Under the pieces are notes generated by a model, which worked only from the letters and a program-made list of their open reading frames with translations, was not told where the DNA came from and made no database searches. Source: Thermococcus sp. LS1 (GTDB lineage: Archaea; Methanobacteriota_B; Thermococci; Thermococcales; Thermococcaceae). Taken from it: DNA of 64,000 nt. The stretch is taken from assembly GCF_012027395.1 (NCBI RefSeq), contig NZ_SNUJ01000002.1, positions 434,001 to 498,000 on the forward strand, read 5' to 3'. A program made the translations under genes and the position numbers. Positions within the stretch are counted from its first letter, which is position 1; the number at the start of each line of letters is the position of its first letter. Shown one piece after another: positions 1 to 64,000 of the stretch.

Positions 1-600
1 GTTCCATATATCCTTTCCCAGGGCTTTGATGGAGTCTTCCTCGACAACCTCGATTATGTGGATCTATATCCCGAGAAAAAGGACGCAATGGTCAATCTCG
101 TGAGGGCCATTAGGGAGCGCTATCCCAACATTACAATAATCGCCAACAGAGGCTTCTCGATAGCCGAGGAAATAGCTCCCTACGTTGACTATGTCCTCCT
201 TGAGGACTTCGTGACATACTACAACTTATCAAGCGATCGCTACGAGGTTTTTGATGAAAGCGAACTTCAATGGGAGTTCGACCAGATTCAAAAGCTTAAG
301 TCCCTCAACATCTCAATACTCGCCCTGAGCTACGCTGACCTAACCAACGAATCGCAGGTGAGGGAGTTCTCCGCATTAATCTGCATGTACGCGGAAGAAT
401 ACAATATCTCCGAGGTCTATCTCGCCGACCTGAGCCTCCAGAGGATAGGTTTTGACCCGTGTGAGCGTCAGAGGGAGGGCACAAGGACTACCTGGGAAGG
501 CACACCTCAAGAAACGTCCAATGAAGAAAATGAAGAGGCCGTCTGTGGGCCAGTGATTTTCCTCCCGCTGATTCTCCTCGGCCGCTTCATCTTGCGGTAG
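1..600 (+). CDS. C-terminal part of a TM1410-like (GH114-type) surface glycosidase
   Basis: The reading frame is open from base 1, so the N-terminus lies outside the window. The visible 199 residues begin VPYILSQGFDGVFLDNLDY, which matches the (G)FDGVFLD core of TM1410/endo-alpha-1,4-polygalactosaminidase-like TIM barrels. The end of the protein is a Thr/Glu-rich linker followed by CGP, a hydrophobic stretch and terminal Arg. This is the CGP-CTERM tripartite sorting signal known from Thermococcales, so I infer an exported protein anchored at the cell surface. The substrate cannot be read from the sequence. The gene converges on the YchF gene with a 14-bp overlap of 3' ends. Confidence 0.75.
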   Translation, partial: VPYILSQGFDGVFLDNLDYVDLYPEKKDAMVNLVRAIRERYPNITIIANRGFSIAEEIAPYVDYVLLEDFVTYYNLSSDRYEVFDESELQWEFDQIQKLKSLNISILALSYADLTNESQVREFSALICMYAEEYNISEVYLADLSLQRIGFDPCERQREGTRTTWEGTPQETSNEENEEAVCGPVIFLPLILLGRFILR

Positions 601-1780
601 CGACAATCTTGATGATGTCGTTGAACCCGAGCTCGTAGTCCTCTCCAACACGCCTGTGGGTTCTGGCGTTGACGGCGTAGAGGAAGGTCTTTCCGAGGTC
701 TGTGTGGACTTTGTAGGCTAAGTCCCTCGGCGTTGAGCCCTTGGGGAGTAAGTGGACGTGCGGCAGAACGTTGCCGAACTGGTCTGTGAGCTTGTGCTCG
801 TCCTCGACTGGATAAACCGGAACGAGCTGGAGTAGCTCGAAGACGGCCCTGTTTATGACCTCCTGCACGCCGGTAGAGCCAAACCTGTCGAGAACTTTCT
901 CCTTGATGAGTTGGAGAGCCTTTTCCTGCTTGGCGCTCATTGGCTTCAGGATCTTGAAGTCGCTCGAGCCGGGAACGTAGTCTATGAAGCCAGCCTTTGC
1001 GGCTTTTCTGAGGGTGAGCTCAGCCGCCGCTGAAGTCGGAACAACTATGTATCCCCTCTTCTCGCCCTCTTTCTTGAGTTTCTCTATCTGCTCGTCGCTG
1101 GCGGCGTCAGCCTTGTTGGCAGCGATGATAATCGGCTTGTTCACCTTCCTTAGTTCCCTTACGAAGGCCAAAAGATCCTTATCGCTCCATTTCGTGGGGT
1201 CGTTGTCCAGACCGAGCCTGTGGATTGCCTCAAAGGCATCTTCCTCGCTGACGCCTATTCCCGTCAGCTGGTCGGCTATAGCCTGCGCCAATTTGAGGTG
1301 CTGGAGCTTTATCCTCTTGGCGAACTTCTCCCAGTTCTTCCTAAGAATGCCGTATATCCAGTAGTCTATCTCCTTCTCCAGGAACTCTATATCCTCGACC
1401 GGGTCGTGGTAGTCAGTCGGCTGTCCCTCGGCGTCGGTCTTGCCCGTAACGTCAACGACGTGGATGAGTGCGGAGGCCATCCTGAGGTCGTCGAGGAACT
1501 TGTTGCCCAGACCGCGACCCTCGTGGGCGCCGGGGACGAGACCGGCGACGTCGATCATTTTTATTGGGATGAGTGCGAGGCCATCCTTGTATTCGTAGTT
1601 CTGCGGGTTTGGCTTACAGCCGAGCTCCTTGCAGGGGTGCTCCGCTACCGCGTAAGTGACGCCGACGTTGGCATCTATCGTCGTGAAAGGGTAATTGGCA
1701 ATTTGAACGTCAACGAGGGTTGCCGCCGAGAAGAAGGTCGATTTTCCAACGTTTGGCTTGCCAACGACACCTATCTCCAT
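587..1780 (-). CDS. ychF: YchF/OBG-family GTPase with TGS domain
   Basis: A 397-residue translation-associated P-loop NTPase. G1 is GKPNVGKS near residue 7, the switch region has [17 protein letters not shown]4 is NKAD after IIIAA, and the C-terminal ~80 residues form a TGS-like domain ending in [18 protein letters not shown]. Length fits the archaeal family. Two upstream GTG codons are possible, but ATG 1780 sits just after GGTGGTGAG and about 30 bp downstream of a TATA-like TTTAAAA near 1811-1818. The family binds ribosomes or tRNA and hydrolyses ATP or GTP; the exact archaeal role is not known. Confidence 0.93.
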
Positions 1781-1886
1781 GCTCACCACCGAGGTAAATT
1801 GGTCAGGGGGTTTTAAAGGGCTATGGTCTGCTACAACTCCGAAAACTATAACTCTCCAAGCATCCTAATCTTTTTGGTGAATCCCT

Positions 1887-2711
1887 ATGAAAATCTACAC
1901 CCTCGTCGAGGACTACTCCGGCTACGAGAGCCCCTTCCTGGCGCAGCACGGTGTGAGCTTTCTCATCGAAAAAAACGGGAAAAGAATCCTCTTCGACGTC
2001 GGCCAGAGTGCCGAGCCGATACTTCACAACATGCACCTCCTGAATCTCGAACCTTCAAGCATCGACTATGTCTTCCTCTCCCACTGCCACTACGACCACA
2101 CCGGTGGGCTTTTGGGAATGCTAAAGGCCATAGGGAAGAGAGTTCCAATAATAGCACACCCAAGCATCTTCAGGAGGCACTTCATCACAAAACCCTACCT
2201 GAGAGATGTCGGCGTTCCATTCCGGAGGGAAGAAGTCGAGGAGCTCGCAGAGCTCTATCTTACGGCCGAACCGCTTGAGATAATAGAAGGGGTTTATTCA
2301 ACGGGCGAAATCAGGGATAGGGGGGACTTTGAACGGGTAAGCCTCGAAGTTTACACCCTACAAGACGGCCGTGTTGTAAGGGACGAGCTGCTCGACGACA
2401 TGAGCATCGTCCTCAAAACGTCCAAAGGTCTGGTGATCGTCAGCGGTTGCTCCCATGCCGGGATAGTGAGCATCGTGAAGCACGCGGTAAGGCTGACCGG
2501 CGAAGAACAGGTGAGGGCAGTTATCGGAGGCTTTCATCTCATTGATGCGAGCGATGAGAGGATAGAGAAAACGGTAAAGGCCTTCCTTGAGCTGGGCGTG
2601 AAGGAGGTTTACACCGGCCACTGCACGGGACTAAAGGCAGAGGCAGCTTTTCTGGAGGCCTACGGCAGGAAATTTCACAAGCTCCACTCGGGAATGGTGA
2701 TTGAACTCTGA
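1887..2711 (+). CDS. MBL-fold metallohydrolase, MJ0301/methyltetrahydropterin-linked type
   Basis: A 274-residue metallo-beta-lactamase-fold protein. The metal-binding HCHYDH motif is at residues 66-71 inside LSHCHYDHTGG, followed by further ligand regions SGCSHAG (about 190) and GGFHL (about 216). The archaeal subgroup has been linked to dihydropterin-methyl-(ribofuranosyl)aminobenzene-phosphate synthesis, an early step of tetrahydromethanopterin-like cofactors; that assignment is by family resemblance only. GGTGA precedes the ATG by 5 bases. The stop codon overlaps the region just before CorA, so the two are likely co-transcribed. Confidence 0.82.
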   Translation: MKIYTLVEDYSGYESPFLAQHGVSFLIEKNGKRILFDVGQSAEPILHNMHLLNLEPSSIDYVFLSHCHYDHTGGLLGMLKAIGKRVPIIAHPSIFRRHFITKPYLRDVGVPFRREEVEELAELYLTAEPLEIIEGVYSTGEIRDRGDFERVSLEVYTLQDGRVVRDELLDDMSIVLKTSKGLVIVSGCSHAGIVSIVKHAVRLTGEEQVRAVIGGFHLIDASDERIEKTVKAFLELGVKEVYTGHCTGLKAEAAFLEAYGRKFHKLHSGMVIEL

Positions 2712-2721
2712 GGTGCGGGAG

Positions 2722-3693
2722 ATGAGTGAGGAACCTAAGATAACCGTCATCGCGTACTCGAGGGATAAATTCGTGAGCAGGAAGGTATCGAGTCTCAAAG
2801 AGGCAGTTGAATTCGAGAAATACAACGTTGTCTGGATAAACGTTGACGGGTTTTCCATCATCCCGGAGCTCAAAGAAGCCCTACAACTCGACGATGCACC
2901 CATAAAAGCCCTTACCCGGTCGAGTATCCGTGCGAGGGTCATGGTCTTTCCCGACTACCTCTTCCTTCTCCTCCACCAGGTCTACGAGATGAACGGCAGC
3001 CTCAAGAGGGAAAAGATTGCACTATTTCTGAAGGAGAATCTCGTGATAACCGTGCAGGAGAGACCCGGAGATGTCTTCGACCCCATAAGGGAGAGCATTC
3101 GCGAAGGAGAGGGACTCTTCCGTGAGCGCGGTGCTGATTACCTTCTCTTCGCTCTCCTCGAGGCGATAGTGGAAAACTACATTCCAATAATCGAGCGCAT
3201 AAGCTCCCGCATGGAGGGACTGGAGGCCAGGATACTATCTTCCGGCGAGGAGAGCGTTCTTCACAGGATACACGGTATAAGGCGGGAGATACTCTTCATG
3301 AGGCGCACTGTGTTTCCGCTTCTCGAAGCCTTCAGAAAGCTCCAGCTCGAGGGCGCGAGGTTCTTCGAGGGCGAGACCAAGAGATGTATCGACGAACTCC
3401 ACGACCACGTGCTTGAAGTTCTTGAAATCCTTGAGGGACAAAGAGAGCTCGCCAATAGCCTCGTCGAGCTCTACTATTCGACTCTCTCGATGAAGACGAA
3501 CGACATCATCAGAATTCTGACCGTTGTCTCAACGGTTTTCATCCCATTGACGTTCATAACGGGCATCTACGGAATGAACTTCCGCTACATGCCCGAGCTG
3601 GGGTGGCGCTACGGCTACTTCATGACACTATCCGGCATGCTGCTCATTGCCGTCGGGATGCTCTACTACTTCAAAAGAAAGGGGTGGTTATAA
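2722..3693 (+). CDS. corA: CorA-type divalent cation transporter
   Basis: 323 residues. The signature YGMNF lies at the end of the first of two C-terminal membrane helices ([20 protein letters not shown], then a second helix ending YYFKRKGWL). The N-terminal two thirds is the soluble alpha/beta plus long-helix funnel domain expected for a pentameric Mg2+/Co2+ channel. A TTG at 2701 is also in frame, but ATG 2722 follows GAGGTG with correct spacing and is preferred. The 3' end overlaps the convergent aspartate racemase gene by 6 bp. Confidence 0.92.
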
Positions 3694-4377
3694 ACCGAGG
3701 GCCAGCCTCACAGCCCTTTCCGCTATCACATCGAGCGGGTCAATAAGAGGAACGCTCAGATCCTCGGGCCTAAGCGCCACGCTCACCTCCGTGCAACCGG
3801 CTATTATGCCTTCGCTCCTCTTTTCCAGCCTCCTGGCCACCCCAAGGAGGAGTTCTCTGCCTATTTCGAGGTTCCCGCCCTTCACACCTTCGTAGATGGC
3901 TTTCATAACAAGCCTCTGGTCCCCTTCGCTTGGAACGACCAGCTTTATCCCCCTCCTGGCAAGAGGCCCTTCGTAAACCCCGCCCCTCACTGTCCCGTCG
4001 GTCGCGAGAAGGCCGACCTTCCTGAGGCCCATCTCTGCTATCTTCTCGGCAGTTGCTTCCACCATGCTGACAAGGGGAACCTTTATCACCCTCTGGATGT
4101 CTTCAGCAAAGAAGTGCGCCGTGTTGCAGGGCATTATTATAAAATCAGCCCCCCAGCTTTCGAGCTTCTTGGCACTGGTTATCAGCTCCGGCCTTGGGTC
4201 TTCGCCCTTCCCGAGAATGAATGCCGTCCTGTCAGGTATCTTCGGGTTGTTGTAGATGATTATCCTCGGATGCTCCTGGTCTCTCTTGGCAGGCGTTTTC
4301 TCAACTATCCTCCTGAAGAGCTCCGCTGTTGCCAAAGGCCCCATGCCGCCGAGTATTCCGATGACCCTCTCGGGCAT
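3688..4377 (-). CDS. Aspartate/glutamate racemase family protein
   Basis: 229 residues from ATG 4377, which follows the cupin stop codon by one base and GGGGGAG. It begins with [11 protein letters not shown], the classic start of aspartate racemases. The two catalytic cysteines are present in MPCNTAH (N-terminal half) and AGCTEVS (C-terminal half), so PLP-independent racemisation of aspartate is likely. It forms a two-gene unit with the upstream cupin; D-aspartate occurs in Thermococcales, but the physiological use is not shown here. Confidence 0.9.
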
Positions 4378-4378
4378 C

Positions 4379-4723
4379 TCACTCCCCCAGCCAGACTGAG
4401 TCATCGCCGTAGTAGTTCAGCTTGACCACGAAGAGCCTGAAGGGTTCATCGCGTTCGTTGATTACCCAGTGAACTGTTTTCGGCTTGACGAGGAAGATGT
4501 CCCCGGGCTTTGCGAGGTATTCCTTCTCGCCGATGCCGAGCTTTGCCTCGCCGCTCATTATGTAGAACAGCTCATACTGCCTTTCATGATAGTGCTTTTT
4601 GACGGTCTGCTTTGGCTTGACCTCGACTATCTGGGCGTAGCTCCCCTCGGGCAGTTCGCCCTCGAAGAGCGGGAGCTTTCTGTAGGTTCCCCTATCGATG
4701 AGGTTTTTTATTTCGGCCTTCAC
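4379..4723 (-). CDS. Small cupin-domain protein
   Basis: About 114 residues from GTG 4723, which has AGGGGTGA a few bases upstream; a TTG start at 4747 is the alternative. The sequence is a single beta-barrel cupin: [20 protein letters not shown] carries the metal-binding His/His/Glu first motif, and [17 protein letters not shown] carries the second motif with its His. No substrate can be assigned. It is tightly coupled to the racemase gene downstream. Confidence 0.85.
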
Positions 4724-4801
4724 GCTTTCACCCCTGAACACCCTCAACCAAGGAATTGAAAAGCTTTGCCCTTTCGATTCCCATCTGAATGCTCAAAAGA
4801 C

Positions 4802-4809
4802 TTTTATAC
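4802..4809 (+). promoter_or_regulatory. TATA box of the tldD/tldE operon
   Basis: TTTTATAC lies about 45 bases before ATG 4849, giving a predicted transcription start near 4830 and excluding the earlier in-frame ATG at 4789. Confidence 0.6.
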
Positions 4810-4848
4810 GTTAACTGCAGAGGCATTAATGGACAAACGTCAACGGTG

Positions 4849-6222
4849 ATGACCATGGAGGCACTTGAAAGGGCCCTTAAATGGGCTGAGGACAACCTGA
4901 AAGCGGAATACATAGAGTTAAGGTATGAGAACTTAAGAAAAACAACGCTCGGCCTCAAGGATGGCGTCTTTACGAGCTTCACCGGCAAGTTCCATCAGGG
5001 CGTTGCGATAAGGGTTCTCGCCGACGGTGCCTGGGGCTTTTCTTCGACGAGCGACCTTAACAACCTCGAGAAGGCCATCGAGGAGGCCTACAAACTCGCC
5101 AGGGCCGCTGCTCAGACCAAGAAAGAGAAGATTGAGCTGGCTGAGATAAAGCCTGTTCAGGACTTCGTGAAGAGCAAAATGAAGATTAAACCTGCTCAGG
5201 TAGACGTCGAGGAGAAAGTCACCCACCTCAGGGAGCTTGAGAAGCTCCTCAAGGAGGATAATGCAGTAAAGAGCGTTCAGATACGCTACGAAGACGGCAG
5301 CGGGCAGAAGATACTCCTCACCAACGAGGGGACCAGAATAGAGTGGGGCTACAACTACCTCTTCCAGGGAACCTACGTTACCGGAAAGAAGGAAGGGAAG
5401 CTTGCGATGGCAAGGGACAGCATCGGAGCCGTTGACCACGGCTGGGAACTCATGACAGACTACGAGCCCAACGAGAAGGTAACTGAGAGGCTCCTCAGGA
5501 AGATGCACTCCCAGCTGGACGGCATCGCTCCAAAGCGCGGCGAGTGGCCCATCGTCGCGGGCCCAATAGTCGTCGGCATCATCGCCCACGAAGCTCTTGG
5601 CCACCTTGCAGAGGCGGACTTAACGATAAATTCACCGTTTAAGGATCTCATCGGCAAGCAGATTGCCCCAGAGTACGTCACAATGAGCGAGCGCTATGTT
5701 GAGGGCGGCTTTGGCAACGATAAGTACGATGACGAGGGTGTTCCGGTTAAGGACATCCACATCATCGAGAACGGAATTCTCAAGGAGATAATGCTCAACC
5801 GCGAGTACGCCCACAAGTGGGGCATGGAGCCGAACGGCCATGCGAGGGCCGAGAGCTACCGCTACCCGCCGATAATCAGGATGCGCAATACCGTCTTCGA
5901 GCCCGGTGATTACTCCTTCGAGGAGCTCATCGAGGACATAAAGTTCGGTTACTACGTGGTTGACTTCCGCGGCGGCCAAGCGCAGCTCAACTCGGCCTTC
6001 CAGGTTGGAATTCAGGAAGGCTACGTCATCAGGAACGGTGAGATTGCAGAGCCTATACGGGACACTTCTATCACCGGCGTGGCAATAGAGGCCCTCAAGA
6101 AGATAAGCGCGGTCGGTAAGGACTTCGGTCTTGAAGTCGGCTTCTGCGGAAAGGGACAGACGGCCTTCGTCAGCTCGGGCGGTCCGCACATGCGCTTTGA
6201 CGGGGGAATACTCATCGGGTGA
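4849..6222 (+). CDS. tldD: TldD, catalytic subunit of the TldD/TldE metalloprotease
   Basis: 457 residues. The zinc-binding HExxxH motif is seen as HEALGH at residues 247-252, followed by LAEAD. TldD forms a heterodimer with TldE in which TldD carries the metal and cleaves unfolded peptides inside a closed chamber; known roles include microcin maturation and antitoxin turnover in bacteria. ATG 4849 (or ATG 4855) is chosen because both lie after GGTG and downstream of the TATA box. The partner gene follows after 10 bases. Confidence 0.92.
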   Translation: MTMEALERALKWAEDNLKAEYIELRYENLRKTTLGLKDGVFTSFTGKFHQGVAIRVLADGAWGFSSTSDLNNLEKAIEEAYKLARAAAQTKKEKIELAEIKPVQDFVKSKMKIKPAQVDVEEKVTHLRELEKLLKEDNAVKSVQIRYEDGSGQKILLTNEGTRIEWGYNYLFQGTYVTGKKEGKLAMARDSIGAVDHGWELMTDYEPNEKVTERLLRKMHSQLDGIAPKRGEWPIVAGPIVVGIIAHEALGHLAEADLTINSPFKDLIGKQIAPEYVTMSERYVEGGFGNDKYDDEGVPVKDIHIIENGILKEIMLNREYAHKWGMEPNGHARAESYRYPPIIRMRNTVFEPGDYSFEELIEDIKFGYYVVDFRGGQAQLNSAFQVGIQEGYVIRNGEIAEPIRDTSITGVAIEALKKISAVGKDFGLEVGFCGKGQTAFVSSGGPHMRFDGGILIG

Positions 6223-6232
6223 GGTGGTGAAG

Positions 6233-7558
6233 ATGGAGGAGCTTATACGCTTCGGCGAGAAGTTTTTCGACGAGCTCGAAATAGCCGTTTACCGCTCCCG
6301 CGATGTTAGCGTCAACATTGAACTGAACGAGATTTCAATGGCGAGCGTCAGAAGCGGCGCCGTAACGATAATCAGGGGAATAAAGGACAAGCGCCTCGGC
6401 CTGGCGATAATCGACAGCGACGAGCCGGCAAGAATAAGGGAGGCAATAGAGCAGGCTGCAAAGATGGCGAAGCTCAACAGCCCAGATGAGAAGTGGGTTT
6501 CACTTCCAGAGCCGGGCAAATACCGCGAGGCCCCAAAGCCAAACTATGAGCTTAAGGAGACCTCTCCTGACCATCTGGTCGAAATGGTGGTTCACGGCAT
6601 TAAGCTCGCCCGCGAGAAAGACCCCAACGCTATCGTTGCGGGTGGAGAAGGCGGCGTAACCTGGGAGGAGAGGCAGATCGTCAACTCACACGGCATTGAG
6701 GTCGCACAGGAAGGAGGAGCTGCCTACATATTCTTCGAGCTGGTCGGCAGGAAAGAAGGTGTCGTAACCCCTGGCATATTTGACTTTGAAGCGAGGAGAG
6801 ACCTCAACCTTGACGTTGATGGGGTGGTTGAGAGGGCCGTTCGGAAGGTCGGCTGGGCTTACAACGTGAAAGCCAGCAAGAACGAGGAAGTGCCGATAAT
6901 CCTCGGCCCATGGGCGATAGCGGGCCTCTTCAGCTACGCGCTCTTCCCGGCCTTCAGCGGCGAGAGGCTCGTCAAGGAGACCACTCCACTTGCAGACAAG
7001 GTCGGGGAACAGATAGCGAGCGATGTTCTCACTATCTACGATGACCCGTTCCACGAGCTCGCCATTGAGCCGGTTATAGCTGATGGTGAGGGTGTTCCAA
7101 CGAGGAAGAACATCCTCATCGAGAAAGGAACCTTCAAGGGCTTCGTCTGGGACAACTACTGGGCCAAAATCTACGGCACTGAGAGCACAGGAAACGGCAA
7201 GCGCGATTTGAGGAGCGGCGGAATAAACATCGGCTTCCACACCATGGCAATCGAGAACGGTAAAAAGAGCTTTGAGGATATGATAAGCGAGATTGACAGA
7301 GGCTACTTTGTGGACGGCTTCCAGGGTGCGCACTCGAGCAACCCGGACAACGGAAACTTCGCTGTAACGGCCAATCCGGCCTACATCATCGAGGACGGCG
7401 AAGTCGTCGGCTCCAGCGTCTTCCTCATAGCGGGCAACGTCTATGAACTGCTTAAACAGGCCAGCGAGGTCAGTAAGGAGCAGATCGTTATGCCCTTCAT
7501 GACGACAATGATAACGCCGTTCATCAGGTTCGAGAACGTGAAAATCGCCGGAAAGTGA
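6233..7558 (+). CDS. tldE: TldE/PmbA, non-catalytic partner of TldD
   Basis: 441 residues of the PmbA/TldD family. It lacks the HExxxH zinc motif, as expected for the TldE half of the heterodimer. The ATG at 6233 follows GGTGGTG within the 10-base gap after tldD, and the longer in-frame extension into tldD is not credible. Co-transcription with tldD is very likely. A T-rich run immediately after the stop is a probable terminator. Confidence 0.92.
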   Translation: MEELIRFGEKFFDELEIAVYRSRDVSVNIELNEISMASVRSGAVTIIRGIKDKRLGLAIIDSDEPARIREAIEQAAKMAKLNSPDEKWVSLPEPGKYREAPKPNYELKETSPDHLVEMVVHGIKLAREKDPNAIVAGGEGGVTWEERQIVNSHGIEVAQEGGAAYIFFELVGRKEGVVTPGIFDFEARRDLNLDVDGVVERAVRKVGWAYNVKASKNEEVPIILGPWAIAGLFSYALFPAFSGERLVKETTPLADKVGEQIASDVLTIYDDPFHELAIEPVIADGEGVPTRKNILIEKGTFKGFVWDNYWAKIYGTESTGNGKRDLRSGGINIGFHTMAIENGKKSFEDMISEIDRGYFVDGFQGAHSSNPDNGNFAVTANPAYIIEDGEVVGSSVFLIAGNVYELLKQASEVSKEQIVMPFMTTMITPFIRFENVKIAGK

Positions 7559-7580
7559 CGTTTTTCTTTTTCTCAACTTT
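7559..7580 (+). terminator. T-rich terminator after tldE
   Basis: The stop codon is followed at once by CGTTTTTCTTTTTCTC, a pyrimidine run of the kind that ends archaeal transcription without a hairpin. On the other strand, a T run around 7636-7645 can serve the convergent Trm5 gene. Confidence 0.5.
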
Positions 7581-7665
7581 TGATGTCTCTGTTCTCAATG
7601 TCACACCTGGCCGTTCTGTCAATGAGACATGGCAGCTAAAAAAGAATGTTCTCTCCACAAAACAT

Positions 7666-8661
7666 TCACTTCAGAACTCTAAAGTCAATCGCGATGTTGA
7701 ACTGCCTCGGCGCGTAGGGGCGAACCTTTCTCTCATCCAAAAACTCAACGTGGAAGCCGAGTTCACTCGCTATGTCATTTATCTTCGCCTCGTGCTCAGA
7801 AAAGAGGTTCTCCTCGGGCCCAAAGCCGTAGTAGTGGACAATTCCGCCGTCCTTAACGCTCAGCATTGCCTCCCTCAAAAAGCGGTCGGCGAACTTGGGG
7901 AGATTCATTATCACGCGATCGGCCTCGATTTTTCCAGCGATTTTCCTTACATCGGCCAGTATGGGGATAACGTTCGGCGTCTTGTTCAGTTGTCTGTTCT
8001 CCTCGAGGTACCTAACCGCCCAAGGGTTTATATCACAAGCAAAGATGAGCTTTGCTTTCTTTGCGAGGAGTATCGAGTATGGCCCGACGCCGGCGAACAT
8101 GTCGAAGACGATCTCACCCGGCTGGGTTTTCTCGAATATCCTCATCCTCTCGGTGGCGAGTCTCGGCGAGAAGTATACCTTAGCAACGTCCAACCTGAGC
8201 CGTATCCCATTCTCTCGGTGGAGCGTTTCGGTTCTCCTCTCACCGGCAAGGCGAATCAGCTCCCTAACGCGGTATTCACCTTCAACCTTGCTCCCCTTAG
8301 CGAAGACAGCCTTTATGTGCCTGTGGACTTTCAGAATTGCCTCGCCAATATCCTCCCCGTAGGGCATCAGCTCCTCGGGAAGCTCGATTATCGCGACATC
8401 GCCAATGATGTCGAAAGAACTTGGGAGGAGAGGCCTCAATTTTTCAGGAACCTCAACGACCTCGCGGTAGCTGTGGGGCCTCCGCTTAGTCTTCTCGAAC
8501 TCTGCCTCCACGAGTTCAAAGCCTTTAACTGGCCCGGTGACGGGGAAGAGTATGAACTCGCCCTCCCGCTTCACGGAGTAGCCCCTAGCCAAAACACCAA
8601 GCTCGATGAGCTTTCGTCTCGTCTTTTCGGCTTCTCTCTTAGGGACTTTTACGGCGAGCAT
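7666..8661 (-). CDS. trm5b: tRNA (guanine37-N1)-methyltransferase Trm5b
   Basis: 331 residues with a Rossmann-fold SAM domain: DMFAGVGPYS is motif I, ACDINPWAV motif II, and MNLPKFADRF the Trm5-specific NLPK catalytic loop. An N-terminal D1/D2 region of about 130 residues precedes it, as in archaeal Trm5b. The enzyme makes m1G37 next to the anticodon, preventing frameshifts. Convergent with tldE; it starts just left of the tRNA-Glu promoter. Confidence 0.93.
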   Translation of the reverse strand: MLAVKVPKREAEKTRRKLIELGVLARGYSVKREGEFILFPVTGPVKGFELVEAEFEKTKRRPHSYREVVEVPEKLRPLLPSSFDIIGDVAIIELPEELMPYGEDIGEAILKVHRHIKAVFAKGSKVEGEYRVRELIRLAGERRTETLHRENGIRLRLDVAKVYFSPRLATERMRIFEKTQPGEIVFDMFAGVGPYSILLAKKAKLIFACDINPWAVRYLEENRQLNKTPNVIPILADVRKIAGKIEADRVIMNLPKFADRFLREAMLSVKDGGIVHYYGFGPEENLFSEHEAKINDIASELGFHVEFLDERKVRPYAPRQFNIAIDFRVLK

Positions 8662-8745
8662 CAGGGGTTAGTTACGCTGGAGGTTCAAAAGGTTTGCCGT
8701 TTTTGACTTCCGAGGATATTACCTCCAAGCTCCAGCGACGAAAGA

Positions 8746-8753
8746 TTTTTAAA
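8746..8753 (+). promoter_or_regulatory. TATA box of the tRNA-Glu gene
   Basis: TTTTTAAA preceded by a purine-rich CGAAAG (BRE-like) lies about 25 bases upstream of the first tRNA base at 8777. Confidence 0.7.
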
Positions 8754-8756
8754 CGC

Positions 8757-9026
8757 TCACCCTTCCCTAATATCGAGCCCCGGTGGTGTAGCCCGGTCAA
8801 ACATGCGGGCCTTTCGAGCCCGCGCCCCGGGTTCAAATCCCGGCCGGGGCACCAAAACCGCGCTCCTCTCAATTCTGCGCCCTTCTACAGTCGAGAGCCG
8901 CTCTATAATCGCATCTTCTATGAAACGAGACCTGTTATAAGTCGCTTTGTCTAAAAGTTCGAGGACTTCTGGACTAATCGTGATATGTATAGTTTTGCGG
9001 AGCCTTCTCGGCCGTCTTTTAGACAT
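8757..9026 (-). CDS. int(N): RHH-containing N-terminal part of the split integrase
   Basis: ATG 9026 follows GGAGGG with 7-base spacing. The frame runs 89 codons through attL into the tRNA and stops at 8757. Residues 1-45 (RKTIHITISPEVLELLD, then TYNRSRFIEDAIIERL) form a ribbon-helix-helix domain; residues 59-72 are the translation of the att site. In the excised circle this continues into int(C) to give an integrase of about 363 residues. In the integrated state the product would be an RHH protein with a short tail encoded by tRNA sequence, able in principle to bind DNA but not recombine. Confidence 0.85.
   Translation of the reverse strand: MSKRRPRRLRKTIHITISPEVLELLDKATYNRSRFIEDAIIERLSTVEGRRIERSAVLVPRPGFEPGARARKARMFDRATPPGLDIREG
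8777..8854 (+). tRNA. tRNA-Glu (anticodon UUC), host site of the integrated element
   Basis: A full cloverleaf: acceptor GCCCCGG pairs with CCGGGGC, a D arm follows, the anticodon stem CGGGC/GCCCG encloses loop CTTTCGA with anticodon TTC at 8813-8815, the T arm contains GGGTTCAAATCCC, and discriminator A plus CCA are encoded at 8851-8854. The 3' half from the last base of the anticodon stem onward is the left copy of the 48-bp attachment repeat, so the gene stays functional after integration. Confidence 0.96.
8810..8857 (+). repeat. attL, 48-bp direct repeat
   Basis: Identical to 33060-33107. It runs from the anticodon stem through the encoded CCA and three further A residues. It also lies within the coding frame of int, where it encodes VPRPGFEPGARARK on the minus strand. 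Confidence 0.95.
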
Positions 9027-9053
9027 ATAAAGCCCTCCAAAGGCTGTTCCATG

Positions 9054-9083
9054 TGTGGCCACACGTGGCCACATGTAGCCACA
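9054..9083. promoter_or_regulatory. Three tandem 10-bp near-palindromes upstream of int(N)
   Basis: TGTGGCCACA, CGTGGCCACA and TGTAGCCACA follow one another without gaps, 28-57 bases before the int(N) start and just after a TATA-like AAATTTTT on the minus strand. Tandem palindromes of this spacing (one helical turn) are typical RHH operators, so autoregulation by the integrase N-domain is inferred. Confidence 0.7.
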
Positions 9084-9135
9084 CTGAAAAATTTGGCGCC
9101 CCAAGGATATAGCCATTGTGGTCATGGGCTTCACC

Positions 9136-9600
9136 TCAGATCTCGCCGGCCCTCCACAGGTTGTAGAATTTTGTCAGCGTGTTCAGCTTCTCAACGAATT
9201 CCCACGAGAGGTTGAGCCTGTTTGAAGTCCTGGACACTATCCCGAGCTGAATGAGCGTCTTCTTGACTATGCTCCAGTCCTTCCTCAGCTTTGCGGCGGG
9301 ATAACCTCTCTCGCGGAGCTCCTTCTCGATGAGCTTGTTTATCCTAGTCTTCGTGATCTCCCCCTCGTCGAACTTGTTCAGGAGCTCGTGGTACTGCTCA
9401 AGCAGGTTCTGCTCGCCGAGGTATTCGAGGATGACCTCAAGCCAGTCTTCAGTGTAGGTCTCCCTCTTCTGCCTCAGCCGCTCGAGGAGGGTTTCGGCTA
9501 TGCCTATGCGGTGCTCGTCGTCATCGAAGATCAGCTCAAGGAAGTTGTAGAGGCCCTTGAGCTTGAACTCGTTCTCAGGCAGGGCTATTTTGGGCTTCAT
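9136..9600 (-). CDS. Unrecognised element protein with probable C-terminal winged helix
   Basis: 154 residues, mostly helical and charged. Residues 85-150 (ITKTRINKLIEKELRERGYP, then RKDWSIVKKTLIQLGIVSRT) have the helix-turn-helix plus wing pattern of a winged-helix domain. The start ATG overlaps the preceding small frame's stop as ATGA and has GGGGTGA upstream. It is the last complete gene of the left operon, next to int(N). Function unknown; DNA binding is inferred. Confidence 0.7.
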   Translation of the reverse strand: MKPKIALPENEFKLKGLYNFLELIFDDDEHRIGIAETLLERLRQKRETYTEDWLEVILEYLGEQNLLEQYHELLNKFDEGEITKTRINKLIEKELRERGYPAAKLRKDWSIVKKTLIQLGIVSRTSNRLNLSWEFVEKLNTLTKFYNLWRAGEI

Positions 9601-9803
9601 GGGCTCACCCCACTCACGGTTTTTGTGAGCATGGTGAGGCTTTCGGGAGTGTTTGGTGTGTGGGCTTCCTCACTCGTAAATGACTGCCCGTATTCACGGA
9701 AAGTGTGAGCTAGGAAAGAGGCCGCACCCGGTGAAACTGAAACCCCGCTCACGGATTTCGTGAATACGTCAACACTCATACGAAAGTTAACGTTCACGGC
9801 CAT
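9597..9803 (-). CDS. Small coupled frame, 68 residues, containing repeated palindromes
   Basis: ATG 9803 has AAGGAGCG just upstream, after the stop of the PP-loop gene, and its TGA overlaps the next ATG. Translational coupling on both sides supports a real gene. The protein is Ser/Thr/Val-rich and contains a repeated FTKSVSGVS / LTKTVSGVS segment. The same DNA holds three inverted repeats of the form (C/T)TCACGG..GTGA, so the frame may be incidental to a regulatory or origin-like sequence. Confidence 0.4.
   Translation of the reverse strand: MAVNVNFRMSVDVFTKSVSGVSVSPGAASFLAHTFREYGQSFTSEEAHTPNTPESLTMLTKTVSGVSP
9612..9771. repeat. Three imperfect inverted repeats (CTCACGG...GTGAG type)
   Basis: ACTCACGGTTTTTGTGAGC near 9612, ATTCACGGAAAGTGTGAGC near 9691 and GCTCACGGATTTCGTGAAT near 9751 share the TCACGG(N4-5)GTGA core. 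Half-sites also occur near 9669 and 9792. This density in 200 bp, in a region whose coding value is doubtful, suggests protein-binding sites (operator or replication iterons). Confidence 0.6.
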
Positions 9804-9812
9804 CACGCTCCT

Positions 9813-10571
9813 TTATATCATCACATACTCTTCTATCTTTGCCTGCCGTTTCTCAAGCCTAAAACGCATTTCAAGCTCTGCGAGCGTATAATCCCGCCTG
9901 AACGTCTTTCCATGCTCCCTGATGCTCATTTCCTCCAACGTCTTCGCCGCATTGAAGAGCTTAGGGAAGTTCCAGAACAGGGCCCTCCAGTCGTCGAGGC
10001 TCTGATATGGGCAGAGGTAACAACCTGTCCGCTTGAAGTGGTCATAGAGCTCGTTGTAAAGGCCATGCTTCCTCGTGAGCTTGAGAGCATCTTCTTCAGT
10101 AATGTCCGCATCAAGGAGCGGAGCGTATAAGTGGACAATCTTCACCCCGAACTTGCGGGCGTAGGATTTAACTTGCCGCTTTGCGTTCCTAAACCGCTCC
10201 TCCTCGTCAGCCGCATAGCCGAGGTAGAGGTCAAGGTATCTAATGCCCTTTTCCCGAAGCCAGAGGTAGAAGGGCTCTTTTTTGATTGTTCTGCAACACC
10301 AACGCCCGGCTGGAGCGAAGGGGACGCCACGCTTTTTCACTTGGAGAGCAAACGGCTCCTTTGGGTGAATTTCTGTGATGTCAAGGCTGAAGTTCTCCTT
10401 GACCCAAGGAGCGAGTTTTTGGTGGACGTAATGAACTTGCTGAGGGAACTCGATGCCCGTGTTGAGGAAAACTACGTAATCCGGCCTTATCCCCTGCTCC
10501 TTCATCACTATGAGCATTGCCACGCTGTCCTTTCCTCCCGAGACGCTCGCAACCTTTACGAACTTAGTCAC
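9813..10571 (-). CDS. PAPS-reductase-like PP-loop ATPase (DndC/CysH superfamily)
   Basis: 252 residues. The nucleotide-binding SGGKDS loop is at residues 10-15. CysH/DndC-like features follow: WCCRTIKKEP and GCYLCPYQS, giving four cysteines that could hold a metal or Fe-S cluster. The family activates sulfate or other groups by adenylation. GTG 10571 has GGAGGTGA upstream, overlapping the end of the preceding gene. In a mobile element without other sulfur genes, a role in nucleic-acid or protein modification is more plausible than assimilation, but this is inference. Confidence 0.85.
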   Translation of the reverse strand: MTKFVKVASVSGGKDSVAMLIVMKEQGIRPDYVVFLNTGIEFPQQVHYVHQKLAPWVKENFSLDITEIHPKEPFALQVKKRGVPFAPAGRWCCRTIKKEPFYLWLREKGIRYLDLYLGYAADEEERFRNAKRQVKSYARKFGVKIVHLYAPLLDADITEEDALKLTRKHGLYNELYDHFKRTGCYLCPYQSLDDWRALFWNFPKLFNAAKTLEEMSIREHGKTFRRDYTLAELEMRFRLEKRQAKIEEYVMI

Positions 10572-10577
10572 GCCCTG

Positions 10578-11102
10578 TCACCTCCTCCACAGCAGGAACC
10601 TGAGCGTCTCGGGCAGCTCCTGAGCGGGAACGCGAATCACATCATCAAGGTGGACGAACGCGTAGTAATCATGAGCCGAGCCGTGCCCGTACCAGTCGAA
10701 GCTCACCGGCGTGTTCGCCACGTTCCAAACGAGGAACTCCTGCCCGAGGTTAACGAGGTAGTAGAAGTCAATGCCAGCCTGCAGCGCGAACATCCTGTGG
10801 CCCTCGTACTGCTTGCCGTTCACCTTGACCTTCCCGTTGACCAGGGCCGAGCGCGGGTTCATGTTTTTGAGTTCAAAGCCGGTGAAACGGAAGTCCTTGA
10901 CGCCGCGGCGGTTGAGGTACTGGATGATGAGGCTGTCAACATCGGTCACGTACATGTGCACGTCCAGGCCCTTCCGGGCCTTCTGGAGCGCCCGGCTGAA
11001 GTGAACCCTATTCTCCGCGTCCCGCATGAGGCGCTTGAAGTAAGTGAAAGCGTCGTCAATGCTGAGGGCGTCCTGATAGACGAAAGCGGTCCGCGAGGCC
11101 AT
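10578..11102 (-). CDS. Unrecognised 174-residue element protein
   Basis: ATG 11102 overlaps the previous stop as TGATG. The sequence has alternating strands and helices; a segment DVDSLIIQYLNRRG followed by FRFTGFELKNMNP has an Asp...Glu-x-Lys arrangement that could be a PD-(D/E)XK nuclease core, though the spacing alone does not prove it. A Tyr/His-rich C-terminal half (YGHGSAHDYYAFVHLDD) follows. It lies directly upstream of the PP-loop ATPase gene and is probably co-translated with it. Confidence 0.65.
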   Translation of the reverse strand: MASRTAFVYQDALSIDDAFTYFKRLMRDAENRVHFSRALQKARKGLDVHMYVTDVDSLIIQYLNRRGVKDFRFTGFELKNMNPRSALVNGKVKVNGKQYEGHRMFALQAGIDFYYLVNLGQEFLVWNVANTPVSFDWYGHGSAHDYYAFVHLDDVIRVPAQELPETLRFLLWRR

Positions 11103-11512
11103 CAGGCCTTCACCTCCTTGGGCGCGACGACGATCTCCTCCACTTCGAGCTCTTCTTCCTCAGACTCCTCGGGCGCCTCCTGGTACCTCAGCACTTTGAG
11201 AACCTGCTCTTTCCTGTCCCACCACACATCGCTGAGCTCGCCGAGCTTCTCCTTGATGCGCTGGTACTCCTCGTAGCTCACCTTCTTCCTTAGCTTGACC
11301 TTGTAAACGCGGCCGGAGACGTAGACCTTCGTGGGCACGGGCAGCTCTTGAAGGATCTCCTCGAGCCGCTCAAGCGGGAGCACGTTCATGGCGTTCTCTG
11401 GCAGGTCGTCGTCATCGATGAGGATCTGCACCTTCCTCGCGTGCCAGGCCGCGAGGGCCTCCTCGAGCTTGACCTCAAGCTCCTCAGGGAGAGAAAGAGA
11501 GCGGACGGTCAA
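11102..11512 (-). CDS. Unrecognised 136-residue acidic protein, TTG start
   Basis: TTG 11512 overlaps the previous stop (TTGA) and follows GGGGGGTGA, the same coupling seen throughout this operon; GTG 11527 is the alternative. The N-terminal 35 residues look helical (LPEELEVKLEEALAAWH), the middle has a basic strand pair (VYVSGRVYKVKLRKKVS), and the tail is strongly acidic. No family recognised. Confidence 0.6.
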   Translation of the reverse strand: MTVRSLSLPEELEVKLEEALAAWHARKVQILIDDDDLPENAMNVLPLERLEEILQELPVPTKVYVSGRVYKVKLRKKVSYEEYQRIKEKLGELSDVWWDRKEQVLKVLRYQEAPEESEEEELEVEEIVVAPKEVKA

Positions 11513-11847
11513 GCTCTCACCCCCCACGCGGCGAGGGTGGCCTGTCCGGCCTGAGCAACCTTCCCGGCGGCGCGGCGCTGAGCCTCCCGGTCAAGCAGCT
11601 CCTTGAACTCCCTGAAAGCCTGCTCGTACGTGACCTCCTCGAGGAATGCCACTTCCGCGTTCACGAGGAAGCCCCTGCGGTAGGCGTCAGCGAGGGGCAT
11701 TATCTCGAAGCGGCTGCCCTCGGGCAGCTCCTCGCCGTAGTGCTTGACGAAGAAATGCGCCAAAGCCGCGCGGGCCGCGTCCTTGAGGTTGTCCGCGATG
11801 ACCAGGTACTCCTCGCCAATTCCTGAGAAGTACGCGTAGAACTTCAT
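11509..11847 (-). CDS. Unrecognised 112-residue element protein
   Basis: ATG 11847 overlaps the previous stop as ATGA. It begins MKFYAYFSGIGEEYLVIAD, a strand-turn-strand followed by an alanine-rich helix, and looks like a small alpha/beta protein. Its C-terminus is Ala/Gln-rich. Part of the coupled left operon; function unknown. Confidence 0.6.
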   Translation of the reverse strand: MKFYAYFSGIGEEYLVIADNLKDAARAALAHFFVKHYGEELPEGSRFEIMPLADAYRRGFLVNAEVAFLEEVTYEQAFREFKELLDREAQRRAAGKVAQAGQATLAAWGVRA

Positions 11848-12116
11848 GCTCCCGCCTCCTCTGCGAGTTTGTCACGTTCTTCCTCCTTCAGGTATCTGTG
11901 AAAGATGACGACTACTCCTTCCGCGTCCGGGTGAATTCTGAATGACAACTCGTGCTTCCTCGCGAATTCCACGATTCTCTGAACGTCCTCGTCAGAAATT
12001 GAGTGCTCGTACTCTGCCATGAGCAGCTTCTCGTACATGAATGAGTCGATCCCAACGTAGACCCTGTTTGCATCGAGCGCATGTCTTGCCTCCCACAGCA
12101 GGTCGCAGAAGCTCAT
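11844..12116 (-). CDS. Unrecognised 90-residue element protein
   Basis: ATG 12116 overlaps the previous stop (ATGA). A small, probably alpha/beta protein (VYVGIDSFMYEKLLMAEYEH, then FRIHPDAEGVVVIFHRYLKE). No motif recognised. It belongs to the coupled left operon. Confidence 0.6.
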   Translation of the reverse strand: MSFCDLLWEARHALDANRVYVGIDSFMYEKLLMAEYEHSISDEDVQRIVEFARKHELSFRIHPDAEGVVVIFHRYLKEEERDKLAEEAGA

Positions 12117-12307
12117 GCTACCATCCCCTCCCTGGCTATTGCTAGTGGGCCGTCCCTCCAGACTTCCCTCCTGCGCTCGAGGTCGTCCAAGAGAGCGCGG
12201 GCGTCCTCAACGCGGATGTTCAGCTCGCGGGCGAGCTCATCCGGACGCTTCCAGCCCTCGCGGAGAAGTTCAAGAGCCTTCACGCGGAGGTGGCCCCAAT
12301 CTCTCAT
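12113..12307 (-). CDS. Small winged-helix DNA-binding protein
   Basis: 64 residues, essentially one wHTH: RVKALELLREGWKRPDELAR, then LNIRVEDARALLDDLERR and a short wing. ATG 12307 overlaps the previous stop (ATGA). Probably a transcriptional regulator of the element. Confidence 0.7.
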   Translation of the reverse strand: MRDWGHLRVKALELLREGWKRPDELARELNIRVEDARALLDDLERRREVWRDGPLAIAREGMVA

Positions 12308-12537
12308 GCTCCCACCCTCCTGAGCTTCCTCAGAACCTCGTTGATTACCTCGAGCCGCCCGTTCCAGTACGCCACCTTCTCCTCGTCACCGCGGAGAATG
12401 TAGTCGAACCGCCTCTCCTCCGCCCTCTTCTTCTCGGCCTCAAGCCACGCTACCACGTCCTCAATGCCCTCCTGCGGGCGGGCCTGCTTCACTTCCTCAG
12501 CAACCCAACTCCAGAAATTGGCTTCCGACTCAGACAT
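12304..12537 (-). CDS. Unrecognised 77-residue helical protein
   Basis: Two or three long charged helices (SWVAEEVKQARPQEGIEDVV, then WLEAEKKRAEERRFDYILRG). It starts inside the last codons of the 331-residue gene, again showing translational coupling. No family recognised. Confidence 0.6.
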   Translation of the reverse strand: MSESEANFWSWVAEEVKQARPQEGIEDVVAWLEAEKKRAEERRFDYILRGDEEKVAYWNGRLEVINEVLRKLRRVGA

Positions 12538-13525
12538 CGGCCTTCACCTCCAAGGGGCGGGCATACTGCCCGGCGTTCAGGATGCGCGTGAGAACACGGC
12601 GAAGGTTAGAAACGAAAGCCTCATTCCAATCCGACTCGTGCTTCTCCAGAACTGCAAAAGCGGCCCTCCTAACATCGGCCGGGTCAATATCCTGGAAAGT
12701 CCGCTCCAGCCTCGGCGGGACCTTCTCCTCAATGAACTCCTTCGCCTTCTTGCCCTGCTTGGTGGTGATATAATTCATGTACTCGTGATAGATGACCTCG
12801 AAAGCCATCTCCAGGTAGCGCTCGGCAGCCGGGCCGGACTTGAGCGGCTTGACTTCGGGGACCTTCTCCTTCGCGGCCTCACCGACCGCCAGGCCCTTTG
12901 CAGCCTTCAGCGTGTCCTCGCGGTAGAGCACGTAGTCAATGATGTCCGCGACCTGGCGGTCCTTCGGGCGCATGAGGACCCAACCATGGAACTCTTCCGC
13001 GATGTCCTTGGGATAGAACTTGCCTGGCCAGGTGTTGCGCTCGTTCTTCCTGACGACAAAAGCCAGCTTCATGAGGTCCTTGATCTTGCCCTCATCGCGG
13101 AGGCCGAGAACCTCAGCACAGAGGGCCTTCCAGCTGACGCCCTCGCGGGCGTTCTTGGCCAGCTCCTTGAGCTTGAGCGCGTCCTGGTATGACCTCACGG
13201 AGCGGCCCTGCTTGAGGGCCTCAAGCTCAAGTTCGAGCCTCTCGATCCTGGCGAGGAGTTTCTCGCGCTCCTCAAGAAGGGCCTGTTTTTCCTTCTCGAG
13301 CTGCTTGATATACTCTTCTTGGTGCTTGACTTTCGCAATAAGCTCCATAACGTCCAACTTGACATGACGAAGCATCCAATGGAACCACTCGGCCCGCGAG
13401 AGGCCCAACTTGAGGCGCTCTTCCTCGGCAAGCTCATAATCCTCCTGAGGTATGTCAGCCCTCCACTGCACAAGCGGGCTGTTCCATTTCCTTGGACGTC
13501 CAGGGCCCCTCGCGGGAATTCTCAT
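12530..13525 (-). CDS. GRPRK/RHH-like protein with coiled coil, 331 residues; candidate replication or partition protein
   Basis: ATG 13525 follows GAGGTGA. The N-terminus has an AT-hook-like GPGRPRKW, then an RHH-like segment (DIPQEDYELAEEERLKLGLS), a coiled coil of about 55 residues (HQEEYIKQLEKEKQALLEE and on), and a helical C-terminal domain. It is the largest protein of the left operon. Its N-terminus parallels the small protein just upstream, suggesting a duplicated DNA-binding module. Function unknown; replication or partition is a guess based on size and context. Confidence 0.7.
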   Translation of the reverse strand: MRIPARGPGRPRKWNSPLVQWRADIPQEDYELAEEERLKLGLSRAEWFHWMLRHVKLDVMELIAKVKHQEEYIKQLEKEKQALLEEREKLLARIERLELELEALKQGRSVRSYQDALKLKELAKNAREGVSWKALCAEVLGLRDEGKIKDLMKLAFVVRKNERNTWPGKFYPKDIAEEFHGWVLMRPKDRQVADIIDYVLYREDTLKAAKGLAVGEAAKEKVPEVKPLKSGPAAERYLEMAFEVIYHEYMNYITTKQGKKAKEFIEEKVPPRLERTFQDIDPADVRRAAFAVLEKHESDWNEAFVSNLRRVLTRILNAGQYARPLEVKADV

Positions 13526-13530
13526 AGAAA

Positions 13531-13698
13531 TCACCTCTGGCTTTTGTAAGCACCCCACATGTCGAGAACGAGCTCTGGCCAGGAGATGCCGCGGCGCTGC
13601 TTCTCTTCCTCCATCTCCTTGTAGACATCATAGGGGATCCATGCCTCGAACCTCTTCACAGGACCTTCATACTTGCGAGGCCTTCCGAGCCTTCCCAC
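13531..13698 (-). CDS. Small GRPRK/RHH regulator, first gene of the left operon
   Basis: 55 residues from GTG 13698, preceded by AAGGTGA. The sequence GRLGRPRKYEGP, then FEAWIPYDVYKEMEEEK and SWPELVLDMW, is an AT-hook-like arm plus ribbon-helix-helix fold. The longer in-frame ATG at 13797 lies upstream of the promoter and is rejected. A perfect 8-3-8 palindrome overlaps the predicted transcription start, as expected for an autoregulated RHH repressor of this operon. Confidence 0.75.
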   Translation of the reverse strand: MGRLGRPRKYEGPVKRFEAWIPYDVYKEMEEEKQRRGISWPELVLDMWGAYKSQR

Positions 13699-13708
13699 CT
13701 TTATCACC

Positions 13709-13745
13709 TTACGAGATTTTTTCCCGTACGAGAATATTTCTCGTA
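13709..13745. promoter_or_regulatory. Operator of the left operon: TACGAGAA palindrome plus extra half-site
   Basis: TACGAGAATATTTCTCGTA (13727-13745) is a perfect inverted repeat with a 3-base centre; TTACGAGA at 13709-13716 is a third half-site. On the minus strand a TATA-like CTTTTATATT lies just upstream near 13762-13771, so the palindrome covers the start of transcription. Confidence 0.7.
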
Positions 13746-13986
13746 AGATAGTAAGCACTTCAAATATAAAAGATTTTTGTGGGCATAATTGTGGCAAAAT
13801 GCACAGCGTTGGTTTTTTGGATAGAAAAATTCTGGCAAATTACGAGCTAAAACAGTAAATCAAAATATTTTATCGGCATATTAATTCAGTTCTCCGAAAA
13901 TCAGCCACGAGCATGGCGTAAAGAACCATAGAAGCTTTTAGGTTGTTCCTATAATCCTAATTAATTATAAGTACTTAATATTAAAC

Positions 13987-14436
13987 TCAAACAAAAACAT
14001 AGGTGAAATGTTCTATGCTTTGGTCTTCTGGAAGCTTGTCCTCTGGCTTTAGCTCGGACCATTTCCCCACGCTTTGCATCTTGGTCATCAACTGCTTACC
14101 TTTTTCACTTACAAGTTCATCGAATTTGTGAAATCCATAAAGAACAACTTCAACGATGTCTTTCTCTTTTAGGTCAAATTGTTTTTTCAGCTCTGATGGC
14201 AGGAATATTAATCCCTTGGTACCAAGTCTCGTAATGAGGTAAGCTTGCCGGAGTATCCGAATTTCCCGCCTCTCATGATCAATCTCGATTTTTCTGACAA
14301 CAACTTCTATGTAATCGTTCTTTGCGAGATTAAGAGCATCTCGTATGGGTTTAGGAATGGCTACCCTGCCTTCTTTGTCGAGCCTTGCATGAAACTTTGC
14401 CAATGGCTCGATGATTTCTTTGCTTTCTTGGCTCAC
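13987..14436 (-). CDS. Tandem AbrB/SpoVT-like transcription regulator
   Basis: 149 residues from GTG 14436, which follows GGGGGCGA; the longer TTG start would lie inside the operator. Two swapped-hairpin AbrB units are visible: LDKEGRVAIPKPIRDALNL (about residue 19) and GTKGLIFLPSELKKQFDL (about residue 70). A helical tail of about 45 residues follows. It faces the divergent plus-strand operon and probably controls that promoter, its own, or both. Confidence 0.8.
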   Translation of the reverse strand: MSQESKEIIEPLAKFHARLDKEGRVAIPKPIRDALNLAKNDYIEVVVRKIEIDHERREIRILRQAYLITRLGTKGLIFLPSELKKQFDLKEKDIVEVVLYGFHKFDELVSEKGKQLMTKMQSVGKWSELKPEDKLPEDQSIEHFTYVFV

Positions 14437-14475
14437 TGTCTCGCCCCCGGTGGCGAATTTTGAAGGGTGTAAACA

Positions 14476-14494
14476 CTCGTGCACGAGCGTGCAC
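14476..14494. promoter_or_regulatory. CTCGTGCACGAG palindrome with a second GTGCAC
   Basis: A perfect 12-base palindrome at 14476-14487 followed by GTGCAC at 14489-14494. On the minus strand a TATA-like TTATTTATTAA lies near 14521-14531, so the palindrome lies at or just after the start of AbrB gene transcription. Likely an autoregulatory operator. Confidence 0.55.
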
Positions 14495-14598
14495 AATATC
14501 AGTTGTTTATTGGTTGTTTAATAAATAAGGTTTACCGTCATTATTACGGCATTTTGGCGTCGAGACTTTCTCCAATGGCCCGGAATATTTCCAGCCCT

Positions 14599-14647
14599 AG
14601 CCGAAACTTTCTTATAATCCACCGTAATAATTACGTAAGTAATTAAT
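14599..14647 (+). promoter_or_regulatory. Promoter/operator block 1, near-identical to block at 18280
   Basis: AGCCGAAACTTTCTTATA (BRE plus TATA) is identical over 18 bases with 18280-18297. It is followed at the same distance by GTAATAAT and GTAAGTAAT, also shared. AATTAC-GTAA-GTAATT here forms an inverted repeat over the expected start of transcription. Confidence 0.75.
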
Positions 14648-14663
14648 CCGAACGGTGATGCTC

Positions 14664-15686
14664 ATGGGGCTCGGCGACTTCCTTAAGAAAGTTGGTGACG
14701 CCACTAAAAGGGCCATGGATCGCGCTGCTAAGGAAGCGAAGTATCGCGCCAAGGCACTTGAAATAAAAAGAGAAATTTCTGCCGCTGAACAGTCTTTTAA
14801 GCGTGAAATGAAAAAGCGGGCATTTGAGGCCAAACGAGAAATTCTTTCTCAGCTTAAGATGAGGCAACTTGAGGCCGTCTGTGTTGCTAAGGGGATCCCC
14901 ACTTATCGCACAAAAATTGTCAATGGCGAGAAAAAGCGGTACAAAATCAGGAACAAGGAAGAGCTTATTGATGTAATGGCCTCTAAAATGACTCTTGAGG
15001 AAGTCGCCGAGGTAGCCAAGAGATACAAGGTGAAGTCCAGGCACGTCATTCAGCAGTTCAACAAATGGCTCGAAGAAGCGAATGAAGCTTTAATGGCCTT
15101 AAAGAAACAAAAACAGAGAGAACTCGACGAGTACAAAGCCATGCTCTTTGGAGCAGAGGCCAATGAAGTCGAGACTATTGAGTTGGAGGGGGAGACGGAG
15201 GAGTCTCTTGGGGAAGTAGAGACTCTGGATGAGGAGGAAGAATTTTCTGCCTCTCACGAGCTTGACATCCTGGACATCCTACTGGATTTTGAGCCCGAGA
15301 CCGTCAGAGATGAAGAGGATCTGGAGAAGCAGCTTTACCAGTACCTCCGTGCGAGGCTTGGAAGCCAGATCCAGAGGCAATATCCTGTTGCAGATCAGAA
15401 AATTGATATTGCAATTGGGGACCGTATCGGAATCGAGATCAAGATTGCAGAGAGCAGGAGCAAGCTCCAGCGGTTGGTTGGGCAGGTTCTGGATTATGTT
15501 GAATACTTTGACGAGGTCATTGCAGTTATCCTCGACGTTGGAGCTAACGTGGACATTGACAGTTACATAAAGAAACTTCGGAGACTCGGTGCCGAGGTCG
15601 TGGTTCTGGAAGGAGACATTAGGAGGAAAGGCCGCTCTAGGGAGATTATAATTCAGGATGCAAGGAGGAAGATAATTATCCGTTAG
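14664..15686 (+). CDS. SAP-like plus PD-(D/E)XK nuclease-like protein
   Basis: 340 residues. The start ATG 14664 follows GGTGATGCTC, the same leader pattern as the gene at 18342. Residues 1-65 are a basic coiled-coil region; about 65-110 (LKMRQLEAVCVAKGIP, then NKEELIDVMASKM) resemble a SAP/HeH DNA-binding helix pair; an acidic linker follows. The C-terminal ~110 residues hold DIAIGDRIGIEIK with D248, E258 and K260 in nuclease-fold spacing, and GQVLDYVEYFDEVIAVILDVG behind. A DNA-targeted nuclease is likely; its target is unknown. Confidence 0.75.
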   Translation: MGLGDFLKKVGDATKRAMDRAAKEAKYRAKALEIKREISAAEQSFKREMKKRAFEAKREILSQLKMRQLEAVCVAKGIPTYRTKIVNGEKKRYKIRNKEELIDVMASKMTLEEVAEVAKRYKVKSRHVIQQFNKWLEEANEALMALKKQKQRELDEYKAMLFGAEANEVETIELEGETEESLGEVETLDEEEEFSASHELDILDILLDFEPETVRDEEDLEKQLYQYLRARLGSQIQRQYPVADQKIDIAIGDRIGIEIKIAESRSKLQRLVGQVLDYVEYFDEVIAVILDVGANVDIDSYIKKLRRLGAEVVVLEGDIRRKGRSREIIIQDARRKIIIR

Positions 15687-15703
15687 GTAGCGGGGGTAGT
15701 ACT

Positions 15704-16603
15704 ATGGAAATGGAATATGAAATAGTCCTATATGACCATTTTCACGTAAAAGCAGAAATATATCCCCATGGAGGAGGGCTAGGCATCTTTGTTGTATTTG
15801 GAAATCTCTGGAAAGAAGATGTTACCCCCAACATTGAGATTTGGCTACCTTTCACAGGATTTGTTGAGTACTATGAGCCTCGTGAAGGAGGAGTTGCTAC
15901 CAGGGTTATAGTTGGACCGCTGTATCATTTTTCTAACTTGCGATATAATAGCGAAAATAAACAATGGGAGCAAATCAATGGGTTTCATGGTTTGATTACT
16001 CCAGGAAAGTTTTTAGGTGTCCAATTTTTCTCGAAGATTTCCCTAGAGCACGCAGAAAGAATGAAAGAAATTGCTGAAAAGGAGGGAGTTGTCACATTGG
16101 TCATTAATCTGCAGTTTTCTGCCTTGTATAACCAAGGGAAGTTGGGTCAGAAGACACATAACTATGCGCTATCATTTCAGTTCCAACTCTCGAAAAAGAC
16201 GCTCGAGGAATGGATGGCCCAATGGTCTGGTATCTATGCTTACTATGCAGGTTTGCCTAAATCAGTTCCGCAGGAGGTTTTACATGACTATATTGAAGCT
16301 TTAAAAGCATATAACGTGGGAGCATATAGAGCCGCTGTTGTAATGGCTAGAAGAGCTCTTCAGCAGGCAGTTGAGGACAAGGGCGCTTCAAAGAAGAGAA
16401 GATTGCATGAACAGATAAATGAGCTTTTTGAGAAGGGACTTCTAGATAAAGCCACGAAAAGCTTGGCTGATGGGGTTAGACACTTTGGGAACTATGGAGC
16501 ACACCCTCAAGAGGATTTGCTGTCGCAAGTAACCAAGGACGACGCGAGATTAACAATTGAAATCCTCAAGAGAATACTGGCTAAGCTATATGGATCACCA
16601 TGA
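15704..16603 (+). CDS. DUF4145-type HEPN-like protein
   Basis: 299 residues. The N-terminal ~180 residues look like a beta-rich unknown domain. Residues about 190-295 match the DUF4145 pattern: YIEALKAYNVGAYRAAVVMA, RRALQQAVEDKG, and the signature VRHFGNYGAHP. DUF4145 is an alpha-helical domain related to HEPN and is often found in restriction and anti-phage loci. GGGGGT precedes the ATG. Base composition is more AT-rich than the rest of the element, suggesting separate acquisition. Confidence 0.8.
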   Translation: MEMEYEIVLYDHFHVKAEIYPHGGGLGIFVVFGNLWKEDVTPNIEIWLPFTGFVEYYEPREGGVATRVIVGPLYHFSNLRYNSENKQWEQINGFHGLITPGKFLGVQFFSKISLEHAERMKEIAEKEGVVTLVINLQFSALYNQGKLGQKTHNYALSFQFQLSKKTLEEWMAQWSGIYAYYAGLPKSVPQEVLHDYIEALKAYNVGAYRAAVVMARRALQQAVEDKGASKKRRLHEQINELFEKGLLDKATKSLADGVRHFGNYGAHPQEDLLSQVTKDDARLTIEILKRILAKLYGSP

Positions 16604-16622
16604 CTTCAGAAGGTGTTAAGAA

Positions 16623-17252
16623 ATGTCTGTTTCTAACAAGACCAAAACGTCTAATATTTTACGGTGTGTTGAAGAGACCTTAAAAACAGCAGAATTAGGC
16701 TTAGATGACTTGATTAATGGACCACCAGAGAGAAAGCTGGCAGGTCTAAGAAATTTAGTTGTTTTTGGTCGTGCAGTCACTAATGTCCTTCAGAAGCTTC
16801 GCTCCGTAGAGCCAGAGTTTGATAGTTGGTATGAAAAATATAGGGAGGAAATGAAGAATGATCCACTAATGAAGTATTTCTATGATCTGCGTTCGAAAAT
16901 ACTCAAAGAAGGGCTATTGGAAACCTCAACCCATGTTTATATAAGAAACTTCCGAGTTCCAGATGATTTGGCTCGCTTTGAACCTTGCCCTCCAAATGCG
17001 GTAGGATTCTTTATTGGAGACCATCTTGGTGGTAGTGGGTGGGAAATTCAATTTCCAGATGGTTCCGTAGAAAAATATTACGTTGAACTCCCAATTGACA
17101 TAGGATCTGTAAGTTTGCATTTTCCAGATCCGCCCAAATATCATTTGGGGAAGGAACTAGAAGATACTTCAATTTCTAACCTGGCTAGATTGTATATTGA
17201 TTATCTTCGCAAACTAGTGGCTGATGCAAAAGAAAGATTTGGGTCCCAATAA
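16623..17252 (+). CDS. Unrecognised 209-residue protein with RNLVVFGR motif
   Basis: The N-terminal half is helical with RNLVVFGRAVTNVLQKLRSV and FDSWYEKYREEMKNDPLMKY, a pattern I have the impression of having seen in bacterial unknowns but cannot name. The C-terminal half is beta-rich (VGFFIGDHLGGSGWEIQFPD). It follows the DUF4145 gene by 19 bases and shares its AT-rich composition, so the two were probably acquired and act together. Function unknown. Confidence 0.7.
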   Translation: MSVSNKTKTSNILRCVEETLKTAELGLDDLINGPPERKLAGLRNLVVFGRAVTNVLQKLRSVEPEFDSWYEKYREEMKNDPLMKYFYDLRSKILKEGLLETSTHVYIRNFRVPDDLARFEPCPPNAVGFFIGDHLGGSGWEIQFPDGSVEKYYVELPIDIGSVSLHFPDPPKYHLGKELEDTSISNLARLYIDYLRKLVADAKERFGSQ

Positions 17253-17304
17253 GCTCAGGAACTTTTTATAGATTAAGTTGGGGGTTAAGATTAGGAGTGA
17301 AAAG

Positions 17305-17334
17305 ATGCCACCAAGAAGTTGGAGGCTGTCATAA
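17305..17334 (+). other. Possible 9-codon leader frame overlapping the next start (TAATG)
   Basis: AGGAGTGAAAAG precedes ATG 17305; the frame encodes MPPRSWRLS and its TAA overlaps the ATG of the next gene. This may couple translation of the membrane protein that follows, or be chance. Confidence 0.3.
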
Positions 17335-17615
17335 TGGAGGAACTAAGTAGTAATGTTATATGCAGGTTTCTTCTCTTGTTTTCGGCTCCCATATTCTCAA
17401 AGGAATATATAATTCAAAACCTCAGAAAAAAGTTCTGGATTAGATCTTCACTTTTTTCATTTTTTCTGGCAATATTCGTATTAATCGACAATTACATAGT
17501 AAATAAACGAGTGTTTGACATCAAGCAAGTATCAAAAATAGGTAGCCATGAGAACATTTTTGTAATCCTTATTATCTACTCAATTATAGCTCTTGTCATC
17601 AATATGGTTAAGTAA
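17334..17615 (+). CDS. Small two-helix membrane protein of the cargo operon
   Basis: 93 residues from ATG 17334, preceded by TTGGAGG. Two hydrophobic segments are visible: SLFSFFLAIFVLIDNYIV and ENIFVILIIYSIIALVI. A basic stretch (NLRKKFWIR) precedes the first. The gene is AT-rich like its two predecessors and could be the membrane-acting part of the module. Function unknown. Confidence 0.6.
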   Translation: MEELSSNVICRFLLLFSAPIFSKEYIIQNLRKKFWIRSSLFSFFLAIFVLIDNYIVNKRVFDIKQVSKIGSHENIFVILIIYSIIALVINMVK

Positions 17616-17701
17616 GCTAAAGAATGATGGGTATTCTTAGTCGAGTAACAGATTTCTGTACTTGGGCTCTGTAGGACTATTGAATTTTCCTGAGGCTCAT
17701 T

Positions 17702-17890
17702 CTACTCTTTGAACATCAATATCAAGATCGCTGCCCCGAGCCCTAAAACTATCGCAGCTAAGAGCATAAGCCCGGTATTCCCAAATATGAACCATCCCAC
17801 TGGTGAGCTGTTACCCCCAATCCAAATGAACAAGAATGCCAGGAATACCATGGCAAGCAGCACAAGGAGGCCTTCAGCTCGATCGGTCAT
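17702..17890 (-). CDS. 62-residue two-helix membrane protein
   Basis: ATG 17890 follows GGAGGTGA at good spacing. The sequence is MTDRAEGLLVLLAMVFLAFL then WIGGNSSPVGWFIFGN and a second helix ending ILILMFKE. It lies between the two plus-strand operons on the opposite strand. Function unknown. Confidence 0.65.
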   Translation of the reverse strand: MTDRAEGLLVLLAMVFLAFLFIWIGGNSSPVGWFIFGNTGLMLLAAIVLGLGAAILILMFKE

Positions 17891-17930
17891 ATCTTCACCT
17901 CCATAATGCTGTTCACAAATAAAAGAAAAT

Positions 17931-18059
17931 TCAATGGAGGGCCACGAGCAGGCCCGCCAAAAAAGATATAAGTATGTAGACCACCAGACTTCTAGTGGGG
18001 GGAGTTCCAACTTCGATGTATAGGATCCGTAGTTCTTTCGTTTTATCACCTCCGGTCAT
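17931..18059 (-). CDS. 42-residue single-helix membrane protein (too short for usual callers)
   Basis: ATG 18059 to TGA 17931. Sequence starts MTGGDKTKELRILYIEVGTP and ends in one hydrophobic helix (SLVVYILISFLAGLLVALH). It precedes the 62-residue gene by 40 bases in the same direction. The ribosome site is weak and lies inside the frame, so the exact start is unsure. Confidence 0.45.
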   Translation of the reverse strand: MTGGDKTKELRILYIEVGTPPTRSLVVYILISFLAGLLVALH

Positions 18060-18279
18060 TTTTTCAACCTTATCCGTAGTTCACCCCCCTACAAATACCT
18101 TATCCTGGCAGCATCTGCCGGAGTGACGAATTTGCGCTTCTAACTTTGCCTGTGGGATAATCGGGTAGAAAAGGGAAATGTCGGACAAGTTATCCAATTA
18201 TTAAGGTCAGGGCCCTTTTGCTTGAATTTTGCATCACTGCGTTTTATTCGAGCCTTTCGATTGTTTTCCTGCGGACAAA
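18060..18279. other. 220 bases without a recognisable gene
   Basis: Non-coding spacer between the minus-strand small genes and promoter block 2. It contains two copies of GAACTACGGAT-like sequence on the minus strand (near 18025 and 18082) but no convincing hairpin or frame. Confidence 0.5.
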
Positions 18280-18326
18280 AGCCGAAACTTTCTTATATGT
18301 GGTTGTAATAATCCTAGTAAGAAATC
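18280..18326 (+). promoter_or_regulatory. Promoter/operator block 2, twin of 14599-14647
   Basis: Shares AGCCGAAACTTTCTTATA exactly with block 1, then GTAATAAT and GTAAGAAAT at near-equal spacing. The following leader GGGGTGATACCC-ATG also matches block 1's GGTGATGCTC-ATG. Both plus-strand operons are therefore probably read by the same regulator. Confidence 0.75.
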
Positions 18327-18341
18327 ATAGGGGTGATACCC

Positions 18342-18488
18342 ATGCCGGATGAGAAAAAGCTGACGTTTAGTGATGGATTCCGATTTGGGCTTGGGTTTTT
18401 TACGGCAGGAGTAGTGTTCTACATTATAATTCTGATAATAACAATGCTAGTCATTGGCGCCATGATGGGCGTAGAAGCTTTGCACTAA
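18342..18488 (+). CDS. 48-residue single-helix membrane protein
   Basis: ATG 18342 follows GGGGTGATACCC. The protein has a charged N-terminus (MPDEKKLTFSDGFRFGLG) and one long hydrophobic segment (VVFYIIILIITMLVIGAMM). First gene of the second plus-strand operon, directly behind promoter block 2. Function unknown. Confidence 0.65.
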   Translation: MPDEKKLTFSDGFRFGLGFFTAGVVFYIIILIITMLVIGAMMGVEALH

Positions 18489-18579
18489 AAATCCTTGGAA
18501 TTAATGCCTCAGGCACTATTCCTTTTTGTTTTAGCAATCTCGGCAATCGGAAGAAATTAACTTGGTGGAGGTGGTGGCG

Positions 18580-19203
18580 ATGCCTTTGTTTGGAAAGAAA
18601 GAGGAACTTAAAGAATTGCCAAGACATATTGAACCTACTGAGAAAGTGGTTGCTAAAAAGGTGTACTTGATTCCTGACGAACCGACGGTCCAAGTCTACG
18701 GAATGGAGGAGACAATAAAGTCTCAGTTGCTCGGCAAGGAGGTTGTTGCAGGTACTCTGATTGAGATTGAAACCATGCCCGGTTTGCCTTTTGACGAGAA
18801 GGTTCTCAAGAAGATAGGTGGTGCCCCGAAGGTGCGGTTTAAGGTCTGGAAGGTGAAGCCGGAAAGCAGGGGCATTGTCTCTGAGGAGACCAAGATCATA
18901 ATCGAAGGGCGGATAAGTAAGGTTGACATGGAGGCCTTCATCGATAAGTGCTTGGGTATTCTCATATTGCTCGAAGAAGAAGCTTCCATGCCTGTTGGGT
19001 ATTCTGAGCTCAGGCACTTTGTTAAGGGGGACGTGGATCTCAGAAAGCTGGATATTCAGACCAAGTCGAAGTTGTTAGATTTATTATATGAAATAGAAGA
19101 GAACTGCTTGAAGGCCATTCTGGATCGGAATCAGGGCTATCTTGGCATCAGGGCGCTTGAGTGTGTTCACAAGTTGAGAGGTATCTTGGAAGGAAGGTCT
19201 TAA
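18580..19203 (+). CDS. Unrecognised 207-residue soluble protein
   Basis: ATG 18580 follows GGAGGTGGTGGCG. It begins MPLFGKKEELKELPRHIEPT; the first half is beta-rich (VYLIPDEPTVQVYGMEET and on), the second half helical (MEAFIDKCLGILILLEEEAS). Not recognised. Co-transcribed with the small membrane protein before it and the coiled-coil protein after it. Confidence 0.65.
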   Translation: MPLFGKKEELKELPRHIEPTEKVVAKKVYLIPDEPTVQVYGMEETIKSQLLGKEVVAGTLIEIETMPGLPFDEKVLKKIGGAPKVRFKVWKVKPESRGIVSEETKIIIEGRISKVDMEAFIDKCLGILILLEEEASMPVGYSELRHFVKGDVDLRKLDIQTKSKLLDLLYEIEENCLKAILDRNQGYLGIRALECVHKLRGILEGRS

Positions 19204-19241
19204 TGAAAAGAAGGCGGCTGTCTGTCGTGAGGTGACAGAAA

Positions 19242-19919
19242 TTGGACAATGACAGAAGTATTTGGGCTAAGGTTTTTAGTATTTCATTATTAGTCTTAAC
19301 GGCCCTTTTTGGAGGTTTTGTTCTTAGGAGCTATCTTATATCAGATGTGAACGGTATTCAGTTTGCGGTAGCTATGGCAAATATTTTGGTGGCTATTTTT
19401 GTTGCACTTCAAACAATGGCTACCAGGGAGGCTGTAGAACAAACTTCTGAACAAGTGAAGCTGACACGCCAGACTCTAATAGAAATGAAGAAACAGCGCA
19501 TGAATATTGAGTTCATCAAGAATTCACTCATTGGATACCTTAAGGAAGAGATTATGAGAGAGCTAGTTAATAATTCTAGAGCAAATAGGAACTATAAACC
19601 GTTACATAATAGCCTCTTTTTTGTGAAAACCAATTATCAGAAACGTCACGGTAATCAGACGCTAGCTCCGGATGAGCTTGGGATGATAAACAAGACTGCG
19701 TCGAAAATTGAGAAGTTCCTTGAAAAATGGGGAATCGATATACGAGAGTACAATTCCTTAATTTCAGAATACGAGCAGTTGGAGAGAATAAGAGATACTA
19801 AAAACTCTATGGAAAAGGCCAAAGAAATTAGAGAAAAAAGCCAGGAGCTTTTAGAAAAGGTGAACAGGATATTAGACATGAGCGATGAAGAATTAGAAGA
19901 AGAGCTTCTAAAGCTCTAG
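19242..19919 (+). CDS. Membrane-anchored coiled-coil protein, TTG start
   Basis: 225 residues from TTG 19242, which follows GAGGTGA. Two N-terminal hydrophobic helices (VFSISLLVLTALFGGFVL and FAVAMANILVAIFVALQ) are followed by a long, mostly helical cytosolic part (EQVKLTRQTLIEMKKQR and a C-terminal helix of about 60 residues). Last gene of the second plus-strand operon; it ends at the base next to the stop of the convergent operon. Function unknown. Confidence 0.7.
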   Translation: MDNDRSIWAKVFSISLLVLTALFGGFVLRSYLISDVNGIQFAVAMANILVAIFVALQTMATREAVEQTSEQVKLTRQTLIEMKKQRMNIEFIKNSLIGYLKEEIMRELVNNSRANRNYKPLHNSLFFVKTNYQKRHGNQTLAPDELGMINKTASKIEKFLEKWGIDIREYNSLISEYEQLERIRDTKNSMEKAKEIREKSQELLEKVNRILDMSDEELEEELLKL

Positions 19920-20291
19920 TTACTTATCTCTTTCTTTCAACACCCCTGGAAACATGTCCTCGTTCTCCTCGATGATTCTTTTCAAAAGCACTACGGCCTC
20001 GCGGATATTCTCCTTGACGTCGGGCTGGAACGAGTGCTCTTCCGCCGCCTTCAGCCTCCGAAGCACGAGGAGCATCAGCGCCGAGTTAGTTCTGTCAGTA
20101 ATGGAAATGTAGCGGCGTTTTCCGCCACTCTTCTGCTTTCTCTCCTTCTCGCTGACCTTCACATCCTCAGTCGGGAGAGTATGCTGCGGCTCCACGGCCT
20201 CCTGCTGTTCGAGGATCTCTTTGAACAGGTCCTTCGCTACGACCTTCTGTTCGTCCTGTGGTGGGGCGGTTGGTTCGGCTACCTCGCTCAT
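19920..20291 (-). CDS. Unrecognised 123-residue protein, last of the secretion-like operon
   Basis: ATG 20291 overlaps the previous stop (ATGA). A disordered, Pro/Gln/Glu-rich N-terminal half precedes a basic patch (RKQKSGGKRRYISITDRTNS) and a helical domain of about 50 residues. It might be an RHH- or partner-binding domain; not recognised. Confidence 0.65.
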   Translation of the reverse strand: MSEVAEPTAPPQDEQKVVAKDLFKEILEQQEAVEPQHTLPTEDVKVSEKERKQKSGGKRRYISITDRTNSALMLLVLRRLKAAEEHSFQPDVKENIREAVVLLKRIIEENEDMFPGVLKERDK

Positions 20292-21070
20292 ATATTGAAC
20301 TCCTCCCAAATGTCTTTCTCTCCTCTGCTAAGGATGATTTCTCCACCTTCAGCCACCTTGAAGCGCTCCTCTTTCTTCTTCTGGTTTTTGGTCTTCTCGA
20401 TGAGCTGGTAGCTCTTGACGAACGGGTTAATGTCCAGGGCCGTGTTCACGAGCGAGCCGGTCTTCTTGAGCACGTTATCAACCAGGGCCTCGAGCGTCTG
20501 GCTCTTCTGGTAGATTGCGTAGAAGGCTGCGATCTGCTCCTCGTTCAGCTCTGGAGGCATTGCAAAGTCGCCCCACACTGTGCTCATTATCCTTGAGGTC
20601 TCCACGATTATCGTTGTATCCATGGCCGAGAGTGGGGCGAACTGTGGGAAGGTCCAGAGGAGTTTCTGTTGTGGCCCCCTGCCGAGCACTCTGGCGAGGG
20701 AGAGAAATATCTCATCCAGCCAACTTGGAGGCCGTGGGGTATATGCAATCACGAGCATATTGTTAGGAGCTATCGCAACGCCCTGGACATAGCCGAGGGT
20801 TACGATTTCTTTCACCATGCTGCTGCCGCTTTTGAATTTGTAGTAGACCTTCAGAACTTGGTGGTGGGTTCTCACAAACTTTAGGGACTGGACGGCCTGT
20901 TTCTGCCTCCAGTCCTGGAGGACCGGCTTTTCCTCATGCATCAATTTCTGTTCGGTCTGCTCGGCTTTCTCAAGGACTTTTTCTTGGAGCCCGCTTTGGG
21001 GTTCGGTATAATAATCCCTTCTTGGAAGGCCACCGTCTCTTTTCTTTTTCCTCTTCAACCACTCGAGCAT
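20288..21070 (-). CDS. Unrecognised 260-residue element protein beside the ATPase
   Basis: It begins with a very basic stretch (MLEWLKRKKKRDGGLPRRD), then a helical region and a middle domain with VTLGYVQGVAIAPNNMLVIA. No transmembrane helix is certain. It lies 11 bases behind the ATPase gene, so it may be an ATPase partner of the secretion-like apparatus. I cannot name the family. Confidence 0.65.
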   Translation of the reverse strand: MLEWLKRKKKRDGGLPRRDYYTEPQSGLQEKVLEKAEQTEQKLMHEEKPVLQDWRQKQAVQSLKFVRTHHQVLKVYYKFKSGSSMVKEIVTLGYVQGVAIAPNNMLVIAYTPRPPSWLDEIFLSLARVLGRGPQQKLLWTFPQFAPLSAMDTTIIVETSRIMSTVWGDFAMPPELNEEQIAAFYAIYQKSQTLEALVDNVLKKTGSLVNTALDINPFVKSYQLIEKTKNQKKKEERFKVAEGGEIILSRGEKDIWEEFNI

Positions 21071-21081
21071 CTCAACTCACC

Positions 21082-22494
21082 TCACAGGGTTTGTGAAGGG
21101 CGGAAATGAATCCGCTCGGTGAAGAACTTGTTATAAATGAAATACCCGCGCCCGCGATACTTTCTTTTGAGCTCTTCAACTTCATCGGGCGAAGAGGCTA
21201 CAATACGCTCAAAGCTGACGTCAAAATCTGGAACAACCTTTTTCAGGAGCGCGTAATCGTCAGCTGAAGCGAGGGTCCCGAGGATGGCGATGTGGCTGGC
21301 TCCGTATATGAGTTCGGACGGCAGGCTGTGAAGGTACTGCGTGGCGGCGAGAAAGTTTACCTGGTTGGAACGGCCTTCTCTGAAGAGTTTGGCGGCCATA
21401 GCTTTGCCCCACCGGGAGCGGAGGTAATTCTGGATTTCATCGCCAGCGATGAAGACGGCCGTCTCTTTCTCTTGGACGTACTCGTTCAGGACCCATTCGA
21501 CGACTTTCTTGAAGATGATGTTCTTTGCGCTCTCGGTCAGGTCGGAGTTCTGGCTAAAGTCAATCACGTTGATTTTCGTGTTGTCGAGCTGGTCGAAGAG
21601 GTCTTTTCCTTTGACTTTCAACCACCGAACCTTTTTGAGGCTCTTGGCGACGTTGTAAACGCCCCACAGGCTCGTTGGAGGCTTCTTGTTTTCCACCTCA
21701 AGAAATTCCAGCATTTCATTGTAGATCCTTTTTGCCTCAAAGACTAGATCATCAGGATCCCTTGCCTTCTCCTCATCCCACGCCGACTTTATGATCTGAG
21801 CATAGATTGTGTTGGGGTTGATGTTCACGACCTTAGCAACATCCTCGAAGTCCAAGCGCTCATACCGGATGAATGTTGCAACGACTTCAGTCTCCGGTCC
21901 AGAGTCCAGGGCTATGTGATGAGGATCTCTGGTTGGATTGAAGACGAATCTCCTGATGGGGAAGGCCTGTGGCCGGATACCGAAGAGGCTGAAGAGGGTG
22001 TGCTGCCTATCGTACCTCAGCCAGCCGAGGATGTTCTCCCACCCGAGTGCAAAGTCCCCCATGAGTCCAAGCTGCCCCTCATAGGCTGGAAGCTCAAGCA
22101 TTTGGATATAGAGCTTGAGCTCCATTACTTGGGTCATCCTCGCCCTCAGCCAGCCCTCTCCTCTTTCCCTGACCAGATCGTAGAACGTCTTCTTGACCAG
22201 TTGCGCTTTAGCGCGATCGTACTTGCGCTCGAAGATTATGATAAGTGGAGGTTCCTGATTCCTGCCCCAACGAGTGTTTAGCCAGATCTCTTGTAGGATG
22301 GCTTTCATTGTTGTTGACTTCTGGAAGCCGCTCGGTCCGAGGAAGAGCATGTGGTTAGCATCGTCCTCGTTGATCCTCAGCCAGCGGTCTAGAGTATGGT
22401 TCATGCTTCTAACGCCTCTTCCGAGATAAATCTCGTTTAGGCGCCCTTTTGTTGTTGGTGCCCATGAGGCCAGATTCTTGCCAACGTACTCCAC
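21082..22494 (-). CDS. HerA/VirB4-like secretion or DNA-pumping ATPase
   Basis: 470 residues from GTG 22494 (GAGGGGTTAGC upstream). Walker A is LGPSGFQKST at about residues 52-61; the probable Walker B is AVFIAGDEIQN at about 345-355; a sensor-like LAATQYLHSLP follows near 395. This is the FtsK-HerA/VirB4 arrangement of ATPases that power DNA transfer or secretion. In pT26-2-like elements such an ATPase is part of the conserved core, as I recall. It has its own TATA-like TTATTTTATTTT region just upstream. Confidence 0.85.
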   Translation of the reverse strand: MEYVGKNLASWAPTTKGRLNEIYLGRGVRSMNHTLDRWLRINEDDANHMLFLGPSGFQKSTTMKAILQEIWLNTRWGRNQEPPLIIIFERKYDRAKAQLVKKTFYDLVRERGEGWLRARMTQVMELKLYIQMLELPAYEGQLGLMGDFALGWENILGWLRYDRQHTLFSLFGIRPQAFPIRRFVFNPTRDPHHIALDSGPETEVVATFIRYERLDFEDVAKVVNINPNTIYAQIIKSAWDEEKARDPDDLVFEAKRIYNEMLEFLEVENKKPPTSLWGVYNVAKSLKKVRWLKVKGKDLFDQLDNTKINVIDFSQNSDLTESAKNIIFKKVVEWVLNEYVQEKETAVFIAGDEIQNYLRSRWGKAMAAKLFREGRSNQVNFLAATQYLHSLPSELIYGASHIAILGTLASADDYALLKKVVPDFDVSFERIVASSPDEVEELKRKYRGRGYFIYNKFFTERIHFRPSQTL

Positions 22495-22495
22495 G

Positions 22496-22618
22496 CTAAC
22501 CCCTCCGTTTCTTTACTGAAAATAAAATAACCCCTTTCACACACATAATGTTTTTACACGATTCCTCCCCTGCCGTCGGCCTTTTCCCTCAAAACTCCCG
22601 CCTCCTTCTGTGTTATAG
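22496..22618. promoter_or_regulatory. Spacer with probable promoter of the ATPase sub-operon
   Basis: The only long gap within the right operon (123 bases). On the minus strand GGTTATTTTATTTTC lies about 30-45 bases before the GTG of the ATPase gene, and a GT repeat (TGTGTGTG) sits just ahead of it. Likely an internal promoter. Confidence 0.45.
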
Positions 22619-23413
22619 CTATGTTAACTCCCATCCTCTCTTTTTCTTGTACAGGCCGTATCCAATCAGCCCCACGATGACACCGGCAAATAGAATGCTC
22701 TTCAGCAGTACAGAACCTATGAGGCGCTCTTTCTTTGCCTGCTCAATGTAGTCCTGCTCGCTCCCCTGCGCTGTCTCCTTGAGAAGATTCTGAATCATAG
22801 TCCGATACTCCTCGTTCTGCTGGCTTAGAAACTCATTCTCAGCTTTGAGCTGGTTCACTTTGTTTGTCAGGTTCGCGATCTGCGCTTTGAGCTCGCGGTT
22901 CTCTTTGGTGAGGTTCGTGATTTGGGCCTGGAGGCCCTGCACGTCGGGCTGGCTTGAGAGCTGTTTTTCAAGCTCTGAAACCTGCTGCTTGAGCTTCTTG
23001 TTCTCTGCCGTGAGGCTTTGAACTTCCTTTTTTAGCTCCTCATTCTCGGCCCTCAGGACCGTATTCTCCTGCCGTAGCTGCTCGAGCTCGCTGGAAGAGG
23101 TGATGGAAACGGTGAAGAATTCCTCGCTCTGGATGCTGATGATGCCGTAGCCGTTGAACTCCTTGAAGCTAATACTCAACCCTTGGAACTCGCCGCTCTC
23201 GCCGGCTTTGAGCAGGCCGAGGAGCTGACCGTTCTTCTCTATTATAAGGGCGAGCTCTTTGGTTATGTTGTCCTGGTCAACAGTGAGAGTGAGGTCATTC
23301 ACGTAGATGTGGGAGCCTACGTCGGCCGTTCCGGTCCAGGTGTAGAGGGCCCCAACGAGCCCGCTTAGTCCAATATATATTAGTATGATAAACGGAATTG
23401 TGAACCTCTTCAT
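22619..23413 (-). CDS. Bitopic membrane protein with long external coiled coil
   Basis: 264 residues. An N-terminal helix (FTIPFIILIYIGLSGLVGAL) acts as signal anchor, a beta domain of about 85 residues follows, then about 100 residues of Leu/Glu/Asn heptads (ENTVLRAENEELKKEVQSL and on), and a C-terminal helix (SILFAGVIVGLIGYGLY) with a basic tail. ATG 23413 follows GAGGTGAG. A stalk or spacer of a surface apparatus is the natural reading. Confidence 0.75.
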   Translation of the reverse strand: MKRFTIPFIILIYIGLSGLVGALYTWTGTADVGSHIYVNDLTLTVDQDNITKELALIIEKNGQLLGLLKAGESGEFQGLSISFKEFNGYGIISIQSEEFFTVSITSSSELEQLRQENTVLRAENEELKKEVQSLTAENKKLKQQVSELEKQLSSQPDVQGLQAQITNLTKENRELKAQIANLTNKVNQLKAENEFLSQQNEEYRTMIQNLLKETAQGSEQDYIEQAKKERLIGSVLLKSILFAGVIVGLIGYGLYKKKRGWELT

Positions 23414-23423
23414 CTCGCTCACC

Positions 23424-23909
23424 TCAGTCGAGAAGGCCTTTCATCTTCACCGTGCCTGTCTTTCTGTTTACGTAGGCAAAGCCCGCGAAGATTTCCGTCG
23501 AGCCCTTGTGGATGTAGACTTCGAAGACCCAATACAGGTTGTCGTTCTCCTCCTTTTCCGCGAGGCTCTCTTTTTTCGGCTCGATTTTCATGTCGTACTG
23601 TTTCAGCTTCTGGTTGTAGTCGGCGAGGTAGTTCCTGACGATCTCGTACGCCTGCTCGGCGGTGATTGGGTAGTCCTCCACGTAGGCGCCCTGGAAGACT
23701 GTCAGGTGACCGTCGGCCCACCTCACCGTGTCGTTGGTGAAGATGTAGCCCTCTGCTGGATAGCCGAGCTCGTACAGTCTTTCTTTCAGCGGGTCGTGCT
23801 CGGCAAATGTCGAATAGCTGAAATGGAGCAAAAAAATTATGCTAACTATCGCAAAGAGCCGGAATATCACTTTTGAAAAAGATGGAGAGGCGCGGTAGGT
23901 GGGCATCAT
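23424..23909 (-). CDS. Exported PepSY-like protein
   Basis: 161 residues with an N-terminal hydrophobic helix (VIFRLFAIVSIIFLLHFSY) and a C-terminal ~80 residues of PepSY-like pattern: ITAEQAYEIVRNYLADY followed by YWVFEVYIHKGSTEIF and VNRKTGTV. PepSY domains are small export-associated modules often inhibiting proteases. The ATG follows GAGGTGGGCTGAA. Confidence 0.65.
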   Translation of the reverse strand: MMPTYRASPSFSKVIFRLFAIVSIIFLLHFSYSTFAEHDPLKERLYELGYPAEGYIFTNDTVRWADGHLTVFQGAYVEDYPITAEQAYEIVRNYLADYNQKLKQYDMKIEPKKESLAEKEENDNLYWVFEVYIHKGSTEIFAGFAYVNRKTGTVKMKGLLD

Positions 23910-23920
23910 TTCAGCCCACC

Positions 23921-24730
23921 TCAGCTGGAGCTCTGTTCAGGAACTATAACTGGCCAGGTGGCGCTCGCGTTGGCCTGGATGATGAGCGGAGCCGTCTCGT
24001 TGTAGAGGGTAGCTATGTTGCCGCTCAGGTCCTCGACCTTGAAGTAGAACGCGTAGTAGTTGCCATCGGTGAGGTTGGCTATGGTGACTAGCAGGGTGGT
24101 TGCTTCGACTGGAGTGAAGGTGGTAGTGTTGCTCACGGTGTTGGAAGTTCCGAGGTCGGCCCAATAGACGTAGTACTTTGCAATCTGGTCGTTGTCGGTG
24201 GCGTTGAAGCTGATTGCAAAGGTCAGGGCCGTGCTGTTGTAGTCAATACTGACAGAGTTCAGGGTCGGTGCAGTGGTGTCGGTGACGGTTATGCTCTGCA
24301 CCTCACTCTCGAGGATCTTATCGCCGTCGTAAGTGACCTTGACCTTGTAGTAGACGAGGTCGCCGAACTTTGACGGAATCTCGGCCTTGTAGGTGCCGTT
24401 CTCGGCGGTGGCGTTCAGGGCGGTGTATGTGGCGTTGTTCGGGTCGGCGACGTTGAGCGCGTAGAGGATCTCAACGCTGCTGATGTTGAAGTGCTCGGCG
24501 TTGGTCAGACTGAAGGTCACGAGCACGTGGCCGGTTGCCTGGTCAACAGCCGCCGAAAGGTCGGCTATGGCGAGCTGGTAGGTTTCAGTGGTGCTGGTGT
24601 TGTCGTTCAGGGTGTTGCTCAGGTCAACAAAGCCGCCGCTGCCGAAGCCGCCGTTGTAGGCCCACCAGGCTATGGCCGCGAAGAGCACTATCAGGCCGAT
24701 TGTCACGAGTCTCCTTTCCTTCTTTCTCAA
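23921..24730 (-). CDS. Exported two-domain Ig/FnIII-like protein
   Basis: 269 residues from TTG 24730, which overlaps the previous stop. After a signal anchor (LVTIGLIVLFAAIAWWAYN) there is a Gly/Ser/Thr linker and two beta-sandwich repeats, the second starting at TDTTAPTLNSVSIDYNS, a usual FnIII/Ig-like opening. Many N-x-S/T sequons suggest glycosylation. It probably stands on the cell surface. Confidence 0.7.
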   Translation of the reverse strand: MRKKERRLVTIGLIVLFAAIAWWAYNGGFGSGGFVDLSNTLNDNTSTTETYQLAIADLSAAVDQATGHVLVTFSLTNAEHFNISSVEILYALNVADPNNATYTALNATAENGTYKAEIPSKFGDLVYYKVKVTYDGDKILESEVQSITVTDTTAPTLNSVSIDYNSTALTFAISFNATDNDQIAKYYVYWADLGTSNTVSNTTTFTPVEATTLLVTIANLTDGNYYAFYFKVEDLSGNIATLYNETAPLIIQANASATWPVIVPEQSSS

Positions 24731-24975
24731 CCTAACACACCTCCAAGCGCGTTTATCAGGGAGCTTATCTGGTCAGGAATCCCCTTGAGGAACTCAACAA
24801 AGGTTCCAAACAACGAAAACTCCTGCAGGAGCGCGAGGCCGCCGAGGAAGTAGAATACATAGCTGACTTTTCCGCGCACTAGGACACCGATGGTGAATAA
24901 TATGATCGCCAGGCCGAGGTAGGGGTGGGCCGCTGCGACTTCTTTGAATCCATCAATTGCCGCGTTGACGTCCAT
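24727..24975 (-). CDS. 82-residue two-helix membrane protein
   Basis: Two hydrophobic helices (PYLGLAIILFTIGVLVRG and YVFYFLGGLALLQEF) and an amphipathic C-terminus. Its size and topology recall VirB2/VirB3-type subunits, but sequence similarity is not evident. TGATG and TTGA overlaps link it to both neighbours. Confidence 0.7.
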   Translation of the reverse strand: MDVNAAIDGFKEVAAAHPYLGLAIILFTIGVLVRGKVSYVFYFLGGLALLQEFSLFGTFVEFLKGIPDQISSLINALGGVLG

Positions 24976-25310
24976 CAGCGCCCACCTCCACGGAGGGCGA
25001 GTGCACCGAGTATGGCTGCAACTGAAAAGCTCACAACGCCCTTGATGAGTTCATAGACTGTCGCCTGCGGGTCGCTGGTCATGGCGAGCATGGCGATGCT
25101 GCCGATGGTGAGGAATGCCGCCGCGTCCCAAACGCCCCAATTGTCCAGGTCTGCGATCCTGTAGACGGAAAGCCCGATGAGGGCCGAGGGGATGTAGAGG
25201 GCCCAAAAGCCTGAAAGCCCAAGGAGCTGGCCTACTGTGATGATGGTGTCCTGCCAGTGGAAAACACAGAGGATGAAGGCGATGAGAGCTGCTGCAACCC
25301 TGCCGAGCAT
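24975..25310 (-). CDS. 111-residue polytopic membrane protein
   Basis: Four hydrophobic segments are visible, from VAAALIAFILCVFHW to SFSVAAILGALALRG. GAGGTGG precedes ATG 25310. Likely a core membrane subunit of the element's secretion-like apparatus; no family recognised. Confidence 0.7.
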   Translation of the reverse strand: MLGRVAAALIAFILCVFHWQDTIITVGQLLGLSGFWALYIPSALIGLSVYRIADLDNWGVWDAAAFLTIGSIAMLAMTSDPQATVYELIKGVVSFSVAAILGALALRGGGR

Positions 25311-25321
25311 TGTGGGCCACC

Positions 25322-25849
25322 TCAGAGTGCTGGAATCAGCGTCCTCACGAGCATGCTAAAGCCCCACATCTGCGGGAACAGGACGAGGTACTGTCCCTTT
25401 GTAGCGATGGTTGCTCCAATCCAGGCCCAAAGTAGAAGCTCGTCGTCGCCCGTTTCGGGCGCGAAGATGTAGAGGCTGATGAGCCCTGCGACGAAGATGT
25501 TTTCTGGCCCTATTGTTCCGAGGTTCATCGTTATCGTGCCACTCAGTGCCCAAATAACGACAAACATTCCGAGGGCCGCGAAAAACAGGCTGGTGAGTAT
25601 AGCTCCTGCACGGCTCTTCTTTGCTCCGAACGTAGCGTAGAGTCTGTTGTAATAGTCGTTCTTGTCTGCAATCTTGTCGAAGAGTTCTATCAGGGCAACG
25701 AAGGCCAGGGGCACGCTGGCCAGTGCCGTGTTCACCTGCGCCACTGTAATGCTCTTCTCGGCTCCATACCAGAGCAGGACCCCCAAAAAGGCCGAGGCAA
25801 GGCCTGTTTTGAGGACCCACTGTCCAAACTTCAGACTTTTTTCACCCAT
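25322..25849 (-). CDS. 175-residue polytopic membrane protein
   Basis: ATG 25849 follows GAGGTGGTGGAGA, preferred over the in-frame upstream start. About five hydrophobic segments, with a charged loop (LFDKIADKNDYYNRLYATFG) in the middle. Member of the run of small membrane proteins next to the large exported proteins. Confidence 0.7.
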   Translation of the reverse strand: MGEKSLKFGQWVLKTGLASAFLGVLLWYGAEKSITVAQVNTALASVPLAFVALIELFDKIADKNDYYNRLYATFGAKKSRAGAILTSLFFAALGMFVVIWALSGTITMNLGTIGPENIFVAGLISLYIFAPETGDDELLLWAWIGATIATKGQYLVLFPQMWGFSMLVRTLIPAL

Positions 25850-25860
25850 TCTCCACCACC

Positions 25861-27888
25861 TCACCAGAACTTGAGCTTGTCAAACAACCAATCCAGGCCG
25901 ATTCCAATTCCCTTGCCTGCGAACCAGCCAATTGCGACCACGAGGCCAAAGAGTGCACCAATTGGCCCGAAGAACTGCTTTCCTACCCACGCGACTATTG
26001 CAGCTATGATGAGAACTATGATGTCCATCCAGGTAAGACCGAAGGGCAGATCCCCTCCGAAAAAGCTGAACCCTGGCTTGTAGCTGTCTGCAAGGTCAAT
26101 AAGATCCTCAGCCATCTTTGCGTCGAGCTCAGCCTGCTCATACTCCCCATAGAGGGCTTTCTCTGCAGCATTCGTGTACATATCGCCAGCCTGCTCGTAC
26201 TTCTTCGCAACGTTCAGCCAGTTCAGGAACATCTGGTAGTCGTCAGTCTGCATGAGCTTCTGAAGGGCTGAAATGGCCTCCTCATAGGCATCTATGGCCT
26301 TCCCGGCATATTCCGCTGCCTTGTCGTTGTTCACACCCTCAGCTTTTGCTTTGAGGGCCTTAGCATTGGCTATCTTTTCGTTGATGCCGTCAATCCATGC
26401 CTGTGCCGTCTGTCGTATCTGCTCGAGGTCAGCTTCTGAAATCTCCTTGTCATCCACGAGGGCAGTGAGCTGCTCAATCTGCGTATCGTCCAAGACCACA
26501 CGGGTGTTCTGGATGATTGAGACTTCTGGCTTCGCTACAAGCCAGACTGGAATCGTAATTCCGTCATCGCGGTGAATCTCAAAGTAAGCCATGCCGAAGA
26601 CTTTGTACGTGAGTGCATCAGGATCCTCGGTGTACTTCGCGTTGAGGAGCTTCTCGACTGCTGTGCTGTCTGTCAGCGTTCCAAGGTTTCCGAAGATGCT
26701 GTCTGCAACCTCCCAATGCCCGTCCTTGTAGACCCTGACTGTCAGGAAGCGGAAGTCATCGGTGTAGTTGACTTTGAGCGGCTCAAAGTATCCAGGGTTC
26801 GGCGCGATGTAGAACTTGTAGTCAGCCGTCGATCCCATAACGTGGACTGGATTGGCGTAAGTCAGAATGATGAAGTTCGAAACCGCTCCTGCGAACTGTT
26901 CCTGATAGAGACTCCACTTTGAGGCCGCGTCTGAAGCTAGGAACTTAACAGGGAGGCTGGAGTAGAAGCCTTCATTGAGCAGGGCCACGTCGTTTGCTCT
27001 AGTTACATGCTTCCATGCCGAGGTCGTCTGGACGTGGTAGTCGATGTCGGCATTCCTGACGAAGACGTAACAGGTACCCGTGTCAGAGTCCCACTTTCCA
27101 CCTGCATTCTCACACTCCTGCTGGTCGGAAAGGCTTGGGTCGCTCTGCCAGACCTCGCGATACGCGTCCACATCGACGTAAATCTCCCACGACTTCGTGC
27201 TCGTATTAAAAACGCTCTCAAGAACGTCCTTTGAGACGGCTCCTGTCGTGATGATGCTCTGCACCTGGTAAGCGAGAGGGTCTGGAACCTTGAGAATTGT
27301 TGAATAAACAGCGCTTTCGCCGTTCAGCCCTTCGCTCCCATTGATTCCATAGTCCCAAATACGCTTCCAGAGTTCCACAGTGCTGTTTTCTTCTTTGATG
27401 TAGATGCTGATACTCCTAATGTGGACATATGAGAACGGAATGTTGCTCTCTTTCGTGTAGAGCTTGACCTGAACGGGGAATGCAGAGAAGCCGTAGACTT
27501 TCTCAGGACCATAGACTTCGACCCATAGATCTCCGGTGGCTCCCTCTTCGGTGATGTCGTACTTGGTCAAGTCGGAGCGGAGCATGGCGTTGAGCTCTGC
27601 AATCTTCTTGTAGGCTTCCTGATTAGCATCATCGATGGCGTTGGCAATCTGCCGGAGAGTGTCGGCGTCATTTGTCGTGTCGGAAGTGTTTGCATAGTTC
27701 GAGACGGTCTCTGAGCCACCTCCACTATCGCTACCTGAAGAGCCGAGGTAGTATCCCGCTGCGCCGGCTGCCACTGCAACTGCGATGATTGCTATGATAA
27801 TGAAAGGAAATAGGTACTGCTTCAGCTTCCTTTTGTCCATATGAATAGATGGAAAAGCGGGAACTGGCACGTTCACGTTCGTTGCCAT
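25861..27888 (-). CDS. Large exported protein with helical C-terminal region and membrane anchor
   Basis: 675 residues from ATG 27888 (TGATG overlap, AGGAGG upstream). A cytosolic N-tail of about 20 residues is followed by a signal anchor (YLFPFIIIAIIAVAVAAGAA), a Ser/Gly linker, a beta-rich ectodomain with one CENAGG...GTC Cys pair, a helical region (about 440-600), and two C-terminal hydrophobic helices. It could be the main surface subunit or a VirB6/VirB10-like scaffold; not recognised. Confidence 0.75.
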   Translation of the reverse strand: MATNVNVPVPAFPSIHMDKRKLKQYLFPFIIIAIIAVAVAAGAAGYYLGSSGSDSGGGSETVSNYANTSDTTNDADTLRQIANAIDDANQEAYKKIAELNAMLRSDLTKYDITEEGATGDLWVEVYGPEKVYGFSAFPVQVKLYTKESNIPFSYVHIRSISIYIKEENSTVELWKRIWDYGINGSEGLNGESAVYSTILKVPDPLAYQVQSIITTGAVSKDVLESVFNTSTKSWEIYVDVDAYREVWQSDPSLSDQQECENAGGKWDSDTGTCYVFVRNADIDYHVQTTSAWKHVTRANDVALLNEGFYSSLPVKFLASDAASKWSLYQEQFAGAVSNFIILTYANPVHVMGSTADYKFYIAPNPGYFEPLKVNYTDDFRFLTVRVYKDGHWEVADSIFGNLGTLTDSTAVEKLLNAKYTEDPDALTYKVFGMAYFEIHRDDGITIPVWLVAKPEVSIIQNTRVVLDDTQIEQLTALVDDKEISEADLEQIRQTAQAWIDGINEKIANAKALKAKAEGVNNDKAAEYAGKAIDAYEEAISALQKLMQTDDYQMFLNWLNVAKKYEQAGDMYTNAAEKALYGEYEQAELDAKMAEDLIDLADSYKPGFSFFGGDLPFGLTWMDIIVLIIAAIVAWVGKQFFGPIGALFGLVVAIGWFAGKGIGIGLDWLFDKLKFW

Positions 27889-29690
27889 CACCTCCTTCTC
27901 AGTGCCCAAATCCCGAGACCCACGACGAGAAGTCCTCCAACAATCCAGAGCCAAGTGCTTCCACCACTACCGCCGCCGAAGAGCGTAAAGCCTCCAGAAT
28001 CAATTGTAACGGCAACCTTGTCGCTGAAGACGACTGCATCACCCTGGAGAACCTGCACCTGGAGCTCGTAGGCGTCGTAAGTCAGGTCTTCCGGCACGGC
28101 GAAGGCTATTGAAACATCCTTTTCAGTCAATGGAGCAACGCTGATGCTCTGGTTTATCTCGGCCGGCAGGAAGCCGCCGCTGACGACAATCGTGTAGTAC
28201 TGCACGCTGGAGCTCGGGTTCTTGAAGTGGAGCGTGATGACTCCCTCGCCGCCCTCGCTGACGGTGATGGTCTTGGTAACGAGGGTAATGGCCGGGTTCA
28301 CGGTGATGTCATAGACGGCAGTCATGCCGTTCCACATCAGCTCGAGAGTGTAGCTGCCCTCAGCTGGAACATTGACCTGGAAAGTGTGAGCCTCGTACGG
28401 GCTGAAGGCATAAGAATCGCTCCAGACTTCATTGCCCTGGCTGTCCTTCAGAACGGCCGTGATTAGGTAGCTCTGGCCAGAGCTTTCAGAAATCCTCAGC
28501 TCGTTCTGGCCGACCTGCCACTCAGAGGGCATCTGAACCGAGAATGGGAGCGGCTCGACGGTGTAGGTGACGGTCTTCGTCGTCGTGTAGGTCTTGCTCA
28601 TAATGGCGTCGTTCGAGGTGAGGGTGAGAGTGAAACCATGAGTGCCGACCGCGCCGGCCTTGAACTTGATGCTGACCTGGACGGGCGAGGAGATGTCGCC
28701 GAGGTAGTACTTCCCGTTCTCGGGACTGACGAGAGAGCCGTCTTTTCTGACTTCTATGATGTCAGAGAGGCCGCTTAATGAGAGGTAAGTGTTGTAGGTC
28801 GCGCTCGTCTCAATCGGGCTCAGGGTGAAAGTGAGCTCGTAAATCGTGTTCTCGGGAATCGTGATGTCACTCGGGAAGTTTTCGAGCTTGAAGGCCGCGC
28901 TGGAGGGGTACATTTCAATGACGATTGTCTGGTTTGCTGGAGAGACTACTGTCTTCGTAACACTCCAGTAACCCTGCTTTTCGAAAGTGAGTGTATGAGA
29001 ACCCTCCCACAGCATCAGCGAGCTGCCACTATCAATAGTCCCGATGATAACCCCGTTTTCCTTGACAGTTACACCGCTTAACTCTTGGCCCGAAAGGGCA
29101 TCCTTAATGACAAACTGGACAGGGAACTGCCCCTCAACACTCGCCTTAATGTAGTTAATGTATAAATCAGCGTACCAGCCAGTATCACTGTCGTAGTAGT
29201 GTCCTGCAAGCTTCAATTTTGTGAACTTTGTAGTTGTTGAAAAGTTCACGTGTACAAACAAAGAACCGTCCACATAAATGTCCGCCTCTTTATTATCGTT
29301 ATCTAAGACAAACTTAATCGTGTGCCAATTCCCGTCCTGGAAATCTATACCTGTGTCGTAGTTATTCTGCGGCTCAGCCAACCCCTGCGGCGTAATACTG
29401 TGCGTCGTCATACCTACGCCGCCGTCCTTCCAGAGCCTCACGCCCCACTCGTTCCCATTCTCATCAATTAGCATTAGGAAGAAATCGTGCTTAGTTCCGT
29501 CCTCTACGACCTTTACACTGAACTCAATCCAATCAACAATGTAAGACGTGTTGAAATCATAGTACTTAATTTCTGGCCCGCTGATAACGTCGTTGCTAAC
29601 TATAGTAATCTCACTCGCCGCTGAAACACTGCTGATACTCAACAGATTAAACAGTATAAGTAGAGCGAGCACAAAGCCGAGCTTCTTCAC
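27888..29690 (-). CDS. Large secreted adhesin-like protein: jelly-roll, PEGA and Ig-like domains, C-terminal anchor
   Basis: 600 residues. GTG 29690 follows AAGGAGGTGGG and gives a clean signal peptide (KKLGFVLALLILFNLL...VSA). Residues about 45-195 form a LamG/concanavalin-like beta sandwich (GNWHTIKFVLDNDNKEADIY); about 200-270 are PEGA-like (ELSGVTVKENGVIIGTIDSG); Ig-like domains follow; the end is one membrane helix with RRR. The layout suits an attachment spike or surface adhesin that recognises glycans. Confidence 0.75.
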   Translation of the reverse strand: MKKLGFVLALLILFNLLSISSVSAASEITIVSNDVISGPEIKYYDFNTSYIVDWIEFSVKVVEDGTKHDFFLMLIDENGNEWGVRLWKDGGVGMTTHSITPQGLAEPQNNYDTGIDFQDGNWHTIKFVLDNDNKEADIYVDGSLFVHVNFSTTTKFTKLKLAGHYYDSDTGWYADLYINYIKASVEGQFPVQFVIKDALSGQELSGVTVKENGVIIGTIDSGSSLMLWEGSHTLTFEKQGYWSVTKTVVSPANQTIVIEMYPSSAAFKLENFPSDITIPENTIYELTFTLSPIETSATYNTYLSLSGLSDIIEVRKDGSLVSPENGKYYLGDISSPVQVSIKFKAGAVGTHGFTLTLTSNDAIMSKTYTTTKTVTYTVEPLPFSVQMPSEWQVGQNELRISESSGQSYLITAVLKDSQGNEVWSDSYAFSPYEAHTFQVNVPAEGSYTLELMWNGMTAVYDITVNPAITLVTKTITVSEGGEGVITLHFKNPSSSVQYYTIVVSGGFLPAEINQSISVAPLTEKDVSIAFAVPEDLTYDAYELQVQVLQGDAVVFSDKVAVTIDSGGFTLFGGGSGGSTWLWIVGGLLVVGLGIWALRRR

Positions 29691-29815
29691 TTCACCCACC
29701 TCCTTGAGTGCTCCCGCGCCCACCACCAGGCCGAGAGCGCGTCATACGCGAGATATGCCAGGACAAGGCCGAACGCAGCCGCGATGGCCAGGCGCGGAAT
29801 GAGCAGAACGTCCAT
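29687..29815 (-). CDS. 42-residue single-helix protein before the adhesin
   Basis: ATG 29815 follows GGGAGGCTGAGCG; its TGA overlaps the GTG start of the adhesin gene. The sequence is MDVLLIPRLAIAAAFGLVLA followed by YLAYDALSAWWWARE and a basic tail. Coupled on both sides, so real despite its size. Confidence 0.7.
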   Translation of the reverse strand: MDVLLIPRLAIAAAFGLVLAYLAYDALSAWWWAREHSRRWVK

Positions 29816-29818
29816 CGC

Positions 29819-30172
29819 TCAGCCTCCCACCGAGTAGTCCACGACGATAGCGCTGATCAGGGAAACCAGAACCGCCGTCTTTTCATTGAGAGGCCAGAGC
29901 ACGTCAAGAACAGCGCTGCCGTTCTGCTGAATCAACGCCGCGAGGAAGGCCACGAGCATCATGTCATAGAGAAGGACCCTCCAGCCCGAAGTGAGCGGCT
30001 CGATGAGGGCGACTGCCTTTGAGCCTTTGTTTGTGAGAGCCCAATGAACCAGAAGGCCACCAAGGGCGCCGATTGCTAGGCTCTCCTTCGTCATCATGGG
30101 CCAGGCAAAGTATATCCAGATCGCCGCTACGAGGAAGAATAGGACCAGCTGGCTTGCCGAGCGCGGCCTCAT
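29819..30172 (-). CDS. 117-residue polytopic membrane protein
   Basis: About four hydrophobic segments (QLVLFFLVAAIWIYFAWP, AIGALGGLLVHWALT and two more). ATG 30172 overlaps the previous stop (ATGA). Part of the right operon's membrane complex; not recognised. Confidence 0.7.
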   Translation of the reverse strand: MRPRSASQLVLFFLVAAIWIYFAWPMMTKESLAIGALGGLLVHWALTNKGSKAVALIEPLTSGWRVLLYDMMLVAFLAALIQQNGSAVLDVLWPLNEKTAVLVSLISAIVVDYSVGG

Positions 30173-30318
30173 GTTACCGCCCTCCTTTTGATGCTCGCCA
30201 TCCTCGCCTGCTGGAGCTGCCGAATCAGGCGGGCTTCTTCGCGCTTGAGTTCGACGATACGCTTCTGAACGCGCTCAAGCTTCTTCTTTAGAGAAGCAAC
30301 ATCCTCCACGTGCTGCAT
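30169..30318 (-). CDS. 49-residue coiled-coil protein, first gene of the structural operon
   Basis: ATG 30318 follows GGGTGG. The sequence is almost wholly one basic coiled coil (VASLKKKLERVQKRIVELKR). The longer in-frame extension upstream has no ribosome site. Could be a small assembly or regulatory partner. Confidence 0.6.
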   Translation of the reverse strand: MQHVEDVASLKKKLERVQKRIVELKREEARLIRQLQQARMASIKRRAVT

Positions 30319-30464
30319 TTTTACCACCCATATGCACTCGGCCTCATCGCCGTGGCTCCAGCCAACTACCGGAGCGCACGGCTCGGCCCCCAAACTATGA
30401 ACCTGATTAGAGAACTGATTTGAGCGGAGGAAGGCCCAAGGTAACCTAAAATAGAGAATACGGC

Positions 30465-30530
30465 GAAGATATTTAAGAATATTAGAAAAGTGCTTTATAG
30501 AGCGTTTATAATGGTTATAAAAGATTGGAG
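30465..30530 (-). promoter_or_regulatory. Promoter region of the structural operon with repeated TATAA elements
   Basis: On the minus strand the region reads CTTTTATAACC, CATTATAAACG, CTCTATAAAGC and CTTAAATAT in succession. At least one must act as the TATA box for the operon starting at 30318. The near-regular repeats directly behind the RHH gene may also be its operators. Confidence 0.55.
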
Positions 30531-30534
30531 AGAA

Positions 30535-30705
30535 TCAAGCCTTTATCTCTTTGTAGAGCCTCCTTACTGCCATCCTGACAACGGCCGAGTCGTTGTTGAG
30601 GCCAAGGCTCCTAGAGAGTTCTTTAATCATGCGATGAGTCTCCTTATCGATACTAAACGACCAAACAAATGCACCAGAACCGTTCAGTTTTTCCCGGGCC
30701 ATCAT
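30535..30705 (-). CDS. 56-residue ribbon-helix-helix regulator
   Basis: ATG 30705 or 30702 after GGGGGTGAG. The C-terminal part FSIDKETHRMIKELSRSLGL followed by NNDSAVVRMAVRRLYKEI is a textbook RHH fold (one strand, two helices). It begins one base after the DUF2079 stop and sits just upstream of the structural operon promoter, which it may repress. Confidence 0.75.
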   Translation of the reverse strand: MMAREKLNGSGAFVWSFSIDKETHRMIKELSRSLGLNNDSAVVRMAVRRLYKEIKA

Positions 30706-30706
30706 C

Positions 30707-31879
30707 TCACCCCCACAAAATTGCCATATATTCCCACAATGATGTTCCCAAAGAAACTGGCTCAGTATTGATCACTCGAAACATAGGTGAAAATAGCAAC
30801 ATTGATATCATCGCAGAGAACACTAGTCTCCGTAGGTTTACTGTCTCGTCTTCTTTAAGTGCGTATACTAGTACAATAAACGTCATTGGTAGTACCATAT
30901 AATCATAGTGGAATCCAATCATCGCCTGTTGTATCTTATTTGCTATGGCATTCTCTAACCAGAGGAGGATTATTGGTATCCAATAAGCGTACCTCCTTAG
31001 GGGCACAAATGCAACGCTCAGAAGTAGAACTATGAGCTTTGCTAGCGAAATTTCAAAGATAACTAAAGTAACTTCTGTTATTTCATATCTTCCAAAAAAG
31101 GGATATTTGTGGGCAATATTGAAATATGGGATCACAAGGAATACGCTAACTGCCATCCATCCTAGTCCTAACATTGCAAAATTAATGACGTGTCTTTCGT
31201 CAAACCATCCTTTTATGTTGCATTCATGTTTTCTTAGAACGTCAAATAACGCGTAAGCAATAAGGAATAAGCCTGCATCTTCCCTCACAGACAGCACGAA
31301 CAACGCTGCAATAAACGCCTTTTTCAATTCATTCCTTGCCATATAATACGCGAACAGAAGCATAAACGGAATGCCAAAAACAGAGGGATGGAATGTATAT
31401 CTTATTGTTCCATGAAGGAGTGGGTTCATAAGAAAGACTACCGAAACCACTAAGGCTTTTTTTCCATCATCGAGGACTTCTGTGGCAAATTTAAAGAGAA
31501 TTATTGCGCTGATGGGCACTATCAAGTCTTGGAGAATTATGAGAGTATAATAACTAGGAAATAACGCATAGATTGGAAGTAAAAGAATTAATATTGGCGA
31601 ATTATGAACTCCAAAGTGGCTCCACGCTCCAAAGGTCTGCCACTCGTTTGTGTTGAAAAAGAAGCCTTCCCCTTGCAAAGTTGTCCTAAAGCTTTCTGCA
31701 AAAATAAAGAGGTCAATATCCATGACGTGAAATATCCTCTTAGCTATCTGAAATCTAATAATAGAGTAGAAAACTATCAGTACCGTGAACACTAGCACTA
31801 CCGCCAGGAATTTCTGCTTACCCTCCATCTCCAATCCGTCACAATTTTCATACCCCAACGTAATAAATCTTTGGGCCAC
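30707..31879 (-). CDS. DUF2079 integral membrane protein (GT-C glycosyltransferase-like)
   Basis: 390 residues with about nine to ten hydrophobic helices. The first external loop holds DIDLFIFAESFRTTLQGEG and NSPILILLLPIYALFPSYYT; later come TFHPSVFGIPFMLLFAYY and VREDAGLFLIAYALF, all typical of DUF2079. This family is thought to be related to lipid-linked-sugar-dependent glycosyltransferases. GTG 31879 follows GAGGTGAGCGGAG. Strongly AT-rich for this organism. It may glycosylate the element's many exported proteins, but that is inference. Confidence 0.75.
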   Translation of the reverse strand: MAQRFITLGYENCDGLEMEGKQKFLAVVLVFTVLIVFYSIIRFQIAKRIFHVMDIDLFIFAESFRTTLQGEGFFFNTNEWQTFGAWSHFGVHNSPILILLLPIYALFPSYYTLIILQDLIVPISAIILFKFATEVLDDGKKALVVSVVFLMNPLLHGTIRYTFHPSVFGIPFMLLFAYYMARNELKKAFIAALFVLSVREDAGLFLIAYALFDVLRKHECNIKGWFDERHVINFAMLGLGWMAVSVFLVIPYFNIAHKYPFFGRYEITEVTLVIFEISLAKLIVLLLSVAFVPLRRYAYWIPIILLWLENAIANKIQQAMIGFHYDYMVLPMTFIVLVYALKEDETVNLRRLVFSAMISMLLFSPMFRVINTEPVSLGTSLWEYMAILWG

Positions 31880-31885
31880 CTCCGC

Positions 31886-32188
31886 TCACCTCCTCAGCTT
31901 TTCAAAAAGCTCAAGCTCGGCCTTCTTCAGCTCGCGAAGGCCGAGCAAATACTTCAAGTGTTTCTCAACATCTCCACGCCAAGCAGGCATTGAAATCCAG
32001 CTGTGAAACTTCGCCCTCCGTCCGCCTTTTCTGAGGGTCTCGATGTGCATCTCGATTTCCATGAGCTGTTCCTCCACGAGGCGCCAGGGACGGGCTATGG
32101 TGTCGTAGAGCAGAATGATAAAGTAGAAGATAATGAGGCCAAGGAGCGAGAGCACTAGCGTTTCCCTTACAGCCTCGGTCGTGTTCAT
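31886..32188 (-). CDS. 100-residue membrane-anchored protein
   Basis: ATG 32188 overlaps the integrase stop (ATGA). One N-terminal helix (TLVLSLLGLIIFYFIILLY) and a basic helical cytosolic part. Translationally coupled to int(C) when the integrase gene is whole, so it may be expressed mainly from the circular form. Confidence 0.65.
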   Translation of the reverse strand: MNTTEAVRETLVLSLLGLIIFYFIILLYDTIARPWRLVEEQLMEIEMHIETLRKGGRRAKFHSWISMPAWRGDVEKHLKYLLGLRELKKAELELFEKLRR

Positions 32189-33107
32189 TTCCCTCCCTCC
32201 AGCACCTTCTTCAGGTCATCCACCACTGCAGAATACCACTCATCAGCCAGGAGCTCAAGGTTGAGATAGTGACGCTCTATGACCGTTCTCGGCGCCCTAC
32301 CCTGGATATAATCAATGACCTCCAGGGGGACTCCCTGACGGGCCAGAAAACCGCTGAACCATTTCCTGACTGCTGAAGACGAGAAGACAACACTCTTTTC
32401 CGTGTTCCTGATGCTCCGTATCTTTACCCTCATCCTCGCGTGGACGCGCTTGTAGCTGATGTCCACCCTCTCGAGCCTCTCTGCGAATTCCCTTGGAAAA
32501 TACGCCCAAAACGTCTGCTTCTGTCCCCTACCAATTCCGCTCATTGGATATTTTGCTACAGTATCCCCATAGAGAACTAGTTTGTCCGGATCGAACTCGT
32601 TGAGCATCCTGACGATATGCTTGAGCCTTTGCCCGCTGTACACTAACGCCTCGTAGATCAAGGCTAGGAGCGGATCCTTTTGGAGGTAATACTCGTAAGC
32701 AATCCTGATCTGCTCGTCGGAGACGTAAACTCTCCTGACCCCCGTGGGCTTCAGCTTGATGATGTCTTTAAGGTCGAGGTATTCAGTGCGGCTGATGAGG
32801 CCTCTGTTCTTCAGAAAAGTTATGAAGTTTCTCAGAGACTTTGCAAACCCTCTATTGTAGTTTTCTTTCACGAGAGCTTCGTCGAGAGAGGCCTTATCGG
32901 TTATTCTGTACTTTCCAAAGAACCTTTCGAGGTACCGCATGTAGCGCTCCTTAGTCTCCTCTGTGGCCAGTTTTACGGAGAGCCACTGTTCAAATGCCTC
33001 TTTATGCTGAGACCAAAGAGCATTAAGCCCTATTTCGCTAGAGGACGCTTCTAATGCCCCCTTTCGAGCCCGCGCCCCGGGTTCAAATCCCGGCCGGGGC
33101 ACCAAAA
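32185..33107 (-). CDS. int: int(C): catalytic part of the split SSV-type integrase
   Basis: The frame enters from attR and encodes about 291 residues after the att-encoded ARARK. Tyrosine-recombinase landmarks are YSGQRLKHIVRM (first Arg), a Lys-bearing KYPMSGIGRGQKQ, SSAVRKWFSGFLARQG (box II with Arg), and GRAPRTVIERHYLNL ending in the likely nucleophile Tyr. An N-terminal SAM-like core-binding domain precedes them. It has no proper start of its own, so catalysis needs the excised circle in which it joins int(N). Confidence 0.9.
33060..33107 (+). repeat. attR, 48-bp direct repeat
   Basis: Exact copy of 8810-8857: the original 3' half of the tRNA-Glu gene left at the right end after integration. 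Confidence 0.95.
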
Positions 33108-33250
33108 TTCCCCCAAACGCTGTTCTACAAGAAGCTTCACAATTTTAGGAGGCTCATCCCCAAAGAGAGCCCACCGCAAAAGGCTGTTTATAAAACGGGA
33201 CCTATTGTAAGTCATCCCTCAAGAGGTTCCACGACTTTTCAACCCAAAGC
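33108..33250 (-). pseudogene. Decayed int(N) relic of an earlier element
   Basis: The minus strand 33189-33212 encodes TYNRSRFI, identical to residues of the living int(N); 20 of 24 bases match 8919-8942 and all four differences are at third codon positions. Similarity extends upstream (GTCGTGGAACC versus GTCCTCGAACT, and AAAxxxCAT) but with a one-base deletion and an in-frame stop. It lies on the same side and strand of attR as int(N) does of attL, as expected if another related element once sat here. Confidence 0.75.
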
Positions 33251-33454
33251 TGCATGAACTTTGAAATACACTGTCTTTAGATGTTCAGCATCTCCAAGCT
33301 TTGCACTCATTTTTGATGAGTGATTTTTACATTCCTATCTCGTATCTCGAGAGATTTTTGTAATTTTGGAGATTTTCCAAGCGATTATAATATATTGTTA
33401 AAGAAATGCCCGAAAATTTTTTAACATTAAAAAGGGACTCTCAATGGTGGTATT
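33251..33454. promoter_or_regulatory. AT-rich spacer with the promoter of the RecA-fold gene
   Basis: No gene seen. GAAAATTTTTTAACATTAAA near 33411-33430 contains a TATA-like element about 30 bases before GGTGGTATT-ATG 33455. TCTCGTATCTCGAGAG around 33337-33352 includes a TCTCGAGA palindrome. Confidence 0.45.
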
Positions 33455-34204
33455 ATGGTAGGTGTTGTCAAGACTGGAATAGAGGATATTGATTCTGCCT
33501 TGGGTGGAGGAATAGTCGATATGGGGAATCTTTTGATAGCCTATGATAGAAGGTCACTGGGATGGATACTTGGTTTAAAGATTTTCAAGAGTATGATTGA
33601 TCAAGGAGCAATTGGAGTCATATTAAATACAACCTTGCCAATTTCAAAGCTTCAGCTGAGAACTAGCTGTGTTGGATTAGACCTTGAAAAAGAAGCAAAA
33701 GCAGGAAAGCTTTACATAATTGATCTCTTTGGGTCCAAGTATGCAATACCCGATAATCGACCATATGTTGTTCAGATAAAAAATTGGAGCGACGACACAG
33801 GAATCCCAAAATTACTCAAGATATACAGCGCGATAGCATCAAAAATTCCTAAGAACTCAACAATTGTTGGTCTTGCATCGACTCTGGAGGGACTTTATCA
33901 CGAATTTGGAAAACAGACCATGGACAACCTAATAAGGGCATCACTTGCAAGCTTTGAGAAAGCGGCAATAAGGGAAAATAAGTTTAATATTGTCACAGTC
34001 GCCCTCCTGAACAGAGATGCTGTTCCCGATTATGTAACGGCGTGGTTCTATAGTCTTAGCGACCAAATCATAGAGTTTATTTCCAACACTGATAACTCTG
34101 GTCTTGAGGAGACGATACTGGTGCCAAAATCTCTTGTTCCTGAGTTCAAACCGAGACACTACACCATAAAACTCTCAGAAGAGCACAGAATCCAGATCTT
34201 TTGA
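33455..34204 (+). CDS. RecA/KaiC-fold protein with a lost P-loop
   Basis: 249 residues. It opens VKTGIEDIDSALGGGIVDMG, the usual start of KaiC/RadA-type ATPases (TGI..LD..LGGG), but where GxxxxGK(S/T) should follow it has LIAYDRRSLGWILG. The later GVILNTTLPISKLQLRTS and TIVGLASTLEGL segments keep the fold. Nucleotide hydrolysis is therefore unlikely; a regulatory or scaffolding role is possible. AT-rich relative to the chromosome; sits between the element and Trm10. Confidence 0.7.
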   Translation: MVGVVKTGIEDIDSALGGGIVDMGNLLIAYDRRSLGWILGLKIFKSMIDQGAIGVILNTTLPISKLQLRTSCVGLDLEKEAKAGKLYIIDLFGSKYAIPDNRPYVVQIKNWSDDTGIPKLLKIYSAIASKIPKNSTIVGLASTLEGLYHEFGKQTMDNLIRASLASFEKAAIRENKFNIVTVALLNRDAVPDYVTAWFYSLSDQIIEFISNTDNSGLEETILVPKSLVPEFKPRHYTIKLSEEHRIQIF

Positions 34205-34304
34205 TACCTTGTTGTTTTTTGTTGAATACAGTTTTCCCTTATTCTTTAACGTTAACCAAATTCGAATGGAAAGGCTTTTAACTCCTCACCCGTTTTCCCG
34301 CCCG

Positions 34305-35423
34305 ATGGCCATGAAGACACTCGCCCAGGTTTTCAGGGAAGTTCTGCAGGAGAAGGGTATAGATAGCTTCGGCGTGCTTTCAAAGCGCTACCGCAAGTCA
34401 AAGAATAAGCTCCAGGATGTGGCAGTGGACGTCCTTAACGGAAAGGGAGTCATAGCAGAAGTTCCAGAGCCAACGGCAGTTGCGTGGGATTTAAACGGGA
34501 ACCGCGTTAAGGGTTCGCGCTATGCCTACGTGCCGGGCTGCATGGCTGAAAAGTTCAAGGTTCTGATCAGGGCTGAAGACCTGAAGGCCTGCATTCCGGA
34601 GTGGCCCTACTTCATAATTGACCTAATGCACTGGGACAAGCACACCCAGAAGGAAAAGGGCAAGATATGCCTCCAGGTGGCTCAGAGCTACGGCCTGCTG
34701 AGGGACTACTTCACGGGAAAAGAGCTGGCAGTAACCTGGGCGAATGATGAGTTCAAATCCATGTTCCACGGCCCGATTGAGAGGATAACGACATACGAAG
34801 GATCTACCGCCAACTTCCTGAAAGAAGAGGGCATCGATGAGGTCGTACTCCTCGACCCCTGGGCGGAGGAAGTTCTGGGAGAGGAGGACTTCGACGTTAA
34901 GGCCTTCATAATCGGGGGAATCGTCGACACCGGCGGTACAAAGAAGAAGACCACGCCAAAAATCGGTGAGGAGCTTGAGAACGCAGGTATTAAGGTCCGC
35001 AGGAGGAAAATAGTCCTTAGGGGCGATGTAGTCGGTGTCCCGGACAGGATAAACAGAATCCTCGGCATAATCCTCAAGATGATGGTTGATGGCAAGTCAA
35101 TGAACGAGGCTGTTTACGAGATGCAGGAGCCGCTTCACGCACGCTGGCGCCTCAGAAAGGAGCTTCCAAAGCATGCAACGCGCTATATGATTAACGGCAA
35201 AGTTTACCGCGTCGTCGAGAAGGAGCTCTTCGACGATTATTCCAAGTGGCTCAAGATACGCTGGGAGGATTTCGTCAAGGTTCTGCGCGAGTTAAATCTC
35301 GTCGCGCTCGAGAGGAAGCGGATGCACCACCTCAACAAGATTTCCAACCCGAGAATAATCAACGGCAAGCTTTACAGGGTCATACTCCTAAAGAAGGCCG
35401 CGATACTGTGCTACAACTGCTGA
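34305..35423 (+). CDS. trm10: Archaeal Trm10, tRNA position-9 N1-methyltransferase
   Basis: 372 residues. The SPOUT-type core is recognisable from IDLMHWDKHTQKEKGKICLQ to VKAFIIGGIVDTGGTKKKT and LRGDVVGVPDRINRILGIIL, the knotted cofactor site of Trm10/TrmG10-like enzymes; a basic N-terminal domain and a C-terminal extension ending CYNC flank it. The known Thermococcus homologue methylates both G9 and A9. Start: ATG 34305 lies about 30 bases after TATA-like CTTTTAAC, so the message is nearly leaderless. Confidence 0.85.
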   Translation: MAMKTLAQVFREVLQEKGIDSFGVLSKRYRKSKNKLQDVAVDVLNGKGVIAEVPEPTAVAWDLNGNRVKGSRYAYVPGCMAEKFKVLIRAEDLKACIPEWPYFIIDLMHWDKHTQKEKGKICLQVAQSYGLLRDYFTGKELAVTWANDEFKSMFHGPIERITTYEGSTANFLKEEGIDEVVLLDPWAEEVLGEEDFDVKAFIIGGIVDTGGTKKKTTPKIGEELENAGIKVRRRKIVLRGDVVGVPDRINRILGIILKMMVDGKSMNEAVYEMQEPLHARWRLRKELPKHATRYMINGKVYRVVEKELFDDYSKWLKIRWEDFVKVLRELNLVALERKRMHHLNKISNPRIINGKLYRVILLKKAAILCYNC

Positions 35424-35467
35424 GTGTTCCTCTTTCCTGTTCTCTGACAAATTAGAGAAAGAAAAGT

Positions 35468-38122
35468 TCAGAAGAACAGAATCACGGCATCTCCAACGAC
35501 GGCCGTTTCAACCTCTTCACCCTCGCTGAACACTGCCTTCCTTAGGACGATGTCGTCCTTGTTGAGCTCGACCTTCTGTCCTTCAACCTCGAACTCGACC
35601 TTTCCGCTCTCCTTGAGGGCCCTGGCAACTTCCTCGGCGTTCTCCTTTAGGTAGGCGGTTATCTTCGGCACGAGCTTTCCGTAGCGCGGCCCGACTGTTC
35701 TGAAGTTGGGCTTTATCTCGATGATGCGCTCCTCGAGTTCCGGCTCGCCCTTGATTATCTCAAGCCTCTCAATGTTCATAGTTCCGGCGATGTCCTTTTC
35801 GATGGCCTTCAGCATCTCGTAGCTGTCGGTGGCGTAGATTGCTACATGCTTGAGCTTGGCGTTTAACGCCAAGCCGTGGGAGTTCTTGTAGCGCCTCATG
35901 ACACCTACTATCTCGCGGGCAAGTTCTCCAAGCTTCTCCGCCTCTTCATCGATCTTAGCCTCGTCGTACTTCGGCCACTCGAGGAGGTGGACACTCTTCG
36001 CTCCGATGCGTTCTTTGAAGAGGTTCTGATAGAGCTCCTCCGTGATGTGCGGCGCGAACGGAGCGAGCAGGAGCATGATGTTGTAGAGCAGTTCGTAGAG
36101 GGCGGCCTTAGCCTTGAGCTTGCTCTCCTCGTCGTCGCCGTAGAGGCGGTACTTGATCATCTCGATGTAGTCGTCAGCGACCTCGTGCCAGACGAAGGTT
36201 ATCAGCTCCCTCGTGAGCAGGTTAAAGCGGTACTTCTCCATTTCCTCGGTGGCGAACTTTATGAGGCGGTGAAGTCTCGAGAGTATCCACCTGTCAATCG
36301 GCTCCAGCTCGATTCCTTTTGCTGCCTCTGGGTCAAAGCCTTCGAGGTGCCTCTCGGCGAAACGGTAGATGTTCCAGACCTTCTGGAGGAAGCGGTAGTT
36401 GTAATCGACGGTCTCCCACTTGAACGGGTGGTCTTCTCCGGGCGGCGCTAAGGCAGTCCAAAGTCTCAGGGCGTCGGCGCCGTACTTCGGGATCACCTCA
36501 TCCGGTGCAACAACGTTGCCGTAGCTCTTACTCATCTTCCTTCCGTCTGGACCAGCCACCATTCCGTTGATGAGGATGTCGTCCCAGGGCTTTTCCCCGG
36601 TGAGCACGTAGGTCCTGAATATTGTGTAGAATGCCCACGTCCTGATGATGTCGGTTCCCTGCGGCCTCAGAGCCGTTGGGAAGTTGTGCTTGAACCACTT
36701 CTCGTCCTTGCCCCACTTGGTGATGATGAGCGGCGTAATGCTCGAATCCACCCAGCAGTCGAGGACGTCAGTTACAGGCTCGAGCTCGGCACCGCAGACC
36801 GGGCACTTCTCAACGGGCGGCTTGTCAAAGCGCGGGTCAACGGGCAGATTTTCCTCTCTGGCAGGGACTACGTGGCCGTTCTTACAGACCCAGAATGGGA
36901 TTGGGGTTCCAAAGACGCGCTGTCTGCTTATAACCCAGTCCCAGTCCATCGACTCGGCCCAGTCCTTGAGGCGGAGGAACATATCGCTCGGATACCAGTT
37001 GATTTTCTCTGCCACTTTCACAATCTCGTCCGTGAAGTCCTTCACCTTTATGAACCACTGCTTCTTCGGCAGGAGCTCGATTGGGGCCATACAGGAGCTC
37101 CTCTCGGTGTGCCTCAGGACGCGGTGAGTTATCTTCTCCTTCTTGTAGAGAAGGCCCATCTTTTCCAGATCCTCGGCGATGGCCTTCCTTGCCTCTTCGG
37201 TCTTCATACCCGCGTACTTGCCGGCGTTTTCGTTCATGGTGCCGTCTTCGTTGATGGCTATGATAACCGGCAGGTTGTAGCGCTTCTGCCACACGACGTC
37301 CTGCTCATCGCCGTAGGTACAGTTGTAAACGGCACCGGTTCCAAAGGTCGGGTCAACGTCCTCGTCAGCTATAACCGGCACTTCCCTCTCGAATATCGGG
37401 AGCTTCACCTTCTTGCCGACAACGTCCTTATACCTCTCATCGTCAGGGTGGACAAATACCGCAACACAGGCCGGCATAAGCTCCGGTCTGGTAGTGGCTA
37501 TCGGGACGTAACCGGAGCCATCAGCAAGCGGGAGCTTGATATAGTAGAGGAAGCCATCTTCCTCGACATATCCTACTTCAGCCTTGGCAAGGCTCGTCCT
37601 ACATCTCGGACACCAGTAAACCGGGTGCTCGGCGCGGTAGAGCATGCCCTTTTTGTAGAACTCGAGGAGGGACTTCTGGACCGTTGCCTTGTACCAGTCG
37701 TCCATTGTGTGGTACTCCAGATCCCAGTCGGCGGAATAGCCTATCCTTATGAACTGGTTGCGCATGGCCTCGATGGCCTGCCAGGTCCACTCAACACATT
37801 TCTGGAGGAACTTCTCTGGCTGATCTTTGCTGATTCCGAACTCCTTCTCCACCTTCAGCTCAGTCGGAAGGCCGTGGTTGTCGAAGCCCTGTGGGAAGAG
37901 CACGTTGTAGCCAGTCATGCGCTTATAACGGGCCACAATGTCAATCCAGGTGTGGCTGAGCACATGACCAAGGTGAAGGGTTCCGCTTGTGAACGGGGGT
38001 GGAGTGTCGATCGCGTAGCTTGGTCTCTTCTCGTCGAGTTCGTATTTGTAGATTTTTTCATCCAGCCAGAACTTCTGCCACTTGGGTTCGATTTCCTGAG
38101 GGTTGTAATTCTTCGGGAGCAT
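35468..38122 (-). CDS. valS: Valyl-tRNA synthetase
   Basis: 884 residues of a class Ia synthetase. HLGH at residues 50-53 is the HIGH signature, KMSKS lies near residue 527, a CP1 editing domain sits between, and two zinc-knuckle-like pairs are seen (CPRCRTS and CPVCGAE). It ends with an anticodon-binding domain. The valine-specific pattern FTSGTLHLGHVLSHTWID is clear. TATA-like CTTTTTAAACG near 38174-38184 lies upstream on the minus strand. Confidence 0.95.
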   Translation of the reverse strand: MLPKNYNPQEIEPKWQKFWLDEKIYKYELDEKRPSYAIDTPPPFTSGTLHLGHVLSHTWIDIVARYKRMTGYNVLFPQGFDNHGLPTELKVEKEFGISKDQPEKFLQKCVEWTWQAIEAMRNQFIRIGYSADWDLEYHTMDDWYKATVQKSLLEFYKKGMLYRAEHPVYWCPRCRTSLAKAEVGYVEEDGFLYYIKLPLADGSGYVPIATTRPELMPACVAVFVHPDDERYKDVVGKKVKLPIFEREVPVIADEDVDPTFGTGAVYNCTYGDEQDVVWQKRYNLPVIIAINEDGTMNENAGKYAGMKTEEARKAIAEDLEKMGLLYKKEKITHRVLRHTERSSCMAPIELLPKKQWFIKVKDFTDEIVKVAEKINWYPSDMFLRLKDWAESMDWDWVISRQRVFGTPIPFWVCKNGHVVPAREENLPVDPRFDKPPVEKCPVCGAELEPVTDVLDCWVDSSITPLIITKWGKDEKWFKHNFPTALRPQGTDIIRTWAFYTIFRTYVLTGEKPWDDILINGMVAGPDGRKMSKSYGNVVAPDEVIPKYGADALRLWTALAPPGEDHPFKWETVDYNYRFLQKVWNIYRFAERHLEGFDPEAAKGIELEPIDRWILSRLHRLIKFATEEMEKYRFNLLTRELITFVWHEVADDYIEMIKYRLYGDDEESKLKAKAALYELLYNIMLLLAPFAPHITEELYQNLFKERIGAKSVHLLEWPKYDEAKIDEEAEKLGELAREIVGVMRRYKNSHGLALNAKLKHVAIYATDSYEMLKAIEKDIAGTMNIERLEIIKGEPELEERIIEIKPNFRTVGPRYGKLVPKITAYLKENAEEVARALKESGKVEFEVEGQKVELNKDDIVLRKAVFSEGEEVETAVVGDAVILFF

Positions 38123-38344
38123 CTTACCACCTACCTGAGGCTTTTTCAGTAATGGTTTCCCTATCAGAAAGGGCGTTTAAAAAGGTTAATCTCTTCGATG
38201 GTGCCCTTAAAGTCCGCACTAACCCAGAAACCAAGAAGTGTGCACGAGCTTTAGTTTTCCTGAATCTTACGGTGGACGATAGGCACCACCGGTGCACCTA
38301 ATGGTGCATAGTTTTAAAAGGTTTTCGAATTTGACCCATGTGTG
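38123..38344. promoter_or_regulatory. Spacer with valS promoter and a GGTGCACC inverted-repeat cluster
   Basis: Besides the valS TATA box, 38281-38310 contains GGCACCACCGGTGCACC followed by TAATGGTGCA, giving overlapping inverted repeats (GCACC-ACC-GGTGC and the palindrome GGTGCACC). TTTTAAAA at 38316-38323 borders it. No gene supported. Confidence 0.4.
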
Positions 38345-39775
38345 TTATTCCTCAGAGCGCCTTGAAGGGCCACAAGGTGTGCTGGATTGCCCCTCCTCAA
38401 GAATCTTTCTCTTCGTTCTCTTCAGAAGGTACCATGCAAGCGCTATACCACCAATTCCAATGGTGAGTATTGCCCAGAACGCCAACGACAGACCAAGTAT
38501 CGTTATACCCAAGAGTTCCTCTTCAATTCCACTATATTGGAGAGCTATGTGGAGGAGTTCAACAACGTAGACTCCAAAGATTCCTACCTCCAGGAGCTCA
38601 AGGGCCTCTCCAATTGCCACGTATCGTTTGGTGTTTTCTTCAACTGCATTCATGACTCTGGCAATGGAATTATCAAGGAGAGTATTAGCGACGTTAACGA
38701 GACTGTCAACTTCCCTCGCCAGAGTGTCAGCGACGGGAATTGCATCTTCGACTCTTCTCCTTAGGACCCCCAGCCGCTCCTGTATCCGGAGAATGCTCTG
38801 GAGCTCCTCATCGTCAATGGTGGAAAGCGGCTCTTCAAGAGAACTTAGGGTCTCCTGAAGGTACGTAAAGACCGAGCCAACTATCGAGACGTCACTCTGG
38901 AGCTCACTGATCTTCTTGTTCACCTCCCTGAGAGACACCATACCTTTGCTGGAGAGAATGTTGTTCTTGAGCTCTTCCGACATATCCCAAGAGCGCCACA
39001 GCCTTGCAAGGGCGTTGTCGAGACTGTTTTCTATACTCCTGACAAAAGCATACGCCAGAAGCACTCTCTCATATCTGTATGAATTCCTGCCGATGATTAT
39101 TAATCCCTGCGTACCGATAATCAACAGTGTTCCATCGTTGAGCGTCTTTATATCTATGATCGATGAAACTATCTGTCTGAGCTCCAGCATGCCGGGAAGG
39201 AACTTCCTCAACCCTTCCTCATCCAGATCCGGCTCAATGCCCTCAGCAAAGACGAGGAAGAACTTGTCCCTATGGAGGGGTTCGTTGAAGTATATCAGCT
39301 CAAGGAGCCGCTTCTGGTATTTGGATACTACGGTATTAAGCATCTGGGAACTATCGTGTACAACGTCTGCGACCACTGCAGCTATATCGTCGAGGCTATA
39401 TTTGTCCCTTACCCCTTCGGCTTCTAGGAGCTCCAGTCCATATACGATTCTACCGAGGTTATCAACGTGAACACCAAAATGCTCCTCCTGGATATCAGCG
39501 TTGGTCTCTTTGTAAGACACCGTGCACTTGAACTCTATGCTCGTTCCCTCTTCACTTTTAATGACTTGAATGACGGTGGGAATTGACTCAGTTCGGAATA
39601 TCATCTCCTCCGGTTCGGGATCAATGACCTCTGTTAGTATGCTGTGGGCCCCAATGCTCCTATTGGTTTCCAGTTTTTTTGAGAGCTCAAGTATAGTGTT
39701 CTCACCGAAGGGAAGCCACTCGGTTACCAGAATCCTTGTCCTCCCAGTCAGATATAGGTGGCTCTTTCCTTTCAT
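38345..39775 (-). CDS. Unrecognised 476-residue protein with two C-terminal membrane helices
   Basis: The first ~240 residues look like a cytosolic alpha/beta domain; residues about 285-400 are helical (REVNKKISELQSDVSIVGSV, then LQSILRIQERLGVLRRRVED); two hydrophobic helices follow (ISE-rich region then LLGITILGLSLAFWAILTIG and GIALAWYLL). The layout recalls CorA-like or tethered sensor proteins but no motif is decisive. ATG 39775 follows directly on the upstream gene's stop with GGGAGGG before it, so the two form an operon. Confidence 0.75.
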   Translation of the reverse strand: MKGKSHLYLTGRTRILVTEWLPFGENTILELSKKLETNRSIGAHSILTEVIDPEPEEMIFRTESIPTVIQVIKSEEGTSIEFKCTVSYKETNADIQEEHFGVHVDNLGRIVYGLELLEAEGVRDKYSLDDIAAVVADVVHDSSQMLNTVVSKYQKRLLELIYFNEPLHRDKFFLVFAEGIEPDLDEEGLRKFLPGMLELRQIVSSIIDIKTLNDGTLLIIGTQGLIIIGRNSYRYERVLLAYAFVRSIENSLDNALARLWRSWDMSEELKNNILSSKGMVSLREVNKKISELQSDVSIVGSVFTYLQETLSSLEEPLSTIDDEELQSILRIQERLGVLRRRVEDAIPVADTLAREVDSLVNVANTLLDNSIARVMNAVEENTKRYVAIGEALELLEVGIFGVYVVELLHIALQYSGIEEELLGITILGLSLAFWAILTIGIGGIALAWYLLKRTKRKILEEGQSSTPCGPSRRSEE

Positions 39776-40330
39776 TTAGAGCCCTCCTGGGAGGTAAGTC
39801 TTTGATGAGTATTCAACTCTCTTAACGTCAAAGAAGTTTATTCTCATTCTCTTTCCGTTTGGGCACTTAAGGTATGCATCAAGAACCGTACGCGACTTCT
39901 TTTTGTGTTCTGTGATGGTCACTGTTAAATAGCCCCCACCACAGGTAATTGCATTTTCTACTTCCTCTATTACTTCATCAGAAACAAGGACACTTATCTT
40001 GGAAATACCGTTATGAAGCCTATAAGCACCTACATCGTCATAATATTTGTTCGAAAGCTTAAGCTTCTGAACCATGCCGATTCGTCTGAACCTTTCAAGA
40101 TCCCACAGTGCTTCCTGACTTATTTTAGCGTACATTTTTATCCCGTGGAAGGTTATGAGACTTGGAGCGTAGTCGTACTCCTTGAACACCCCCTGAGTTA
40201 TAAGGTAATAAATGAGGGCGTTCAAATGAAGCTCCTTAACCCACAGAAACTCCCCCCTGCTGTCCCCAGTGTACGCATGAAGAAGATAAAGAAGCGCTTG
40301 CTGGTCATGGGTTAGGGAGAGGTATCCCAT
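39776..40330 (-). CDS. Unrecognised 184-residue protein, probable winged helix
   Basis: N-terminal helical segment (LTHDQQALLYLLHAYTGDSR and LNALIYYLITQGVFKEYDYA) resembles a wHTH; the C-terminal half is beta-rich. A TATA-like GTTATATATTG at 40363-40373 lies about 35 bases before the ATG. It leads a two-gene unit with the membrane protein gene. Confidence 0.7.
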   Translation of the reverse strand: MGYLSLTHDQQALLYLLHAYTGDSRGEFLWVKELHLNALIYYLITQGVFKEYDYAPSLITFHGIKMYAKISQEALWDLERFRRIGMVQKLKLSNKYYDDVGAYRLHNGISKISVLVSDEVIEEVENAITCGGGYLTVTITEHKKKSRTVLDAYLKCPNGKRMRINFFDVKRVEYSSKTYLPGGL

Positions 40331-40499
40331 GAGATGACACCAAGCACGTTTTTATGTATGACAATATATAACTTTTTCTCTTCCGTTGTTATGTGTCCAA
40401 ACATTAGAATTACGTTCCAACCACTCAAGAGAGAAAGTGATATAAGACCAAAGAAACATACGTCTATGTCAATTTGTTAACTCCATAGGGGGCTCAAAA

Positions 40500-40687
40500 A
40501 TGAGGAAGCTCCTAGCTTTACTCTGGGTTGCCCTCCTTGTGGGGGCGATGGTCGGGATGCGGGGAGTAAAAGCAGAAGACATAAATTGGTGGAGTACATG
40601 AAAGATTATATGGGAGAGATTGAGATTAGTTCGATTGCAATTGCTTCTAATGGGGATAATTATTGTAGCGGGAGAAAATTCACTTAA
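40500..40687 (+). pseudogene. Broken gene of an exported beta-propeller-like protein
   Basis: GGGGGCTC precedes ATG 40500, which starts a good signal peptide (MRKLLALLWVALLVGAMVG...KAED) and stops after 33 codons. The overlapping frame from 40598 continues with MKDYMGEIEISSIAIASNGD and ends at 40687. The pieces together look like the first repeat of a Thermococcales exported propeller protein (x-EISSIAIASNGD-x), truncated by a frameshift and an early end. Confidence 0.55.
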
Positions 40688-40727
40688 ATTCTAATGGCAA
40701 TATATTTCATCCAAATCTTCTAATCTT

Positions 40728-41693
40728 CTAAATGCCAATCTCCATCATGGTTTTGATGAGCCTTTCATTTTCCTCCGGCTTCCTCACTGAGAAACGAATA
40801 TACTCAGGAAGCCCGAAGCTCGTGCAGTCGCGGACGGCTATTCCTCTACGTTTGAGCGCTTCAACGACCGCCTTTGCATCCCCAACGCGCTTGATGAAGA
40901 AGTTGGCATCGCTTTTGATGTCCAGGGCCTTTTCCATCCGCTCCTTCTCGCGCCAGATTAGAGGCATCGTTTTCTTGAGATGCTCGAAGCCGTCCTCGAT
41001 GAGGAACTCCAGGAAGGCGTAGCCGAGCGAGCCTATGCTCCAGGGCATGCGGACGCTTTTAAAGGCCTCCTCAAAGCCGATGACGTAGCCCACCCTTATC
41101 CCGGGCAGCCCGTAGCTCTTGGTGAAGGTCCTGAGCTTCACGAGGTTTTCCCCTTCGGGACTTTTTGCTCCTTTGACGAAGTCTATGAATGCCTCATCAA
41201 GTATAAGGAGTGCGCCTTTGTCTTCGACGGCATCGAGAAGAGGCCTGAGCCCCTTTGGCGAGTAGAACTTGCCGTCGGGGTTGTTGGGGTTGCAGAAGAA
41301 AACGATACTCTCGTTCTCCACGAGTTCGGTAAGCTTCTCTGGAGAGTTTGGGCCTTTGATTACCTCCGTGCCGAAAATCCTCGCTACTCTCTCATACTCC
41401 TCGTAGGTGTGGCGCGGGATTACTACCTTGCGCTTTTCCCTCATCGCGAGGATGCCGATTAGATAGAGCGCCTCAGTGATTCCGGCCGTCACCGTCAGGG
41501 GTTCACCAACTAATTCAGAAAGCTCTTCCTCAAGCTTTTCCCAGTACAAGTAACGGCCGCTCAGCTCTTTTGCTCGGTTAAACATATCATCTAGCCATTC
41601 AGGGGTATAGGGGTTCAGAGACGCTGAGAAGTCGAGCAAACCTTCTTCCCTCGCCCCTCCGTGATAGGTTGAGAATCTCACGGGTTCAAGCAT
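40728..41693 (-). CDS. Threonine-phosphate decarboxylase-like PLP enzyme (CobD/CobC type)
   Basis: 321 residues of aminotransferase fold type [12 protein letters not shown] is the conserved substrate/PLP region, [11 protein letters not shown] carries the PLP-pyridine Asp, and [19 protein letters not shown] carries the Schiff-base Lys. Located next to cbiB, it most likely makes (R)-1-aminopropan-2-ol phosphate for the nucleotide loop of cobalamin; histidinol-phosphate aminotransferase is the other possible reading. ATG 41693 follows GGGGGTG and overlaps the end of cbiB by 16 bp. Confidence 0.85.
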
Positions 41694-42562
41694 GGACACA
41701 CCCCCGTTAAGAGCAGTAGCAACACGACAGCTATCCACTCTCCCACAACAATCCAATAAATCCTCAGCGCCCGCCTTATATCTTCGAGCGTCGGCTCCCT
41801 GCCTTCAAAGTGATAAACCCCTTCTTTCTCAAGCCAGACACCGAGGACGGCGCTCATCGCTGCTATGGGCTTGTCGGCGTTTATCTTAAACTTCGCTTTC
41901 CCCCAATATTCGAGAACCTTTCTCGGGCTGAGCGGCAGGAAGAACAGAACGGTAATGCGGGCTGGGATGAAGTTGAGCAAATCGTCGAGACGCGCTGCGA
42001 ACTTGCCGAAATACTCGTGCCTCTCATCGCGGTAGCCTATCATCGCGTCGAGCGTATTAACGGCTCTGTAGACCAAAGCTCCTGGCAGGCCGAAGAGGAG
42101 ATAGTAGAACAGCGGAGCAACGATGCTGTCTGTGATGTTCTCGGCGAGGCTCTCTATGGCCGCTGAATTGAGATGGGCCCTATCGAGCTTTGAGACGTCC
42201 CTGCTGACTATCCAGCCCACGTACTTCCTCTGCTCTTCTATGTCGTCCCTCATCGTGTTCTCCACGTGCTGGGCGAGGCTTTTAATCGCGAAGGAGCTTT
42301 TTAGAAGGTAAACGCCCAGAGCGAAACCCAGCCACTCTGGCAGAAGCTCCGGAAGCTTGGAGAGGGCAAAGGCGAAGGTGATGACAAAGAGAGAAGCAGA
42401 GGTTCCGGCAAGAAAGTCCAAAATCGGGCCCCTCCTTTTGTATATCCCATCAAAGAGACCGATTAGCCTGCCGAACCAGACGGTGGGATGGACCAAGGCA
42501 GGGGGTTCGCCAAGGAGGAAATCCCAGAGGAGCGCAACCACAAAAATCATTAAGGCTTCCAT
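41678..42562 (-). CDS. cbiB: Cobinamide-phosphate synthase CbiB
   Basis: 294-residue membrane protein with the family opening [20 protein letters not shown] and the core [40 protein letters not shown]. It joins aminopropanol or its phosphate to adenosylcobyric acid. It overlaps the uracil-glycosylase gene upstream by 13 bp and the PLP-enzyme gene downstream. Confidence 0.92.
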
Positions 42563-43296
42563 TCCCCGAAGACCTCCTTTACCGGGGTGTATTCATTGAG
42601 CATCTCCTTGTTGGCTTCCCTCAAGCCCCTGCGCACGTACCAAGCGGGATGTCTTAAGTAGGTTGCATCAAAGCCAAGCCTTTTTAGGGCCTTCTCTGCA
42701 GTTCTGCCGATGGCAAAAATAGCTTTTGGCTTCAGAATCTCAAGCTCCCGTTGGAGGAGACTAAGCTCCCGTTCGTCGAAGCCCTTAAGCTTATTCCCTG
42801 GCGGATTGCATTTCACGACATTGGTGATGTAGACAAAGTCCGGGTTAATCCCCAGGGAAAAGAGGGCCTTCCTGAGCAGCATTCCCGAGGCGTCGCGATA
42901 GAAGCATATTCCAGTTAATCCACACCCCTTTCTCCCAGGTGCTTCGCCCACAAGGACGACGCCCGAACCGACCCAGCCATTGGCGAAGGGCAGACCATCG
43001 AAACTCCTGACCTCGAGCTGATAGCTGTAATACTCCTCGTGGCAGAACCTCAGCGGTTCGCGGAGAAACTCCCGGTAAAGGGCCTCAAGCTCTCCTGAGA
43101 CTTTCTCATCCTTCCTATCAACGACAAGGAAGCGCTGCTCCGGATTGTAAATCGTCCTCGCGTAGAGGCCGTAAACCTTCTCCTCGAGGTTGAGAAAGTC
43201 TCGCCAGTCCCTGAGGAAGAGGGGCTTAGTCTTAAGGTTTCTTGGATTTACATAGACCTTTCCAATCTGCTCCAGCTCGTCAAGCTTCAGCAGCAT
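42550..43296 (-). CDS. Uracil-DNA glycosylase superfamily protein
   Basis: 248 residues from ATG 43296, just downstream of TATA-like ATTATAAAC; the longer frame crosses the divergent promoter and is rejected. Motif 1 is [13 protein letters not shown], motif 2 HPAWYVRRG, and [10 protein letters not shown] matches family 4/5 enzymes. Four cysteines could hold an Fe-S cluster, as in family 4. It probably excises uracil from DNA. Placed at the head of the cobalamin genes, likely without functional link. Confidence 0.85.
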
Positions 43297-43338
43297 AAAG
43301 GATAAAACATCCAAGGCGTTTATAATTCTGGTGGTGAC

Positions 43339-43587
43339 ATGGAGACGAGAAAGTGTCCCTTCTGCGGAGGGACTATGGTGCCAAGCAAAACTGACTTCCT
43401 TGGGCACGCCCAGTACTTCTGGGTCCCGCCCTGGAAGAGCAAACTGACAGGCTTCCTGAAGCCGGGAGTAAAGGGTAGGCCCTGGCTCTGCATCGACTGC
43501 GGCGCGGTTGTGGCGTACGTTGATGAAAAGAAGCTTTCAATCCTCCGCGAAGAGTACGAGCAGACGAAGCTGGAGGGTTCAATTTGA
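43339..43587 (+). CDS. Small zinc-ribbon protein
   Basis: 82 residues with CPFCGG near the N-terminus and CIDCGA about 40 residues later, a two-knuckle zinc ribbon. Shares a short divergent promoter region with the glycosylase (GTTTATAATTC). ATG 43339 follows GGTGGTGAC. Its end overlaps the following PP-loop gene, which suggests functional linkage. Confidence 0.8.
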   Translation: METRKCPFCGGTMVPSKTDFLGHAQYFWVPPWKSKLTGFLKPGVKGRPWLCIDCGAVVAYVDEKKLSILREEYEQTKLEGSI

Positions 43588-44225
43588 AGGGCATCGCCTT
43601 CTTCTCGGGCGGCAAGGACGGGCTTTATGCAACTTATTTGGCCCAGAAAAGCGGCATAAGTATCCCGTATTTCCTCGTCTTGAAGACCACCATCGGACTC
43701 TCGCCGCACTACGAGAACCTAAGCGAACTGGAAAAGCTCGCCGAGGCTATAGGAAAGGAGCCTCTAATCTTTGATATGGCAAAAGGGAGCGAGGCTTTAG
43801 CTGAATTCATCGGCTCCCTCGGCGTCGATTATCTTATCGCAGGAGATGTGCTGCTCGAAGACCACCTGGAGTGGATCGAACGGCTGGCCGAAGGAGCGGG
43901 CGTTAAAGTCTTGGAGCCTCTATGGGGCAGGAACACGCTTGAGCTCGCGAGAGAGATAATCGAAGCGGGATTTGAATACGCGATAATCGCGGTCAACAAG
44001 GAGAAGCTCTCTAAGGAATGGCTCGGCTACACCTTCCGGTCGGTTGAGGATTTGGAGCACTTCCTCGATGCAAATCCCAGCATTGACCCCCTTGGCGAGT
44101 TCGCTGAGTTCCACACGGTGGTCTTAAAGTGCCCGCTGTTTGAGAGAAGTTTTGAGCTGAAGCCGCAGAAGGTGGATGAGAGCGAGACCTACTGGTGGCT
44201 GAAGTTCAGGCTGGTGAGAGAATGA
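43584..44225 (+). CDS. PP-loop ATPase, Dph6/MJ0570 family
   Basis: 213 residues. FFSGGKDGLYATYLAQ at the N-terminus is the PP-loop; VDYLIAGDVLLEDHLEWIER and LGEFAEFHTVVLKCPLF match the Dph6 (diphthine-ammonia ligase) superfamily. The stop overlaps the ATG of cobZ, so despite its family name it may have a role in cobalamin salvage; diphthamide synthesis remains the alternative. Confidence 0.8.
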   Translation: MKGIAFFSGGKDGLYATYLAQKSGISIPYFLVLKTTIGLSPHYENLSELEKLAEAIGKEPLIFDMAKGSEALAEFIGSLGVDYLIAGDVLLEDHLEWIERLAEGAGVKVLEPLWGRNTLELAREIIEAGFEYAIIAVNKEKLSKEWLGYTFRSVEDLEHFLDANPSIDPLGEFAEFHTVVLKCPLFERSFELKPQKVDESETYWWLKFRLVRE

Positions 44226-44632
44226 GAGCCGGAGAAATCCTCAGGAAACTTGAATCAAAAGGAATAACCCTTGAAAAGATGCTCGATACTGCGATGGAGC
44301 TCTACATCGGCGAAAATGCCGGAGACGTTAGAAAACTGCTAGAGGAGACGATGCTCCGCTATCTTGACGACATTAACGTTCAGTCCCTTCTCATGGCGGC
44401 GCTCCTCCTTGAGGAGAACTTCGAGGTTGAAGGTGACCCCGTGAACTTAGTCGCCGATGAGCTCATCGGGATAAGCATAGCGGAATACATCGGCGGTAAA
44501 ATGGCCCTTTTCAACTTCTTCTACTATGACACCAAAAAGCCAGGGATTTTGAGTAGGCTACCACCATTCCTCGATGATGCCATTGGTGGCTTCATAGCGG
44601 GCTGCATGACGAAGCTCCTTTCGGAGGACTGA
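44222..44632 (+). CDS. cobZ: Alpha-ribazole phosphatase CobZ (PgpA-like)
   Basis: 136 residues of phosphatidylglycerophosphatase-A-like fold. GKMALFNFFYYDTKKPGILS followed by PPFLDDAIGGFIAGCMTKLL is the family signature with its acidic residues. In archaea this fold supplies the alpha-ribazole-5'-phosphate phosphatase of cobalamin assembly. ATGA overlap with the PP-loop gene, and cobS begins 3 bases after its stop. Confidence 0.85.
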   Translation: MRAGEILRKLESKGITLEKMLDTAMELYIGENAGDVRKLLEETMLRYLDDINVQSLLMAALLLEENFEVEGDPVNLVADELIGISIAEYIGGKMALFNFFYYDTKKPGILSRLPPFLDDAIGGFIAGCMTKLLSED

Positions 44633-44635
44633 GCC

Positions 44636-45331
44636 ATGAGAAACGTCCTGCCATTCCTGACACGGGTGCCAATTAAGGGCGACTTCGAGAAAGCTCGCAA
44701 GGAGCTCTGGGCCTTTCCACTTGTTGCTTTGGTGAGTTCGGCGCTCCCAACGCTCGTCCTCTACTTAAAACTTCCCCTCTCGAACCTCCTGGCGGTCTTG
44801 GCGCTCTACTTCACTATCGGTCTTCTCCATCTTGACGGTCTGGCGGACTTCGCCGACGGAGTGATGGTCAAAGGCGATCGCGAGAGGAAAATAAAGGCAA
44901 TGAAGGATCTGAACACCGGAATAGCGGGCCTCTTCGCGGTGGTAATGGTTCTGCTCCTTCAAGTTTACTCCCTTCAGCTCGTTCCTTTCTACGCCCTCTT
45001 CCTGGCGGAGCTAAACTCAAAGTTCGCCATGCTCCTCGCGCTGGCAACCAAGAAACCGCTCGGCCAAGGGCTTGGGGCATACTTTATGGAAAAGATGGAC
45101 AACGGTCAGCTCCTCGGCGGGTTCATCTTCTACACCATTCTCCTCGTCCCTGTAGTTGTCTACGAGCAAAATGCCCTGGTCTCGCTCCTTGGTCTGGCTT
45201 TCGGAGGTTACACCATCAAAGTTGCCCTCGACAACTTCGGTGGGATAAATGGGGACTGCATAGGTGCAATAGCGGAGATAACGAGGGCTGGGACGCTTTT
45301 GGTTCTGGCTTTCGTTTGGTGGTATACATGA
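44636..45331 (+). CDS. cobS: Adenosylcobinamide-GDP ribazoletransferase (cobalamin synthase)
   Basis: 231-residue polytopic membrane protein. It starts [16 protein letters not shown], and the second region [20 protein letters not shown] contains the DGxxD acidic motif; [20 protein letters not shown] follows. It makes the last joining reaction of the nucleotide loop. Its end overlaps cobY by 4 bp (ATGA). Confidence 0.94.
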
Positions 45332-45909
45332 TAATCATCCTCGCCGGAGGCAAATCAACCCGCATGGGGCAGGAAAAACCCGTCCTTAAGGTGGCCGGTA
45401 AGCCGATGCTCCTCTGGGTCTACGAGGAAGCGGGGAAAGTTGACGACGTCCTCGTTGCTCTATCGCGGAACACCCCCAAAACAAGGGAGCTCTGCCTCAG
45501 GGAAGGGATTCCCTTCATTGAGACGCCGGGAAAAGACTACGTCCAAGACATCCAGTGGCTTTTGAGTGAGTTCGGCCCATTCGTAAGCGTCTCCGCCGAT
45601 ATCCTCTTTGTGAAGGCCTCGGATTTTTGGCTTATCGAGAAGGCCTTCGACGGGAAGACGAGCCTGACAGGGGTCCTTCCGCTTGAAAAGGTGCCGGGGG
45701 ATTTGAATCCTGTAGTTTACCGGGGTTATGCAATCGTTGGACTGAATGCCGTTGCTGAAGAAGGGGAGAGATTCTTTGAGTTCACAAATCCCCTGTTAGC
45801 CTTAAATGTGAACACTCCCGAAGAGCTGGAGCTCGCGAAGAAGATTGCTAACCTAATCCGAGCTCCGAGAGGATGTATTCCATGTCGAGATTCTTCTCAA
45901 CAATCCTAG
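45328..45909 (+). CDS. cobY: Adenosylcobinamide-phosphate guanylyltransferase CobY
   Basis: 193 residues. [20 protein letters not shown] is the nucleotidyltransferase signature of CobY/MobA-like enzymes. ATG 45328 overlaps the cobS stop. CobY is the archaeal replacement of CobU. The 3' end overlaps the convergent cobQ by 62 bp, unusually deep. Confidence 0.9.
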
Positions 45910-47302
45910 CAAAGCGCTCTATCTCTTCTTCGATGCTCCATCCATCAACGCTTATCGGCTCAAGCCCTTTCTCCGCCCGCAGAAAGTTGAGGAGACGCTC
46001 CGTGAAGGCGAAGTTGTGGAAGATGCCGTGTAGATAGGTCCCGAAGGTTCTCTCACCAAGGGCTCCCTCCGGCTCAAAGGCATTAGCACCGTTTATCTCC
46101 CGTATTATCGAGAATGGCCTCTTTGAGATTGAGCGGCCCATCCGTATCTCATAGCCATCAACGCTCATTCTCTTGGCCGGCTTCCAGACGATTTCGGCCT
46201 TCAGGTGGTTTGTCCGCTTAACGGGCGTGAAGATTGTTTTAGCGGGCAACAGTCCAATACCCTTGACCTCACCGCGCTTCGATTCTACGTTGTCGATTAT
46301 CTTCTCCCCGAGCATTTGAAAGCCGCCGCAGATTCCAACGACGAAAGAACCTTCGTGGTGAGCCCGAATTATCGCGTCCTCTATTCCATTCTCGCGCATC
46401 CAGAGCAAGTCCTCGACGGTGTTCTTGCTCCCGGGGATTATTATTAAATCGCCCTCAATTTCCTCCGCTTTTGTAACGTAGTCCACCCCATTGGCCCAGT
46501 GCAGGGGCTCAAAGTCGGTAAAGTTGCTTATGTGGGGTAGCTTGACTACCTGGATGTGGAGCTTGCCCTTAACCCTCGGAAAGCTCGTCAGAGAGTCCTC
46601 TTCTGGCAACTTGTGCTCGACGTAGGGAACGACTCCGAGGGTGGGCTTCCCGTAGCGCTTCTCCAGATATTCGAAGCCTGGCTCCAGCAGGGAGGCATCG
46701 CCGCGGAACTTGTTAAATACGAAGCCAAGGATTAGGTTTCGCTCCTCCTCGCTCAAGAGCTCCATCGTGCCCACTATAGAGGCGAAGCTCCCACCGCGGT
46801 CGATGTCGGTAACGAGGATGGTTTTTGCTTTGGCGTGTCTCGCAACGCGCATGTTGGCTATGTCGTAGTCCTTGAGGTTAATCTCAACGGGCGAGCCTGC
46901 ACCTTCGATTATCACAATCTCATGCTCCGCCATGAGTTCATCCAGAACCCGCATGGCCTTCCGAAAGAGCTCCTCCTTCCGGGAGAGCATGTATTCCTTG
47001 GCTGAAACGCTTCCTATGGGCTTTCCCATAAACACAACTTGGCTCCTCATGTTACCCTCGGGCTTGAGGAGTATCGGATTGAACCTTACCGACGGCTTCT
47101 TTCTGCAGGCTACCGCCTGAAGGTACTGGGCGCGACTTATTTCGCCGCCTTCTATGCTCGGTGCGGAGTTCAGGCTCATGTTCTGGCTTTTAAACGGAAC
47201 AACGTCATACCCTAAGTTCGAGAAGATCCGGCACAAAGCCATGACAAGGAGAGATTTTCCGGCTCCGGAGGAAGTCCCCTGAACCATTAGGGCTTTTCCC
47301 AT
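45848..47302 (-). CDS. cobQ: Cobyric acid synthase CobQ/CbiP
   Basis: 484 residues. The N-terminal domain has the dethiobiotin-synthetase-like P-loop [20 protein letters not shown]; the C-terminal part is a class I glutamine amidotransferase with the nucleophile elbow [15 protein letters not shown] and catalytic [10 protein letters not shown]. It amidates four side chains of the corrin. Faces cobT across a short divergent promoter. Confidence 0.94.
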
Positions 47303-47332
47303 TCACACCCCCCACTGGAAGTGGACGAAGGA

Positions 47333-47340
47333 CATATAAA
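47333..47340 (+). promoter_or_regulatory. TATA box of cobT
   Basis: CATATAAA lies about 32-39 bases before ATG 47372 and rules out the earlier in-frame codon at 47321. Confidence 0.6.
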
Positions 47341-47371
47341 CCTGTTGGATAAAACCTCCAACGGTGATGCT

Positions 47372-48379
47372 ATGAAAAGCCTCATGCTGGTTGTCCTCGG
47401 AAACACAGAAATAAGCACCGTGCCGGGAATAAGCGTTGCTGGAGCAACGCCAGAGCTCACAAAGCTTACTCCACCAGCCGATGCTGAATACCTGTTCTAC
47501 GAGAAGCCGAAAATCATAGACGTGATTCCCGTTACCCCCGAGGGACATCCCACGCCAGCCATAATCACCAAGGCTGCAAGGGAGCTTGCCAACTTCCCGC
47601 TGATGATAGTCCGCGGTGGGACGTATCTGGCCCCCCTCGTGCCTCACGTCCACATCAGCGACCACGTTGGCAGGGACTTCAGGAAAGAACCTGCCCTTCC
47701 GGGGGCTGAGGAGATAATCGAGAGGGCAAGGCTCTTCGGCGAAGAGCTCAGCAATACCCCAATCGAAGAGCTCGTCATCGGCGAGTCCACTCCAGGAGGA
47801 ACGACAACCGCTCAGGCTGTCCTCTGGGCGCTCGGCTATGAAGCCAGAACTTCTTCAGCGGCCCCAAACAACCCCCAGAGCCTAAAGGAGGAGGTTATAA
47901 AAGCAGGCTTTGAAAGGGCTGGAATAAAGCCTGGAGACTTCAAAGAGAAACCCCTCGAAGCACTCAAGCAGTTCGGTGACCCCATGATGGCAGCGGTAGT
48001 CGGGATAGCACTCGGTTTCAAAGGCAAAGTCGTTCTTGCCGGTGGAACCCAGATGCTCGCCGTTGCAGCTCTGCTGAAGGCCCTCGGAGAGGACATGAGC
48101 AGGTTTATGATAGCGACAACCAAGTGGGTTGTAAATGATAGAAGCGCCACATTCATCGACACCGCAAAGGAGATCGGGATAATCACTTACGCCGCTGATC
48201 TGGACTTCTCGAAGAGCGAATTCAAAGGCCTCAGGGACTACGAGAATGGCTACGTTAAGGAGGGCGTTGGGGCTGGTGGTGCCACCTGGCTGGCGGTTAA
48301 GGCCGGATTCTCCCCTGAAGACGTCAGCAGAAAGGTGGACGAGCTTTACAGAAGGCTGATGGAGCTGAAGGCCACCTAG
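47372..48379 (+). CDS. cobT: Archaeal CobT-like nicotinate-nucleotide:base phosphoribosyltransferase
   Basis: 335 residues of the archaeal UPF0284/TIGR00303-type family. Signatures include [40 protein letters not shown] and [18 protein letters not shown]. It activates the lower-ligand base for cobalamin as alpha-riboside phosphate. ATG 47372 follows CGGTGATG. Ends overlap the convergent cbiZ by 4 bp. Confidence 0.9.
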
Positions 48380-48963
48380 CCCCTTATTTTCTCCCACTTC
48401 CTTATGCTCTCTTCAAGGGCTTTCCTGACGGTTTTTCCGATGTTTATTCCCAGCTTCGTTGCTGTTCCGGCCCACTCTTTCTCCCCGGGATATGCAAAAA
48501 CCCCTATACCGTCGCTTGTCGTCCCGGTGGCCTTGTAGCCAAGCTTTAAGAGGGTGTATGTCTTAGCCTCAGTCGCTGTCATTATCGCGTTGGCCATAGC
48601 CCCAACGGTTAGCCCCTCGTTTATCACAAGGGCGATGTTTATCGTCCCCGGCTTCCACGGTGTGGGGACTTCGCCAGCTATGGCCGGATTTGTAATGCCC
48701 GCCGTCACGTAGGCTTCGACGCTCCCGTTCCTGGCCATGCTAAGAACTTTCCCCACATCTGCGGCAGTCATGAAGCCGACGAAGTTCTCCAACCCGTTCT
48801 CACGCTCGAAGGAAATGCAGTCAGCCTTATAGTCACCGGAGTAGTTCTTGTGCACCATCATAAAGAAGAAGCCGTTGGCGTTAACAAGACCTCCTCTGTG
48901 AGGCGCGTTGCTGAGGGCCATCATAGGTTCATTGAATGATTTTATGAAATGTCTGGACTCCAT
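48376..48963 (-). CDS. cbiZ: Adenosylcobinamide amidohydrolase CbiZ
   Basis: 195 residues with [60 protein letters not shown] and the ending region [20 protein letters not shown], all typical of CbiZ. It removes the side chain of scavenged cobinamide, giving cobyric acid. Its presence shows that this cluster serves salvage of external corrinoids. Confidence 0.92.
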
Positions 48964-49075
48964 GGGGGACTCTACGGGGAGGACATATTAACGCTTTACG
49001 CTTTTTCTGTTAAATGCTTCCGCTTATCACTGAAAAGGTTATTAACTTCCTCGCAAAGATTTTTTGGGTGATAGC

Positions 49076-49591
49076 ATGGGAGCGGAGGAACACAGGAAAA
49101 AAGCGCCGAAGAAGTTTAAGTTTGCAGCTATAACGGTCAGCGATACCGCAAGCAGAGGAGAGAAAGAGGATGCTAGCGGAAAGTTTCTCGTTGAGGCCCT
49201 GAAAGAGAGTGGAAACGAGAACGTCCATTACACTATCGTGCCGGACGAAAAGCTGGCAATAATCAAAGCAGTCATTGAGTCTATCGAAAAAGGTGCCGAT
49301 GTGATCGTTACCACAGGCGGAACGGGAATAACTAGCAGGGATGTCACGATAGAGAGCATAAGAACGCTTTTCGATAAGGAGCTGGTTGGCTTTGGCGAGG
49401 TCTTCAGGCTGAGGAGCTATGAAGAGATTGGAACAGCCGTCGTTCTCACCAGGGCAACCGCTGGAATCATCAGGAGCGATGGCAGGGCCATAGTTGTCTT
49501 CTGCCTGCCGGGAAGCCTGAACGCAGTCAAGACCGGAGTGGAGATAATCAAGAGGGAAGCTTATCATGTACTCAAGCACGCGAGGGAGTGA
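49076..49591 (+). CDS. moaB: Molybdopterin adenylyltransferase MoaB/MogA type
   Basis: 171 residues. AAITVSDTASRGEKEDASGK and VIVTTGGTGITSRDVTIESI are family signatures of the MPT-binding fold. It adenylates molybdopterin before metal insertion; in Thermococcales this most likely feeds tungsto-enzymes. ATG 49076 follows GGGTGAT. MoeA follows after two bases. Confidence 0.92.
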   Translation: MGAEEHRKKAPKKFKFAAITVSDTASRGEKEDASGKFLVEALKESGNENVHYTIVPDEKLAIIKAVIESIEKGADVIVTTGGTGITSRDVTIESIRTLFDKELVGFGEVFRLRSYEEIGTAVVLTRATAGIIRSDGRAIVVFCLPGSLNAVKTGVEIIKREAYHVLKHARE

Positions 49592-49593
49592 AT

Positions 49594-50784
49594 ATGCGCG
49601 AGTTCAAGAAGCTGACGCCTTACAGAGAGGCCCTTGAGCTGATGCTAAACGATTTAACCGAAATCCCGGACGTCGAGGAGATACCGCTCGAAGAAGCTCT
49701 TGGCAGGGTTCTGGCCGAGGACGTAGTCTCACCCATAGACAGCCCGCCCTTCGACCGCTCTGCAGTGGACGGTTATGCTTTGCGCGCCGAGGACACCTTC
49801 CAGGCTAGGGAATACAACCCCGTTGAGCTTAAAGTTATTGATGAGATAGTCGCCGGGGAGGAGAGCAAGGTAAAAGTCGAACCCGGAACGGCAGTAAAGC
49901 TCATGACCGGCTCAAAGATGCCGGAAGGGGCCAATGCAGTTCTCATGCAGGAAATGGCTGAGCGCGAGGGGGAGATAATCAGGGTTCTCAGACCCGTCGC
50001 CCCGGGTCAGAACGTTGCCTTTGCTGGAGAGGACGTGAAGAAGGGCCAGGTCGTGCTGAAGAAGGGCCAGGTTTTAAGGCCCCAGGATCTGTCACTGCTC
50101 AAGAGCATAGGGTTCAAAACGGTCAAGGTCAAGAGGAAACCGCGCGTTGGGATAATTGTCACCGGTGACGAGCTGATAGAAGAGTTCGACGAGGAAGCGC
50201 TAAAGGCTGGCAAGATACTCGAGAGCAACTCTATTATGCTAAAGGGACTTGTTAAGCAGTATTTCGGCGAACCCGTCTTTTACGGAGTCGTCCCCGATGA
50301 CGAGGAGACAATAAGAGCAGCGATAGAAAGAGCAAAGGCCGAGAACGACATTGTCCTGGTAACAGGGGGAAGCGCCTTCGGTGACAAGGACTTCGCCCAC
50401 CGCTTCGTCAGGCTCCTTTTCCATGGGACGACGATAAAGCCGGGAAGGCCAATAGGCTACGGCGAGAGGGTCTTCATTATGAGTGGTTATCCCGTTGCCG
50501 TTTTCGTGCAGTTCTACCTCTACGTCAAGCATGCCTTAGCGAAACTCGTCGGGGCTGAAAACTACGAGGTCAAAGTTTACGCAAAGCTGGCCGAGAGGGT
50601 TTCAAGTCAGCTTGGAAGGCATGAGTTCGTCAAGGTCTGGTACGAAAACGGTGTTGCAAGGCCGATTAAGAAGAAGGGCAGCGGAATAATAAGCTCGCTC
50701 GTTAAGAGCAACGGCTACATCATGATTCCTGAGGACAGTGAGGGTTATTTAGAGGGAGAGACCGTGGAGGTCGTACTTTATTAA
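49594..50784 (+). CDS. moeA: Molybdopterin molybdenumtransferase MoeA
   Basis: 396 residues. DSPPFDRSAVDGYALRAEDT, KLMTGSKMPEGANAVLMQE and VLVTGGSAFGDKDFAHRF mark the MoeA domains in order; the C-terminal beta domain is complete. It inserts molybdate or tungstate into the adenylated cofactor. ATG 49594 lies behind GAGGGAGTG, immediately after moaB. Confidence 0.93.
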   Translation: MREFKKLTPYREALELMLNDLTEIPDVEEIPLEEALGRVLAEDVVSPIDSPPFDRSAVDGYALRAEDTFQAREYNPVELKVIDEIVAGEESKVKVEPGTAVKLMTGSKMPEGANAVLMQEMAEREGEIIRVLRPVAPGQNVAFAGEDVKKGQVVLKKGQVLRPQDLSLLKSIGFKTVKVKRKPRVGIIVTGDELIEEFDEEALKAGKILESNSIMLKGLVKQYFGEPVFYGVVPDDEETIRAAIERAKAENDIVLVTGGSAFGDKDFAHRFVRLLFHGTTIKPGRPIGYGERVFIMSGYPVAVFVQFYLYVKHALAKLVGAENYEVKVYAKLAERVSSQLGRHEFVKVWYENGVARPIKKKGSGIISSLVKSNGYIMIPEDSEGYLEGETVEVVLY

Positions 50785-50851
50785 GAACTCCTTACAGCCA
50801 TAATGAAAGCCCATGAGCCGACAACCTACGTAAAACCGCGGAAAAGAACAC

Positions 50852-51073
50852 TCATTCCTCCATCAGCTCTTCTTTTTTTGGCTTCTTAACGAGGAGTTTG
50901 ACTTCGCTAGGAAGCTCTCCATGGTTGGCAAGGTTCTCTATAAGCTCGATGACTTCGAGTTTCTCCTGTTCTTTTTCATCTATAACCTCTGTCAGTGGGT
51001 TTGGTCTTGCCCACGGAATTATCTCCTGTATTTTGCTGTCAAAGTCTTCCGGCCGAGTATTCAACCCTTGCAT
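50852..51073 (-). CDS. Small acidic helical protein, unrecognised
   Basis: About 73 residues (ATG 51073; GTG 51082 is possible). Glu/Lys-rich with EVIDEKEQEKLEVIELIENL and the tail VKKPKKEELMEE. TATA-like TTTATTTA near 51105-51113 on the minus strand fits a leaderless message. It lies just after the H/ACA-like RNA gene. Confidence 0.6.
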   Translation of the reverse strand: MQGLNTRPEDFDSKIQEIIPWARPNPLTEVIDEKEQEKLEVIELIENLANHGELPSEVKLLVKKPKKEELMEE

Positions 51074-51181
51074 GTCTTTCACATTTGTTAATATCACGCA
51101 AGGATAAATAAACCTTTTCTATACAGATTTTGCAATTATCTGGACCAATAATGCAGAATTTGTAGAGAACACAAATGTGCA

Positions 51182-51397
51182 TGCTATGGCCCGCCCGTAA
51201 CTCCCGCCCCCATCGGTGCCTGACGGCGAGCTCGGGCGGGCTAACCCAGGCGGGCCTCAGCTGTACTCGGCCTGGGTTTCCCACGGTCATTGCGCTCCGT
51301 AACGCGGAAGGCCCTCCCGTGGGGACCTCGCTGAGGCCGAGCTGTAGCCCCCGCATCGCCCCCCGGTTCATTCTCCCCGGGGTCCTCGCGCAGGGGC
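51182..51397 (-). ncRNA. Three-hairpin H/ACA guide RNA (archaeal pseudouridylation guide), by structure
   Basis: A GC-rich island in an otherwise ordinary gap. Read on the minus strand it folds into three hairpins, each followed directly by an ANA box: GCCCCUGC/GCGGGGGC then UACAGC (ACA at 51345-51343); CUCGGCCU/AGGCCGAG then UACAGC (51264-51262); GCCCGCCC/GGGCGGGC then CAUAGC (AUA at 51187-51185). Internal loops and kink-turn-like GA/UGA pairs (AGAAUGAA, GCAAUGACC) occur where expected. A TATA box at 51420-51427 predicts a start at about 51397-51400, matching the first stem base. Targets were not computed. Confidence 0.75.
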
Positions 51398-51419
51398 ATT
51401 ATGGAGTTAAAAAAAGAGG

Positions 51420-51427
51420 TATATAAA
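51420..51427 (-). promoter_or_regulatory. TATA box of the H/ACA-like RNA gene
   Basis: TTTATATA on the minus strand, 23-30 bases ahead of the first stem base of hairpin 1. It lies just after the stop of the DUF835 gene. Confidence 0.65.
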
Positions 51428-51434
51428 GTTGCCT

Positions 51435-52538
51435 TCACTCAACGAGCTTCTTGAGCTGAGCGTAGAACCTGGGTTCCAGACTCTCCTTTTCGAGAACGAT
51501 TATGAGCGTGCCATTGTTGACGATTACAAAGTCCCTCAGCTTTGACAGGAACTTCATGAGGCTCTCCCACGAGTTGTAAACCGTAAGATATTCAAGACAG
51601 TCAATTACGATGATCCCGTGCTCGCCGGATCTTGCGAACTCTTCAAGATACCTATAAGAAATCTCGGTTATCCTTGCAAGATTGGTGGGGTTTATAGTGT
51701 TTTCAAATTTGCCCTGGAAGGGTATCGTTGTAACAAAGTAGTATTTCCATCCCTCTGGAATGTCATCCACATTCCTAATAAATGCAAGTACTGGCCGACC
51801 TCTTAGCTTTTCCTTGATCTCTTGATATTCGGTTTCACTGACTAAAACAACTCCTGGCTCAAGATTAATGGGGTTACCATCATCTCTTTTTGGAGGTTTG
51901 AAGAATTCCGATGATGTGAGTTTCACCATTGCGGCTACCATAGTAACTATTAGAACTGTAGATAGGGTAAACCCGATTGGTTTATACCACTCATTAGTTC
52001 CGAACAGCGCGGCAGGTACAAGATGGACTCCGAAGAGAATTATGCTAACATAAAGGATCTTAATGGCAGTTTTGTATATCTCTTCAGTCTCCTTCAGTAA
52101 TAACCCACCCGCTATCACAAAGATACCACTTATACCCAGTGTTGCAGCGCTAGTTGCAGTCCAAAAGGCATCTTTAGTGTATGCATAGACACCCACCATA
52201 TAAATAATGAAAAAAACAGGCATGGGTGCAAATATAGCAAGGGTTTTATGTCTAGCTACAATAGACTCCTCCTCTAGGAACTTTACGGATCCGTAGAACA
52301 TTAACGCCGAAAATGCCGGAAGAAATAGAACCCCAAGCATCTGAAATATTGGGTTTGTAAAGACCGTAGAAGAAATCGCAAGAAAATCGAAAATCCAAGC
52401 CAGAGAGAATGCTAGGGCAGATTTCCTTTTATTGTAGAGATATATCTTAAATATCCATCCAGCCGCCACCAAGTCCGCCATAAGTACCATTATTGCCTCT
52501 ACAGAAACAATTGCTTGAATACTACCCAACTTTCTCAC
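51435..52538 (-). CDS. Polytopic membrane protein with C-terminal DUF835 domain
   Basis: 367 residues from GTG 52538, which overlaps the upstream stop (GTGA). Residues 1-215 hold about seven hydrophobic helices; residues about 230-365 match the archaeal DUF835 pattern: PGVVLVSETEYQEIKEKLRG, WKYYFVTTIPFQGKF, EHGIIVIDCLEYLTVYN, GTLIIVLEKESLEP. DUF835 resembles a KaiC-like fold without nucleotide motifs and often terminates archaeal sensors. Co-transcribed with the LuxE-like gene. Confidence 0.8.
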   Translation of the reverse strand: MRKLGSIQAIVSVEAIMVLMADLVAAGWIFKIYLYNKRKSALAFSLAWIFDFLAISSTVFTNPIFQMLGVLFLPAFSALMFYGSVKFLEEESIVARHKTLAIFAPMPVFFIIYMVGVYAYTKDAFWTATSAATLGISGIFVIAGGLLLKETEEIYKTAIKILYVSIILFGVHLVPAALFGTNEWYKPIGFTLSTVLIVTMVAAMVKLTSSEFFKPPKRDDGNPINLEPGVVLVSETEYQEIKEKLRGRPVLAFIRNVDDIPEGWKYYFVTTIPFQGKFENTINPTNLARITEISYRYLEEFARSGEHGIIVIDCLEYLTVYNSWESLMKFLSKLRDFVIVNNGTLIIVLEKESLEPRFYAQLKKLVE

Positions 52539-53593
52539 CCCCTATTCCTTTGGGGATTTCCAAATCCATCCCATTTGAACGGCCCTTCAGGAGGAGCTCT
52601 GATGGCAGTCTCATCTTCAAATTTAATCACTAGAATCTCAGGTCTGGCTACTATTATGCCAACCCTACCCCGTTCGCCATGTTTAACTATGCAATATTCA
52701 TCCTCCTCATTCTTTAGTGGAAAAATAAGTGTGAATGGGTAGTTGGGATAATACCAGAACTCACTACCCTTATGAATACCAACGAGATCACCAAAGAGAT
52801 AGTAGCCATAGAGGGGTATTAACGTAGTGTTCTCAAACTTCTGAGATAAGATTTCAAAAAACTCATGGTTTATGCCAACGCCGCTTATTATGGCAGTCTC
52901 GATTGTTTCACTGTACGGCTCAAAGAGTGTCATGATAGGAGGAGCAGACCTAACAAGGTTTATTCTGTCCTTTTCCATCACGCGTTTTGTGTACTTAACG
53001 AGAGGGTCAAGAATCTTAAGGGCTGCTTCAAGGCCTTGCTCCGCGTAGACTTTTTTCAATCCGTCAGTTTCCATGCCAATGAAATACAATATGCCACCAT
53101 AGCTCCAGACGAGTTTACTTATTTCATCTTGATACCAACCGTACGGACCGTGCGCAATTGCCCTCATTTGGTGCTCTTCATTGTAAATCTCATCAAGACC
53201 GTAAATTTTGTCAAGCGCCTGTCTGAGGTAAATATGAAGAACCTTCAGATAGTGCCTGTCCCAATGTCCAATAGCCCGTTCTCGTGTGGTCCCAGAAGAC
53301 TGGTAAAAACGGATTCTGCCCTGATAGTTGGTAGGAACAAACTCCAGCCAGTTGTTCCTCAGAAAGTCTTCATCAACGGCCAGTCCTGAATTGAAAATGT
53401 TCTCAAACACATTCTTTAGGTTTCCCTGAAATATATCATCAAAGTTAGGCTTAAGAGTCTCTGCGATCTTCTTCCAGTAGGGTGTTCGTTGGAAATGAAA
53501 CTCGAAGACCTCCCGAAGATATTCGAGTGTCTTGGTTTCATCAACATCCAAGGGATTAATATACAGATTATCCAATATCTTCCTGTAATTCAT
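52535..53593 (-). CDS. LuxE/ANL-superfamily acyl-activating enzyme, short form
   Basis: 352 residues. YQSSGTTRERAIGHWDRHYL is the phosphate-binding motif of ANL adenylate-forming enzymes in the form used by acyl-protein synthetases; PLYGYYLFGDLVG and GRVGIIVARPEILVIKFED stand for the later motifs. The classical C-terminal Lys domain seems missing. Length and motif fit LuxE-like enzymes. Substrate unknown. TATA-like TTTTTATATAATCC (near 53609-53622) lies upstream, divergent from the PaaK-like gene. Confidence 0.7.
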   Translation of the reverse strand: MNYRKILDNLYINPLDVDETKTLEYLREVFEFHFQRTPYWKKIAETLKPNFDDIFQGNLKNVFENIFNSGLAVDEDFLRNNWLEFVPTNYQGRIRFYQSSGTTRERAIGHWDRHYLKVLHIYLRQALDKIYGLDEIYNEEHQMRAIAHGPYGWYQDEISKLVWSYGGILYFIGMETDGLKKVYAEQGLEAALKILDPLVKYTKRVMEKDRINLVRSAPPIMTLFEPYSETIETAIISGVGINHEFFEILSQKFENTTLIPLYGYYLFGDLVGIHKGSEFWYYPNYPFTLIFPLKNEEDEYCIVKHGERGRVGIIVARPEILVIKFEDETAIRAPPEGPFKWDGFGNPQRNRG

Positions 53594-53651
53594 GGAGACT
53601 TCTCAGGCTGGATTATATAAAAACCTTTTCCCCATCGAATCCCATCTTTTC

Positions 53652-53695
53652 GATAAGATAATCTACAAAGTATGATAAGATAATCTACAAGGTAT
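53652..53695. repeat. Two tandem 22-bp operator-like repeats
   Basis: GATAAGATAATCTACAA(A/G)GTAT occurs twice head-to-tail at 53652-53673 and 53674-53695 with a single mismatch. They lie between the two divergent TATA boxes, just upstream of the promoter of the PaaK-like gene. Spacing of two helical turns suggests cooperative binding of a regulator. Confidence 0.7.
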
Positions 53696-53756
53696 ATTGA
53701 ATAAACCTTTAAAAGTTATATATCATGAGTTCAAATTATTGCATCGGTGAGCGTCT

Positions 53757-55040
53757 ATGAACTTGATTGTTGGAAGAATCAGCCGGAGGGACATGGAAGA
53801 TTTCCAATATACTCTTGAAATGGCATTGAAAAGCACTGAGTTCTGGAGGGAGAAATTTTCTGGGATAGACCCCAACGGAATGAACGTAGAGAAGTTGGCC
53901 GAGCTGACAGAGACAGTGAAGATAACTCCTCACGACCTTTACAAAGTCGAAGAGGTGTGGCCAGATTACATTCACAAGGCTCAGGTGTTCTATACTGTTA
54001 TGCGTACCAGTGGAACTACAGGGAAGCCAAAAAGAATCCCGTACACGCGCGATGACCGTTTCAGAACTGCCAGACAAGTAGAGCCATGGATACGCAAGTA
54101 CATGGACAATGGAGACAGGATAGCATCTTTCTTTCCACCGCTTCCGTCTTCATCCGGAATGTTTGCCTTTGGAGCATTTGAGGCCATAAACGCCAAGTCG
54201 GCATATTACCAGATACCCATTCAATACCTCCTCGACAAGGAGATGCTCTTGAAGGAGCTCCAAGACATCAAACCCACAGCCATATTCTGTCTAACAGCAA
54301 CCGCCTACAACCTAGGACTCATCCTTCCAGAATCAATAAAGAAGGACATACAGACAATAGTTGTCGGCGGCGAGACACTGACCCCCGAACTTGCGAGGGC
54401 TACTTTAGAACTCTTCGAAAACGCAGTTATTATAGATAACTTTGGTTCAACTGAAGATGCAATAACAGGCTACCGTGTGATAACGAAAAAGAAAACAACC
54501 GAGTTCCATTTTGAAGAATCAGTAGTAATCCTCAAGGACAACGGCGATGGTTATGATGAGTATAAGCGAATCTATATAACAAAAGTGATGAGGAACGGCG
54601 AGCTGACAGGTTTACCGCTCTTCAACTACGATATAGGCGACCTTGCAAGGGTTGTCGATGGTGAAGTCAGAAACATTATCAGAGTTAAAGATGTAATAAG
54701 TCTCGCCGGGGCAAAGCTCCACATAGATCAGGTGATGGAAATCGTTTTCGACCATCCCGACCTGCTCGATTTCGTGATAATCTACCACCCACTCTCACCC
54801 AAGAACCCAAAACCCAAGGCCATCATCCGCGTCGCATACAGTGGCGAGAAGCCTGCTGGAATTGAAGACGAAGTTAGAGAGCTTATATATGGGGCAAATA
54901 ATCCTGTCAGATACGAAGTGGAAGAATCAAAGCAGGCAGAGCTCACAATCGAGGCAGTCCCCTTGGAGAAGCTGAAGGAAGGCCTCCCAAGAAAGCTTGG
55001 CAAGACCAAGAGGATATATATTGTTGGTAAAGATCTTTAA
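53757..55040 (+). CDS. PaaK-like acyl-CoA/adenylate-forming ligase
   Basis: 427 residues of the phenylacetate-CoA ligase/coenzyme F390 synthetase branch of the ANL superfamily. TVMRTSGTTGKPKRIPYTRD is the phosphate loop, IIDNFGSTEDAITGYRV motif A5, PLFNYDIGDLARVVDG motif A7, and KDVISLAGAKLHIDQVMEIV opens the C-terminal lid domain ending GKTKRIYIVGKDL with a likely catalytic Lys. Substrate unknown. GGTGAGCGTCT precedes the ATG; TATA TTATATA at 53716-53722. Confidence 0.8.
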   Translation: MNLIVGRISRRDMEDFQYTLEMALKSTEFWREKFSGIDPNGMNVEKLAELTETVKITPHDLYKVEEVWPDYIHKAQVFYTVMRTSGTTGKPKRIPYTRDDRFRTARQVEPWIRKYMDNGDRIASFFPPLPSSSGMFAFGAFEAINAKSAYYQIPIQYLLDKEMLLKELQDIKPTAIFCLTATAYNLGLILPESIKKDIQTIVVGGETLTPELARATLELFENAVIIDNFGSTEDAITGYRVITKKKTTEFHFEESVVILKDNGDGYDEYKRIYITKVMRNGELTGLPLFNYDIGDLARVVDGEVRNIIRVKDVISLAGAKLHIDQVMEIVFDHPDLLDFVIIYHPLSPKNPKPKAIIRVAYSGEKPAGIEDEVRELIYGANNPVRYEVEESKQAELTIEAVPLEKLKEGLPRKLGKTKRIYIVGKDL

Positions 55041-55121
55041 TTCTTCCACCTTTTCTCTTCAATTTTGTCACAATGCCGAAAATTTATTTAAGGCTCTTCT
55101 CAAACTTCCAGCGGTGGTAGG

Positions 55122-56372
55122 ATGAGTGGAAAGATTATTCACGACGGCATTCATGGTAGCATGAAGCTTACCGGCTTAATCCTCGATCTCGTCAAGACTC
55201 CGGAGTTCCAGAGGCTCAGGAACATAAGACAGCTTGGCTTAGCTTACCTCGTCTATCCAGGAGCAAATCACTCCCGCTTCGAACACTCCCTAGGTGCATG
55301 GAACATAGCCAAGAGGCTCTCCGCCGAGGTAGGCCTGAGCGAAGACGAGAGCATGCTCCTCCAGGTTGGTGCTCTCCTCCACGACATCGGCCACGGGCCC
55401 TTCAGCCACACTTTCGAGAGCATCTACAAGCACTACGTCAAAGAGCACGACCACATGCGCCTCGGCCAAGACATCATCCTCGGGAGGATAAACATTACGG
55501 AGAGCGAGAACGGGGGCAGTATTCCTGAGATAATAGAAAGCTACGGCTACGACTTCACGCCGAAAGACGTTGCTGACCTCATCCTCGGAAAGCACGAAAA
55601 GCGCTACTTGGGACAGATGCTCCACGGAGATGTTGACGTCGACCAGCTGGACTACCTCATAAGGGACGCTCACTACACGGGCGTCGCCCACGGCATAATT
55701 GACCTGGAGAGGCTGATGAAAGTCCTGAAGGTGCATGAGGGCGAACTCGTCGTTGATGAGAAGGGAATCGAGGCTGTCGAGGGCATGATGGTTGCCCGCT
55801 CGCTCATGTACTCCCGCGTTTACTTCCACCACACGGTGAAGATAGCAGAGGGAATGCTGACCAGAGCGTTAGAGTTTGCCCTGGAAGAAGGCCACCTCTG
55901 GGACTTCTGGAAGATGATTGACTGCCGCGTTCTGGTGGAGCTTGAGGACCTCGAGGGCTATCCAGCTGAAATCGTCAGGCGCATAAAGTACAGGGAACTC
56001 TACAAGGCGGCCGTTTTAGCCAGTGCAGACGAGCTGACGAGCGAGGAGAAGAGGGAGCTCCTGACCGCTTACAGGAATGTCAAGAGGAGGCAGGAGATAG
56101 AGAGAGCTTTGGCCGATGCCGTTGGTGCCAGGGAGGGCGAGGTGATCCTCGAGTTCAGCATAGCCGACCTGATGCTCAGCGAGCCGAGGCTCAAGGCCAC
56201 GGAGATAAACGTGCTCCTCGGAAACGGCGAGCTTCAGCCCCTCACCAAAGTTACCCCCCTGGCCAATGCCCTCAAGAGAAGACAGACTCCCCGGTGGGCC
56301 GTTCTCATAGCCTCACCGAAGGAATACGTCGACAAAGTCAGAGAAGTCTGGAGAAAGGTCATCTTCAGCTGA
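55122..56372 (+). CDS. HD-domain phosphohydrolase (dNTPase/SAMHD1-like)
   Basis: 416 residues. FQRLRNIRQLGLAYLVYPGA, HSRFEHSLGAWNIAKRL and ALLHDIGHGPFSHTFE give the H...HD...D metal set of dGTPase/SAMHD1-type proteins; DVDQLDYLIRDAHYTGV supplies the last Asp. A deoxynucleotide triphosphohydrolase activity is likely but untested. TATA-like ATTTATTTAAGG near 55083-55094. Convergent overlap of 8 bp with the next gene. Confidence 0.88.
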   Translation: MSGKIIHDGIHGSMKLTGLILDLVKTPEFQRLRNIRQLGLAYLVYPGANHSRFEHSLGAWNIAKRLSAEVGLSEDESMLLQVGALLHDIGHGPFSHTFESIYKHYVKEHDHMRLGQDIILGRINITESENGGSIPEIIESYGYDFTPKDVADLILGKHEKRYLGQMLHGDVDVDQLDYLIRDAHYTGVAHGIIDLERLMKVLKVHEGELVVDEKGIEAVEGMMVARSLMYSRVYFHHTVKIAEGMLTRALEFALEEGHLWDFWKMIDCRVLVELEDLEGYPAEIVRRIKYRELYKAAVLASADELTSEEKRELLTAYRNVKRRQEIERALADAVGAREGEVILEFSIADLMLSEPRLKATEINVLLGNGELQPLTKVTPLANALKRRQTPRWAVLIASPKEYVDKVREVWRKVIFS

Positions 56373-57324
56373 AGAGCTGCTTCTTTATCTCCCTTTTCAG
56401 CTCCTCAATCATTTCTATGAGTTCGTCGGCGTCTCTAACCTCTTGGAGGCTCTCCTTGGGTATGAGAGGCACCTCCTTGACGACTTCTGTCTTGGTCTCC
56501 TCCAGGATGAAGACACCGTCGCTGTTGATTATCCTGCTTACCTCCGCAACCATCTCTGCACGCTTGACCGTTGAGCGGGTCTTCTTCTCGTCTATGCCCG
56601 TGAGTATCTTGAACTCGTCTTCCTTTGAAACCGCGTTGAAGGGAGCCTTCTTGACCTTGACGACGCCGAGTCCAAGCCCTTTGAGCTGCTCGAAGATTTC
56701 CCTTTCGAGGGGGGTCTCCGGTGTGACGTCGAGGTTGGCCTCGACCGTTGAGTGGAGTATGTCGATGGGCTCGGCAAGGGGCTCGTCGAAGAGCTCCTCA
56801 AGGCGAATCGCGACCTCAAGGGAAACCGCCTGTTCGCCCTTCTCGTAGTTGAGGAGGCTCTTCCTGGAGACTCCCACGAGCTGAGCCAGCTCATTCACGG
56901 AATAGCCATGCTTCTCGCGGAGGTGCTTCAAAAGCCTGCCGTTTATTCTAACGTAGAAGCCGCCGCGCTCGGCAAAGATCGCTGGCAATTCGTTCTCGAC
57001 GAGGACATCGTAGAGGGTTTCCGGCCTCAGGGCATAAATGCCGAAGCGCTCGTAGACAACACCCTCCTCGAGCTCGGCGTTCTTGCTCCTTAGGCCGACG
57101 ATGAGCGGTGAGGCCTTGAAGAACTTGGAAAGTCTCTTCAAATCTTCTGCCTGCTCTTCGGTTACAGTGTCTATATTGGTCGCTACTTTAATGAAGAGCA
57201 ACAAGAGTAACCTGCTCGCCACTATATCAAAGCACGCACCTTTAAACTCCATTCTTGCGGTTTTGTAGCCCGTGCCCCTGAGTATTGCCTCGACGGTTCT
57301 TATGAGTCTCTCCCTGTCCATCAT
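56365..57324 (-). CDS. Archaeal HTH regulator (MJ1164-type, Cro/C1 HTH)
   Basis: 319 residues. A restriction-fold-like N-terminal domain (DRERLIRTVEAILRGTGYKT) precedes a lambda-repressor-type HTH at about residues 130-185: LREKHGYSVNELAQLVGVSR followed by SLLNYEKGEQAV. The C-terminal third is charged. This is a widespread single-copy archaeal regulator; targets unknown. It shares a divergent promoter with the acetyltransferase gene. Confidence 0.85.
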   Translation of the reverse strand: MMDRERLIRTVEAILRGTGYKTARMEFKGACFDIVASRLLLLLFIKVATNIDTVTEEQAEDLKRLSKFFKASPLIVGLRSKNAELEEGVVYERFGIYALRPETLYDVLVENELPAIFAERGGFYVRINGRLLKHLREKHGYSVNELAQLVGVSRKSLLNYEKGEQAVSLEVAIRLEELFDEPLAEPIDILHSTVEANLDVTPETPLEREIFEQLKGLGLGVVKVKKAPFNAVSKEDEFKILTGIDEKKTRSTVKRAEMVAEVSRIINSDGVFILEETKTEVVKEVPLIPKESLQEVRDADELIEMIEELKREIKKQLFS

Positions 57325-57366
57325 TTTTAAATAGGTGAAAGGCCTTAATAAAGTTAAGGTGTTTGC

Positions 57367-57900
57367 ATGAGGCCGATAATCCTTAAAGGGAACCTTGTTT
57401 CACTCGGGATACTTCTGCGCGAAGACCTGAAGCATGTCTGGCTCTGGTACAACGACAGAGACGTAAGGCGCTACCTCTCCTTTCCGGAGGAGATATTCTT
57501 CTACGAGGACGAGCTCGAATGGTACGAGACACTGAGAAGAGAAAAGAAGCACGAAAAGGTTTTTGCGGTAATCGAGAACTCCTCGCGCTCCCTCGTTGGA
57601 CTCGTGGGACTTCACAAAATCGACTTTCACAACGGACGCGCCGAGCTAGGCTACTTCATTGGGAAAGAATACTGGGGCCGCGGCTACGCCAGTGAGGCCG
57701 TTTCTCTGGCGGTTCGCTATGCCTTTGAGTGGCTCAACCTGAGGAAAGTCTATGCCCATGTCTACGAGAGCAATGGGGCTTCAATTAGGATTCTCGAAAA
57801 GAACGGCTTCAAATTGGCCGGCCGCTGGAGGAAGCATCAGTACGTCCCAGGGGAAGGCTTCGTTGATGTTCTCTGTTACGAGCTCTTCCGCGAGCCTTAG
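57367..57900 (+). CDS. GNAT acetyltransferase, RimJ/RimL-like
   Basis: 177 residues. ELGYFIGKEYWGRGYASEAV is motif A with the acetyl-CoA-binding R/Q-x-x-G-x-G/A loop; KVYAHVYESNGASIRILEKN and GFKLAGRWRKHQYV finish the fold. Likely an N-acetyltransferase of proteins or small molecules; the substrate cannot be told. Confidence 0.88.
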   Translation: MRPIILKGNLVSLGILLREDLKHVWLWYNDRDVRRYLSFPEEIFFYEDELEWYETLRREKKHEKVFAVIENSSRSLVGLVGLHKIDFHNGRAELGYFIGKEYWGRGYASEAVSLAVRYAFEWLNLRKVYAHVYESNGASIRILEKNGFKLAGRWRKHQYVPGEGFVDVLCYELFREP

Positions 57901-57932
57901 CTTTTTAAACCCCTCCCCTTTTTCTTCCAACC

Positions 57933-59213
57933 ATGAGGCTCCACATCGGCATCGACGACACTGACTCACCGAACGGCATGTGCACTACCTACCTCGGTGC
58001 CATCCTCTACCGCGAGCTGTCCCGGATAGCGGAGCCCATAGACCTTCCCCGCTTGATCAGGCTCAACCCGAACATTCCCTACAAGACCCGCGGCAATGGA
58101 GCGGTGGCGATGACCTTTGAAGTTGATGAGGAGCTTATAACCGAGGTTAAAAACACCGTCCTCTTCTACGTGGATCGGCTTGCCGACTTCGAGCACGAAA
58201 ATACTAACCCCGGTGTCGTGTTCTTCGAAGGAGATATTCCAGAAGAGCTCCGCGAGTTCTCGTTGAGGGCTTTGAGGGAGCACGTTACGATCGAGGAGGC
58301 TGAAAGGGTTGCGAAGAAAGTTGAGGCAGAGTACTTCAAGTTCAAAGTCGGGAGGGGCATAATCGGCGCGCTCGCGGCGGTTGCTTACCCGCTGGAGAGG
58401 TTCACCTACGAGCTGTTAGCTTACAGAGAGCCCGACAACTGGGGAACGCCGAGGAGAGTGGACGGGGAGAGTGTATTTCTGGCCGATAGCTGGAGCTATC
58501 CCTTTACCTACGATAACGTTGACCCCTACAAGAGGAGCGTCCTCATAACCCCTCACGGCAAGGATCCCGTTCTGGTTGGCATCAGGGGAATTGACAGAGG
58601 AAAGGTTCTCCAGACCTTTGAGATGGTTCGCTTTGAGGAGCCAGTGGCGTTTTACCAGCTCTACAAGACGAACCAGAACACGGACGACCACCTTACATAC
58701 AAAAAAATCGGCGAGCTGAAACTCTACGACAGCGCGGTGGTTAGGGGAACGGTGGTTAAGCCCTACTGGGAGCGCGGGAGGCACGTATTCTTTGAGCTTG
58801 AGGATGAAACGGGAAGGATTCGCGTTGCTGCCTTCGAGCCGACCAAGAAGTTCAGGAACTACGTGAGGAAGCTTCTTCCGGGTGACGAGATCATAGCCGC
58901 TGGAGGCGTTAAGGAGCACGAGGGCGTTTTGACGCTTAACCTCGAAAAGTTCTATCCGGTGAAGCTCGTTCCGAGGATCGAGTACCAGAAGCCGAAGTGC
59001 CCGAAGTGCGGCGGGACGATGAAGAGCAAGGGTGATTACCTCAAGTGCAAGCGCTGTGGCCATAAGATGCCGAAGAAGCTCATCCCGGTTGAAGTCCCGC
59101 GCGAGCTGGAGATGAAAATCTACGAAGTGCCGCCAGACGCGAGGAAGCACCTGTCAAGGCCTCTAGTGCTGCCAGGTGGGGAGGAGAAAATACTAGAAGG
59201 GCTGAGAGAATAG
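57933..59213 (+). CDS. tiaS: tRNA(Ile2) 2-agmatinylcytidine synthetase TiaS
   Basis: 426 residues. Begins [18 protein letters not shown] as all TiaS proteins do; an OB-fold ([20 protein letters not shown]) follows near residue 270 and a zinc ribbon (CPKCGG...[11 protein letters not shown]) near 350-380. It attaches agmatine to C34 of tRNA-Ile(CAU) so that AUA is read as isoleucine, and is specific to archaea. Confidence 0.95.
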
Positions 59214-59225
59214 AAAACTAGAAAT

Positions 59226-60722
59226 TCAGAGCAGCCTCCCCATGAACTCCTCCCACAGCCTTCTGAAGTCCTCGTGCTTCTCCCCGCTCGGCTCGAAAAC
59301 CCTCTCTACCCTGGGCTCCTTCCACGCGCTCAGGACATCCCTTCCCTCTGCAACCGCGCGTGCTATCATGAAGGTTCCCTGCGCGGAGCCGTTGAGCTCC
59401 TCCGGCCGTACGATCCTTTTCCCGCTGAAGTCGGCTATCAGCTGCAGGAGCGGGTCGATCTGCGAAGCGCCCCCGTCGGAGGTCAGGGAGCCAATCTCAA
59501 CCCGGGTTCCCGATTCCATGGCGGCTATGACCTCCGCGACCCTCATCGCTATCCCCGCTATGAGCGCCTTGATGACGTCGTCCCTTCCAACGCTGAACGA
59601 CAGGTTGAGGAGCGCTCCCCTGAAGTCAGGCCTCAGATAGGGCGTCGAGAGGCCGGCGAAGGCGGGTATGAAAAGCACCCTTGGAAGGGTAGGGTCTTTA
59701 AACGCACCGCTGATCTCGGAGTAGTCCTCGACGAGCCCCACTTTCAGCAGCCAGTCAATAGCCGAGCCCGAGGCGTTTATTATCCCCTCAAGGAGGTAGA
59801 GCGTCTTTTTCCTGGTTTTAAGGGCGACCATCGGGTAGAGGCCTGGCGACGCGGGTTTGGGCTTCTCTCCAACGTTCAGATCGACGAAGGTCCCTGTTCC
59901 GTGGGTCATCTTCGCGCTCCCCGGCTCAACGCCCGCACGGTAAAGGGCCGCCTGCTGATCTGCCACCATCGTGAGGAGGGGCACACCGTAGTCCGTTTCC
60001 CCCACAGGGAGGTCGTTCGGCTGGAGCCCGGGAAGGATTTTCTTAGGAATCCCAACAATGCCCATGATGTTGTCGCTCCACTTGAGGTAGAATGGGTCAA
60101 AGAGGCCTGTCGCGGATGCGTTCGTGTAGTCCGTCACGTGCTTCCCCGTCAGGTTCCACGCTATCCAGCTGTCTATCGTGCCGAACTTCGCTTCACCGCG
60201 TTCCAGGGCTCTCCGAACCTCGGGGACGTTGTCCATTAGCCAGCGTAGGTGCATCGAGGAGTGGGAAGTGCCGAAGCCCACGTGGGCCAGGGTGATTATA
60301 TAGGCTCCCTTTGGTAGGCTGGCTATTCCGGGAACGAGGCGGGAGAGTCCGTAGAAGACCTTTCCGAGAGCCCTACCAAAGCGAACAAGGAAATCGCGGG
60401 AAAAGGCCTCCACGATATTTTTGGTCCTCGTGTCCTGCCAGGTTATCATGTTGTGGAGGGCGCCCTCGTCGTCCCACACGACGGTGGAGCTCCGCTGGTT
60501 GGTGATGCCCATTCCTTTTGGCATCCCAAGGGAAGAAGTAACCTCGTCTATGAGCCGCCTAACCGTTTCAATGAGCTCTTCGGGGTCGAGTTCGGCCCAG
60601 CCAGGCTCCGGATAAACGGGCCGTGTTCTCATGCTCTTCTCCAGGAGCTTCTCCCCCTCCTCGGAAAAAGCGTAGGCCTTGACGTTCGTCGTCCCAACGT
60701 CGAGGATGAGGTAGTAATTCAT
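59226..60722 (-). CDS. glpK: Glycerol kinase
   Basis: 498 residues of the FGGY family. LDVGTTNVKAYAFSEEGEKL is phosphate loop 1, ITNQRSSTVVWDDEGALHNM the substrate region, MTHGTGTFVDLNVG loop 2 and LTSDGGASQIDPLLQLIADF the adenosine site. Phosphorylates glycerol. Last gene of the operon; its start overlaps the DUF1667 stop (ATGA). Confidence 0.88.
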   Translation of the reverse strand: MNYYLILDVGTTNVKAYAFSEEGEKLLEKSMRTRPVYPEPGWAELDPEELIETVRRLIDEVTSSLGMPKGMGITNQRSSTVVWDDEGALHNMITWQDTRTKNIVEAFSRDFLVRFGRALGKVFYGLSRLVPGIASLPKGAYIITLAHVGFGTSHSSMHLRWLMDNVPEVRRALERGEAKFGTIDSWIAWNLTGKHVTDYTNASATGLFDPFYLKWSDNIMGIVGIPKKILPGLQPNDLPVGETDYGVPLLTMVADQQAALYRAGVEPGSAKMTHGTGTFVDLNVGEKPKPASPGLYPMVALKTRKKTLYLLEGIINASGSAIDWLLKVGLVEDYSEISGAFKDPTLPRVLFIPAFAGLSTPYLRPDFRGALLNLSFSVGRDDVIKALIAGIAMRVAEVIAAMESGTRVEIGSLTSDGGASQIDPLLQLIADFSGKRIVRPEELNGSAQGTFMIARAVAEGRDVLSAWKEPRVERVFEPSGEKHEDFRRLWEEFMGRLL

Positions 60723-61087
60723 TCAACCGCCTCCATGTCCCTCTCCGCTATCACATCAACACCGGTTCCAGCAACATCCTTCATGATAACCTGACCGCGC
60801 CTGACCGGGGCCTCCACAACGAGCCCTTTGAGAGCATCTATAACGTCCCGAATCCTGTCCTTGGGCACGGGTTCTGCCGTTCTCACCGGAAGGCGCGGAT
60901 AGCGGGCGTTGAGTATCCTCACGGTCGTCGTGACAATGCGCCTCGGGTTCTGCACTTCCTCCTCCCCAAATCTCTTGCCCTCAAGGCAGGCAAAGCCAAC
61001 GACATGAACCGCGTTCCTCTCGACCGTGATCCTCAGCCTGCACCCCTTGGGGCACCGAATGCAGAGAACCTCATACTCCGGCGACAT
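60719..61087 (-). CDS. DUF1667 cysteine-cluster protein
   Basis: 122 residues. The N-terminus CIRCPKGCRLRI and a downstream FACLEGKRFGEEE give four cysteines for an iron-sulfur or metal site, followed by NPRRIVTTTVRILN and VPVRTAEPVPKDRI. DUF1667 proteins accompany FAD-dependent glycerol-3-phosphate dehydrogenases in archaea and clostridia, presumably for electron transfer. ATG 61087 lies inside the end of the upstream gene (17-bp overlap). Confidence 0.88.
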   Translation of the reverse strand: MSPEYEVLCIRCPKGCRLRITVERNAVHVVGFACLEGKRFGEEEVQNPRRIVTTTVRILNARYPRLPVRTAEPVPKDRIRDVIDALKGLVVEAPVRRGQVIMKDVAGTGVDVIAERDMEAVE

Positions 61088-62315
61088 CGATGTACACCTC
61101 TTCCGCTCCGTCGATAGCTTCCCGAGGGATCTCAATCCGCTCAAGCGTCGACGGCCTCACATACTGCCGGAACTCCTTCTTCAGAATCTCTCCATTCCCG
61201 TCCCTAACGATTATCCACGCGCGACCTTCGACGGCAGGCCTGAGGAAAGCAACCACCGGCCTCTCGTCCTCCCATTCCAGCCGGTGGGGCGTCAGCGTCC
61301 GGACGTTGCTCCCGGGCTTGAAAGGTACTGGGTCATCAAGCCGTCCCTCGCCCGCCAGGTACTTCTCAACGCCGTCTGCCGCGATGTAAGCGCTCTCAAC
61401 GGCGTCGTCAACGTAGTCAAATATCTGGACGAGGTTGCCGGCGGCAAAGACCCCCCGCACGGTCGTCTCGAAGAACTCGTTCACGACCGGCCCTCTGGTT
61501 CTCGGGTCTATCTCGGCCCCAATTGCCCTCATCTTCTTGGCATAGGGTACGAGGCCAACGGAGAATATCACCGTGTCGCAGGGGTAGAACTCTTCAGTGC
61601 CGGGTATGGGCCTCCAGTTCTCGTCGACCTTCACGAGGATTACTCCCTCGACCCTCTCCTTCCCCACTATCTCCTTCACCACCGTCCTCGGCCTGAAAGG
61701 TATGTTGAAGTCGAGGATGCACTGCTGGACGTTCCTCGGGAGGCCAACGAAGAACTCCTCCGGAAAGACGACCATTATAGACTCAACCCCTTCTAGGTAA
61801 AGATGCCTGGCAACGATCATGCCAACGTCCCCGCCGCCGACCATGAGGACCTTCTTCCCGGGCAGAATTCCGTAGAGGTTCACGAGCCGCTGCACCATTC
61901 CGGCCGTGTAAACGCCCGCCGGCCTCGTCCCACCGACCTTTATCTCGAAGGGGTGCCTTTCCCTGCAGCCTATGGCGTACACTATCGAGCGGGCCTTTAT
62001 GCGCTCGACACCTCGCGGGCTCACCGTCACAAGCTCCTTGACGTCTCCCCCGGCGTTTACGGATTTGACGTACGTGTTCAGGTGCACCTCAAGGCCAAGT
62101 TTGCTAACCTCATCCATAAAGTGGCCCGCAAACTCCGGTCCGGAGAGGGCCTTTCCGAATATTTTGGTCCCGAAGCCGTCGTGGATGCACTGGTCGAGGA
62201 TACCACCGAGTTCTTCCTTTCGTTCGATGAGCGCAACATCGTAGCCCTTACCGGCGAGCTTAACCGCCGCGGCCATCCCGCTCGGCCCTCCACCGATCAC
62301 AACGACATCCTTCAC
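61071..62315 (-). CDS. FAD/NAD(P)-dependent oxidoreductase of the glycerol operon
   Basis: 414 residues. VVIGGGPSGMAAAVKLAGKG is the FAD dinucleotide motif; VLMVGGGDVGMIVARHLYLE a second Rossmann motif; TTVRGVFAAGNLVQIFDYVD the C-terminal FAD motif. It belongs to the sarcosine-oxidase-alpha/NADH-oxidase-like group and, with DUF1667 and GlpA, should pass electrons from glycerol-3-phosphate. Overlaps both neighbours. Confidence 0.88.
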   Translation of the reverse strand: MKDVVVIGGGPSGMAAAVKLAGKGYDVALIERKEELGGILDQCIHDGFGTKIFGKALSGPEFAGHFMDEVSKLGLEVHLNTYVKSVNAGGDVKELVTVSPRGVERIKARSIVYAIGCRERHPFEIKVGGTRPAGVYTAGMVQRLVNLYGILPGKKVLMVGGGDVGMIVARHLYLEGVESIMVVFPEEFFVGLPRNVQQCILDFNIPFRPRTVVKEIVGKERVEGVILVKVDENWRPIPGTEEFYPCDTVIFSVGLVPYAKKMRAIGAEIDPRTRGPVVNEFFETTVRGVFAAGNLVQIFDYVDDAVESAYIAADGVEKYLAGEGRLDDPVPFKPGSNVRTLTPHRLEWEDERPVVAFLRPAVEGRAWIIVRDGNGEILKKEFRQYVRPSTLERIEIPREAIDGAEEVYIDVAGV

Positions 62316-64000
62316 GGCCCCTCACCCCTAACGGTGCCGTTGAAGAGCCTCCCACCGTTCTCCTTGACGACCTGGGAAATCGGAACTCCCAGCTCCCTTG
62401 ATAGTATCTCCGCCGCTTTCAGCGTGCAGTAACCGCCTTGGCATGTTCCCATCCCGAGCCTCGTGCGTCTCCTGATGGCGTCAAGGGTTCTCGCGCCCCG
62501 GCGTATCGCCTCCACTATTTCAGCCTCCGATACCATCTCGCAGGTGCACACGATGTTGCCCCAGCGGGGGTCTTCCTTTATCCTCCTATCGAGTTCCTCA
62601 AGGCTCATCTCGCTCGCACGAGGAATCGGTTCCCTGTACGGGTTGAAGTCGGGCTTCAGCTCCAGAGTGAGCCCCATCGAGCGCAACTGCTCGACGGCGT
62701 ACTCCGCTATCGCAGGTGCTGACGCGAGCCCAGGAGACTGTATCCCAGCGACGTGGAGGAGGTTCTTCACCCACTTGGCAGGCCTTATTATGAAGTCCTC
62801 CGTGAAGGTCGGCGCCCTGACCCCGGCAAAGTAGCGGATTATCCTGTGCTTCGGAAAGTCCGGGTATATGTCCTTGTAGCGCTCGAGTATCTCTTCGATC
62901 TCCTCGGGATGGACTGACGTGTCGGTTTTATCCGGCACCTCGACCGCGGTCGGCCCCCAGAGGATGTTTCCGTGAACGGTGGGGTTTATGCCACCACCCT
63001 TGGTATGGGCCGGCGCAGGAAACCTGAGCTCGGTGACGCAGTGGTTCACCCATCCCTCAAGCTCTTTGTCGAAGAGAAGGATCACACCCTTCCTCGGGTG
63101 TATGGTATACTCCCTCGAGCCGGCAAGCTCGGCTATCTCATCAGCGAAAACGCCGGCGGCGTTCACGACGTACCTCGCCAGAAAAGTCCCCCTGTTCGTA
63201 ACGACGCCCTTAATGGTCTCCCCTTCCTTGATGAAGCCCACCACTTCTGTCTCGAGGTGTATTTCAACACCGTTGGCAATCGCGTTTTCCGCCAGGGCGA
63301 CGACAAGGTCATAGGGGTCAAGTATTCCCGTTGACGGCACGTAAACCGCAGCCCAGGCTTCCCTCGTGGCCTTAGGTTCCAGTTTCCATATCCCCTCGCC
63401 TCTGATTATGCGTATTCCCTTAACGCCGTTCAGCATGCCCTTGAGCTTCACGATGTACGGGAGGATGTAGGCCGAGACGAATTTGTAGAACGGGCCCGGC
63501 AGGTATCTCCTGTACTTCTGGAGTGTCCGTGGGGTTATCAGCCAGAGGCTTCCGACGCGCTTGAACTTGACCCCCAAATCCCTGGCAAGCTCATCATACA
63601 TCGCGTTTCCCCTGACGTTGAGTTTGGCCTTCAGCGTGCCGTGCTTCGCAGCCACGCCAGGGTGTATCATCCCGTTGTTCGCCTTTGATGCCCCCACAGA
63701 AACGTCGGTGGCCTTTTCGAGGAGGGCGACCTTCAGCCGGTACTTTGAGAGCTCCCTCGCTATCGCCGTTCCGGTAACACCGCCCCCGATTATGACAACG
63801 TCGTACTCGCCGATAATTCTATCCTTGTTTTCCTCGTAGAGCTTCCTCCTCCGCTCTTTCTTACGCCTGAGCTCCTCCTCGGGGTAGTCCTTCCATTTTA
63901 TCATGTTCACCACGCCCTCAACGCCCTTGATGCTCCCTACTGCAAGTCCGATCTTGACCCATTCCTCGTAAGCTTCCACTTCCCCGTCGAGGAAGACCAC
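62312..64000 (-). CDS. glpA: FAD-dependent glycerol-3-phosphate dehydrogenase GlpA-like, N-terminus outside
   Basis: At least 562 residues; the 5' end runs off the window. The visible start (VVFLDGEVEAYEEWVKIGLA and a VEGVVN ending) looks like a BON-type domain. The DAO-type FAD domain follows (VVIIGGGVTGTAIARELSKY), and the C-terminus carries a BFD-like [2Fe-2S] domain (CTCEMVSEAEIVEAI and MGTCQGGYC). It oxidises glycerol-3-phosphate to dihydroxyacetone phosphate. First visible gene of the operon. Confidence 0.9.
   Translation of the reverse strand: MVFLDGEVEAYEEWVKIGLAVGSIKGVEGVVNMIKWKDYPEEELRRKKERRRKLYEENKDRIIGEYDVVIIGGGVTGTAIARELSKYRLKVALLEKATDVSVGASKANNGMIHPGVAAKHGTLKAKLNVRGNAMYDELARDLGVKFKRVGSLWLITPRTLQKYRRYLPGPFYKFVSAYILPYIVKLKGMLNGVKGIRIIRGEGIWKLEPKATREAWAAVYVPSTGILDPYDLVVALAENAIANGVEIHLETEVVGFIKEGETIKGVVTNRGTFLARYVVNAAGVFADEIAELAGSREYTIHPRKGVILLFDKELEGWVNHCVTELRFPAPAHTKGGGINPTVHGNILWGPTAVEVPDKTDTSVHPEEIEEILERYKDIYPDFPKHRIIRYFAGVRAPTFTEDFIIRPAKWVKNLLHVAGIQSPGLASAPAIAEYAVEQLRSMGLTLELKPDFNPYREPIPRASEMSLEELDRRIKEDPRWGNIVCTCEMVSEAEIVEAIRRGARTLDAIRRRTRLGMGTCQGGYCTLKAAEILSRELGVPISQVVKENGGRLFNGTVRGEGP

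Follow-up and report, generated by a model that had tools for sequence, protein, structure and literature searches.

The integrase of a Thermococcus mobile element begins with a ribbon-helix-helix (RHH) domain that, to judge from sequence comparison, very probably binds an array of short sites in its own promoter. Integration splits the integrase gene downstream of this domain and leaves an 89-residue fragment, int(N), at the left end of the element, together with the promoter and the array. The RHH head is probably an autorepressor domain of the integrase, and from it we infer that integration would leave a self-contained autorepressor, which would bind the array, repress the int promoter, be expressed in the integrated state and act in trans.

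The window, a stretch of 64,000 nucleotides (G000:C2:434001-498000), contains a mobile element of 24.25 kb lying between exact 48-bp repeats inside a tRNA-Glu(TTC) gene. The features on which the argument depends are these:

8777-8854, plus strand: tRNA-Glu (TTC), the integration target.
8810-8857, plus strand: attL, 48 bp, the 3' part of tRNA-Glu.
33060-33107, plus strand: attR, 48 bp, an exact copy of attL.
8757-9026, minus strand: int(N), an 89-aa open reading frame comprising the RHH domain (residues ~10-48), a part encoded by att and a final tail antisense to tRNA-Glu.
8883-9026, minus strand: coding part of the RHH domain, residues 1-48, with the predicted DNA-contact strand T12-I13-H14-I15-T16.
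9033-9038, minus strand: Shine-Dalgarno-like GGAGGG ahead of the int ATG, found by inspection.
9054-9083, no strand assigned: operator-like array of three abutting 10-bp sites.
9054-9063: array unit 1, TGTGGCCACA, a perfect palindrome.
9064-9073: array unit 2, CGTGGCCACA, a palindrome with one mismatch.
9074-9083: array unit 3, TGTAGCCACA, a palindrome with one mismatch.
9105-9112, minus strand: TATA-like box CTATATCC, placed by positional clustering among relatives.
32185-33105, minus strand: int(C), the catalytic half of the tyrosine recombinase, with a PF16795 match.
33138-33230, minus strand: remains of a decayed RHH int(N) that belongs to a different operator class and directly adjoins attR (E=6e-6).

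The att site lies inside the int gene, so that integration splits the gene, as in the pT26-2-like suicidal integrases. When int(N) and int(C) are joined across att, a single frame of 363 aa results, which is 36.9% identical to the pT26-2 integrase (t26-1p) over 96% of the length. The published criterion for the pT26-2 type is a minimum of 30% identity across 60% of the length (PMC8371274), and the reconstructed integrase falls within it. An unsplit relative (G043:C4) has the same layout in one open frame of 418 codons between stops. The catalytic domain was expected on the far side of the element and is found there: int(C) matches PF16795 (Phage_integr_3) over its full length, positions 2-161 of 161, with E=2e-53. 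The further claim, that the integrated state allows nothing but a DNA-binding fragment to be produced, was too strong. The int(C) frame is open for 319 codons between stops, with a TTG as a possible start, and expression of int(C) from TKV4, also of the Thermococcales, has been suggested by trans-complementation in vivo (PMC8371274).

The gene at 9136-9600 on the minus strand, directly upstream of int, encodes 154 aa and has near-identical copies only in two other genomes (G040 and G019). Its product, which resembles an excisionase in a weak PHROG match (E=0.005), is a possible directionality factor or co-regulator. At G016:C13:15764-16708 an int(N)-like piece (query residues 26-68) stands ahead of int(C) in one frame of 350 codons, possibly a chimeric integrase rebuilt through re-integration beside a relic.

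Sequence profiles and a structure model support an RHH (MetJ/Arc) strand-helix-helix fold as the predicted fold of the int(N) head. An AF2 model from the single int(N) sequence, of modest confidence, has a strand at residues 12-16 and helices at 19-30 and 34-48. A second AF2 model, built from nine sequences, has both helices and is missing the strand, which can be read as a consequence of the lacking dimer partner. Direct Pfam matches of int(N) are weak (CcdA, 0.03-0.08); over 13 family members all of the matched families are RHH-type (CcdA, BrnA, RHH_1 and RHH_5), each match again being weak. Profile matches in the PDB, weak when taken singly, include the solved RHH proteins Rv0298, CopG and NikR. 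A PDB search with the single int(N) sequence and a PHROGs search of int(N) gave no match, and Foldseek with the int(N) model, a tiny monomer of modest confidence, returned nothing at E<=0.001. By analogy with Arc, residues 12, 14 and 16 of the strand are expected to face the DNA. H14 is invariant in 13 aligned family members. The RHH coding sequence is under purifying selection, with omega about 0.1-0.4, a measure that cannot separate the stages of the element's life and that could stem wholly from the circular one.

The array lies between the TATA-like box and the int ATG. Its identity at a lag of 10 is 16/18, a value equalled in 0 of 300 shuffles, and three in-phase copies thus exceed chance. 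The anatomy given in the original prediction, an RHH domain with its start codon, ribosome site, promoter and three 10-bp palindromes, was confirmed, two of the palindromes having one mismatch. When 94 Thermococcales genomes were searched for the 20-bp core of the array with up to 2 mismatches, it was found in 14, one copy in each, and in every case an RHH int(N) follows 17-31 bp downstream; the control, the same pattern reversed, gave 0 matches in the same 94 genomes. Across 13 aligned loci the site proximal to the int ATG does not vary, and conservation of sites 1-2 exceeds that of the RHH coding DNA. At one locus (L018) the array is 10 bp closer to the ATG and in a different reading frame. 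The array is therefore conserved as DNA, not as peptide, and a conserved peptide-coding sequence at this place is ruled out. TATA-like matches mostly fall 109-128 bp ahead of the H14 codon, a distance that in the window's group puts them ~15-30 bp upstream of the array; compared with shuffles no single match reaches significance, and the promoter signal consists only of this positional clustering.

Related integrases carry other arrays in the same position. Searches with pT26-2-type and Pyrococcus-type heads yielded 55 distinct loci, including the plasmids pT26-2 and pGE2, and most of these have an array at the int start whose sequence varies between classes. In pT26-2 and pGE2, the most closely related plasmids, GTGGGCC direct repeats recur every 10 bp in the same place. 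Further classes have GTGGGAC...GCCC...GCCCAC, ~9-bp repeats ending in GTGGCCACT, or GGAGGAATCCTCC. Repeat symmetry is significant for some of the array classes alone and not for every class.

This diversity follows the predicted DNA-contact residues. Among the 55 loci array similarity tracks residues 12 and 16 once helix identity is corrected for (partial Mantel, r=0.14, p=0.0005), a test from which shared ancestry is not fully removed. The buried strand residues 13, 15 and 17 are not correlated with array similarity (p=0.94, 55 loci), nor is flanking DNA correlated with the contact residues (p=0.70, 55 loci). Tyrosine or histidine at residue 16 goes with GGGCC/GGCCCA (18/22 vs 1/33, Fisher p=9e-10), and GTGGCCAC occurs only with T, S or A at that residue (21/33 vs 0/22, p=5e-7). 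GGAATCCTCC is accompanied by D12 at L145/L146 and L150, the helices of which differ (p=0.0009 within that background), and L144 and L146 have their helices in common and differ in strand and operator. The suggestion that the RHH domain reads its own array draws support from this covariation across the family, and, given the negative controls, direct recognition is the simplest reading of it. Because operator and strand are physically close, they could also be inherited together through recombination. In the pairs L144/L146, L147/L150 and L122/L157 helices or promoter are common while operator and contact strand differ, or vice versa; it looks as though operator and contact strand had been swapped together as one module.

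A second, distant RHH int(N) is present in the same host (G000:C1:350308-350631, L190), antisense to tRNA-His. Upstream of it is a 12-bp direct-repeat array of ACACGGGTATTT type with 16/18 identity at a lag of 12. With L190 the RHH-plus-array layout, as read from sequence, extends beyond the pT26-2 subgroup. It is the one further clear array in a wider set of RHH-headed int(N)s, in which several loci are without one.

Autorepression would operate as follows. RHH dimers would sit side by side on the array, about one helical turn apart, and by occupying this stretch, which separates the TATA-like box from the int ATG, would block initiation at the int promoter. While the element is circular, the full-length integrase would be both repressor and recombinase, and would thereby limit its own level. 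The cut made by integration falls downstream of the RHH domain, and so keeps promoter, operator, ribosome site and RHH together at attL in the form of the ~89-residue int(N). The whole of the tRNA-Glu gene (8777-8854) is overlapped in antisense by the 3' part of int(N), and int(N) could hold the int promoter quiet and so limit antisense transcription through the tRNA. Elsewhere in the genome the 5' end of this tRNA-Glu is matched perfectly only by the CTC isoacceptor, and a quiet int promoter would therefore plausibly protect a single-copy tRNA. The action of int(N) could, moreover, extend in trans to related elements that share its operator. The switch at integration, as originally predicted, is a sound hypothesis.

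That the split leaves the RHH domain of int(N) intact holds here and in at least six relatives: an intact int(N) with its array is present in G000, G055, G041, G016, G001, G040 and G030. It is possible, if somewhat doubtful, that autoregulation takes place only in the circle and that the integrated int(N) is an inert pseudogene fragment, the usual assumption for suicidal integrases; int(N) and int(C) are regarded as inactive pseudogenes in a review of the subject (PMC8371274). Many relic int(N)s have decayed, among them L016, L017, L019, L022 and L025, which shows that an integrated copy does not last for ever. In an informal count of genomes, int(N) without int(C) was not clearly more frequent than int(C) without int(N). 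For pSSVi of Sulfolobus an int(N) transcript was looked for and not found; against inertness, int(N) transcripts have been reported for pXQ1 and XQ2 of S. solfataricus (PMC8371274). Promoter, operator and RHH are, besides, physically intact after the split, and one genome (G030, 99% complete) retains int(N) and array at the same tRNA-Glu without int(C), a search of the genome having given no PF16795 match. At this orthologous tRNA-Glu (G030 C1:1204842-1208000, L081/L082) only int(N) and the array are recognisable. The flanking host genes there are inverted relative to the tRNA as compared with the window, an arrangement that suggests an inversion through att.

The main alternative to a pure operator, a possible one that has been weakened, concerns what the array is for. 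The three sites could be arm-type recombination sites and the RHH head an arm-binding domain, repression of the promoter being a by-product. The P' arm sites P'1-3 of lambda Int also abut, and the three abutting ~10-bp sites of the array resemble them; the array, in addition, lies within the element, some 200 bp from att at the attL end. The arm-type sites of KplE1 IntS overlap and repress the intS promoter (PMC2951348). We nevertheless consider arm-site use unlikely, since the pT26-2 integrase, IntpT26-2, recombines in vitro with the tRNA-derived att sequence alone and needs no cofactors (PMC8371274). There is, besides, a single array: at <=2 mismatches its core has no second copy in the host genome, and none is present on the int(C) arm. 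The array also stays at the promoter while the att targets differ (L011-L015 vs L002). Operator and arm-site roles could coexist, as in KplE1 IntS.

The reading of the array as an operator can be carried further. Tentatively, and with rather low expectation, we propose that the stand-alone repressor made by integration is produced from attL and would silence its own and matching int promoters, operator/RHH pairs forming immunity groups that are exchanged as modules between integrases. A strict form, in which int(N) represses or poisons incoming integrases of the same operator class and co-resident elements must differ, is improbable. Operator classes are diverse, and co-resident pairs share the same contact code in 2/25 cases vs 4.7 expected, a depletion that is not significant (p=0.12). 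The co-resident elements L116/L159 and L126/L153 have nearly identical promoters and differ in operator core and residue 16. Against exclusion, depletion of co-residence with broader classes is not significant (p=0.23), and the similarity of whole promoter regions in co-resident elements shows no depletion (p=0.68). The relic at 33138-33230 encodes a decayed RHH helix region (TYNRSRFINSLLRWALFGDEPP) in a frame shifted from that of int(C). Because this earlier int(N) abuts attR, the tRNA-Glu must have been targeted earlier by another element, albeit one of another class. Immunity to re-integration, a part of the original prediction, is accordingly weak, neither supported nor contradicted: the tRNA was targeted twice, once by an element of another class, and co-residence within a class is not significantly depleted.

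That the array consists of chance repeats or forms a hairpin in the 5'-leader RNA is highly improbable: its palindromic units could pair in RNA, but the array is kept in 13 loci and found only at int promoters, the distal site is frequently TGTAGCCACA, in which pairing is broken, and pT26-2-type arrays are direct repeats whose inverted symmetry is not significant, so that the hairpin is rejected on the evidence of repeat symmetry.

In IS1 InsA, IS911 OrfA and the KP product of the P element, an N-terminal DNA-binding fragment of a recombinase is a repressor. These fragments arise by frameshift or internal deletion, not by integration. In mycobacteriophage BPs immunity depends on integration by way of the gp33 repressor (PMC4557955). 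The attachment site is likewise within the gene for a DNA-binding regulator, a role that int(N) would take here, and integration alters the product; however, a dedicated repressor there sheds a degradation tag (PMC4557955), whereas here the integrase itself sheds its catalytic half. KplE1 IntS is an autoregulated, tRNA-associated integrase that represses its own promoter beside attL at a tRNA, as the present integrase would. It differs in staying whole and in using arm-type sites (PMC2951348), where the element in the window has a separate RHH domain and array and a split gene.

Self-splitting integrases, autoregulated integrases (PMC2951348) and integration-dependent repressors (PMC4557955) are thus already known singly. 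The pT26-2 family of suicidal integrases (SSV-type, type I) shares the att site inside the gene, insertion into a tRNA gene to give int(N) and int(C), and PF16795, and the pT26-2 integrase itself shares the RHH head and the 10-bp-spaced array. The SSV1 integrase is also self-splitting and has PF16795, but its N-terminus is PF07935 (SSV1_ORF_D-335) and gives no RHH match. In the papers on these integrases that the analysis covered, the main one (Badel et al., 2020, MBE) aside, the RHH head, the array and their covariation are not mentioned. The proposed union of autoregulation and integration-dependent repression in a single integrase that splits itself, with operators that have diversified, appears to be new.

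The persistence of self-destroying integrases and the control of integration and excision have been described as open questions for archaea (PMC8371274). A head that would read its own promoter, is intact after the split and is paired with diversified operators offers a concrete, testable control circuit. The approximately 55 natural protein/operator pairs are material for study of the evolution of RHH specificity, and operator diversity may help to explain how related elements come to coexist in the same cell. In the Archaeoglobus profundus pleomorphic provirus 1 (BK065154.1, L080), a separate annotated gene of the CopG family of RHH proteins is found right after an int(C)-like integrase.
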